Below, piece after piece: positions 1-36,916 of a stretch of 36,916 bases of DNA. The stretch spans positions 1 to 36,916 of the forward strand of contig JAGBBD010000009.1 in assembly GCA_017938625.1 (NCBI GenBank), in the 5' to 3' direction. The position numbers and the translations under genes are program-made. The notes beneath the pieces are model-generated. The model was not told the origin of the DNA, searched no databases, and saw nothing but the letters and a program-made list of their open reading frames with translations. Each line of letters opens with the position of its first letter. Positions within the stretch are counted from its first letter, which is position 1. The DNA is from Oscillospiraceae bacterium (GTDB lineage Bacteria > Bacillota > Clostridia > Oscillospirales > Oscillospiraceae).

Positions 1-1134
1 CATGGCGGCCACGGTCTTGCCATCGGGGTTCAGCTTCATATAGAAGGCCTTGATCTCCTTGGGGTAGTCGGTGACAAAGACGGGACGCTTGAAGACCACC
101 TCGGTCAGATAGCGTTCGTGCTCGGTCTGCAGGTCGCTGCCCCAGTGGACGGGGTAGTCAAACTGATCATTGTGCTTCTCCAGCAGTTCCACGGCCTCGG
201 TGTAAGTGATACGACCGAAATCGTTGCTGATAACATTGTTCAGACGCTCCAGCAGACCCTTGTCGATGAACTGGCTGAAGAAAGCCATCTCTTCGGGAGC
301 GTGCTCCAGCACATAGTTGATGACATACTTGATCATGGCCTCGGCCAGCTCCATGTCATCCTCCAGATCGGCGAAGGCAATCTCCGGCTCGATCATCCAG
401 AATTCAGCGGCATGGCGGGTGGTGTTGGAGTTTTCGGCGCGGAAGGTGGGGCCGAAGGTGTAGATGTTGCGGAATGCCATGGCGAAGGTCTCGCCGTTGA
501 GCTGACCGGAAACGGTCAGATTGGTGGGCTTGTTGAAGAAGTCCTTGGTGAAATCCACCTTGCCGTCTTCGGTCATGGGGATGTTGGCAAGATCCATGGT
601 GGTGACCTGGAACATCTCACCTGCACCCTCGCAGTCGGAGCCGGTGATCAGGGGAGTGTGGACGTAAACAAAGTCCTGATCCTGGAAGAACTTGTGGATG
701 GCGTAGGCGGCCAGAGAGCGCACACGGAACACAGCCTGGAAGGTGTTGGTTCTGGGACGCAGATGGGTGATGGTGCGCAGGAACTCCATGGAGTGTGCCT
801 TGGGCTGCAGGGGATAGTCGGGAGTGGAGGCGCCTTCCACCACGATGGAAGCTGCCTTCAGCTCAAAGGGCTGCTTGGCACCGGGCGTTTCCACCAGCGT
901 GCCTTCGATGATCAGAGCCGCACCCACGTTCAGCTTGGAGACTTCCTGGAAGTTTTCCATGGTGTCTTCATAGACTACCTGCAAAGGCTTGAAGTAGGTG
1001 CCGTCGGACAGAACGATAAAGCCGTAGGTCTTCTGAGGACGGCGGTTGCGGATCCAGCCGCCAACCTTGATCTGCTTGCCGGCATATTCGGCAGTGTTTT
1101 TATAAAGCTCACGAACTGTGATCAGATGTTCCAT
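1..1134 (-). CDS. asnS: Asparaginyl-tRNA synthetase (partial, C-terminus beyond left edge)
   Basis: Class II aminoacyl-tRNA synthetase that charges tRNA-Asn with asparagine in the cytoplasm. The 378 visible codons start at ATG 1134 with an AAGGAG ribosome site a few bases upstream. The N-terminal OB-fold anticodon-binding domain (about residues 1-110, with GGWIRNRR near residue 24) is followed by the start of the catalytic domain, with the AsnRS-typical run [20 protein letters not shown]. The frame is open to base 1, so roughly the last 85 of about 463 residues are missing. It lies 18 bases downstream of asnA and is almost certainly cotranscribed with it, so one message makes asparagine and charges it. 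AspRS is less likely because of the [11 protein letters not shown] motif. Confidence 0.95.
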
Positions 1135-1152
1135 ATTCTTTCTTCTCCTTAT

Positions 1153-2160
1153 TTACAGCAGCAGGATGCCTGCATCCTGGCAGATCTTTTTCGTTTCTTC
1201 GTCCCACAGACTGGACTGCACTTCGCCGATGTGGCAGGTGCCGATCATCAGCATACAAAGACGGCTCTGTCCGATGCCGCCGCCCATGGTCAGGGGGAGC
1301 TGCCCATCCAGCAGCATTTTGTGGAAGGGAAGGCTTCTGCGGTCATCGCAGCCGGCTTCCGTCAGCTGACGGTCAAGACTCTCGGGACTGACGCGGATAC
1401 CCATGGACGAGATTTCGATGCTGGACTGCAGAACGTCGTTCCAGAACAGGATATCGCCGTTGAGATCCCAGTCGTCATAGTCGGGGGCTCTGCCGTCGTG
1501 GGGCTTGCCGCTGCGCTGCTTTCTGCCGATCTTCATGAGGAACACGGTGCCGCACTCCTTGGCAATGGCGTGCTCACGCTCCTTGGAGGTCAACTCGGGC
1601 CAGCGGTCTTCCAGCTCCTGACCGGTGACAAAGGTCACTTCCCGGCACAGCTTGGTCTTCAGACTGGGGAATGCCACATTCAGCGCATCCGCCGTTTCGC
1701 AGATGGCGCCCACAATGGCGCGGACGGTCTGCTTCAGATAGTTCTCCGTGCGGTCTTCTTCAGTGATGACCTTTTCCCAGTCCCACTGGTCCACATAGAT
1801 GGAGTGGAGATTATCCACCTCTTCATCTCTGCGGATGGCGTTCATATCGGTGAACAGACCCTTGCCTGCGTTGAAGTCATAGCGCTTCAGGGCAAGGCGC
1901 TTCCACTTGGCAAGAGAGTGGACGACCTGGGCGTTGGTTCCCACATCGGGGATATCGAAGCTGACGGGACGCTCATAGCCGTTGAGGTTGTCGTTAAGAC
2001 CGGAATTTTCATCCACAAACAAAGGCGCGGACACGCGGCGCAAATTCAGCGCATGGCTCAAATTCATCTGGAAATTGCTCTTGATAAATTCAATGGCGCG
2101 CTGCATCTCATAGACCGACAGGGGCGTGCGGTAATTCTGCGGGATAAAAACCTTGCTCAT
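1153..2160 (-). CDS. asnA: Aspartate-ammonia ligase (asparagine synthetase A)
   Basis: AsnA makes asparagine from aspartate, ammonia and ATP. The 335-residue length is the family norm, and the protein shows AsnA hallmarks: VDENSGLNDNLNGYERPVSF near residue 49, a VHSLAKWKR segment, and a C-terminal GGGIGQSRLCM motif of the class II synthetase-like fold. The start ATG 2160 has GAGGTG 5 bases upstream, and a TTGCAT/17/TATATT promoter lies just ahead. It is the first gene of the asnA-asnS pair. The 120-base leader is short for a T-box riboswitch and I found no T-box signature in it. The enzyme uses free ammonia rather than glutamine, which fits an anaerobic ammonia-rich habitat (inference). Confidence 0.97.
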   Translation of the reverse strand: MSKVFIPQNYRTPLSVYEMQRAIEFIKSNFQMNLSHALNLRRVSAPLFVDENSGLNDNLNGYERPVSFDIPDVGTNAQVVHSLAKWKRLALKRYDFNAGKGLFTDMNAIRRDEEVDNLHSIYVDQWDWEKVITEEDRTENYLKQTVRAIVGAICETADALNVAFPSLKTKLCREVTFVTGQELEDRWPELTSKEREHAIAKECGTVFLMKIGRKQRSGKPHDGRAPDYDDWDLNGDILFWNDVLQSSIEISSMGIRVSPESLDRQLTEAGCDDRRSLPFHKMLLDGQLPLTMGGGIGQSRLCMLMIGTCHIGEVQSSLWDEETKKICQDAGILLL

Positions 2161-2192
2161 CGAAACACCTCGTTTCTCAATTCATACCGATT

Positions 2193-2221
2193 AATATACT
2201 ATATTTTACCACAAGATGCAA
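2193..2221 (-). promoter_or_regulatory. Sigma-A-like promoter of asnA-asnS
   Basis: On the minus strand TTGCAT (2216-2221) is separated by exactly 17 bases from TATATT (2193-2198), about 35 bases ahead of the asnA start. Confidence 0.7.
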
Positions 2222-2280
2222 GATGTATGTTGCCCAAAGAACGGCAAAAAGCCACCGAAAGATAGGTGAAAAAAACGGAA

Positions 2281-2314
2281 CGCACCGTTTCCCGCAAAAA
2301 GGAAAAACGGTGCG
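2281..2314 (-). terminator. Intrinsic terminator after the small membrane protein gene
   Basis: Arms CGCACCGTTT (2281-2290) and AAACGGTGCG (2305-2314) form a perfect 10-bp stem. Read on the minus strand it is followed by a T-rich run (ttccgttttttt). It ends the leftward nrdG-dut-ygiQ-membrane protein operon just before the asnA promoter. Confidence 0.8.
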
Positions 2315-2320
2315 TATGTT

Positions 2321-2833
2321 TTATTCGTTCACGAACAGGTTGCGGCGTTTGTTAAAGTAGATGTAGCTGGGCCAGATATAAATGGCGACGCCAAGGATAG
2401 AGCCGATCACCTGGGGCAGGAATTCGAATACATCCAGACGGGCGATCCCACAGCTGAGGATGGTGTACATACTGCTGCAGAACACATTGTAAACGGGAAC
2501 TGCGAGCACAAACGCGGGCGCGGTGCGGTGGAAATGTCTCAGCCGGGAGCGGGTGATGAGGTCTAAAACAGCTGAGCCGATGCAGGTCAGACCGTAGATC
2601 ATATCCAGCACCTTGAAACCGCCGTGCAAATCGTAGAGCGCGTCCACATCTGCCTCGGTCAAACCTTCGGACAGATAGATGCTGCCGGTCAGATACTGCA
2701 GTGCATTGGAGAGAGAAATCAGCGCTCCTGCGAACAGGGCAAAATAGATCAGAAATTTGTACCACTTCATGGGATGGATCTGAAGATCATCCCCTCTGTG
2801 GTCATATTCATACCGGGAGATATGATCGCTCAT
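2321..2833 (-). CDS. Four-helix small integral membrane protein, unknown function
   Basis: I do not recognise this 170-residue protein. After a polar N-terminus of about 22 residues it has four hydrophobic segments, at about residues 24-48, 72-93, 103-127 and 136-160, with basic loops (RSRLRHFHR; a KRR near the C-terminus), so an inner-membrane protein with both ends in the cytoplasm is likely. ATG 2833 has a GAGGAGG ribosome site 7-8 bases upstream. It lies 21 bases after ygiQ and is last in the nrdG-dut-ygiQ operon, ending at a strong terminator. No catalytic motif or cysteine cluster is visible. It could be a small DUF family of Clostridia; its function cannot be read from the sequence. 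Confidence 0.8.
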   Translation of the reverse strand: MSDHISRYEYDHRGDDLQIHPMKWYKFLIYFALFAGALISLSNALQYLTGSIYLSEGLTEADVDALYDLHGGFKVLDMIYGLTCIGSAVLDLITRSRLRHFHRTAPAFVLAVPVYNVFCSSMYTILSCGIARLDVFEFLPQVIGSILGVAIYIWPSYIYFNKRRNLFVNE

Positions 2834-2854
2834 GGTAAGTTCCTCCTCAGCTGT

Positions 2855-4744
2855 TTATCTCTTTCTTCGTCCCTTGGGGTTGCGGCTGCCCGTGGGAGCG
2901 AGCTTTTTGCCGGCTGCCTGTTTTGGTTTTGCGGCGGCTCTTGTCCGCTCCGACTGCATGGGCTTGATGAGGCATTTTTTGTCAAAGCCGATGAGATCCG
3001 TGCGCCCTGCTTTGACCAGCGCCTCGTGGACAAGGGCATAGTTCTTGGGATTGCGGTACTGGATCAAGGCTCTTTGCATGGCTTTTTCGTGGGGATTGGT
3101 GGGGACGTAGACCTTCTTCATGGTTCTGGGATCAAGCCCTGTGTAGTACATGACCGTGGAAATGGTGGAAGGTGTGGGATAGAAATCCTGCACCTGCTCG
3201 GGCATGTAGCCAAGATCTCTCAGATACTCTGCCAGCGCCACGGCTTCCTTCAGGGTAGAGCCGGGATGGGAGGACATGAGGTAGGGCACCACGAACTGCT
3301 TCAGCCCCATTTGGTCGTTGAGCCGCTTGTACTTTTCAAGGAAGCGCTCATACACGCAGTTTCTGGGCTTGCCCATAAGATCCAGAACGGGATCTGCAAT
3401 GTGCTCCGGCGCCACCTTCAGCTGACCGGAAATGTGATGCTTGACCATCTCCTTGAAGAAGGCGTCGCTCTTGTCTGCCAGCAGATAATCAAAGCGGATG
3501 CCGCTGCGGATAAACACCTTTTTCACGTTGGGCAGCTGCCGCAGTTTGCGCAGCAGAGCCAGATAGTCGGTGTGATCTGCCACCATGTTTTTGCACGGTG
3601 TGGGGAACAGACACTGCCTGTTCTGGCATGCACCCTTGGTCAGCTGCTTCTGGCAGGCAGGGTGACGGAAGTTGGCGGTGGGGCCGCCAACGTCGTGGAT
3701 ATAGCCTTTGAAGTCGGGATCCCAGACCATCTTCTGGGCTTCTGCCAGAATGGACTGGTGGCTTCTTGTCTGGATGATTCTGCCCTGATGGAAGGTCAGA
3801 GCGCAGAAGCTGCAGGCGCCGAAGCAGCCACGGTTGGAGATCAGGCTGAACTGTACCTCCGCGATGGCGGGCACACCGCCTGCCTTGGCATAACTGGGAT
3901 GCCAGGTGCGCATATAGGGCAGGGAGTAGACCTTGTCCATCTCCTGCTGCGTCAGCGGCTTTTGCGGCGGGTTTTGCACCACACAGCGGTCTTCGTAAGG
4001 CTCCACCAGCCGCTTGGCGGTGAAGGGATCGGTATTCTGATACTGCAGATAGAAGCTCTCTGCGTATTTTGCCTTGTTTTTGGTCAGCTGCTCATATTTG
4101 GGCAGCACGATCTGGGGCACGGCGCCGTCCGGTTCCTTGCAGGAAAATACCGTACCGTCGATCCATGTGATATCCTTCACATCCATGCCGCCGTTGAGGG
4201 CGTCTGCCACCTCCACGATGCTCCGTTCACCCATGCCGTAGAGCAGCAGATCTGCCTGAGAATCCAGCAGCACAGACCGCTTCATCTTATCAGACCAGTA
4301 ATCATAGTGGGCAAGACGGCGCAGACTGGCTTCAATGCCGCCGATGATGATGGGCTTTTTCTGGTAGCTTCTGCGGATGAGATTGCAATAGACCGTCACG
4401 GCATAGTCCGGGCGCTTGCCCATGACGCCGCCGGGGGTGAAGGCGTCGGTCTTGCGCTTTTTCTTGGACACGGAGTAGTGGTTGACCATGCTGTCCATAT
4501 TACCGCCCATGACGAGGAAGCCGAGACGAGGCTCACCCAACACGCTGATGGACTTGGGATCCTTCCAGTCCGGCTGGGAGATGATACCCACCTTGTAGCC
4601 TGCATTTTCCAGCACACGGCTGATGATGGCGTGACCAAAGGAGGGATGATCCACATAGGCGTCACCGATGATATACACGAAGTCGCATTGCTCCCAACCA
4701 CGCGCCTTCATATCTTTTTTGGAAATGGGAAGAAAGTCTGCCAT
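2855..4744 (-). CDS. ygiQ: YgiQ-family radical SAM protein
   Basis: Member of the YgiQ (UPF0313) radical SAM family, whose substrate is not established. The start is ATG 4744, because GGAGG lies 5 bases upstream; an in-frame TTG at 4756 has no such site. The product is 629 residues. The N-terminal 290 residues form the YgiQ-specific domain (MGGNMDSMVNHY, IIGGIEASLRRLAHYDYW). The radical SAM cluster CFGACSFC, with C307, C311 and C314, follows, and would bind a 4Fe-4S cluster and SAM. The C-terminal tail is lysine/arginine-rich and low in complexity, common in this family. It starts 14 bases after dut and is cotranscribed with it and nrdG. Two radical SAM proteins in one operon with dUTPase is suggestive but not proof of a shared pathway. 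Confidence 0.93.
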   Translation of the reverse strand: MADFLPISKKDMKARGWEQCDFVYIIGDAYVDHPSFGHAIISRVLENAGYKVGIISQPDWKDPKSISVLGEPRLGFLVMGGNMDSMVNHYSVSKKKRKTDAFTPGGVMGKRPDYAVTVYCNLIRRSYQKKPIIIGGIEASLRRLAHYDYWSDKMKRSVLLDSQADLLLYGMGERSIVEVADALNGGMDVKDITWIDGTVFSCKEPDGAVPQIVLPKYEQLTKNKAKYAESFYLQYQNTDPFTAKRLVEPYEDRCVVQNPPQKPLTQQEMDKVYSLPYMRTWHPSYAKAGGVPAIAEVQFSLISNRGCFGACSFCALTFHQGRIIQTRSHQSILAEAQKMVWDPDFKGYIHDVGGPTANFRHPACQKQLTKGACQNRQCLFPTPCKNMVADHTDYLALLRKLRQLPNVKKVFIRSGIRFDYLLADKSDAFFKEMVKHHISGQLKVAPEHIADPVLDLMGKPRNCVYERFLEKYKRLNDQMGLKQFVVPYLMSSHPGSTLKEAVALAEYLRDLGYMPEQVQDFYPTPSTISTVMYYTGLDPRTMKKVYVPTNPHEKAMQRALIQYRNPKNYALVHEALVKAGRTDLIGFDKKCLIKPMQSERTRAAAKPKQAAGKKLAPTGSRNPKGRRKR

Positions 4745-4758
4745 AAGACCCTCCAAAT

Positions 4759-5199
4759 TTATTTTGTGCCGGTGGAGCCGAAGCCCTGTGTGTCGCGGAC
4801 AGTCTCCGAAAGGGAGTCTGCTTCCACAAAGTTTGCCGTGTAGTAAGGGGCAAAGATCATCTGGGCAATGCGCTCACCCGGCTCGATGACCTGTGCCTGT
4901 TTGCTGTGGTTGTGCATGGGGACGAAGATCTCGCCACGATAGTCGCAGTCGATGACGCCGACCTTGTTGGCAGGTGCCAGATGGCGCTTGGAGGCAAGTC
5001 CGCTTCTGGCATAGACGAAGCCTGCCCAGCCTACGGGGATCTCCATGGCAATGCCGATGGGGATCATTTTTGTTTCGTGAGCTTCCACAGTCACCGCCTC
5101 CGGCAGGCAGGCATACAGATCCGCACCTGCGGCAAATTCCGTGCCGTAGGTGGGCATTTTCGCGCCTTCGCGCAGAAGCTTTACTTTCAGATCGGTCAT
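4759..5199 (-). CDS. dut: Deoxyuridine 5'-triphosphate nucleotidohydrolase (dUTPase)
   Basis: Trimeric dUTPase hydrolyses dUTP to dUMP and pyrophosphate, keeping uracil out of DNA and feeding dTMP synthesis. All five family motifs are recognisable in the 146 residues: AGADLYA, ARSGLA, GVIDCDYRGEI, GERIAQMIF and the C-terminal glycine-rich GFGSTG arm. ATG 5199 is chosen because it overlaps the nrdG stop as ATGA and has GGGAGGA 6 bases upstream; a longer in-frame ATG at 5214 lies inside nrdG and lacks such a site. The 4-base overlap implies translational coupling to nrdG, which is logical since both control dNTP pools. Confidence 0.95.
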   Translation of the reverse strand: MTDLKVKLLREGAKMPTYGTEFAAGADLYACLPEAVTVEAHETKMIPIGIAMEIPVGWAGFVYARSGLASKRHLAPANKVGVIDCDYRGEIFVPMHNHSKQAQVIEPGERIAQMIFAPYYTANFVEADSLSETVRDTQGFGSTGTK

Positions 5200-5708
5200 G
5201 GTGAGTCCTCCCATAATACGGCACTGCCGCAGGATAAAGTCTTTTTCATGTCTAAAAGTCGCTGATTTTCAGAGCCGCGGAACTTGAGCCTGAGGTTTTT
5301 CTGCTCGGCAATAAACGGCCCGTCCACCAGTACATCAAAATATGTCAGCAGCTCCGGGATGACGGCTTCTCGCTCCAGCAGATCTTCCAGCACGTAGCCC
5401 GTAAAGCACCAGATGGATTTTTCCGGGTATGCTGCTTGGATCTGCCGTGACAGCTCCAGCAGGGCAGGCTGATTTCTGGGATCCAGCGGCTCGCCGCCAA
5501 GATAGGTGATGCCCTTGATATAGGCGGGTTTGAGCAGTTCTAAGATATGATCGATCACGCCTTGGTCAAAAGGCTTGCCGTAATCAAAATCCCAGGCTTC
5601 CTTGTTGAAGCAGTCTTTGCAATGGTGTGTGCAGCCGGAAACGAACAGACTTACACGGACACCGGGACCGTTGGCGATATCGTGGCTTTTCAATTCTGCG
5701 TAATTCAT
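5196..5708 (-). CDS. nrdG: Anaerobic ribonucleoside-triphosphate reductase activating protein
   Basis: NrdG is the small radical SAM activase that installs the glycyl radical on the class III ribonucleotide reductase NrdD. The 170-residue protein is typical in size and has the cysteine motif CTHHCKDC at about residues 26-33, the GGEP motif near residue 71 and an early ANGPGVRVSLFVSGC segment. Start ATG 5708 has only a weak ribosome site (GGATGG). It is the first gene of the leftward operon, behind TTGGAA/17/TATACT. Its partner nrdD, normally adjacent, is not in this window. It implies an anaerobic or facultatively anaerobic host. Confidence 0.94.
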   Translation of the reverse strand: MNYAELKSHDIANGPGVRVSLFVSGCTHHCKDCFNKEAWDFDYGKPFDQGVIDHILELLKPAYIKGITYLGGEPLDPRNQPALLELSRQIQAAYPEKSIWCFTGYVLEDLLEREAVIPELLTYFDVLVDGPFIAEQKNLRLKFRGSENQRLLDMKKTLSCGSAVLWEDSP

Positions 5709-5737
5709 GTGCGACCATCCAAACGTTTATTTTATTC

Positions 5738-5766
5738 AGTATATCAAATCTTGCGGCTTTTTCCAA
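5738..5766 (-). promoter_or_regulatory. Sigma-A-like promoter of nrdG operon
   Basis: Minus strand TTGGAA (5761-5766), a 17-base spacer and TATACT (5738-5743), about 30 bases ahead of the nrdG start. No clear NrdR palindrome is visible nearby. Confidence 0.65.
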
Positions 5767-5775
5767 GAGGTGCTC

Positions 5776-5804
5776 TTTTCTTTGTTCAGAAAATGTTGTA
5801 TAAT
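5776..5804 (+). promoter_or_regulatory. Probable promoter of malQ
   Basis: A perfect -10 TATAAT (5799-5804) lies 29 bases before the malQ ATG. The matching -35 position (5776-5781, TTTTCT) is poor, so the promoter may need an activator. Confidence 0.45.
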
Positions 5805-5833
5805 GCGATCATGTGAAAAAAGGAGAGATCGTT

Positions 5834-7366
5834 ATGAAGCGCGCTGCAGGTATTTTGCTTGCTGTTTCCAGCTTGCCGTCCAAATACGGCATCGGCTGCT
5901 TTGACCGGGCGGCCTACGATTTTGTGGATAAGCTGGCCTTGGCCGGCCAGACCTACTGGCAGATCCTGCCCCTTGGGCCTACGGGCTATGGGCCGTCGGC
6001 AGACAGCCCTTATCAGTCCTATTCCGCCTTTGCCGGAAACCCTTATTTTATTTCTCTGGACGATCTGATCGAAGAAGGGGTGCTGACCAAAAAAGAATGT
6101 GACGCCATGGACTTTGGTACAGATCCCGAAACGGTGGATTTTGAAAAGCTCAACCGAAACCGCCGTGTGCTTCTGCGCCGTGCCTATGAGCGCAGCGATA
6201 TTACGAAAAACCCGGACTACTGCCGCTTCGTGGAGGAAAACCACTGGTGGTTGGCAGATTATGCTCTGTTTATGGCACTGAAGGATCATTTCGATCAGCA
6301 GTCGTGGCAGCAGTGGCCGGAGGATATCCGCCTTCGTTGGTCAAACGCGCTGGACTACTATCGGAAGGAACTGTATTTTGACATTGAATTCTGGCAGTTC
6401 ATGCAGTATCACTTTTTCCGCCAGTGGGAAAAGCTCAAAGCATATGCCAATGAAAAGGGAATTCGGATCATTGGCGATATTCCCATTTATGTATCTCCCG
6501 ACAGTGCTGATATCTGGTCAAAGCCGGAGCTGTTCCAGCTGGAGGAAGACCGCACGCCCGGCGCGGTGGCGGGATGCCCGCCTGATGATTTCTGCGCAGA
6601 CGGTCAGCTGTGGGGCAATCCGCTCTACCGTTGGGACTATCACCGCAGTACGGATTACCATTGGTGGATCACCCGTTTGTGGGCAAGCTTCCGTTTGTAC
6701 GATGTGATTCGCATCGATCATTTCCGCGGTCTGGATGAGTATTTTTCCATCCCCTACGGCAGCGAAACTGCCATCGGCGGTCATTGGGAAAAAGGCCCCG
6801 GTATGGAGCTGATCGACAAGATCTTCACCCATCTGCCCGGCAAGCAGCTGATCGCCGAGGATCTGGGCTATATGACCCCCTCTGTCCGTCAGCTGGTCAA
6901 GGACAGCGGCATCCCCAATATGAAGGTGCTGCAGTTTGCCTTTGACGCGCAGGATGTGGGCGGAATCAACGACCACCTGCCTCACAACTACGGCAATAAC
7001 TGTGTGGTCTACACCGGCACCCATGACAATGAGACGCTGGCAGGATGGATCGGCACCCGCAGCAAAAAAGAGCTTGCCTATATCCGCACCTATCTATCCG
7101 ATCAGACCACGCCGGATGAAAAGCTCCATGAGCGGCTGATCGATCTTGCCATGATGAGCTGCGCCGATACCTGCATCATCCCGGTGCAGGACTATCTGGG
7201 ACTTGGCAACACCTGCCGCATGAACCAGCCTGCCACTGTGGGCAAAAACTGGAAGTGGCGCATGAAAAAAGGTGCGTTGACTGCCAAGGTGCAGAAAGAG
7301 ATTCTGGCGCGCACCATGCGCTATGGAAGAATGAACTGGGAAAGCTGCAAAAAGGAGACCATATGA
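5834..7366 (+). CDS. malQ: 4-alpha-glucanotransferase (amylomaltase, GH77)
   Basis: Disproportionating enzyme that transfers alpha-1,4-glucan segments between maltooligosaccharides, used in maltodextrin and glycogen turnover. The 510-residue product opens with the family signature RAAGILLAVSSLPSKYGIG and carries the GH77 catalytic set: the nucleophile aspartate in RIDHFRG, the acid/base glutamate in IAEDLG, and the aspartate of GTHDNE. ATG 5834 has AGGAG 8 bases upstream, preferred over an in-frame GTG at 5813. Its stop overlaps the start of the following RNA methyltransferase gene (ATGA). No transporter or other glycogen gene is adjacent. Confidence 0.95.
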   Translation: MKRAAGILLAVSSLPSKYGIGCFDRAAYDFVDKLALAGQTYWQILPLGPTGYGPSADSPYQSYSAFAGNPYFISLDDLIEEGVLTKKECDAMDFGTDPETVDFEKLNRNRRVLLRRAYERSDITKNPDYCRFVEENHWWLADYALFMALKDHFDQQSWQQWPEDIRLRWSNALDYYRKELYFDIEFWQFMQYHFFRQWEKLKAYANEKGIRIIGDIPIYVSPDSADIWSKPELFQLEEDRTPGAVAGCPPDDFCADGQLWGNPLYRWDYHRSTDYHWWITRLWASFRLYDVIRIDHFRGLDEYFSIPYGSETAIGGHWEKGPGMELIDKIFTHLPGKQLIAEDLGYMTPSVRQLVKDSGIPNMKVLQFAFDAQDVGGINDHLPHNYGNNCVVYTGTHDNETLAGWIGTRSKKELAYIRTYLSDQTTPDEKLHERLIDLAMMSCADTCIIPVQDYLGLGNTCRMNQPATVGKNWKWRMKKGALTAKVQKEILARTMRYGRMNWESCKKETI

Positions 7367-8157
7367 TCGAGGTCAAGGATATAACTGCGCCGGAACTGGA
7401 TGTGTTCGCTCGGTTGACCGAAGCCCAGCTGCGTAATAAAAAAGAGCCGGAAAAGGGGATTTTTATTGCCGAAAGTCCCAAGGTCATCCGCACAGCGCTG
7501 GAAAGCGGCTGTGAGCCTGTATCCTTTTTGATGGAGCGCAGGCACATGGAAGGCGATGCCAGGGAGCTTCTGGCAATGTGTCCCCATGTGCCCGTCTATA
7601 CGGCACAGAGGGAAGTACTGGAAAAGCTGACAGGCTATGTGCTGACAAGAGGCGTCCTGTGCGCCATGCGCCGTCCTGCGGCACGAGATATGACGCAGGT
7701 GCTTGCAAGTGCCCGCCGTGTGGCTGTGCTGGAGGGCGTGGTGGACAGCACCAATATCGGTGCGATTTTCCGCTCGGCTGCCGCCCTTGGTATGGATGCG
7801 GTGCTGCTGACCTCCACCTGCTGTGATCCTCTCAACCGCCGCGCAGTCCGTGTCAGTATGGGCACAGTCTTTCAGGTGCCGTGGGCGGTGGAGACCGACT
7901 GGATGCCCAAACTGCGGGAGCATGGCTTCAAAACAGCCGCCATGGCGCTGGACGACAGGGCTATCTCCATTGAGGATGAAAGCCTTGGAAAAGAACCGAA
8001 GCTGGCAGTATTTATGGGCACAGAGGGCGATGGTCTGAACAAGGCAACCATTGAGGCGTGTGATTATACGGTCATGATCCCCATGTATCACGGTGTGGAT
8101 TCTCTCAATGTAGCAGCTGCCTCTGCCGTTGCCTTCTGGCAGCTTCGCGCAAAGTGA
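7363..8157 (+). CDS. SpoU/TrmH-family RNA 2'-O-methyltransferase
   Basis: SPOUT-fold (trefoil-knot) methyltransferase acting on rRNA or tRNA ribose. The 264-residue protein has an N-terminal substrate-binding domain (about residues 20-100) and the three SpoU motifs: VVDSTNIGAIFRSAAALG near residue 125, MGTEGDGL near 221 and IPMYHGVDSLNVAAA near the C-terminus. In motif 3 the more usual GGVDSLNV is HGVDSLNV. ATG 7363 overlaps the malQ stop as ATGA and has AAAGGAG upstream; the open frame extends further 5' inside malQ but without a ribosome site. The exact target nucleotide (RlmB, TrmH or other) cannot be told from sequence alone. Confidence 0.9.
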   Translation: MIEVKDITAPELDVFARLTEAQLRNKKEPEKGIFIAESPKVIRTALESGCEPVSFLMERRHMEGDARELLAMCPHVPVYTAQREVLEKLTGYVLTRGVLCAMRRPAARDMTQVLASARRVAVLEGVVDSTNIGAIFRSAAALGMDAVLLTSTCCDPLNRRAVRVSMGTVFQVPWAVETDWMPKLREHGFKTAAMALDDRAISIEDESLGKEPKLAVFMGTEGDGLNKATIEACDYTVMIPMYHGVDSLNVAAASAVAFWQLRAK

Positions 8158-8188
8158 CAAAAAAATACAAATTTCCACATAAAAACCT

Positions 8189-8217
8189 TTGATATTTCTT
8201 AGTATCAATGATATGAT
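8189..8217 (+). promoter_or_regulatory. Sigma-A-like promoter of lysA with overlapping inverted repeats
   Basis: TTGATA (8189-8194), a 17-base spacer and TATGAT (8212-8217). The -35 is one arm of TTGATA-N8-TATCAA (8189-8208), and the -10 lies inside the perfect palindrome GATATGATATC (8210-8220), so operator sites may overlap the promoter. Confidence 0.7.
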
Positions 8218-8249
8218 ATCGCCAAATGCGTTTACAGGAGGAGCGATCT

Positions 8250-9545
8250 ATGCTCAGCAGCAATCTGACCGTCGGTGAAAACGGTCATCTCTACTTCGGC
8301 GGTCAGGACACCGTGGAACTGGCAAAGCAGTACGGTACGCCGCTGTATGTGATGGACGAAATCCGCATCCGTGAGAATATGCGGATGTATCTGCGTGCCT
8401 TTGAAGAGCACTTCGGCGAGGGCTCAAGGCCCTTGTATGCCAGCAAGGCAAACAGCTTCAAGAGAATGTATGAGATCGCCAAGGAAGAGGGCATGGGCAT
8501 TGATGTGGTGTCCTCCGGCGAGATCTATACCGCCATCAGGGCAGGCTTCCCGCTGGAAAATGCCTATTTCCATTCCAACAACAAGACCGACTGGGACATT
8601 GCCTATGCCATTGACAACGGCATCGGTTACTTTGTGGTGGATAACCGCGAAGAGGTGGATGCCATCAATGCCATCGCAGGAAAGAAGGACAAAAAGCAGC
8701 CCATTTTGCTCCGTCTGACGCCCGGTGTGGATCCTCATACTTACGAAGCTGTGTCCACCGGTAAGGTGGACAGCAAGTTCGGCACCTCCATCGAGACGGG
8801 ACAGGCGCTTGAAATGGTGCGCCACACCTTGTCTCTTCCCAATCTGGAACTGAAGGGCTTCCACTGCCATGTTGGCTCTCAGGTCTTTGGTGAGGATATT
8901 TACGAGCGCGCTTCCGAGATCATGCTGGACTTTATGGCACTGTGCCGCAAGGAGTTTGGCGTTGAGCTGGAGCAGCTGGATATGGGCGGCGGCTACGGTG
9001 TGCGCTACATGGACGACGACGACCATGTGGATATCCCCGCAGCCATTGGCAGAGTAGCGGCTCACATGAAGGCCTGCTGCGAAAAGCTGGGAATGGCTCT
9101 TCCCAAGATCTTTATGGAGCCGGGACGCAGCATCGCGGCAGATGCCGGTCTGACGCTCTACAGCGTGGGTACCATCAAGAAGATCACCGGGTATAAGAAT
9201 TATGTGTCTGTGGACGGCGGCATGACGGACAACCCCCGCTACGCCCTCTACGGCTCCAAGTATACCGTTTACCACGCAAATCGTCCTCTGGACGAAAAGA
9301 ATCTGGTTGCCGATGTGGTGGGCCGCTGCTGTGAAAGCGGCGATATGGTCCAGCCCAATGTGGCGCTGCCGGAGCCTGTGCGCGGTGAGATCATCGCTGT
9401 GTGTACCACCGGTGCTTACAACTATTCCATGGCGTCCAACTATAACCGTGTTGCCCGTCCTGCCATGGTCATGGTCACACCGGAGACCTCCTATGTGACT
9501 ATCAGGCGCGAGAGCCTGGAAGATCTGGTCAGAAATGATGTATAA
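8250..9545 (+). CDS. lysA: Diaminopimelate decarboxylase
   Basis: PLP enzyme that decarboxylates meso-diaminopimelate to lysine, the last step of the DAP pathway. The 431-residue product fits the fold III decarboxylase family: PLP lysine in YASKANSF near residue 60, HCHVGSQ near residue 210, the phosphate-binding EPGRSI near residue 290 and the catalytic CESGD near residue 365. ATG 8250 has AGGAGG 8 bases upstream; an in-frame ATG at 8226 is rejected for lack of a site. It presupposes meso-DAP, which matches the DAP-type MurE in the dcw cluster. Its 3' end overlaps the start of the GNAT gene. Confidence 0.96.
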   Translation: MLSSNLTVGENGHLYFGGQDTVELAKQYGTPLYVMDEIRIRENMRMYLRAFEEHFGEGSRPLYASKANSFKRMYEIAKEEGMGIDVVSSGEIYTAIRAGFPLENAYFHSNNKTDWDIAYAIDNGIGYFVVDNREEVDAINAIAGKKDKKQPILLRLTPGVDPHTYEAVSTGKVDSKFGTSIETGQALEMVRHTLSLPNLELKGFHCHVGSQVFGEDIYERASEIMLDFMALCRKEFGVELEQLDMGGGYGVRYMDDDDHVDIPAAIGRVAAHMKACCEKLGMALPKIFMEPGRSIAADAGLTLYSVGTIKKITGYKNYVSVDGGMTDNPRYALYGSKYTVYHANRPLDEKNLVADVVGRCCESGDMVQPNVALPEPVRGEIIAVCTTGAYNYSMASNYNRVARPAMVMVTPETSYVTIRRESLEDLVRNDV

Positions 9546-10020
9546 GATAAGACAGGTGACGCTTTCGGATCTTGAACGCGTCACTGCTTTGGAAGCAAGC
9601 TGTTTCCCATCGGCGGAAGCAGCGACCGGGGAAGCATTTGCCTATCGGATCAAAGCGTTCCCGGAGCGTTTCTTTGTGGCAGAAGAGGATGGGGAGATCC
9701 TTGGCATCATCAACGGCTGTGCCTGCTCCAAGAGCACCATTTCCGATGATCTGTATGAGCCGCAGGGTCATGAGCCGGGGGCGAAAAACCAGATGATCTT
9801 CGGTCTTGCGGTAAAGCCATCCTGCCAAGGGCGTGGCATCGGCTCCGCGCTTATGGAGCACATGATCGGCTTCTGCCGCCAGACGGATATGAACGCGGTG
9901 ATCCTCACCTGCAAAGAAGAAAAGATCGGCTACTATGAACGATTTGGTTTTGAAAACCGCGGCGTATCTGCCTCCATCCACGGCGGCGCGGTGTGGTATG
10001 ATATGGTATTGACATTATAA
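9535..10020 (+). CDS. GNAT-family N-acetyltransferase
   Basis: Acetyl-CoA-dependent N-acetyltransferase of 161 residues. The acetyl-CoA pyrophosphate loop QGRGIGSAL follows strand 4 (FGLAVKP) at about residue 95, and the C-terminal YYERFGF is typical of GNAT. The segment DDLYEPQGHEPG before strand 4 resembles the arylalkylamine N-acetyltransferase-like branch, so a small amine substrate is possible (inference only). Its ATG 9535 (or 9538) lies within the last codons of lysA, giving an 8-11 base overlap and probable translational coupling. The pair ends at a strong bidirectional terminator. Confidence 0.87.
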   Translation: MMYKIRQVTLSDLERVTALEASCFPSAEAATGEAFAYRIKAFPERFFVAEEDGEILGIINGCACSKSTISDDLYEPQGHEPGAKNQMIFGLAVKPSCQGRGIGSALMEHMIGFCRQTDMNAVILTCKEEKIGYYERFGFENRGVSASIHGGAVWYDMVLTL

Positions 10021-10023
10021 AAT

Positions 10024-10059
10024 AAACCGGAAGTTTCTCCGTCGAGAAACTTCCGGTTT
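10024..10059. terminator. Bidirectional terminator between GNAT gene and dam
   Basis: A perfect 15-bp stem, arms 10024-10038 and 10045-10059, with a 6-base loop (CCGTCG). The A/T-rich stem ends give T-runs on both strands. It serves the rightward lysA-GNAT operon and the leftward adenine methyltransferase gene. Confidence 0.9.
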
Positions 10060-10063
10060 GTTG

Positions 10064-11170
10064 TCATTCAAACGGATAATTGGTCACGATCAGATGCTCC
10101 GCTGCGCGGTCGTTGCGGCTGCGGACGTTGTAGGTGTACTGCTTGTCAAAGCGCTTGATGTAGAAACCTTGGCTGTAAAGGCTTTCGATGTAGGGCGTGT
10201 TCTTGATGATCAGCAGGAATTTTGCCTTGGTCTTGCTCAGACACACGGCAAGTCTTGCCTGATCCAGCTTGGTGAAAGCCGTGCCCTCGTAGTCGGAAAA
10301 CTCCGTGTCATAGGGAGGATCGAGGAACATGAAATCATGCTCTGTAGGCTGGATCTGCGCCAAAAAGTCCTCAAAGTCCATGCAGCGGATATCCGTGCCG
10401 GCGAAGATCTTCTGCGTTTCTTCCCGGAACAGCGCGTCCACCTTGCCGGTAAAATCCTTTTTGTTGTAGCTCATGCCGCCGTAGGGAATGTTGAATTCAC
10501 CGTTTCGGTTGTAGCGGAACATGGAACCGTAGCAGGTCTCCCGGATAAAGAAGAAGTTGGCGGCGCGCAGCCCTGCAGGCAGGGTGATGCGCCCCAAATT
10601 CCAGTCGTTGTACACGCTGCGGAAATACAGGTAGTAACCGGAGGTCAGCCCTGTCACAAGGTTTTCTGCCAGATCCTCGGGAGAGAAAGGATTTTTGCGG
10701 TGATTTTCCCTTGTTCTGCACAGCTTGTCCAACAGGGAGTCTTCCAGTTCTTTTTGGAATTTGCCTTCATCAAGCACGATGGGGTAAGAGAACATGGCAA
10801 GGATCTCCGGCATCCAGACCTCCATAAGAAGCTGCAGGGAATCTGCCGCATCTTCCTTGTTGGGCAGCAAACTCCACACATCCAGCAGCTCTGTCACATG
10901 AAGTCTGCCGTATTCCAGAATGCCGCGGAAGCTTTCTGCGTAGGAGTAAAGAGCCTGTCTGAACTGCTCGTCCTGTACCTGCACCAGATGGTAAAATTCC
11001 ATCAGATCGCCTGCTGTGTCATTGATGGCAGCACGCTCCGGACTCAGATGGAAGAACAATGCGCCGCCGCCGAAGAAGGGCTCAATATAGCGGTCGTAGT
11101 CGGGGATCATACCATAGACCTGTGCGATCTCTTTGGCTTTTCCGCCGGGCCATTTCAGAAGAGGTTTCAT
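10064..11170 (-). CDS. dam: D12-class DNA adenine N6-methyltransferase (Dam/DpnM type)
   Basis: Transfers methyl from SAM to adenine N6 in DNA. The 368-residue protein has the alpha-class (D12) motif order: KWPGGK at residues 6-11 (motif X), FFGGG at 32-36 (motif I), the RYNRNGEFNIPYG segment at 219-231, DPPY at 284-287 (catalytic motif IV), and a C-terminal EHLIVTNY. It is about 90 residues longer than typical Dam because of an extended target-recognition region (about 70-180). ATG 11170 has AGGA upstream; the open frame continues 20 codons further without support. No restriction endonuclease is next to it, so it looks like an orphan methylase. GATC specificity is plausible from the family but not shown. 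Confidence 0.92.
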   Translation of the reverse strand: MKPLLKWPGGKAKEIAQVYGMIPDYDRYIEPFFGGGALFFHLSPERAAINDTAGDLMEFYHLVQVQDEQFRQALYSYAESFRGILEYGRLHVTELLDVWSLLPNKEDAADSLQLLMEVWMPEILAMFSYPIVLDEGKFQKELEDSLLDKLCRTRENHRKNPFSPEDLAENLVTGLTSGYYLYFRSVYNDWNLGRITLPAGLRAANFFFIRETCYGSMFRYNRNGEFNIPYGGMSYNKKDFTGKVDALFREETQKIFAGTDIRCMDFEDFLAQIQPTEHDFMFLDPPYDTEFSDYEGTAFTKLDQARLAVCLSKTKAKFLLIIKNTPYIESLYSQGFYIKRFDKQYTYNVRSRNDRAAEHLIVTNYPFE

Positions 11171-11201
11171 AACCGTTCCTGCTTTCTCGTTTAGTGATAC
11201 C

Positions 11202-11230
11202 ATTATAGCAGAATATCTTTTTACTTGCAA
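11202..11230 (-). promoter_or_regulatory. Leftward promoter of dam sharing a -35 with the divergent gene
   Basis: Minus strand TTGCAA (11225-11230), 17-base spacer and TATAAT (11202-11207). TTGCAA is its own reverse complement and is also the -35 of the rightward promoter. Confidence 0.8.
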
Positions 11231-11253
11231 GAAATGTCGAAAATTGGTATACT
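11225..11253 (+). promoter_or_regulatory. Rightward promoter for the E2-like membrane protein, predicted leaderless
   Basis: TTGCAA (11225-11230), 17-base spacer and TATACT (11248-11253). The expected start point, seven bases after the -10, is the A of the ATG at 11260. A Spo0A-box-like TGTCGAA (11235-11241) lies between the two hexamers. Confidence 0.7.
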
Positions 11254-11259
11254 GACCCT

Positions 11260-12663
11260 ATGGAAAAGAGAACAACTTATTTTGTCAGCCGTAAAAATGT
11301 GCTGACATGGCTGGCAGCTCTTTTGATGATCGGCTCGGCAGGACTCCGCATCGCATATTTCTGCGGGAAAGGCGCAGATGCAACGACGGTGTGGCTTCAA
11401 ATCGTCCTTCCGGCAGCAGCAGGTCTGATCTTTGCGCTGCAGATCCTTCTGGATGGAAAAGAGCATTTTTACCGCACGGCGACCCCTGTGTTTTTGATGG
11501 CAGTTTATTTTGTCGTTGTGGTCGTGGCAACGGAAATGCTCAAACGGTATGTGTTTGTCAATATTCTGGTGTTTCTGGCATTTTATATTTTCTATCGCCA
11601 GATCACATCCGGACGCTGGTCCGGGCCGTGGCTTCTGACAGTACTCTTTGCAGGTGCTGCGGCAGTGTATGGTTACTATCATCTTGATACTCTGCGTCAG
11701 TGGCAGCTTCATAGGATGGCAGATACCGCCATGCTTCTCGGCTGCTTCGTGGTGAGTCTTGCCGTGCGGCCTCATGCGGACGGTGTCTATCATCCCACCT
11801 GGGGTGATCGCTCCGATGGCAGACTGGTCAGAACGCTGCCCGGAATGTCCAAGATCGAGCCTTACATCATGACCACCAGAAACACCTCCTGCAACACCAT
11901 CCATGATGAGCTGGAGATCACCAACATTGAAAAGTATGTGCGCGAAAAGCGCAAAGAGGGTCTGACTCACTTCGGCATCAACCATGTGTTCATCGCCGCC
12001 TATGTGCGCTGCGTCAGCCAGTATCCGGCAGTCAACCGCTTTGTGTCCGGTCAGAAGGTCTACAGCCGTGGTGATGAGATCCAGTACTGCATGACCATCA
12101 AGCGGGAAATGACCACGGAGTCTCCCGATACCTGTATCAAGCTGCATCTCAAGCCTACCGATACGGTCTATGAGGTCTATGAAAAAATGGAAGCGGCTGT
12201 CCGCGAGGTCAAGGATGCCGAGGATCTGGACAACGGCTTTGAAAGCCTTGTTTCCGCATTGGCAAGCCTGCCCGGTCTGTTCCTTGCCTTTGTTGTGGTC
12301 GTTCTGCGGACGCTGGACTACTTTGGCTTGCTGCCCGGCTTCCTGCTGGAGCTGAGCCCCTTCCATGGCTCTGTGTTCTTCACCTCCATGGGCTCTCTTG
12401 GTATCCCTGCCATCATCCATCATCTGTATGACTTTGGCAATCTGCCTGTGTTTATCGCCTTTGGCTGCAAGTATCGCCGCAACGAGGTGGCGAATGACGG
12501 CACGGTGGAGCATAAAAAGTATGTGGATATGGGCTTTACGCTGGATGAACGTATTTGCGACGGCTTCTACTATGCCGCTGTCCTCAAATATCTGAGAAGA
12601 CTTCTTGCTCATCCCGAGCGTCTGGATACGCCCCCCGAAACTGTGGTAAAAGACATTCCGTAA
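11260..12663 (+). CDS. Membrane protein fused to a 2-oxoacid dehydrogenase E2-like acyltransferase domain
   Basis: 467 residues. Six hydrophobic segments at about 13-32, 43-64, 74-93, 97-113, 122-141 and 154-169 form an N-terminal membrane domain. Residues 185-455 resemble the CAT/E2 acyltransferase fold: HFGINHVFIAAYVRCVSQYP (residues 237-256) matches the helix before the substrate channel, TSMGSLGI (375-382) the usual SNLG region, and LDERICDG (428-435) the DHRxxDG active site. At that site E430 replaces the catalytic histidine. There is no lipoyl domain and no E1 or E3 gene nearby. Another hydrophobic stretch (339-365) sits in the CAT-like part. No ribosome site precedes ATG 11260. I infer a non-classical acyltransferase or a binding protein; its true substrate is unknown. 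Confidence 0.75.
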   Translation: MEKRTTYFVSRKNVLTWLAALLMIGSAGLRIAYFCGKGADATTVWLQIVLPAAAGLIFALQILLDGKEHFYRTATPVFLMAVYFVVVVVATEMLKRYVFVNILVFLAFYIFYRQITSGRWSGPWLLTVLFAGAAAVYGYYHLDTLRQWQLHRMADTAMLLGCFVVSLAVRPHADGVYHPTWGDRSDGRLVRTLPGMSKIEPYIMTTRNTSCNTIHDELEITNIEKYVREKRKEGLTHFGINHVFIAAYVRCVSQYPAVNRFVSGQKVYSRGDEIQYCMTIKREMTTESPDTCIKLHLKPTDTVYEVYEKMEAAVREVKDAEDLDNGFESLVSALASLPGLFLAFVVVVLRTLDYFGLLPGFLLELSPFHGSVFFTSMGSLGIPAIIHHLYDFGNLPVFIAFGCKYRRNEVANDGTVEHKKYVDMGFTLDERICDGFYYAAVLKYLRRLLAHPERLDTPPETVVKDIP

Positions 12664-12665
12664 AC

Positions 12666-12698
12666 AAAAAGTTCCTCACTTCAAGTGAGGAACTTTTT
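12666..12698. terminator. Bidirectional terminator between convergent genes
   Basis: Arms 12666-12680 and 12684-12698 form a 15-bp stem with a 3-base loop, with A5 and T5 at the ends giving T-tracts in both directions. It separates the E2-like gene from argS. Confidence 0.9.
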
Positions 12699-12700
12699 AT

Positions 12701-14467
12701 TTACATTTTTTCCGGTGCTTCAAAGCCCAACAGATCGATGCAGCTTTCCAGGATCCGCTTGGTGAGATCCATCAGCGCCACATAGCCTGCCTGCTTCCGG
12801 GCGTCCGGCTCAGCCAGAATTCTGGTTTCATGGTAGAACTTGTTGGCAGCGCCTGCCAGCTCATAGATATACTGGCAGATGGTGTTGGGAGCGTTGTCGC
12901 GGTAAGCCTGCCACATAAAGTCTGCAAAACGGGTGATGACCAGCATCAGATCCGTTGCCTCTTTGGTCTCGGGTGCCATCAGCGCCTGAGGCTCCACGGC
13001 GCCTTGATACTTGCCCAGAATGGACTTGATGCGCACGATGGTATAGAGGATATAAGGCCCGGTGTTGCCTTCGAAGGCGGCAAAGCGCTCCAGATCAAAG
13101 ACGTAATCCTTGGTGGGCTGGTTGCTCAGATCGCCGTATTTCAGTGCGGCCATGGCAACGAGCCGCGCGGTGGTGTCCACATCGCTTGCATCCACCACTT
13201 GATTTTCTGTGATCTTCTGGCGCACATACTCGGTGATCTCGCTGATGAGGCGCTCCAGACGCATGACGCCGCCCTCTCTTGTCTTGAAGGGCTTGCCGTC
13301 CTTGCCGTTCATGGTGCCGAAGCCGATGTGCTCCAGATCCATGGTTTCCGGAACGATCTGTGCCTTTCTGGCAGCGCGGAACACCTGCTCAAAGTGCAGA
13401 GCCTGGCGCTTATCGGTCAGATAGAGCATCTTGCCGGGCGCAAAATCCTGCATACGCTGTACAATGGTGGCAAGGTCGGTGGTGGCATATAAGGTCGCGC
13501 CGTCGGACTTGACCAGAATGCAGGGAGGAACTTCCTTGGTGTCGCTCTCTTCCTGCACATTGATGACCAGCGCGCCCTCCGACTCGGTGGTGATGCCCTT
13601 TTTTTTCATATCCTCGATCATGGGAGGAATGTAGGGCTGTGCATCGCTTTCGCCCAGCCATGCGTCAAAGGAAACGTTGAGGTTGTTGTAGTTCTTTTTC
13701 AGATCCTCCACACTCAGTCGCATGATGTGATCCCAAAGGGCACGGTAGCCGCGCTCGCCGTTCTGCAGCTTAAAGGTGGCATTGTGGGCACGCTCTGCAA
13801 AGGCGGGATCCTCTTTGCTCTTGGCGGAAGCGGTGGGGTAGATCTCCTCCAGCTGGGAGATGGTGAAGGGTGCTTCGGCAGGATATTCCCCGGTGAAGCT
13901 TTCGTCAAAGTAGGGCAGCTCCGGCTGACGCTCACGGACTTCTTCCATGATCAGACCCATCTGCAGACCCCAGTCACCCATGTGGATATCACCGATGACC
14001 TTGTTGCCGAAGTAACGGTGGATGCGTTTGAGGCTTTCGCCGATGATGGCAGAGCGCAGATGGCCGACGTGCAGAGGCTTTGCCACATTGGGGCCGCCGT
14101 AGTCCAGCACCATGGTCTTGGCATCCGGATCGGGCTGCAGACCATACTGCTCTGTCACAGCCATCTGTGCAACATAGTCGCACAGGTACTGCGCCGATAC
14201 ATTCATGTTCAAAAAGCCGGGTGCCACGGCAGACACCATGCTGAACATTGCATCGTCCTGCAGCTTTTCAGCCACAGTCTGTGCGATCTGGATGGGTGCG
14301 CAGCGGTAGGTCTTTGCGGCAGGCATGGCACCGTTGCACTGGAACTGGCAAAGGTCGGGACGGTTGGATACGGTGACCTTGCCGAAAGAAGCGTCGTAGC
14401 CGGCTTCTTCGAAGGCGCGGCTGACGCGCCGGGAGATCAGATCAACAAATTTTTCCACTTGAAACAT
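12701..14467 (-). CDS. argS: Arginyl-tRNA synthetase
   Basis: Class I synthetase charging tRNA-Arg. The 588-residue product has an N-terminal tRNA D-loop recognition domain (about 1-115), the HIGH-type motif in KPLHVGHLRSA near residue 135, an FKTREGGVM segment in place of KMSKS as in many ArgRS, and a C-terminal DALR anticodon-binding domain ending in the conserved methionine. ATG 14467 has AAAGG directly abutting it, which is too close. The in-frame GTG at 14458 (Val4) sits 9 bases after the same AAAGG and may be the real start. A promoter-like TGTACA/17/TATAAT precedes it on the minus strand. Confidence 0.95.
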   Translation of the reverse strand: MFQVEKFVDLISRRVSRAFEEAGYDASFGKVTVSNRPDLCQFQCNGAMPAAKTYRCAPIQIAQTVAEKLQDDAMFSMVSAVAPGFLNMNVSAQYLCDYVAQMAVTEQYGLQPDPDAKTMVLDYGGPNVAKPLHVGHLRSAIIGESLKRIHRYFGNKVIGDIHMGDWGLQMGLIMEEVRERQPELPYFDESFTGEYPAEAPFTISQLEEIYPTASAKSKEDPAFAERAHNATFKLQNGERGYRALWDHIMRLSVEDLKKNYNNLNVSFDAWLGESDAQPYIPPMIEDMKKKGITTESEGALVINVQEESDTKEVPPCILVKSDGATLYATTDLATIVQRMQDFAPGKMLYLTDKRQALHFEQVFRAARKAQIVPETMDLEHIGFGTMNGKDGKPFKTREGGVMRLERLISEITEYVRQKITENQVVDASDVDTTARLVAMAALKYGDLSNQPTKDYVFDLERFAAFEGNTGPYILYTIVRIKSILGKYQGAVEPQALMAPETKEATDLMLVITRFADFMWQAYRDNAPNTICQYIYELAGAANKFYHETRILAEPDARKQAGYVALMDLTKRILESCIDLLGFEAPEKM

Positions 14468-14526
14468 CCTTTGTTTATATAGTCAGTACCCAACATTATA
14501 ACAAAAGAAACCTCACTTGTACAGTA

Positions 14527-15048
14527 TCAAAACAGCAGTTTTGTGCTGATACTTGCCACAATAAAGCCTATAAGATCGGCAGTCAGCGCGGCAATGATGG
14601 TGTAGCGTGTTTTTTTGATCTTTGCCGCGCCGAAGTAGACGCTGATGGTATAAAACGTGGTCTCTGTACTGCCCAGCATGACTGCTGCTGTGCGTCCTAC
14701 AAGGCTGTCCGCACCATAGTGTGCCATCAGCTCGCTGCCTACAGCAAGGGCGGCGCTGCCGGAAATGGGGCGGATGATCACCAGCGGCACGGTTTCCGGC
14801 GGGATACCCAATACGCGGCATGCGGGGGAGAGAGCATGGGTCAAAAGCTCGATGGCACCGCTGGCACGCAGCACCTGTACGCAGGAAAGCAGTACCACAA
14901 GGGCAGGCAGAATGTGCTTGGCTGTGGCAAGCCCTTCTTCTGCTCCTGCGACCATCAAGGCATAGGCATCGCGCTTTCCCGACACGGCATAGACGCACAC
15001 CCCAAGCAGAAGCAGGGGAATCAGCAGATCGAGGATCACCTTACCCAT
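14527..15048 (-). CDS. spmB: Spore maturation protein B
   Basis: Integral membrane protein of the nucleoside-recognition (Gate) domain family, required with SpmA for spore core dehydration and heat resistance in Bacillus. The 173-residue product has 4-5 hydrophobic segments and the family run RPISGSAALAVGSELM, then MLGSTETTFYTISVYFG. ATG 15048 overlaps the end of spmA by 13 bases, so coupling is likely; the open frame extends 20 codons upstream inside spmA but without support. No dacB-type carboxypeptidase is adjacent, unlike in Bacillus. Confidence 0.93.
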   Translation of the reverse strand: MGKVILDLLIPLLLLGVCVYAVSGKRDAYALMVAGAEEGLATAKHILPALVVLLSCVQVLRASGAIELLTHALSPACRVLGIPPETVPLVIIRPISGSAALAVGSELMAHYGADSLVGRTAAVMLGSTETTFYTISVYFGAAKIKKTRYTIIAALTADLIGFIVASISTKLLF

Positions 15049-15605
15049 TTGGAAAGCACCTTTGCCACCAAGAGTCCTGCCGTTACGGAACATGCGGAGG
15101 TGATCCAAACGGCAGGCAGGATATCGAAAGGGGCAGCTGCCCCCAGACCTGCCCGTACAGCTGCTACGGTTGCAGGAATCAGCTGTACGGAAGCGGTGTT
15201 CATGATGACAAGTTTACATAACTCGTCGCTCGCCCGACCGTTCTCGTTTTTTGCCATGGCACAGGCAGCTTGGACACCCAAAGGTGTTGCTGCATTGCCC
15301 AGCCCCAGCAGGTTTGCCGACAGATTTCCGCACAGGGCGTACCGGGCTGTTTTGTCCTCCCATGCCTTGGGAAATAAGCGTTTGAGGATGGGCTGCAGCA
15401 GACGGGATAGCTGCTCGGTCAGCCCTGTCTGTGCCATTGTGTGGCTCAGTCCAGACCACAGGCAGATGGGGCCTGTTAAGGTGACCGTTAAGGTCACTGC
15501 TTGTTTGGCGCCGTCCAGAAGCGCCCCGGAAAGGGTAGAGGCAGTACCGGTAAACATACTGCAAAAAATTGACAAAACAAGAACAATCAACAGAAATAAA
15601 GACAT
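15036..15605 (-). CDS. spmA: Spore maturation protein A
   Basis: Partner of SpmB, a membrane protein of 189 residues with several hydrophobic segments and the recognisable LCGNLSANLLGLGNAATPLG motif around residue 95, followed by SDELCKLVIMNTASVQLIP. ATG 15605 has GAGGG about 8 bases upstream, and an upstream in-frame ATG at 15647 is less likely. In Bacillus the operon is made in the mother cell under sigma-E; I looked for a sigma-E-like site upstream and saw no convincing one. It is divergent from the abrB-like regulator across about 200 bases. This pair is the best sign that the host sporulates. Confidence 0.93.
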   Translation of the reverse strand: MSLFLLIVLVLSIFCSMFTGTASTLSGALLDGAKQAVTLTVTLTGPICLWSGLSHTMAQTGLTEQLSRLLQPILKRLFPKAWEDKTARYALCGNLSANLLGLGNAATPLGVQAACAMAKNENGRASDELCKLVIMNTASVQLIPATVAAVRAGLGAAAPFDILPAVWITSACSVTAGLLVAKVLSKWVR

Positions 15606-15693
15606 TTTGTAACCCTCGAAGTAGAAAGAATAACAAATTGAAATCATAAGAGAAACGCGTTATGTAAATCTGCGCAAAAACTTTGGGTAAAAG

Positions 15694-15700
15694 TGTCGAA
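15694..15700 (+). promoter_or_regulatory. Spo0A-box-like heptamer upstream of abrB-like gene
   Basis: TGTCGAA, an exact match to the Bacillus 0A box, centred about 58 bases upstream of the expected abrB-like transcription start and also upstream of spmA on the other strand. Function is inferred only. Confidence 0.4.
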
Positions 15701-15719
15701 AAAACGGAATTTTTGCCAA

Positions 15720-15748
15720 TAGACAATTGGAAATCAAAAGAATATAAT
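15720..15748 (+). promoter_or_regulatory. Promoter of the abrB-like gene
   Basis: TAGACA (15720-15725), 17-base spacer and a perfect TATAAT (15743-15748), about 57 bases ahead of the coding start. Confidence 0.8.
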
Positions 15749-15804
15749 CGTGCTAAAACTAAAAAAGAAGCGGGGGTTCGTTGCGCTGAAAGGTCGTGTG
15801 TTCA

Positions 15805-16047
15805 TTGAAAGAAACTGGGATCGTAAGAAAAGTGGATGAGCTTGGCAGAATCGTTCTGCCGATCGAATTGCGAAGAACGCTGGATATTGCGGAGAAGGAT
15901 GCTATTGAAATCTATGTGGATGGAGATGCCATCATTCTGAAAAAATACGCACCGTCCTGTGTGTTCTGCTCGGGCACAAAGAGCGTGATGAAATTCAAAG
16001 AAAAGAACGTCTGTGCAGCTTGCTTGCAGGCAATGAAGCAGCTGTAA
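15805..16047 (+). CDS. AbrB/SpoVT-family transition-state regulator with Cys4 tail
   Basis: DNA-binding swapped-hairpin protein of 80 residues. The N-terminal 47 residues follow AbrB closely: TGIVRKVDELGRIVLPIELR, then EKDAIEIYVDGDAIILKKY. The C-terminus is not the Bacillus AbrB tail but a CVFC...CAAC pair of CxxC motifs that probably binds zinc, as often seen in clostridial homologues. TTG 15805 gives the family-standard start (M-K-E-T-G) with AAAGG 11 bases upstream; GTG 15796 is in frame but too close to that site. It lies next to spmA and behind a Spo0A-box-like heptamer, so a role in the sporulation decision is likely but inferred. Confidence 0.88.
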   Translation: MKETGIVRKVDELGRIVLPIELRRTLDIAEKDAIEIYVDGDAIILKKYAPSCVFCSGTKSVMKFKEKNVCAACLQAMKQL

Positions 16048-16089
16048 AAAGAAGAAGCACGAAACGAAGAGTTTCGTGCTTCTTCTTTT
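16047..16089. terminator. Bidirectional terminator between abrB-like gene and rsmI
   Basis: A 19-bp stem, arms 16047-16065 and 16071-16089, with a 5-base loop. The A/T ends give T-tracts on both strands. It overlaps the stop codons of both convergent genes. Confidence 0.9.
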
Positions 16090-16918
16090 ATAATTTCATG
16101 GCTGCGTCATACAGCTCATTTTTGGAAAGTCCCGTTTCCTTCGCCGTCTGCTTGACCGCATCCTTGCGGCTGAGTCCTTCGGCGATCTTTTTTTGCACCA
16201 TCAAAAGACCGTCCTCCATGGTAAAGCCCTGTTCTTCCGGCGCCTGTGCGCCTTCCACCACAAGGACGTATTCTCCTCTGGGAGATTGCTCCTTGTAGTA
16301 GTCCACAGCGCCCTGCAGGGTGGTGCGGATCACTTCCTCATGAAGCTTCGTCAGCTCCCGGCACAGGCTGATGCGTCGCTGAGCGCCAAAGGCGGAGGTC
16401 AGATCCTGCAGCGTGTTGGTCAGTTTGTGAGGGGCTTCATAAAAGATCATGGTGCGCTGTTCCCCGATGAGTGCATCCAGATGTTCCTGTCGGCTTTTCT
16501 TGTTGGTGGATAAAAAGCCTTCAAAGGTAAAGCGACCTGTGGGAAGACCCGAGATGCTCAGCGCCGTGATCACGGCACACGGGCCGGGGATGGCGCTGAC
16601 GGTGATGCCGTTTTTAGCACACAGCGCCACCAGATCCTCACCGGGATCGGAAATGGCGGGGGAGCCTGCATCGGATACAAGGGCGCAGGTCTCCCCTGCC
16701 AGGATGCGCTCAAGGATCTTCTGTCCGCTGGCTTCCCGGTTGTGCTCGTAGTAGCTCACAAGGGGCTTTTTGATGTTCAGATGGTTCAGCAGCTTCAGAC
16801 TGACTCTGGTATCTTCTGCGGCGATGAAGTCCGCTTCTTCCAGAGTTTGCCTGCAGCGCTGGGAAATGTCTCCCAAATTGCCGATGGGGGTGGGGACAAG
16901 ATACAGCATACCTGCCAT
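16088..16918 (-). CDS. rsmI: 16S rRNA (cytidine-1402-2'-O)-methyltransferase
   Basis: RsmI 2'-O-methylates C1402 in the ribosomal decoding centre. The 276-residue protein of the tetrapyrrole-methylase fold has the signatures LVPTPIGNLGDIS at residues 7-19, AAEDTR near 33, and SDAGSPAISDPG near 83, followed by IPGPCAVITALSISGLP. The C-terminal region (about 235-276) is the small helical extension typical of RsmI. ATG 16918 is 12 bases after the trmN6 stop with a GGAGCG-like site, so the two form an operon, matching the yabB-yabC neighbourhood in Bacillus. Confidence 0.95.
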   Translation of the reverse strand: MAGMLYLVPTPIGNLGDISQRCRQTLEEADFIAAEDTRVSLKLLNHLNIKKPLVSYYEHNREASGQKILERILAGETCALVSDAGSPAISDPGEDLVALCAKNGITVSAIPGPCAVITALSISGLPTGRFTFEGFLSTNKKSRQEHLDALIGEQRTMIFYEAPHKLTNTLQDLTSAFGAQRRISLCRELTKLHEEVIRTTLQGAVDYYKEQSPRGEYVLVVEGAQAPEEQGFTMEDGLLMVQKKIAEGLSRKDAVKQTAKETGLSKNELYDAAMKL

Positions 16919-16930
16919 AGGGTCGCTCCT

Positions 16931-17620
16931 TTATCTTCGGTGATACATGGATTTGTATTCTTCTGTTTCCTCTTCGCCATGGAAGAGGATCAGATCTTGT
17001 TCATACTGAAGCCCGGGTCTTCCGCCTTTCTTTGCTTCCAGCAGTACAAGGCTCACGGGGCTTTCCTGTCTGTGACGCACAAATCGGATCCGCTTTGGTT
17101 CCAGATCGTTTGCTCTGAGGGAGCAGATCAGATCGACCAGTCGTTCCGGGCGGTGGACAAGTACAAATTTGCCGCCTGTTTTCAAAAGCCATGCTGCAGC
17201 TTGGGTCAATTGGGGCAAGGTGCAGGTCTCTTCGCTGCGGGCACGGGCAAGAGCACCTTTTGCCGCGGCGCCGCTGCCTACGGGGAAGTAGGGTGGATTG
17301 GAGACCACACCGTCCATGGAGCCTGCAGGCAGAAGAGTGCGGATCTGACGCAGATCGCCCTCCAGCACGGTCATGGGCAGGTGATTGTCCTGTGCGTTTT
17401 TGGCAGCAAGGGCAGCTGCTTCCGGCATTAACTCAATGCCCGTCAAAGTCAAAGACGGATCGGATGCCAGCAGCATCAAAGAAATGGCGCCGCTGCCGCA
17501 GCCGAGATCGCAGATCCTGCTGCCCTTTGGGAATTTTGCAAACCATGCGCATGCCACAGAGTCGGTGCCGAGCCGAAACTCGCCATCTTCCATGGTCACG
17601 CCGTTCCATAGGGTTTCCAT
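16931..17620 (-). CDS. trmN6: tRNA1(Val) adenine-N6-methyltransferase-like protein
   Basis: Class I SAM methyltransferase of the YfiC/YabB type, 229 residues. Motif I is DLGCGSGAISLML near residue 55 and the catalytic N6-amino motif is SNPPYF near residue 121. An early LGTDSV-type segment (residues 17-22) is typical of the family. ATG 17620 is preferred, with GGAG 6 bases upstream; a longer open frame reaching into the ferredoxin terminator has no support. It is followed at 12 bases by rsmI. No clear promoter lies between it and the ferredoxin terminator, so it may depend on read-through. Confidence 0.9.
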   Translation of the reverse strand: METLWNGVTMEDGEFRLGTDSVACAWFAKFPKGSRICDLGCGSGAISLMLLASDPSLTLTGIELMPEAAALAAKNAQDNHLPMTVLEGDLRQIRTLLPAGSMDGVVSNPPYFPVGSGAAAKGALARARSEETCTLPQLTQAAAWLLKTGGKFVLVHRPERLVDLICSLRANDLEPKRIRFVRHRQESPVSLVLLEAKKGGRPGLQYEQDLILFHGEEETEEYKSMYHRR

Positions 17621-17648
17621 AGGGGGCTCCTTTTTCAAACCGATAGGT

Positions 17649-17678
17649 AAAAAGCCTGTGCTCACGCACAGGCTTTTT
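17649..17678. terminator. Intrinsic terminator after ferredoxin gene
   Basis: Arms AAAAAGCCTGTG (17649-17660) and CACAGGCTTTTT (17667-17678) with a short loop. It is symmetric, so it can act on both strands, and lies between the ferredoxin gene and trmN6. Confidence 0.85.
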
Positions 17679-17694
17679 AGTGTGTACAGACGAA

Positions 17695-17865
17695 TTAGCC
17701 TTCGACGATAGCTTCGTTGGGGCATTCGCCGGCGCAAGTGCCGCAGTCAACACAGGTATCAGCGTCGATCACGTACTTGCCGTCGCCTTCAGCGATGGCG
17801 CTCAGGGGGCAAGCATCAGCGCAAACACCGCAGCTGACACATGCATCGGTAATAACGTATGCCAT
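17695..17865 (-). CDS. 2[4Fe-4S] ferredoxin
   Basis: A 56-residue clostridial-type ferredoxin, a soluble low-potential electron carrier. It has two CxxCxxCxxxCP clusters, with cysteines at 9, 12, 15, 19 and 38, 41, 44, 48, an internal duplication and an acidic composition. ATG 17865 has GGAGGTG 7 bases upstream. It has its own promoter and terminator, so is probably a monocistronic, highly expressed gene. Likely partners (hydrogenase, pyruvate:ferredoxin oxidoreductase, radical SAM reductants) are not adjacent. Confidence 0.95.
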   Translation of the reverse strand: MAYVITDACVSCGVCADACPLSAIAEGDGKYVIDADTCVDCGTCAGECPNEAIVEG

Positions 17866-17897
17866 TGAGTGACACCTCCATAATAGTTTGCGTCTTC

Positions 17898-17925
17898 ATT
17901 CTATCACGTTTTTACAAAAAAGCAA
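17898..17925 (-). promoter_or_regulatory. Promoter of ferredoxin gene
   Basis: Minus strand TTGCTT (17920-17925), 16-base spacer and TAGAAT (17898-17903), about 32 bases before the start. Confidence 0.65.
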
Positions 17926-17942
17926 ATGAAATTATTATGAAA

Positions 17943-17960
17943 TATAAATTGGTATAAATT
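17943..17960 (+). repeat. Tandem TATAAATT repeat in clpC leader
   Basis: TATAAATT occurs at 17943-17950 and again at 17953-17960, a 10-base period, about 50 bases upstream of the clpC start. It does not match the CtsR heptad repeat. It may be -10-like DNA or an operator. Confidence 0.4.
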
Positions 17961-17994
17961 CCCTCGGCTGTGGAACAATCCTTTTGCAGGAAAC

Positions 17995-18009
17995 GGAGGT
18001 GGTCATATT
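17995..18009 (+). promoter_or_regulatory. Ribosome site and apparent AUU start of clpC
   Basis: GGAGG (17995-17999) is followed after 7 bases by ATT (18007-18009), in frame with clpC. There is no in-frame ATG, GTG or TTG between the upstream stop (17938-17940) and GTG 18070. Confidence 0.6.
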
Positions 18010-20331
18010 GGGAAAATCACCCTTGCCCAGCAAACGCAAAAGCTGCTGATCCGGGCAAGAGCCGAGGCGGTGGAGCTGGGGCACAGTTATGTGGGCAGCG
18101 AACATATTCTTGTGGCACTTCTGAGCTTGTGCAGCGGACACGGGGCATTTTTGCTGCAGCGCTGCGGCTGGCAGGCGGATGCGGTGCGAAGGCTTTTGCC
18201 TGCAGGCACACCGGGGCTTGCTCTGATACAGGGATTGACGCTTCATGTAAAGTCGGCGCTCCTTGCAGCAAAGGAGGATGCCAAGCGGCTGCAGTCGGAG
18301 AGTATTCTGCCGGATCATCTTCTGATGGGGCTTTTGCGTCTGCCCACGTGTACCGCGGCAGAGCTTTTGAAAAACAACGGAACGGATCCGGACTGTCTGT
18401 TTACGGATCTGTATGTCACGCTGCAGGATCAAGGAGAGCCTGCAGCGGAAAGGAGAACAGTCGTGCGGTTGTTGGAACAATTCTGTGACGACATGATCGA
18501 GCGTGCATCCGGGATGGATCCTGTTATCGGCAGGCAGCGTGAGATCGAGGAAGTCATCGGTATTCTGAGCCGAAAAAACAAAAACAACCCTGCCCTCATC
18601 GGAGAGCCGGGAGTGGGGAAAACTGCCATTGCCGAAGGGCTGGCACAGCGGATGGCGGCAGGAAAGGTGCCGGAACTGCTGCAGGGTAAACGGCTTTTGC
18701 GGCTGGATATGGCGAGCGTTCTGGCAGGGACAAAATATCGCGGCGAGTTTGAAGAGCGCATCCGGGATATCCTTTCGGAGATCCGCCGCTGCGGCAATGT
18801 GATCTTGTTTGTAGATGAAATGCACACCTTGGTGGGGGCGGGCTCTGCTGAAGGTGCCATCGATGCTGCCAATCTGCTCAAACCGGCACTTGGGCGAGGG
18901 GAGATCCAGGTGCTCGGTGCTACGACTCTGGCAGAGTACAGAAAACACATTGAAAAGGATGCCGCTTTGGAGCGGCGCTTTCGCCCTGTGATGGTGAAAG
19001 AACCGTCAAAAGAAGAGAGCATCGCCATGCTGGAGGGGCTGCGCCCCGGGCTGGAAAAGCATCACCGCATCCGCATTGCGGAAAGCGCTGTCCGGGCGGC
19101 AGTGGAGCTGAGCAGCCGATATTTGTGCGACCATTTTTTGCCGGACAAGGCGGTGGACGTGCTTGATGAGGCGGCAGCACTGGCAGCGGGCAGAAGAAAG
19201 GGCGATCATGCTGCTGAGGAAACAAGGCGGCAGCTGAACAATGCGCTCTCCCGTGCGGTGGAGGAAAATCGCTTTGAGCAGGCAGCTGCCCTTCGTGACC
19301 GCCTGCAGCAGCTCGTGCGGCAGCAGCGTGGATTTATCGGCAAGCCTGTGGTGGAGCAGGAGGACATTGCCCGGGTGGTGGCACAGCGCACCGGTATCCC
19401 GGTGGGGAAAGTGACGGACTCCGACAGAGCAAGGCTTGCCCGGCTGAAGGAAGAACTGCAGAGCAGGGTCTTTGGGCAGGATCATGCCGCCGAGATCGTA
19501 GCATCTGCGGTCTGCCGCGGAAGACTTGGTCTGGCAGACGGTGCTCGTCCCATTGCATCCATGCTGTTTCTGGGCCCTACCGGTGTGGGAAAGACGGCGC
19601 TGTGCAAAGCCCTTGCCGAAAGTGTGTTCGGCAGAGCCGATGCAATGGTGCGGCTGGATATGTCGGAGTATATGGAGCAGCACGCCGTGTCGCGGCTCAT
19701 TGGCGCGCCACCGGGATATGTAGGCCATGGTGAAGGCGGCGAACTGACGGAAAAGGTGCGCCGCAGACCCTACTGCGTGGTGTTGCTTGATGAAGTGGAA
19801 AAGGCACATCGGGAGGTGCTGGGGCTGCTGCTGCAGGTCTTGGAGGACGGGATCTTGACAGACTCTCTCGGCAGACACGTGAATTTTCGCAATGCCATCA
19901 TCGTCATGACCTCTAACTTGGGCAGCGGCAGACATGCCATGGAGCAGGTGGGGTTTGTGACAGAAGACGGGCACAGCCTTGAGAAAAAAGCGTTGCGTGA
20001 ATTTTTCAGCCCCGAGTTTCTGGGGCGGCTGGACTGTGTGGTGGAGTTTTCGCCGTTGAGCCGGGAGACCTTGTGTGCCATTGCCCGGAAGGAACTGGAG
20101 CAGACGGTGCAAAGAGCGGAGCAGGCAGGCGCGCACCTGCAGACGGATCAAGCGGCGGCGGAGTTCCTTGCATCGGTCTGCCGAAAGCATCCCGGCGGCG
20201 CCAGACAGGTGCGGCGCAAGATCCGGACTTTGATCGAGACGCCTGTTGCCCAGCGCCTTCTGACGGCGCAGACACCGGTCTTTCTGCACACTGCCGTGCG
20301 GCAGGGAGAACTGCTGGTGGAGGAAGATTGA
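18007..20331 (+). CDS. clpC: ClpC-type AAA+ unfoldase, apparent AUU start
   Basis: Hexameric Hsp100 ATPase that unfolds proteins for ClpP. From ATT 18007 it has 774 residues: Clp N-domain repeats (about 1-150; ELGHSYVGSEHI near 23), AAA-1 with Walker A GEPGVGKT near 199 and FVDEMHT, a short UVR-like M region near 410-440, and AAA-2 with Walker A GPTGVGKT near 523 and LLDEVEKAH. A VGF tripeptide near 648 in the ClpP loop suggests it works with ClpP. The first canonical in-frame codon, GTG 18070, would remove helix 1 of the N-domain, which is clearly encoded upstream. No ctsR, mcsA or mcsB is adjacent, so heat-shock control must differ from Bacillus. Confidence 0.9.
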   Translation: MGKITLAQQTQKLLIRARAEAVELGHSYVGSEHILVALLSLCSGHGAFLLQRCGWQADAVRRLLPAGTPGLALIQGLTLHVKSALLAAKEDAKRLQSESILPDHLLMGLLRLPTCTAAELLKNNGTDPDCLFTDLYVTLQDQGEPAAERRTVVRLLEQFCDDMIERASGMDPVIGRQREIEEVIGILSRKNKNNPALIGEPGVGKTAIAEGLAQRMAAGKVPELLQGKRLLRLDMASVLAGTKYRGEFEERIRDILSEIRRCGNVILFVDEMHTLVGAGSAEGAIDAANLLKPALGRGEIQVLGATTLAEYRKHIEKDAALERRFRPVMVKEPSKEESIAMLEGLRPGLEKHHRIRIAESAVRAAVELSSRYLCDHFLPDKAVDVLDEAAALAAGRRKGDHAAEETRRQLNNALSRAVEENRFEQAAALRDRLQQLVRQQRGFIGKPVVEQEDIARVVAQRTGIPVGKVTDSDRARLARLKEELQSRVFGQDHAAEIVASAVCRGRLGLADGARPIASMLFLGPTGVGKTALCKALAESVFGRADAMVRLDMSEYMEQHAVSRLIGAPPGYVGHGEGGELTEKVRRRPYCVVLLDEVEKAHREVLGLLLQVLEDGILTDSLGRHVNFRNAIIVMTSNLGSGRHAMEQVGFVTEDGHSLEKKALREFFSPEFLGRLDCVVEFSPLSRETLCAIARKELEQTVQRAEQAGAHLQTDQAAAEFLASVCRKHPGGARQVRRKIRTLIETPVAQRLLTAQTPVFLHTAVRQGELLVEED

Positions 20332-20469
20332 ACGGCTTTGTGCTCCTTCGGGGCTTCCCGGAGGAGCATTGTGCTCTGTGATTATCGAACAAATGTTTTA
20401 AAATTGTGAAAACGCATCATTTTGATGGAAAAAACTTGGCTTTATTTGAAGAAAAATACAGACAGGGGA

Positions 20470-20498
20470 TTGCAATTTCCAAACAAATGCGGTATAGT
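20470..20498 (+). promoter_or_regulatory. Main promoter of the dcw cluster
   Basis: TTGCAA (20470-20475), 17-base spacer and TATAGT (20493-20498). The predicted start is near 20505, about 50 bases upstream of mraZ, just before the 10-bp repeat array. Confidence 0.75.
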
Positions 20499-20507
20499 AT
20501 AGCCAAG

Positions 20508-20547
20508 TGGAGCAAAAGGGAGCAAAAAAGATTAAAATGGAGCGAGG
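20508..20547 (+). repeat. MraZ-box-like direct repeats in the mraZ leader
   Basis: Four in-phase 10-base units start at 20508, 20518, 20528 and 20538. Units 1, 2 and 4 begin (T/G)GGAGC and units 1-3 end in four A residues. MraZ is known to bind short G-rich direct repeats at about 10-base spacing ahead of its own gene, so this is the likely autoregulatory operator. The last unit merges with the mraZ ribosome site. Confidence 0.6.
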
Positions 20548-20555
20548 TGAGGCTC

Positions 20556-20972
20556 TTGCTTGGAAAATATCGTCATAACGTAGATCCCAAGGGCCGACTG
20601 TTCGTTCCTTCCAAGCTGCGTGAGGAGCTTGGGGAAGCTTTTTATGTGACCCTCGGTCTCGATCACTGCTTGAGTGTCTACACCCAGGCAGGATGGGAGG
20701 CCATTGTGGAGAAGTACAATGCCCTGCCCATTTCCCAGGCAAGAAGGATGCGCTTCTTGTTTGCCAATGCTGCCAAGTGTGAGCCGGATAAGCAGGGACG
20801 TTTTTTGATTCCTGCCGAGCTTCGTGATTATGCAGGACTGAAGCAGGAAGTCATCTTCATCGGTCAGGCAGGCCATGCTGAGATCTGGGACAGCGAAGCC
20901 TATGACAAGCTGGAAGCTGAGACCCTGACACCCGAGGCGCTTGCCGCCGTAATGGAGGAGCTGGGCTTCTGA
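20556..20972 (+). CDS. mraZ: Transcriptional regulator MraZ
   Basis: DNA-binding repressor of the dcw operon, and a cytoplasmic ring-forming protein. The 138-residue product has the two SpoVT/AbrB-like half-repeats with DPKGRLFVPSKLR near residue 12 and DKQGRFLIPAELR near 82. TTG 20556 gives the family-like start LGKYRHNVD, with AGGTGA 5 bases upstream. The frame is open further upstream (ATG 20406), but that would add 50 unrelated residues across the promoter. It is first in the dcw cluster, and its stop overlaps the rsmH start by one base (TGATG). Confidence 0.94.
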   Translation: MLGKYRHNVDPKGRLFVPSKLREELGEAFYVTLGLDHCLSVYTQAGWEAIVEKYNALPISQARRMRFLFANAAKCEPDKQGRFLIPAELRDYAGLKQEVIFIGQAGHAEIWDSEAYDKLEAETLTPEALAAVMEELGF

Positions 20973-21904
20973 TGGAATTTGTACATCGCTCGGTGCTTCT
21001 GTGGGAGTGTATCGATGCACTCAACATCAAGCCCGATGGAATTTATCTTGACGGTACCCTGGGCGGTGCCGGACACTCTTCCGAGATCGCAAAGCGGCTG
21101 ACCACCGGTCGGCTTATCGGAGTGGATCGTGATACGGTGGCGCTGGAAGCGGCAAGAAAGCGGCTGGCACCGTATATGGACAAAGTGACTTTGGTGCACA
21201 GCAACTTCTCTGAGATCGCAGCGATCCTGGATGATCTGGGCATTGAGAAGATCGATGGTATGCTTTTTGATCTTGGTGTATCGTCGCCTCAGCTTGATGA
21301 CGGCAGCCGCGGCTTCTCCTATATGGCAGATGCGCCGCTGGATATGCGCATGGATCGTCAAGGCAGCTTGAGTGCCTATGATGTGGTCAACGGCTGGCCC
21401 AGAGAAGAATTGAGAAGAATCCTTTTTGACTACGGCGAAGAGCGCTACGCGCCTCTCATTGCCGCAGCCATTGAACGCAGACGGGCAGAAAAGCCTATCC
21501 GGACCACGCTGGAGCTGGTGGATGTGATCCGCAGTGCCATGCCCAACAAGGCTCTGCGCGAAAAGCAGCATCCTGCCAAGCGCAGCTTCCAGGCGATCCG
21601 CATCGCGGTCAATGATGAGCTTGGCTCTGTGGAACGGATGCTGGGCAGCGCTGTGGAGCGGCTCAACCCCGGCGGCAGACTGGCGGTGATCACCTTCCAC
21701 TCTCTGGAAGACCGCATCGTCAAGAGCGCTATGCAGGCAGCCGGCAGGGGCTGTACCTGCCCTCCGGAATTCCCGGTGTGCGTGTGCGGCAACAAACCGA
21801 AAATGAAGGTGCTGACCAAGAAGCCTATCATTTCCGGCGAAGAAGAACTGAACGAAAATCCCAGAGCCAGAAGCGCAAAGCTTCGTGTGGCAGAAAAACT
21901 GTAA
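20972..21904 (+). CDS. rsmH: 16S rRNA (cytosine-1402-N4)-methyltransferase
   Basis: RsmH (MraW) N4-methylates C1402 of 16S rRNA; RsmI, also in this window, adds the 2'-O-methyl to the same nucleotide. The 310-residue product shows the SAM-binding DGTLGGAGHSS near residue 26, the DLGVSSPQLD motif near 104, FQAIRIAVNDEL near 206 and a C-terminal RSAKLRVAEK. The start ATG overlaps the mraZ stop, typical of the conserved mraZ-rsmH pair. It is followed 24 bases later by ftsL. Confidence 0.96.
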   Translation: MEFVHRSVLLWECIDALNIKPDGIYLDGTLGGAGHSSEIAKRLTTGRLIGVDRDTVALEAARKRLAPYMDKVTLVHSNFSEIAAILDDLGIEKIDGMLFDLGVSSPQLDDGSRGFSYMADAPLDMRMDRQGSLSAYDVVNGWPREELRRILFDYGEERYAPLIAAAIERRRAEKPIRTTLELVDVIRSAMPNKALREKQHPAKRSFQAIRIAVNDELGSVERMLGSAVERLNPGGRLAVITFHSLEDRIVKSAMQAAGRGCTCPPEFPVCVCGNKPKMKVLTKKPIISGEEELNENPRARSAKLRVAEKL

Positions 21905-21928
21905 ACTCTTTTGAGAGGAGTCAGACCC

Positions 21929-22450
21929 ATGGCAAGAGCGAATATCGATCAGATGTATAACGGCTCGGCGGCATACGATCTGCAGCACTTTGGCGGCACG
22001 GCCGCACCGCAGATCGACCATCAGGGTCTGCCGGAAGACCGACCTCTTCCGTATCAGCACCGGCATGTCAAGGTCAAGACTGCCATTGCGCCCATCAGCG
22101 TGTTGGGTCTGATGGTCACGGCTTGCATGTTGATCCTTGTGGTGTTTGGCTACGTGCAGTTGTACGAAGCAACGGAGCGCGTCAGCGATCTCAAGAGCCA
22201 GTTGTCCGACCTGCGGCAGGAGCAGGTGGTGCTGGAGAGCCTGTATGAAGGAGGCATCGATCTGGATGCTGTTGAAGCACAGGCGGCGACCATGGGATTT
22301 GCTGTCCCCGAACGGGAACAGGTGGTTTATTTGAATTTGACAGGCTCCGATAAGGCGGAGATCTACACCGTTGAAAAGGAGAATATTTTCCAGCGCGTGA
22401 TCCATGCCATTGAGATCAGTGCCGGAGGATTGGTGGAATACCTGTCCTGA
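21929..22450 (+). CDS. ftsL: Cell division protein FtsL-like (bitopic, coiled coil)
   Basis: Divisome protein acting with FtsQ/DivIB and DivIC. Of the 173 residues, the first 50 are cytoplasmic and polar, one transmembrane helix lies at about 53-77, and a leucine/glutamate-rich coiled coil follows (about 78-110). Position between rsmH and ftsI and this topology support FtsL; sequence similarity in this family is weak. It is longer than usual, with about 60 extra C-terminal residues carrying a DLDAVEAQAATMGF segment. ATG 21929 has GAGAGGAG 8 bases upstream. It is followed by a terminator-like hairpin before ftsI. Confidence 0.82.
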   Translation: MARANIDQMYNGSAAYDLQHFGGTAAPQIDHQGLPEDRPLPYQHRHVKVKTAIAPISVLGLMVTACMLILVVFGYVQLYEATERVSDLKSQLSDLRQEQVVLESLYEGGIDLDAVEAQAATMGFAVPEREQVVYLNLTGSDKAEIYTVEKENIFQRVIHAIEISAGGLVEYLS

Positions 22451-22472
22451 TACAGCGATAAAATGGAATATG

Positions 22473-22509
22473 CGGGCGGCGATTGTAAGTCGCCGCCCGT
22501 TTGCTTTTA
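22473..22509 (+). terminator. Terminator-like hairpin between ftsL and ftsI
   Basis: Arms CGGGCGGCGA (22473-22482) and TCGCCGCCCG (22490-22499) form a perfect 10-bp GC-rich stem with a 7-base loop, followed by a T-rich run, TTTGCTTTTA. Placed inside an otherwise tight operon, it could be a partial terminator or attenuator. Confidence 0.65.
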
Positions 22510-22531
22510 TATAAATGAAAGGGATTGACAG

Positions 22532-24934
22532 ATGGCAAGAAGATTCCGCAGATATGCAAAAAAAGAGCCGACCGGGACGCCTGTGGAGCGGGCGAACAGG
22601 ACGACACTGAGCCGCACATTGATCTTGATGATTTTGTGTGGCGTTGTTCTTTTTATTCCGCTGATCAGCGTGCTGTATAATCTGATGATCGTGGAGCATG
22701 ACAAATACGAGGAAATGGCGATTCACAACCAGACGCGCAGCATGGTGCTGACGGCAGATCGCGGTGTGATCTACGACAGAAACATGAACATCATGGCATC
22801 GTCCTCCACGGTGGAGACCATTTTCCTGGATCCCAACGCCATTTCAAAGGCGGAGGAGGAAGAAGAACAGAAGCGCCTGGAAGGGGACGAGGATTATAAT
22901 CCCGACCGTTCTGCCATCTACATCGCCAAGGGACTGAGCGAGATCCTCGATGTGGATATGGATACCATCCGGGAACTGGCGGCAGACACCAAGTATTACT
23001 ATAAGGTCGTCAAACGCAAGGTGCCGGAGGAAACGGCGCAGAAGGTGCGCAACTTTATCAATGAGCATGAGCTGACAGGTCTTGTCAATCTGGAAATGGA
23101 CAGTCAGCGTTACTATCCCTACGGCTCTCTTGCAGGACAGCTCATGGGCTTTGTCCGTACCGACAATGTGGGTGCAGAGGGTCTTGAGGCATATTATGAT
23201 GCCACCTTGACGGGCAATGCCGGTGCCATCATCACCACCAAGGGCAACCAGAACTCAGAAATGCTCTATACTTATGAAAAGTATTACGATGCAGCCGACG
23301 GCAACTCTCTGGTCTTGACATTGGACGTGACGGTGCAGTATTATCTGGAGAAGAATCTGGAAGAGGCAATGGCTCGTTACGATGTGAAAAACGGTGCCTT
23401 CGGTGTGGTCATGGATGTCAACACCGGCGAGATTCTCGGCATGGCGACCCTTGGAAGCTATGACCCCAACAACTATCAGGAGATCTATGACGAAGAGCTG
23501 AGCCTGCAGCTGGAGCAGCAGTACCAGCAGGCATTGCTCATGGGCAAGGAAACGCAGGCTTATACGGATTCCATGGCGGCGTACAATGCGGCGATCGCCT
23601 CTGCCCGTCTGCGCCAGTGGAGAAACCGCTGCGTGTCCGACGGTTATGAGCCGGGCTCTACTTTCAAACTGATCACCTTGTCTGCTGCCCTGGATTCCGG
23701 TGCAGTTACGGAGAACAACTCCTTTGTCTGCAACGGCACGGGCCATGTGTATGCCAATCGAGATCAACCGGTGGACTGCTGGAAACTGGTTGGTCACGGC
23801 ACTTTGACCACCAAGGAAGCGCTGGGTGCTTCCTGCAACCCGTCCTTTGCAACCATGGGTGTGCTCATGGGCGACAAGACCTTCTACAACTATATTAAAA
23901 ACTATGGCTTCTTAGAGCGCACCGGTGTGGATCTGCCCGGTGAAGCCACCGGTCTGTTCTTCAGCGAAGCGGATTTCTGCGGTGTCTCTCAGGCATCCAT
24001 GATCTCCACCACCTTCGGTCAGACCTTTAAGATCACCCCCATTCAGCTGGCGAGAGCTGTGGCAGCTGTGGTCAACGGCGGCTATCTGCTGGAGCCTTAT
24101 ATTGTGGGCGAGGTCATGGATGCCGAAGGCAACACCGTGACCAAGAATGAGCCTACGGTTCTGCGGCAGGTCATCAGCGAAGAGACCTCTGCCACCATGC
24201 GTGAAATGATGGAATATGTGGTCACCGACGGTACTGCCAGCAAAGCCAAAGTTCCCGGCTATCGTGTGGGCGGTAAGACCGGCACATCGGAAAAGATGGA
24301 CGTTTTCGATGAATTTGGCAAGCTGGTGGATGACAAGATCTGTTCCTTTGTCGGTGTAGCGCCCATCAACGATCCGCAGTATGTAGTTCTTGTGGCGCTG
24401 GATACACCCAGCAAGGAGAGCAATGCCATGATCGGCGGCGGTGCTATGGCAGCGCCTACAGTCGCTGCTATCATGTCGGACGTTTTGCCCTATCTTGGCA
24501 TCGATCCTGTGTACACAGAAGAGGATCTGAATCTGATCGAATACTCTATGCCCGATCTGATCGGTCTGACCGAAGCGGAAGCCAAGATCGAACTGGATAA
24601 AAAGAATCTGACCTACCGTGTGGTAGGCGAGGGTGCCACCATTATGGATCAGCTGCCTGCGGCAGGCGCGTCCATCCCCGGAAAGTCCGAGGTGGTGCTG
24701 TACTTCAACCAGTCCGCACCGACGGATCTCGTCACCGTGCCGGACTTCCTGACTTACAACCTCAACAATGCCAACTATCTGGCGACCACCAACGGCCTGT
24801 ATATGCTCATTACCGGTGCCAACAAGCACGATCCCAATGTTACGGCGACCTATCAGGATATCCCTGCCGGTACGCAGGTGCCCAGAGGCACTATGGTCAC
24901 GGTGGAATTCACCGACTACTCCGCCGGTGAGTAA
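22532..24934 (+). CDS. ftsI: Class B penicillin-binding protein (FtsI/SpoVD type) with two PASTA domains
   Basis: Septal peptidoglycan transpeptidase, the beta-lactam target. Of 800 residues: one N-terminal transmembrane helix (29-52), a dimerisation domain starting at RGVIYDRN, and the transpeptidase domain with STFK (376-379, catalytic Ser376), SCN (434-436) and KTG (582-584). Two C-terminal PASTA repeats follow (about 670-730 and 735-800). A glutamine-rich insert of about 45 residues (315-360) precedes the SxxK motif. Position after ftsL fits the division enzyme; spore-specific SpoVD is its close paralogue, and with only one gene here it may serve both roles. The ribosome site is GAAAGGGA. 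Confidence 0.93.
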   Translation: MARRFRRYAKKEPTGTPVERANRTTLSRTLILMILCGVVLFIPLISVLYNLMIVEHDKYEEMAIHNQTRSMVLTADRGVIYDRNMNIMASSSTVETIFLDPNAISKAEEEEEQKRLEGDEDYNPDRSAIYIAKGLSEILDVDMDTIRELAADTKYYYKVVKRKVPEETAQKVRNFINEHELTGLVNLEMDSQRYYPYGSLAGQLMGFVRTDNVGAEGLEAYYDATLTGNAGAIITTKGNQNSEMLYTYEKYYDAADGNSLVLTLDVTVQYYLEKNLEEAMARYDVKNGAFGVVMDVNTGEILGMATLGSYDPNNYQEIYDEELSLQLEQQYQQALLMGKETQAYTDSMAAYNAAIASARLRQWRNRCVSDGYEPGSTFKLITLSAALDSGAVTENNSFVCNGTGHVYANRDQPVDCWKLVGHGTLTTKEALGASCNPSFATMGVLMGDKTFYNYIKNYGFLERTGVDLPGEATGLFFSEADFCGVSQASMISTTFGQTFKITPIQLARAVAAVVNGGYLLEPYIVGEVMDAEGNTVTKNEPTVLRQVISEETSATMREMMEYVVTDGTASKAKVPGYRVGGKTGTSEKMDVFDEFGKLVDDKICSFVGVAPINDPQYVVLVALDTPSKESNAMIGGGAMAAPTVAAIMSDVLPYLGIDPVYTEEDLNLIEYSMPDLIGLTEAEAKIELDKKNLTYRVVGEGATIMDQLPAAGASIPGKSEVVLYFNQSAPTDLVTVPDFLTYNLNNANYLATTNGLYMLITGANKHDPNVTATYQDIPAGTQVPRGTMVTVEFTDYSAGE

Positions 24935-24953
24935 CGATTAGGAGGAAAACAGT

Positions 24954-26402
24954 ATGAAACTCAAAGAATTGCTTCAAGGGCTGGATGTGCTGCAGATGCA
25001 TGCCGATCCCGAACTGGAGATCGCAGGTGTCAGCCATGACAGCCGCAAGGTGTCGCAGGGAGATCTCTTTGTCGCCATTTCCGGTTTTGCTGCCGACGGT
25101 CACAAATATATCCCCATGGCGCAGGAAAAGGGCGCAGCTGCAATTCTTTGTGAGCGCGCTCCCGAGGAAGGGCAATATATTCTGGTGAAGGATACTCGTC
25201 TTGCATTGGCACAGGTGGGTGCAAACTGGTTTGGCCATCCGGCGGAAAAGATGACCATGATCGGCATCACAGGTACCAATGGCAAGACCACCAGCACCTA
25301 TCTTCTCAAGCACATTCTGGAGAAGAAGCGCGGCGCCAAGGTGGGACTTGTGGGCACTATTCAGAATATGATCGGGGACGAGGTGCTGGAGACTGAGCGC
25401 ACCACACCGGAAAGCTTTGAACTGCAGGAACTGTTCCGCAAAATGCTGGACGAAGGCTGTACCCATGTGATCATGGAGGTATCCTCCCATGCGCTGGTAC
25501 TCAGCCGTGTGGCAGGTGTACGCTTCCAAACGGCGCTGTTCACCAATCTCTCGCAGGATCATCTGGATTTCCATAAGACTATGGAAGAATACCGCAAAGC
25601 AAAATCACTTCTGTTCTCTGTGGCAGATCATGGCGTCATCAACATGGATGACGAAACGGCGCCTGCCATGATCCGGGAAGCAAAATGTCCCGTTCTGACC
25701 TATTCTGCAGGGAAGACCAAAGCGGATCTGATGGCATCCGAGATCGATCTGGAGCCGAGAATGGTACGCTTTGCGGCATCCTGTGGGGAAGAAACGGCGC
25801 AGATGCAGCTGCATATTCCCGGCGCGTTCTCCGTGTATAATGCTCTTGGTGTGTGCGGTATGGCGCTGACGCTGGGCTTAAGCCTTGCTGAGATCGCAGA
25901 CGCTCTGTCCGATGCCACCGGTGTCCGCGGCAGAGCGGAAGTTGTTCCTACACCCGGCAAAGACTATACTGTGCTTGTGGACTATTCCCACACGCCGGAC
26001 AGTCTGGAAAACATCCTCACTACGGTCAGAGAATTCTGCACCGGACGGGTGATCGCCGTGTTTGGCTGCGGCGGTGACCGCGATCCCATCAAGCGCCCCA
26101 TTATGGGCGATGTGGGTGCAAGACTTGCAGACCTTGTGGTGGTGACTTCCGACAATCCCCGCACAGAAGATCCCATGAAGATCATCGCGCAGGTGGAAGA
26201 AGGCGTAAAGGGAAAAGGTACGCCCTATGAGGTCATTGAAAACCGCCGTGAAGCCATCCGCTGGGCGATGGATCACGCAGCTGCCGGCGATGTGATCGTT
26301 CTGGCAGGCAAGGGTCATGAAACGTATCAGGAGATCGGACACGAAAAGTTCCATCTCGATGACCGGGAAGAGGTCATCATTCATCTGAAAGAGAGCGAAT
26401 AA
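24954..26402 (+). CDS. murE: UDP-MurNAc-Ala-Glu:meso-diaminopimelate ligase
   Basis: MurE adds the third stem-peptide residue to UDP-MurNAc-L-Ala-D-Glu in the cytoplasm. The 482-residue product has the Mur ligase ATP loop GITGTNGKTTST near residue 105, the carbamoylated-lysine region and the DNPRTEDP motif near residue 400. DNPR marks meso-diaminopimelate rather than lysine specificity, consistent with lysA in the same window. ATG 24954 has AGGAGG upstream, 19 bases after ftsI. murF follows after only two bases. Confidence 0.96.
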   Translation: MKLKELLQGLDVLQMHADPELEIAGVSHDSRKVSQGDLFVAISGFAADGHKYIPMAQEKGAAAILCERAPEEGQYILVKDTRLALAQVGANWFGHPAEKMTMIGITGTNGKTTSTYLLKHILEKKRGAKVGLVGTIQNMIGDEVLETERTTPESFELQELFRKMLDEGCTHVIMEVSSHALVLSRVAGVRFQTALFTNLSQDHLDFHKTMEEYRKAKSLLFSVADHGVINMDDETAPAMIREAKCPVLTYSAGKTKADLMASEIDLEPRMVRFAASCGEETAQMQLHIPGAFSVYNALGVCGMALTLGLSLAEIADALSDATGVRGRAEVVPTPGKDYTVLVDYSHTPDSLENILTTVREFCTGRVIAVFGCGGDRDPIKRPIMGDVGARLADLVVVTSDNPRTEDPMKIIAQVEEGVKGKGTPYEVIENRREAIRWAMDHAAAGDVIVLAGKGHETYQEIGHEKFHLDDREEVIIHLKESE

Positions 26403-26404
26403 CC

Positions 26405-27781
26405 ATGAAAGAACTGACACTGAAGCAGCTGGCGCAGTGGTGCGGCGGCAGAGTGGTCCCGGAAGGTGCGGACTGCGTGATCAAGGGGATCCAGCAGGAT
26501 TCCCGCGATATTCGCACAGGTGATATGTTCGTTGCCATTGCGGGCGAGCATTTTGACGGGCATAACTTTGTCAAAAAGGCAGGGGAGACCGGTGCTGTCT
26601 GCGCATTGGTTAACAGAGAAATGAACAGCGGTATTCCCGAGATCGTGGTGGAAAACACCCTGCTTGCCTATGGTGCTATCGCAAGAGAATATCTGAAACT
26701 GATCGGTATCCCTGTGGTCGCCATCACAGGTTCTGTGGGCAAGACCACCACCAAGGAAATGATCTTTGGTGTTCTGGCAGGAAAATACCGTGTTTCCAAG
26801 ACACAGGGCAACCACAACAACGACCTTGGTGTTCCCATCACCATTATGGAGATGGCGGCAGATACGGAAATGGCTGTTCTGGAGCTTGGCATGAATCACT
26901 TTGGCGAGATGTCCTATCTGACCTCTATCGCAAGGCCCAGTGTGGTGGTCATCACCAACATCGGCACCATGCATATTGAGCACCTCGGTACCAGAGAAGG
27001 CATCCTCAAGGCAAAGCTGGAGATCATGCAGGGCATCCGCGATGACGGTGTGGCTGTGTTTAACGGCGACGAGCCGCTGCTGTGGAACCTGCGTGAAGGT
27101 ACGCATCGCCGCATTTACTTTGGTATTGAGAACGAGCGCTGCGATGTGGTGGCAGAGGATATCTGTCTGCAGGACGGTGGTGTGGACTTTGCTGTCCGCG
27201 GTCTTGGAAAGTCCTTCCGTGTCTTTGTGCCGCAGGAGGGACGGCATACGGTCTACAATGCCCTTGCTGCCATTGCCGTAGGCTTGCTGCAGGGGATAGA
27301 GCCGGAGGTCATTGCCCATCAGCTGAGCTTGTTCCACAATACGGGCATGCGCCAGAGAGTGTTTGAGCAAAACGGCTATACCATCATTGATGACTGCTAT
27401 AATGCAGGGCCCGAATCCATGGAGGCTGCCCTTCATGTTCTGCAGGAGCACCAGTGCTCCGGCAGAAGGATCGCTGTGCTTGGCGATATGCTGGAGCTTG
27501 GCAGCCGTGCCATGGCAGAGCACTACCGTGTCGGGCGGCTGGCAGCAGCTGCTGCAGATGTGATTCTTGCCTACGGCAAGCACTCCGAGCGTATCATTAC
27601 CGGTGCTGTTACCGGCGGCATGAGCCCCAAACTTGCCATCCACTATACCGACCAGAGTGAAATGGCGCAGGCGCTGTGCCGTGCCGCGAAAAAAGGCGAT
27701 GTGCTGCTCTTCAAGGGCAGCCGCGGCATCAAAATGGAGCGCGTGATGCGGGAATTCTTGGAAGGACAGGAAAATAACTGA
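26405..27781 (+). CDS. murF: UDP-MurNAc-tripeptide:D-Ala-D-Ala ligase
   Basis: MurF attaches D-Ala-D-Ala to the UDP-MurNAc tripeptide. The 458-residue product has the ATP loop AITGSVGKTTTKEM near residue 110, the following NHNNDLGVP and ELGMNHFGEM motifs, and FIDDCYNA-type sequence (TIIDDCYNAGPESM) near residue 325. All match the family. ATG 26405 starts two bases after the murE stop, so coupling is likely. mraY follows after 30 bases. Confidence 0.96.
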   Translation: MKELTLKQLAQWCGGRVVPEGADCVIKGIQQDSRDIRTGDMFVAIAGEHFDGHNFVKKAGETGAVCALVNREMNSGIPEIVVENTLLAYGAIAREYLKLIGIPVVAITGSVGKTTTKEMIFGVLAGKYRVSKTQGNHNNDLGVPITIMEMAADTEMAVLELGMNHFGEMSYLTSIARPSVVVITNIGTMHIEHLGTREGILKAKLEIMQGIRDDGVAVFNGDEPLLWNLREGTHRRIYFGIENERCDVVAEDICLQDGGVDFAVRGLGKSFRVFVPQEGRHTVYNALAAIAVGLLQGIEPEVIAHQLSLFHNTGMRQRVFEQNGYTIIDDCYNAGPESMEAALHVLQEHQCSGRRIAVLGDMLELGSRAMAEHYRVGRLAAAAADVILAYGKHSERIITGAVTGGMSPKLAIHYTDQSEMAQALCRAAKKGDVLLFKGSRGIKMERVMREFLEGQENN

Positions 27782-27811
27782 CGTTATGGTGCGCAGGAAA
27801 GGATCCTATTT

Positions 27812-28792
27812 ATGATGTTGATCGTGATGTGCGTTGTGAGCTTTCTGCTCACCGTGATACTGGGACGATGGCTCGTCCCTGCCCTTCGGGCATTGAAAGC
27901 AGGTCAGTCCATTCTGCAGATCGGACCGAGCTGGCATAATACCAAAGCAGGAACTCCTACCATGGGCGGTATTATGTTTATGGTCCCGGCTCTGGCGTGT
28001 GTGATCGCAGCCGGCTGGGCAGCCATGGCAAGCGGAGAGTGCGACCATCTTATGGTGCTGGGCTTCTCTCTGGTTTTTGGCGCCATCGGTTTTGTGGATG
28101 ACTTTGTGAAAGTCAAGTATAAAAGAAACCTTGGCCTGACTGCTATTCAGAAGTTTCTTCTGCAGCTGGCTGTGGCGCTGGTGTATTTGGCGCTGCTGCG
28201 CTGGAACGGCAATCTGACCAATGAGCTGTACATCCCCTTTGTCAATGTGACCTTGACTATCAGCTGGGTGGTCTATCTGGTCTTTGCCACCTTTGTCATC
28301 GTGGGCTGCGTCAACGCGGTCAATCTGACAGACGGTGTCGATGGTCTTGCCACCGGTGTGACCTTGCCCGTTATGATCTTCTTTGCCGTCACCGCATGGT
28401 GCTGGGGCAATGAAACGCTGGCGCTGTTCCCTGCTGTGGTAGTGGGCGGGCTGGCAGGCTTTTTGTGCTACAACTTCCATCCTGCCAAGGTGTTCATGGG
28501 CGACACAGGCTCTTTGTTTTTGGGCGGTGCCGTGTGCGGCATGGCATTTGCGCTGGATATGCCTCTGATTTTGATCCTTGTGGGTCTGATCTACATTGTG
28601 GAAGCCTTGTCTGTGATCATGCAGGTGACATACTTTAAAGCTACCCACGGCAAGCGTATTTTCCGCATGACTCCCATCCACCACCATTTTGAAATGGGCG
28701 GTTGGAACGAAGTGAAGATCTTCACGGTCTTTACCGGTATCACCGTTTTGATGTGTGTGCTGGCAGGACTGGGAATTATGGCTCGTTTTTGA
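27812..28792 (+). CDS. mraY: Phospho-MurNAc-pentapeptide translocase
   Basis: MraY forms lipid I from UDP-MurNAc-pentapeptide and undecaprenyl phosphate in the membrane. The 326-residue protein has about ten hydrophobic segments and the catalytic set: HNTKAGTPTMGG near residue 46, GFVDDFVKVKYKRN near 92 with the DD pair, NAVNLTDGVDGLATG near 168, NFHPAKVFMGDTGSL near 227 and the histidine loop MTPIHHHFEMGGW near 287. ATG 27812 or the next codon is the start. Only 19 bases separate it from ftsW, where murD often lies. Confidence 0.97.
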   Translation: MMLIVMCVVSFLLTVILGRWLVPALRALKAGQSILQIGPSWHNTKAGTPTMGGIMFMVPALACVIAAGWAAMASGECDHLMVLGFSLVFGAIGFVDDFVKVKYKRNLGLTAIQKFLLQLAVALVYLALLRWNGNLTNELYIPFVNVTLTISWVVYLVFATFVIVGCVNAVNLTDGVDGLATGVTLPVMIFFAVTAWCWGNETLALFPAVVVGGLAGFLCYNFHPAKVFMGDTGSLFLGGAVCGMAFALDMPLILILVGLIYIVEALSVIMQVTYFKATHGKRIFRMTPIHHHFEMGGWNEVKIFTVFTGITVLMCVLAGLGIMARF

Positions 28793-28811
28793 TTAGGAAA
28801 GGATTTTATTC

Positions 28812-29984
28812 ATGAAAGATGCCATCGGATCGGTGGAGAACACCGGTCTTCCCAAAGAGGGAAGGCGCAGAGAAAGAGTAATACTGGATGAGCGCGGTAT
28901 GATCGATATGCCCTTTATGATCTTGACCATCCTTCTGGTCGGCATCGGTGTTATCATGATGTTTTCCGCAAGCTATGCCTCAGCCTATATCCGCGAGGGA
29001 AGCTCCACCTTCTATTTTGCAAGACAGGGCGGCTTTGCCCTTGCCGGCATTGGTGTGATGCTGCTGGTCAGCCGCTTCAATTACCTCAACTGGTATCGCT
29101 TTGCCATGCCTGTTTTGGGTGTCACTGTGTTTTTTATGCTTTTGGTTCCCATTATGGGTGTGGAAGAAGGCGGCGCGAAGCGCTGGCTGGATCTTGGCTT
29201 TATCAGCTTCCAGCCTTCGGAGATCGCAAAGCTGGCGATCATTATGGGTTTTGCCAGAATGATCTGCGAATCCAAGGATAAGATCAAGACCTTCAAGGGA
29301 TTGCTTCCCTATGCAGGTGTGCTTGGTGTTATCATCCTTCTGCTTGTTTTCCAGAGACACCTGTCTGCCATGGTCATTATCACGGCGGTGGCAACTGCCA
29401 TGATCTTCATGGGCGGTGCCAAGCTGCGCTGGTTTGGACTGATCTTTGCTGTGGCGGCTGTGTTTGCCTTCGTGTATCTGAATTTCATGGGCTATGCGGC
29501 AGACCGCGTTATCGCATGGCGTGATCCCTGGTCTGATCCGCAGGATACGGGCTTCCAGATCATCCAGTCCCTGTATGCCATCGGCTCCGGCGGACTCATG
29601 GGACAGGGCTTGGGACGCAGCCGTCAGAAGTATCTGTATCTGCCGGAAGAGCACAACGACTATATTTTCCCGGTGGTCTGCGAAGAACTTGGGTTTGTGG
29701 GTGCCATGCTCATTATCCTGTTGTTTATGATGCTCATCCTGCGTGGTTTCTGGATTGCCATCCATGCCAAGGATCGCTTCGGCGCGCTTCTGGCAGGCGG
29801 CATTACCACCCTGCTTGCGCTGCAGGTGTTTTTGAACATCGGCGTTGTGACCAACTTCCTGCCTGCGACCGGCATTTCCTTGCCCTTCTTCTCCTACGGC
29901 GGCACAGCGCTGCTTTTGCAGCTGGCGGAAATGGGAATCGTATTGAGTGTGTCGCGTCAGTGCGACAACAACCTTTTGGCATAA
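28812..29984 (+). CDS. ftsW: FtsW-type SEDS peptidoglycan glycosyltransferase
   Basis: Polymerises lipid II at the septum with its partner class B PBP. The 390-residue protein has about ten transmembrane segments after a 30-residue cytoplasmic tail. Recognisable SEDS motifs are GAKRWLDLGFISFQPSEIAKL near residue 120, HLSAMVI near 183, the WSDPQDTGFQIIQSLYAIGSGGLMGQGLG-type loop (about 239-268), EEHNDYIF near 280 and the PFFSYGGTALL near 358. Its place in the dcw cluster favours FtsW over RodA. It lies 10 bases before murG. Confidence 0.95.
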   Translation: MKDAIGSVENTGLPKEGRRRERVILDERGMIDMPFMILTILLVGIGVIMMFSASYASAYIREGSSTFYFARQGGFALAGIGVMLLVSRFNYLNWYRFAMPVLGVTVFFMLLVPIMGVEEGGAKRWLDLGFISFQPSEIAKLAIIMGFARMICESKDKIKTFKGLLPYAGVLGVIILLLVFQRHLSAMVIITAVATAMIFMGGAKLRWFGLIFAVAAVFAFVYLNFMGYAADRVIAWRDPWSDPQDTGFQIIQSLYAIGSGGLMGQGLGRSRQKYLYLPEEHNDYIFPVVCEELGFVGAMLIILLFMMLILRGFWIAIHAKDRFGALLAGGITTLLALQVFLNIGVVTNFLPATGISLPFFSYGGTALLLQLAEMGIVLSVSRQCDNNLLA

Positions 29985-29994
29985 GGAGCGATTT

Positions 29995-31113
29995 ATGAAA
30001 ATCGTGTTTACCTGCGGCGGCACAGGCGGCCATATCAATCCTGCCATTGCCGTAGCAAAGCTCTGTCAGGAACGGATCCCGGGGTGCGAGATCCTGTTCA
30101 TCGGCGCCGAAGACGGCATGGAGAACAAGCTCGTGCCGCGTGAAGGCTTCCCTTTGGAAACGCTGAAGATCTCCAACTTTCAGCGCAAACTGACCCCTGC
30201 CGGTGTGTGGCATAATGTGACAACACTGTTTCATATGGCAGGTTCTATGCAGAAGGCAAAAAAGATTCTACGTGAGTTTTCTCCGGATGTGATCGTGGGA
30301 ACCGGCGGCTATGCCAGCTATCCTGCCTTGAAAATGGGTGCAAAGCTGAAGATCCCAACGGCGGTGCACGAGGCCAATGCCGTGCCGGGTCTGACCACAA
30401 GAATGGTGGCAAAGGATGTAGACCGCATTATGGTCTCCTTTGAAGACAGCAAAGCATATTACGACCATCCGGAGCGCATCACCGTGACCGGTATGCCGGT
30501 ACGAGGAGAATTCCTGTACACGGATAAGAAGGAAGCGCGCAAGGCGTTGGGACTTGACGAAAAGCCTTTGGTCGTTTCTGCCTGGGGCAGTCTTGGTGCG
30601 CGGGAAATGAACAAAAAGATCGCCGCCTTTATGGTGCGTGAAGCACAGGAAGATCTCTTCTGCCATGTCCATGCCACAGGCTCCTTCGGCTGGCGGTGGA
30701 TGCCGGATCTTGTGAAGGAACTGGGGTTGGATCTGTCCCAACATCCTCAGATCGACATGAGAGAATACATTTATAATATGCCCCAGCTGATGGCGGCGGC
30801 AGATCTTGTGATCTGCCGTGCAGGTGCTGCCACCATTTCAGAGGTCTGTGCCTCCGGTACACCCTGTATTATGGTGCCCTCACCCAATGTGACGAATGAT
30901 CATCAGGAAAAGAACGCAAGAGTTCTCGAGCGCCATGGCGCAGCTGTGGTGATCCGGGAAAGTGACTGTGACGGTGAGAGCCTGTATGAAACCGTCAAGG
31001 AACTGCTTGGCGACAGAGAAAAACTGCGCCAAATGGGCGCGGCTGCAGCCAATATGGCTGTGGTAGACAGCGCTGAGCAGATCTACAGCGTTATCAGACA
31101 ACTGGCAGACTGA
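29995..31113 (+). CDS. murG: UDP-GlcNAc:lipid I N-acetylglucosaminyltransferase
   Basis: MurG converts lipid I to lipid II at the inner membrane face. The 372-residue GT-B enzyme has TCGGTGGHINPAIAVA at residues 6-21, GTGGYASYPAL near 100, HEANAVPGLTTR near 124 and the UDP-GlcNAc site CRAGAATISEV near 282. ATG 29995 has AAGGAG 6 bases upstream; a longer frame from 29947 lies in the end of ftsW and is rejected. murA follows after 52 bases. Confidence 0.96.
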   Translation: MKIVFTCGGTGGHINPAIAVAKLCQERIPGCEILFIGAEDGMENKLVPREGFPLETLKISNFQRKLTPAGVWHNVTTLFHMAGSMQKAKKILREFSPDVIVGTGGYASYPALKMGAKLKIPTAVHEANAVPGLTTRMVAKDVDRIMVSFEDSKAYYDHPERITVTGMPVRGEFLYTDKKEARKALGLDEKPLVVSAWGSLGAREMNKKIAAFMVREAQEDLFCHVHATGSFGWRWMPDLVKELGLDLSQHPQIDMREYIYNMPQLMAAADLVICRAGAATISEVCASGTPCIMVPSPNVTNDHQEKNARVLERHGAAVVIRESDCDGESLYETVKELLGDREKLRQMGAAAANMAVVDSAEQIYSVIRQLAD

Positions 31114-31165
31114 CACCATTTTGATCCTTTCTGCATAGGATGGCAAAAAATGCGGAGGGGATCGG

Positions 31166-32416
31166 ATGGAGGCTCTGGTCATAAACGGCGGTATGCCCCT
31201 GCACGGGAGCGTACCCATTTCCGGTGCGAAAAATGCCGTGCTGCCCATTCTGGCGGCAACGGTTCTGCACGGCGGAAAATATGTGCTCTGCAATTGTCCC
31301 GATATTGCTGATGTTCGCACCGCAGTGGAGATCCTGCAGACCCTTGGTGCGCAGGTGACCCGGGTGGGGGACGTTCTGAGCGTGGATACAAGAGATCTTT
31401 GCGGTTATATGATACCGGGGCGGCTGATGCTGCAGATGCGCGCTTCGGTGCTGTTTCTCGGGCCGCTTCTTGCGCGACATGGCAGAGCGGTGCTCACTCT
31501 GCCGGGAGGCTGCCCGTTGGGACACCGTCCCATCGACCTGCACCTGCAGACCATGTCGCAGCTGGGTGCGGCAGTGACCCTTGTGGAAGAGCAGATCCGG
31601 TGTCACGGGCCTGTGCTTCATGGCGGAACGGTATGTTTTCCGTTTCCCAGCGTGGGTGCCACGGAAAATGCCATTATGGCGGCTGTTGCCTGCCACGGCA
31701 GCGTGACGATCCATAATGCGGCAAAAGAGCCGGAGATCTGCGATCTTGCCGCCTTTTTGCAGGCGATGGGGGCAGAGATCAAAGGTGTCGGTACCCATAC
31801 CTTATACATAACGGGCGGTATGCCGCTGCATGATGCAGACTATACCATCATGCCCGATCGGATCGAAACAGCCACTTATCTGTGTGCTGCCGCTGCCTGC
31901 GGAGGGGAAGTGACCCTGCAGGGCGCACACAGCGACCATCTGATTCCGGTGATACAGACTCTGCGGCAGGCAGGCTGTACCATTGAGGAGCAAGATGGCA
32001 TTACGATCCGAAGCGATGCGGTGCTTACTTCCGTGGAGGAGATCGAAACTGCGCCGTATCCGGGATTTCCCACAGACGCACAGGCACCCGTAATGGCTGC
32101 ACTCCTGCGGGCAAGAGGAAAAACGCGGTTTTCCGAGACAGTCTTTGAGCAGCGTTTTGCCCATGTGCCGCAGCTGCGGCGCTTTGGCGCAGACATCCGC
32201 CTGTCCGGTGCGGCAGCTGTGGTGAGCGGTGTGGAAACGCTTGTTCCTGCTCGGACGGAAGCCTGTGATCTTCGGGCAGCTGCGGCATTGGTGATCGCAG
32301 CGCTGCAGACGCAGGGAGAAAGCAGGATATTTGGATTAAAACACCTGGATCGAGGGTATGATAATCCGGAGAGAAAGTTGTCTTCTCTGGGGGCATCGAT
32401 CCGGCGCGCGCAATAA
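31166..32416 (+). CDS. murA: UDP-GlcNAc 1-carboxyvinyltransferase
   Basis: MurA does the first committed step of peptidoglycan synthesis, adding enolpyruvate from PEP to UDP-GlcNAc. The 416-residue EPSP-synthase-fold protein has the SGAKNAVLPIL motif with Lys22, and the active loop LPGGCPLGHRPID with Cys116, the fosfomycin target; cysteine rather than aspartate predicts the drug-sensitive type. GGAGGGG precedes ATG 31166. Its place between murG and ftsQ, where murC/murB are commonly found, is seen in some Clostridia. The C-terminus (RGYDNPERKL) is a little divergent. Confidence 0.94.
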   Translation: MEALVINGGMPLHGSVPISGAKNAVLPILAATVLHGGKYVLCNCPDIADVRTAVEILQTLGAQVTRVGDVLSVDTRDLCGYMIPGRLMLQMRASVLFLGPLLARHGRAVLTLPGGCPLGHRPIDLHLQTMSQLGAAVTLVEEQIRCHGPVLHGGTVCFPFPSVGATENAIMAAVACHGSVTIHNAAKEPEICDLAAFLQAMGAEIKGVGTHTLYITGGMPLHDADYTIMPDRIETATYLCAAAACGGEVTLQGAHSDHLIPVIQTLRQAGCTIEEQDGITIRSDAVLTSVEEIETAPYPGFPTDAQAPVMAALLRARGKTRFSETVFEQRFAHVPQLRRFGADIRLSGAAAVVSGVETLVPARTEACDLRAAAALVIAALQTQGESRIFGLKHLDRGYDNPERKLSSLGASIRRAQ

Positions 32417-32422
32417 TACGAC

Positions 32423-32451
32423 TGGATATTTTCGCGTAAGTGATGTATAAT
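32423..32451 (+). promoter_or_regulatory. Internal promoter before ftsQ
   Basis: TGGATA (32423-32428), 17-base spacer and a perfect TATAAT (32446-32451) in the 67-base gap after murA, about 33 bases before ftsQ. Confidence 0.65.
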
Positions 32452-32483
32452 AACAGATAAGTTACCCATTTGGAGGATATTCT

Positions 32484-33275
32484 ATGCCCAACCAGAGAAA
32501 GCGCTCCCGGCAGAACACCGGGCGGCGCAGTGCAGCAGTGCAGAGCCATGGCGGTGTCGTCGGCAAGCTCATTGTGATGCTTGCGGTGGTCGCCGCGGTC
32601 GTTCTGGGTGTTGCCATCTTTTTTAGGGTCAATCAAATACAGGTGCAGGGCAACCGCATTTATTCGCAGGAGCAGGTGATCGATGTTTCCGGTGTGGAAA
32701 CGGGCGATAATCTGCTGACGGTGAACAAAGCTGCCATCGTGGGCAATGTGTATGCCAATCTTCCTTATATCCGAAAGGTGAGTGTGGGCAGAGTCCTGCC
32801 GGATGCCATCGTGATCAAGGTGGAAGAAAGCGAGATCGCAGGTCTTGTCAAGTCTGATACGGGCGCCAGCTGGTACATCAATGCCCAGGGCAGAGTCCTT
32901 GGCAGCAGTGTGGACGGCTTCAATGGACAGATCGTGGAGCTGACCGGCTTTACGCTGGTTGCGCCTGCAGCAGGAAAGGACGCCGTGGCATCTGAGGGTA
33001 TGCAGACCAACATGGAGGCAGCTCTGAATGTGCTCTCATGTCTGGAAGGCACGGGACTGATCGAGCTGACCACAGCCATCGATGCGGAAAAGGGGTTTGA
33101 TCTTGTGATCAAGTGCTCCGACCGTTATGAGATCCGTCTCGGCTCGGATGAACAGCTGGATTATAAGATCTGGTGTCTGCAGGAAGTGCTGGAACGACTG
33201 AGCGATCACCAGACCGGTGTGATCGATCTGAGCATGGCTTCTGAGCAGAGTGTTCGCTTCATTCCCTGGGAATAA
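32484..33275 (+). CDS. ftsQ: Cell division protein FtsQ/DivIB
   Basis: Bitopic divisome protein linking FtsL and DivIC. Of 263 residues, the first 27 are basic and cytoplasmic, one transmembrane helix spans about 28-47, and the POTRA domain follows directly (NQIQVQGNRIYSQEQVI, residues 50-66), then the beta domain. The C-terminal region VIDLSMASEQSVRFIPW is typical of FtsQ/DivIB. GGAGG lies 7-8 bases before ATG 32484. It has its own promoter and is separated from ftsZ by 133 bases; ftsA, often between them, is absent. Confidence 0.9.
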   Translation: MPNQRKRSRQNTGRRSAAVQSHGGVVGKLIVMLAVVAAVVLGVAIFFRVNQIQVQGNRIYSQEQVIDVSGVETGDNLLTVNKAAIVGNVYANLPYIRKVSVGRVLPDAIVIKVEESEIAGLVKSDTGASWYINAQGRVLGSSVDGFNGQIVELTGFTLVAPAAGKDAVASEGMQTNMEAALNVLSCLEGTGLIELTTAIDAEKGFDLVIKCSDRYEIRLGSDEQLDYKIWCLQEVLERLSDHQTGVIDLSMASEQSVRFIPWE

Positions 33276-33318
33276 TGGGAATAAAATGTAAAATTTCCCG
33301 ATAACTTTCGATTATCTA

Positions 33319-33347
33319 TTGACCAAAAGGCATTTTAGCGATATTAT
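33319..33347 (+). promoter_or_regulatory. Promoter of ftsZ
   Basis: TTGACC (33319-33324), 17-base spacer and TATTAT (33342-33347). The predicted start is about 33354, at the left edge of an inverted repeat. Confidence 0.75.
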
Positions 33348-33352
33348 AGATA

Positions 33353-33375
33353 AGTAAAGTTATGTGAACTTGACT
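33353..33375. repeat. Inverted repeat at the ftsZ transcription start
   Basis: Arms AGTAAAGTT (33353-33361) and AACTTGACT (33367-33375) match at 8 of 9 positions with a 5-base spacer. It directly follows the -10, so it may be an operator or a 5'-UTR hairpin. Confidence 0.5.
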
Positions 33376-33408
33376 ACTTTTAGATGTATATACATAGGAG
33401 GAGATCCC

Positions 33409-34503
33409 ATGCCTGATTTCGAAGAAAAAGTTGTTTCCATTAAAGTGATCGGTGTCGGCGGCGCCGGCAACAATGTCGTCAATCGTATGATCGATGGCGG
33501 CGTCGGCGGTGTAGACTTCGTTGTGGTCAATACCGATAAGCAGGATCTGAATAAGTCCAACTGCAAGAACAAGGTACAGATCGGTGAAAAGCTTACCGGC
33601 GGCATGGGCGCAGGCTCCAAGCCCGAGATCGGTCGTCAGTCTGCCGAGGAATCCAAGGCTGCTCTGGCAAAGCTTCTGGAAGGCACCGACATGGTCTTTA
33701 TCACTGCCGGTATGGGCGGCGGCACCGGTACCGGTGCAGCTCCCATTATTGCAGAGTTGGCTCGTGAAGCCGGCATTCTGACTGTGGGTGTCGTCACCAA
33801 GCCTTTCAGCTTCGAGGGTGCTAACCGTATGAAGCAGGCGGAAATGGGCATCAGCAATCTGGCTGAAAAGGTCGATAGCCTGATCATCATTCCCAATGAC
33901 CGTCTGAAGTATGTCACCGATCAGAAGATCACTTTCGCCAACGCTTTCGCCATCGCTGATGATGTGCTGAAGCAGGCTGTCCAGTCCATTTCCGAGCTGG
34001 TCGGTTATTCCGAGAATGTTATCATCAACCTGGACTTTGCCGATGTTTCCGCCATTATGCGCGAAGCTGGCAGAGCACACATGGGTGTTGGTGTGGCAGC
34101 AGGCAGAGAGAAGGCAGAGCAGGCAGCTATGGCAGCTGTGGCAAGCCCCCTGCTGGAGACTTCCATCAACGGCGCCATGGGTCTGCTGGTCAGCATCACC
34201 GGTCCCAAGGATATGGCTCTGGAAGATGTGGAGACCGCCGCAGGCATCGTGCAGGCAGCCGTCAATCCCAATGCCAACATCATCTTCGGTGCATCCTATG
34301 ATGATCAGCTGGCTGATGAGATCCGTGTGACTGTCATCGCCACCGGCTTTGAAGAGAAGAAGGCAGAGCAGCCTCGTGCAGGTGCTTTCACCTCTACCCT
34401 TGAGCGCACCGCTGCCGCATCCTCTGCTGCTGTGCAGCCCTCCGCTCCTGTGGAAGACGACAGCGATATCGATGCCATCTTCAAGATCTTCAACAAGAAC
34501 TGA
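33409..34503 (+). CDS. ftsZ: Cell division GTPase FtsZ
   Basis: Tubulin homologue that forms the Z ring. The 364-residue product starts at ATG 33409 with AGGAGG 7-8 bases upstream; an upstream in-frame codon at 33364 is rejected. The nucleotide site is complete: GVGGAGNNVVNRM, NTDKQDL, GGGTGTGAAP and NDRL motifs, then the T7 loop NLDFADV. The C-terminal linker is short (about 30 residues) and the terminal peptide DSDIDAIFKIFNKN lacks the usual proline of DIPxFLR. No ftsA is adjacent. It is the last gene of the dcw cluster and is followed by a strong terminator. Confidence 0.97.
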   Translation: MPDFEEKVVSIKVIGVGGAGNNVVNRMIDGGVGGVDFVVVNTDKQDLNKSNCKNKVQIGEKLTGGMGAGSKPEIGRQSAEESKAALAKLLEGTDMVFITAGMGGGTGTGAAPIIAELAREAGILTVGVVTKPFSFEGANRMKQAEMGISNLAEKVDSLIIIPNDRLKYVTDQKITFANAFAIADDVLKQAVQSISELVGYSENVIINLDFADVSAIMREAGRAHMGVGVAAGREKAEQAAMAAVASPLLETSINGAMGLLVSITGPKDMALEDVETAAGIVQAAVNPNANIIFGASYDDQLADEIRVTVIATGFEEKKAEQPRAGAFTSTLERTAAASSAAVQPSAPVEDDSDIDAIFKIFNKN

Positions 34504-34515
34504 TTAGATCCCTTT

Positions 34516-34546
34516 TGCCGGGCCGCACAGCGGTCCGGCATTTTTT
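34516..34546 (+). terminator. Terminator of the dcw cluster after ftsZ
   Basis: Stem arms 34516-34525 and 34531-34540 (one G-T pair, 5-base loop) followed by six T residues (34541-34546), 15 bases after the ftsZ stop. Confidence 0.9.
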
Positions 34547-34609
34547 GTTGTGTTATCGCCCAAAACAAGCCGTGAAAACTGGTCATTTGGATGAATTTGA
34601 GAAACGGAC

Positions 34610-34638
34610 TTTACTTTTACACTTTATTGTGTTACAAT
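34610..34638 (+). promoter_or_regulatory. Promoter of the yerC-methyltransferase-hslO operon
   Basis: TTTACT (34610-34615), 17-base spacer and TACAAT (34633-34638), about 42 bases before the first start. The rest of the 176-base gap after ftsZ holds only the dcw terminator. Confidence 0.65.
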
Positions 34639-34679
34639 GATGCGCAGTAAATAAACTAAATCAATAGGAGGAATCCGAC

Positions 34680-34985
34680 TTGAACAACCGCAAGAAGCGT
34701 TCCAATCCGGAACATGAGCTCTATAAAGCTGTGCTGCAGCTGCAGAGCGTGGAAGAATGTTACAACTTTTTTGTAGATCTGTGCACCGTATCGGAAATGA
34801 AGGCAATGGAGCAGCGCTACGAAGTGGCAAAGCTGCTGAATCAAGGTATGATCTACAATGATATTCTCGAGCAGACAGGTGCAAGCTCTGCCACCATCAG
34901 CCGCGTCAACCGCAGTCTGAACTATGGCACGGATACCTACCGCGAGATCTTCAAGCGGCTGCATGCCGGGGAGCAGGAAGATTGA
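34680..34985 (+). CDS. TrpR-like protein YerC/YecD
   Basis: Small helix-turn-helix protein of the TrpR-like YerC/YecD family; function not established, probably a DNA-binding regulator. The 101 residues are almost all helical, with an acidic helix VEECYNFFVDLCTVSEMKAM and the HTH region LEQTGASSATISRVNRSLNYG near residues 62-82. The start is TTG 34680, with AGGAGG 8 bases upstream; no better ATG exists. Its stop overlaps the next start by four bases (TTGA). A tryptophan-binding role as in TrpR should not be assumed. Confidence 0.88.
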   Translation: MNNRKKRSNPEHELYKAVLQLQSVEECYNFFVDLCTVSEMKAMEQRYEVAKLLNQGMIYNDILEQTGASSATISRVNRSLNYGTDTYREIFKRLHAGEQED

Positions 34986-35725
34986 GCGCCTATGAAGCGC
35001 TTGCTTTTTCTTACGATGGACTGACACAGGATATTCCTTACGAGCAGATGCTCAGCTACATGGAGGCGTTGCTGCAGCGCCACGGGAAGCGCCCGGAAAC
35101 GGTGCTGGACCTGGCTTGCGGTACCGGCTCCATGTCTGTGCTCATGGCAAAAAAGGGCTACCGCGTGCTGGCGGCGGATCTTTCTGAGGATATGCTGTCC
35201 ATGGCATGGGAAAAAGCGGCGGAACTGGAAGAAAACAGACCGTATTTCATCTGTCAGCCTATGGAGGAACTGCAGCTGCCGTATCAGGTGGATCTGATCG
35301 TATGCTGCCTTGACAGCCTCAACTATGTTACAGATCCCGAGGACTGCAGACAGGCGCTGCAGCGCTGTTTTGAGGCGTTGAAGCCGGGCGGTGTTCTGAT
35401 TTTTGACATCAACTCCAAAGAAAAACTCATGGGTCTGGACGGGCAGGTGTTTTTGGATGAAAACGAGGATACCTACTGTGTCTGGCGGGCAGAATTTGAC
35501 CGGGAGGAAAATATCTGCTATTATGGCATGGATATTTTCCAGCGGGAAGAGGATGTGTGGCTGCGCAGCTTTGAAGAGCACGCGGAATATGCCTATGATG
35601 TGCAGCAGCTGCGCGGATATCTTGCGCAGGCAGGCTTTGAGGTCGTAGAGATCTATGGTGACCGCATCATGGAAGCGCCTGCACCCGGGGAACAAAGAAT
35701 CTATTTTTACGCACAGAAAGGGTAA
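34982..35725 (+). CDS. Class I SAM-dependent methyltransferase
   Basis: 247-residue methyltransferase of unknown substrate. Motif I is VLDLACGTGSMSVLMA near residue 40, with an acidic end of strand 2 (LAADLSEDML) and a DLIVCCLDSLNYV motif IV near residue 105. The N-terminal YEALAFSYDGLTQDIPYEQM is typical of the YodH/small-molecule methyltransferase-like proteins of Firmicutes. It starts with TTG 34982, overlapping the yerC stop (TTGA), and is followed after three bases by hslO. Its middle TIM-like insertion is absent, so DNA or rRNA targets are less likely. Confidence 0.85.
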   Translation: MSAYEALAFSYDGLTQDIPYEQMLSYMEALLQRHGKRPETVLDLACGTGSMSVLMAKKGYRVLAADLSEDMLSMAWEKAAELEENRPYFICQPMEELQLPYQVDLIVCCLDSLNYVTDPEDCRQALQRCFEALKPGGVLIFDINSKEKLMGLDGQVFLDENEDTYCVWRAEFDREENICYYGMDIFQREEDVWLRSFEEHAEYAYDVQQLRGYLAQAGFEVVEIYGDRIMEAPAPGEQRIYFYAQKG

Positions 35726-35728
35726 TAA

Positions 35729-36604
35729 ATGGGAGAACTTGTAAGAGCCATGACAAAAGATGGCTTCGTAAAGGCTGTGGCAGTGACCACGACAGATATT
35801 GTTGAGCGTGCCCGTCAGATCCATAAGACCCTTCCTACCGCCACAGCGGCATTGGGAAGACTGCTGTCTGCAGCATCTATGATGGGTAATATGCAGAAGG
35901 TGGAGGACGGTTCCATCACCCTGCAAGTCAAGGGCGGCGGCCCTCTCGGCACGGTGCTTGCCGTATCGGACGCGGAGGGCAATGTCCGCGGCTATGTGCA
36001 GAACCCTCAGATCAGTCTGCTTGAAAAGTACCGCGGCAAGCTGGATGTGGGTGCAGCTGTGGGTACAGATGGTATGCTCACAGTCATCCGTGATCTGCGG
36101 ATGAAAGAGCCCTATATTGGCAGCGTGGAACTGGTGTCCGGCGAGATCGCGGAAGATATTACCGAGTATTTCTCCTCCAGCGAGCAGACACCCACCGCCT
36201 GTGCCCTCGGTGTATTGGTGGATGTGGATCAGAGTGTCAAGGCAGCCGGCGGCTATATCATCCAGCTGCTGCCCGATGCGCCGGATGACATCATCGATCG
36301 TCTGGAGGCGGGCATCAACAAGGCAGGTGCTGTGACTGCCATGCTGGATGGCGGCATGACGGCAGAGCAGATGCTGCAGCATGTTATGGAGGACTTCGAA
36401 CTGGAGATTCTCGAGACCACTCCGGTCAGCTACCGCTGCTATTGCAGCCGCGACCGTGTCACTTCCACCTTGATCAGCCTTGGCAAAAAAGAACTGGAAG
36501 AAATCGTGCGGACAGGGGAGACTATCCACATCGAATGTCAGTTCTGTGATACGATCTATGACTTTGCGCCTGAGGAAACCGGCGAAATTCTGGCAAATCT
36601 ATAA
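35729..36604 (+). CDS. hslO: Redox-regulated holdase chaperone Hsp33
   Basis: Cytoplasmic chaperone activated by oxidation and heat. The 291-residue product keeps the four zinc cysteines CYC and CQFC separated by 30 residues in the C-terminal redox switch (about 235-275), after an N-terminal substrate-binding domain with GGGPLGTVLAVSDAEGNVRGYV near 66. ATG 35729 follows the methyltransferase by three bases with an AGAAAGGG site. An anaerobe would use it against oxygen or hypochlorite stress (inference). No obvious terminator separates it from the tRNA promoter, only an A/T-rich stretch. Confidence 0.95.
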   Translation: MGELVRAMTKDGFVKAVAVTTTDIVERARQIHKTLPTATAALGRLLSAASMMGNMQKVEDGSITLQVKGGGPLGTVLAVSDAEGNVRGYVQNPQISLLEKYRGKLDVGAAVGTDGMLTVIRDLRMKEPYIGSVELVSGEIAEDITEYFSSSEQTPTACALGVLVDVDQSVKAAGGYIIQLLPDAPDDIIDRLEAGINKAGAVTAMLDGGMTAEQMLQHVMEDFELEILETTPVSYRCYCSRDRVTSTLISLGKKELEEIVRTGETIHIECQFCDTIYDFAPEETGEILANL

Positions 36605-36639
36605 CTTTTTTTGGAAAATAAAAAAAGAGAAAAATCTTC

Positions 36640-36668
36640 TTGACAAACATAGGGTGGCTGTGTATAAT
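36640..36668 (+). promoter_or_regulatory. Full-consensus promoter of the tRNA operon
   Basis: TTGACA (36640-36645), 17-base spacer and TATAAT (36663-36668): both hexamers match the sigma-A consensus exactly, 32 bases before the first tRNA. Confidence 0.92.
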
Positions 36669-36699
36669 AATACCCGTCGCTGAAAGACGCGGCGCGTTT

Positions 36700-36775
36700 G
36701 GGAGCATAGCTCAGCTGGGAGAGCACATGCCTTACAAGCATGGGGTCACAGGTTCGAGCCCTGTTGTTCCCACCA
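36700..36775 (+). tRNA. tRNA-Val (anticodon TAC)
   Basis: Full cloverleaf with encoded CCA. The 7-bp acceptor pairs GGGAGCA with TGTTCCC, the anticodon stem is CATGC/GCATG around loop CTTACAA, and the T loop GGTTCGAGCC is canonical. Anticodon TAC reads valine codons GTA and by wobble GTG. Confidence 0.96.
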
Positions 36776-36781
36776 CCATCT

Positions 36782-36858
36782 GGCCCGGTGGTGCAGTCGG
36801 TTAGCACGCCAGCCTGTCACGCTGGAGGTCGACGGTTCGAGTCCGTTCCGGGTCGCCA
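36782..36858 (+). tRNA. tRNA-Asp (anticodon GTC)
   Basis: Full cloverleaf with encoded CCA. The acceptor arm is GGCCCGG with CCGGGTC (one G-U pair), and the anticodon stem CCAGC/GCTGG encloses CTGTCAC, giving GTC for aspartate. It starts six bases after the tRNA-Val. Confidence 0.96.
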
Positions 36859-36870
36859 TTATTTAATATT

Positions 36871-36887
36871 GAGATGCTTTGCATCTC
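36871..36887 (+). other. Hairpin between tRNA-Asp and the third tRNA
   Basis: GAGATGC (36871-36877), loop TTT, and GCATCTC (36881-36887). There is no T-run after it, so it is more likely a processing element of the tRNA transcript than a terminator. Confidence 0.5.
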
Positions 36888-36891
36888 ATAT

Positions 36892-36916
36892 GCCTCTGTA
36901 GCTCAGTTGGTAGAGC
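36892..36916 (+). tRNA. Partial tRNA (5' part only, isotype unresolved)
   Basis: The 5' acceptor and D arm (GCCTCTGTAGCTCAGTTGG, then TAGAGC) match a tRNA, but the window ends before the anticodon, so the amino acid cannot be assigned. Confidence 0.85.

Follow-up and report, generated by a model that had tools for sequence, protein, structure and literature searches.

The closest described systems are the bidirectional promoters with a shared -10 element reported by Warman, Grainger and colleagues (PMC12825309, PMC10268837). The symmetry of these promoters allows RNA polymerase to bind in either orientation, one orientation excluding the other, and some of them lie between divergent genes. 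Their divergent starts are 7-25 bp apart (PMC10268837), and separate divergent promoters are not counted as bidirectional (PMC12825309). The locus described here, which lies between two divergent genes, resembles them in its symmetry and in the exclusive binding predicted from it. However, here it is the -35 element that is likely shared, while the two -10 elements are separate, which places the locus outside the definition in PMC12825309. Moreover, the predicted starts, at 11195 (minus strand) and 11260 (plus strand), are 65 bp apart, well beyond the 7-25 bp of PMC10268837. We found no published shared palindromic -35 in the literature searched, a weak negative because the string “-35” is not searchable. 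As far as our searches reach, this is a real, recurrent divergent-promoter layout that is new as a variant.

The window, i.e., the whole stretch of 36,916 nucleotides that was analysed, is contig C66 of a 2.25-Mb, 71% complete genome (G000). We compared it with seven congeners, giving eight genus genomes in all. The relevant features of the window are:

11225-11230, no strand: TTGCAA, the palindromic -35 hexamer likely common to both promoters
11202-11207, minus strand: -10 element TATAAT of the dam promoter, with an extended TG at 11210-11209 and a spacer of 17; sequence TGCTATAAT
11248-11253, plus strand: -10 element TATACT of the promoter of the E2-like gene, with an extended TG at 11245-11246 and a spacer of 17; sequence TGGTATACT
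11195, minus strand: predicted +1 of the dam mRNA, placed by its spacing from the -10, giving a 25-nt leader with AGGA at 11180-11177
11260, plus strand: predicted +1 of the E2-like mRNA, the A of the ATG (leaderless), placed by the six bases from -10 to ATG
10064-11170, minus strand: dam family adenine-N6 DNA methyltransferase gene, 368 aa (PF02086, E 2.1e-37; TIGR00571, 159 bits)
11260-12663, plus strand: E2-like gene, 467 aa (PF00198 in the C-terminal part, E 6.4e-8; hydrophobic N-terminal half)
10024-10059, minus strand: terminator-like hairpin directly 3' of dam
12666-12698, plus strand: terminator-like hairpin directly 3' of the E2-like gene

Given a hairpin after each gene, dam and the E2-like gene each look like a single-gene unit. 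The assignment of the methyltransferase to the Dam family rests on a TIGR00571 score above the cutoff of 114.85 bits. Enzymes of this family methylate GATC, which is the predicted target here. The C terminus of the E2-like protein resembles the 2-oxoacid dehydrogenase E2 (CAT-like) acyltransferase domain, and the hydrophobic character of its N-terminal half was judged by eye. Searched against PDB profiles, this protein matched E2 at an E-value of only 0.0037, and an NCBIfam search gave zero matches. Neither Pfam nor NCBIfam identified a transcription regulator among the two divergent genes. Methylation by Dam of its own promoter was set aside because GATC was not found nearby: there is none in or near the shared promoter, the only one being at -99 in G000, and it is absent in the other three species that have dam next to the E2-like gene.

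The palindrome at 11225-11230 and the two -10 elements at 17 bp on either side of it had been predicted originally, and are correct to the base. The two promoters match the sigma-A/sigma-70 consensus at 10/12 and 9/12 positions, each with an extended TG, and their 17-bp spacers fall within the usual 16-18 bp between -35 and -10 in both directions. Searching the window for exact TTGCAA-17-TATAMT yields two matches, which are exactly these two promoters. Singly, neither promoter stands out, as the window contains 7 promoter-like sites compared with 2.9 in shuffles, and 7 loose promoter matches compared with 3.4. The excess over chance is the double arrangement, not either promoter alone. Of all hexamers, TTGCAA alone reads TTG from either strand, and it is therefore the necessary sequence of any TTG-type -35 that is shared in full.

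The explanation that we consider probable is that TTGCAA is the true -35 of two divergent sigma-A promoters that bind polymerase exclusively, dam being transcribed with a leader and the E2-like gene without one. What we observed directly is the sequence with its spacing, its conservation and its recurrence, whereas the start sites, the exclusion, the expression levels and translation without a leader are predicted from it. Conservation supports the shared -35, which had been part of the original prediction. Four of the eight genus genomes (G000, G002, G004 and G005) have the dam and E2-like genes side by side in divergent orientation, and TTGCAA has 17 bp on both sides in three of these four species (G000, G002 and G005). 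This set of four is our only conservation set that is unbiased by selection for intact hexamers. The dam-side spacers of G000 and G005 agree at only 7 of 17 positions, and the length of 17 is nevertheless kept. For sites collected by pattern searches, which select intact hexamers, hexamer identities are biased. Comparison with relatives had been proposed as a check on the original prediction, and its outcome is favorable in these three species but not in G004. The latter has the same gene pair with a separate dam promoter, TTGGAA-17-TATAAT, whose -10 is 40 bp from TTGCAA. In a tree of E2-like proteins, G004 groups with G000 and G002 with support of 89/90, which is below the mark for firm support, and the dam tree does not settle the placement of G004 and G005, so that the trees favor neither gain nor loss of sharing. 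Between the shared promoter and dam, G005 carries a palindromic repeat (G005:C67:9615-9696), of which we counted, on both strands, 94 matches in G005, 14 in G004, 10 in G000 and 1 in G002.

An alternative is that TTGCAA serves only the promoter of the E2-like gene, and that dam is transcribed from an extended -10 on its own, whose distance of 17 bp from TTGCAA is fortuitous. Promoters with an extended -10 may dispense with a -35, so the dam promoter, whose extended -10 is perfect, may hardly use TTGCAA. All 91 promoters that we located at E2-like genes across the family have TTG at the -35 position, irrespective of dam. A minus-strand -10 (at least 5/6 matching) at 16-18 from this -35 occurs in only three of the 91, namely those of G000, G002 and G005. 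TTGCAA itself is also found at the E2-like promoter of G004, G006 and G007 without a minus-strand -10 that uses it, and the E2 promoter alone can therefore explain why TTGCAA is maintained. The remaining four genus members have dam at another place, away from the E2-like gene, and the three unlinked copies that we read have an ordinary TTGGCA-17-TATAAT promoter and a leader with a Shine-Dalgarno sequence, i.e., their -35 is TTGGCA. Against this explanation, the distance of exactly 17 bp is kept in G005 despite the diverged spacer, and the 17/17 arrangement is strongly over-represented in the family, as detailed below. We regard the coincidence as unlikely.

Of 250 family genomes, 16 contain the motif AKTATA-17-TTGCAA-17-TATAMT, and the genus has 6 such sites, in four of its eight genomes. 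The same motif read backward occurs in none of either set; this control is blind to divergent promoters in general, which a grid of spacer lengths partly covers. When both spacers were left free between 13 and 21, 83 of 400 genomes matched, compared with one backward match in each of four genomes. Among the 75 sites in the listed part of these matches, 17/17 is most frequent (25 sites), even though it is one ordered cell of the grid and other pairs are two; it is followed by 16/17 and 17/18 (11 each). The remaining partners of a 17-bp spacer among these 75 sites are 13 (7 sites), 14 (1), 15 (5), 19 (6), 20 (4) and 21 (0). Grouped by eye, the 25 listed 17/17 sites represent about 15 loci.

At 8 of 21 loci of the 17/17 type in the family or genus, candidate starts preceded by a Shine-Dalgarno sequence lie within 100 nt on both sides, for example in G038/G129, G112/G226 and G107/G173. 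In the remaining 13, our crude rules do not make such genes evident on both sides, and some show a clear start on a single side only. To judge from the look of their sequences, the pair in G038 and G129 may encode two YbaK-type deacylases and the pair in G112 and G226 MobA and RecG, and endonuclease III may be paired with an AAA ATPase in G107 and G173 and with an exonuclease in G027, G123 and G235. The genome of the window has a second shared TTGCAA site, with 16/17 spacing (G000:C32:5750-5800), that resembles by eye a 17/17 site of G002 (C145:3471-3522). A clade-wide preference for TTGC at -35 was evaluated by counting TTGC at extended -10 promoters, with mixed results in small samples: 4/17 in G110, 4/24 in G000 and 2/27 in the flanks of the named loci introduced below.

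The same core lies between divergent genes in viral contigs. We found at least 120 stretches with the 17/17 TTGCAA pattern, which collapse to 51 clusters, compared with 3 for a control with ATGCAT at the center and 6 for a control with 13/13 spacing. The viral data do not show a preference for full sharing over other compact -35 layouts, because an interleaved layout (TTGNCAA) and an adjacent one (CAA-N4-TTG) also occur at least 120 times each; an abutting layout (CAATTG) occurs 19 times. Among cluster representatives, the shared layout has the largest share with ORFs led by Shine-Dalgarno sequences on both sides (24/51). The numbers are 12/73 for the interleaved layout and 9/50 for the one with a 4-bp gap (from a cluster set for which 119 of 120 stretches were read), and such ORFs were found for neither the abutting layout (0/11) nor the controls (0/3 and 0/6). 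In the other 27 of the 51 clusters, such two-sided genes are not evident by our crude rules. Some viral contigs carry genes that look chromosomal.

A small RHH-like gene adjoins the shared core in 64 of the 120 listed stretches (loci L241-L360), as counted with a profile that we built from six proteins that it later counted, and 62 of these 64 have an ORF opposite. Pfam detected RHH domains above cutoff in three of the four fragments of RHH candidates tried. Among the partner genes tried, one full-length protein scored above cutoff against the models for NUMOD3 and for GIY-YIG endonuclease (SegE-type), as did one fragment against the helix-turn-helix of OrfB/IS605 (OrfB/TnpB-type); a zinc-ribbon-like fragment stayed under its cutoff. 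These viral pairs have the same AKTATA-17-TTGCAA-17-TATAMT core as the window locus. They differ from it in that one member is predicted to be an RHH protein that binds DNA, which neither gene of the window locus is.

Under the shared -35 explanation, a polymerase facing dam would cover the same six base pairs that are needed for one facing the E2-like gene, so that only one could bind at each moment. According to PMC12825309, sigma domain 4 is captured by a -35 hexamer that remains duplex. This implies that two polymerases cannot use one hexamer together. Competition for the single -35 is thus likely. How much it would matter depends on occupancy. According to the same paper, five shared -10 promoters of E. 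coli had basal activity too low for competition, and substantial competition, or divergent repression, arose once one direction was strongly transcribed. Without activation, both genes would probably be transcribed independently at modest rates, and exclusion would be a side effect unless one side became strongly occupied. Mutual exclusion, as originally predicted, therefore follows from the geometry of one hexamer, although the analogues in PMC12825309 suggest that it has little effect at basal levels.

The original prediction went further and proposed a built-in switch between the methylase and the membrane protein. In such a switch, supercoiling or an unseen activator would favor one side and shut the other, giving reciprocal expression of the two genes. 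The geometry does force exclusion, and the divergent repression under strong one-way transcription in PMC12825309 provides a precedent. The 64 viral stretches with an RHH-like gene are also suggestive, as reciprocal control would be sensible beside partners of the GIY-YIG and OrfB/TnpB types. However, neither dam nor the E2-like gene is a known regulator by Pfam or NCBIfam, and the competition at basal levels is negligible in PMC12825309. Moreover, the two genes are not linked in four of the genus members, and G004 has two separate promoters. A repressor-controlled switch, in which one of the divergent genes encodes the regulator, likewise does not describe a locus that consists of dam and an acyltransferase-like membrane protein. 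A switch at this locus is therefore not supported, and we consider it improbable.

A third idea is that TTGCAA serves not as a -35 element but as the palindromic operator of a dimeric regulator. This is highly implausible: CTTGCAAG is indeed an 8-bp palindrome in several species and RHH-like genes adjoin many viral copies, but outside the genus the palindrome decays (to TTGCCA, TTGCGA, TTGTCA and others) while the TTG at -35 stays in 91/91.

Returning to the shared -35, we tentatively suggest a broader possibility. Fully shared palindromic -35s (TTGCAA, 17/17) might be a distinct, recurrent class of divergent promoter in bacteria and phages, a counterpart of the shared -10 class, in which one site for sigma region 4 arbitrates two genes. 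A phage RHH protein bound there could silence both its partner and itself, and in the window copy, a DNA methylase would be coupled with the leaderless gene of a membrane enzyme. The layout occurs on chromosomes, between genes, as well as in viral contigs, where it lies next to RHH-like genes. Since sharing the -35 leaves both -10 elements and both spacers independent, polymerase competition could be tested cleanly with one hexamer.

The two transcripts are expected to differ at their 5' ends. The dam transcript would have an ordinary 25-nt leader with the Shine-Dalgarno-like AGGA. The original prediction overlooked that the plus-strand promoter abuts the ATG: there are six bases from the end of TATACT to the ATG at 11260, which puts the canonical +1 on the A of this ATG, and no Shine-Dalgarno sequence lies upstream. 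The E2-like mRNA should therefore be leaderless; its transcript would begin at AUG and be translated without a leader.

Leaderless starts were previously estimated at about 2-3% (PMC9045289) or 4% (PMC5171806) in clostridia, where the ribosome-binding site is generally retained (PMC5171806), and in Firmicutes such genes occur mainly in Lactobacillales and Mycoplasma (PMC3160421). The E2-like gene resembles the clostridial leaderless mRNAs of the first two reports in having a 5' end, here predicted, no more than about 3 nt from the start codon, and in belonging to a rare class. It differs from them in that one gene family lacks the Shine-Dalgarno sequence and keeps the same layout across 13 genera of the genomes compared.

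This layout was evaluated at 106 orthologous loci, consisting of 39 loci from family genomes and 80 named loci, minus 13 duplicates. The 39 comprise the genus members and full-length matches, out of 179 matching genomes, and the 80 are the best of 581 relatives and lean toward close relatives. The named-record matches are mostly from Oscillospiraceae or Clostridia. A contig search with the single protein returned no relative, while an alignment used as query found relatives. A search across the order, covering 394 genomes, yielded matches at E <= 1e-115 in 7, none of them outside the family.

A promoter -10 lies 6-10 nt before the ATG at 91 of the 106 loci, the distance being 6 at 24 loci, 7 at 16, 8 at 7, 9 at 43 and 10 at 1. 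The Shine-Dalgarno sequence is missing in 89 of these 91. Conversely, 13 of the other 15 loci have a Shine-Dalgarno sequence and no promoter at this position, and two have neither. The base at the seventh position after the -10 is a purine in 74 loci, and the eighth is in the other 17, so that predicted leaders are 0-3 nt long. In the 9-nt class (43 loci, mostly within L118-L191), the triplet before the ATG is GTT, GCT or GTC in 42, which suggests a fixed 3-nt leader.

A stricter rule for leaderless starts is satisfied by 83 of the 91 loci, as compared with 5 of 635 control ORFs; two of these five are themselves E2 orthologues, leaving three that are not. The strict pattern has 24 matches in the eight genus genomes, of which eight are the E2-like gene, one per genome. 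The other 16 comprise 9 open frames of at most 55 aa and 7 of at least 165 aa, and each of the latter has a later candidate start with a Shine-Dalgarno-like sequence. The next most common gene with this pattern is one orthologous pair in two of the eight genomes (G003 and G007), again with such a later start. We rejected leaderlessness as a genome-wide property: there is no clear peak at 6 in the distance from -10 to start in 174 kb of G000, 200 kb of G110 or the window. A candidate start preceded by a Shine-Dalgarno sequence was present in 187 of 293 sampled gene-like ORFs. A leaderless start kept over many genera amid genomes that use Shine-Dalgarno sequences would allow clostridial leaderless translation to be tested on one gene. 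Elsewhere in the window's genome, two more ORFs on contig C63 of G000 (308 and 260 aa; L055-L063) have a promoter 7-8 nt before the ATG and lack a Shine-Dalgarno sequence.
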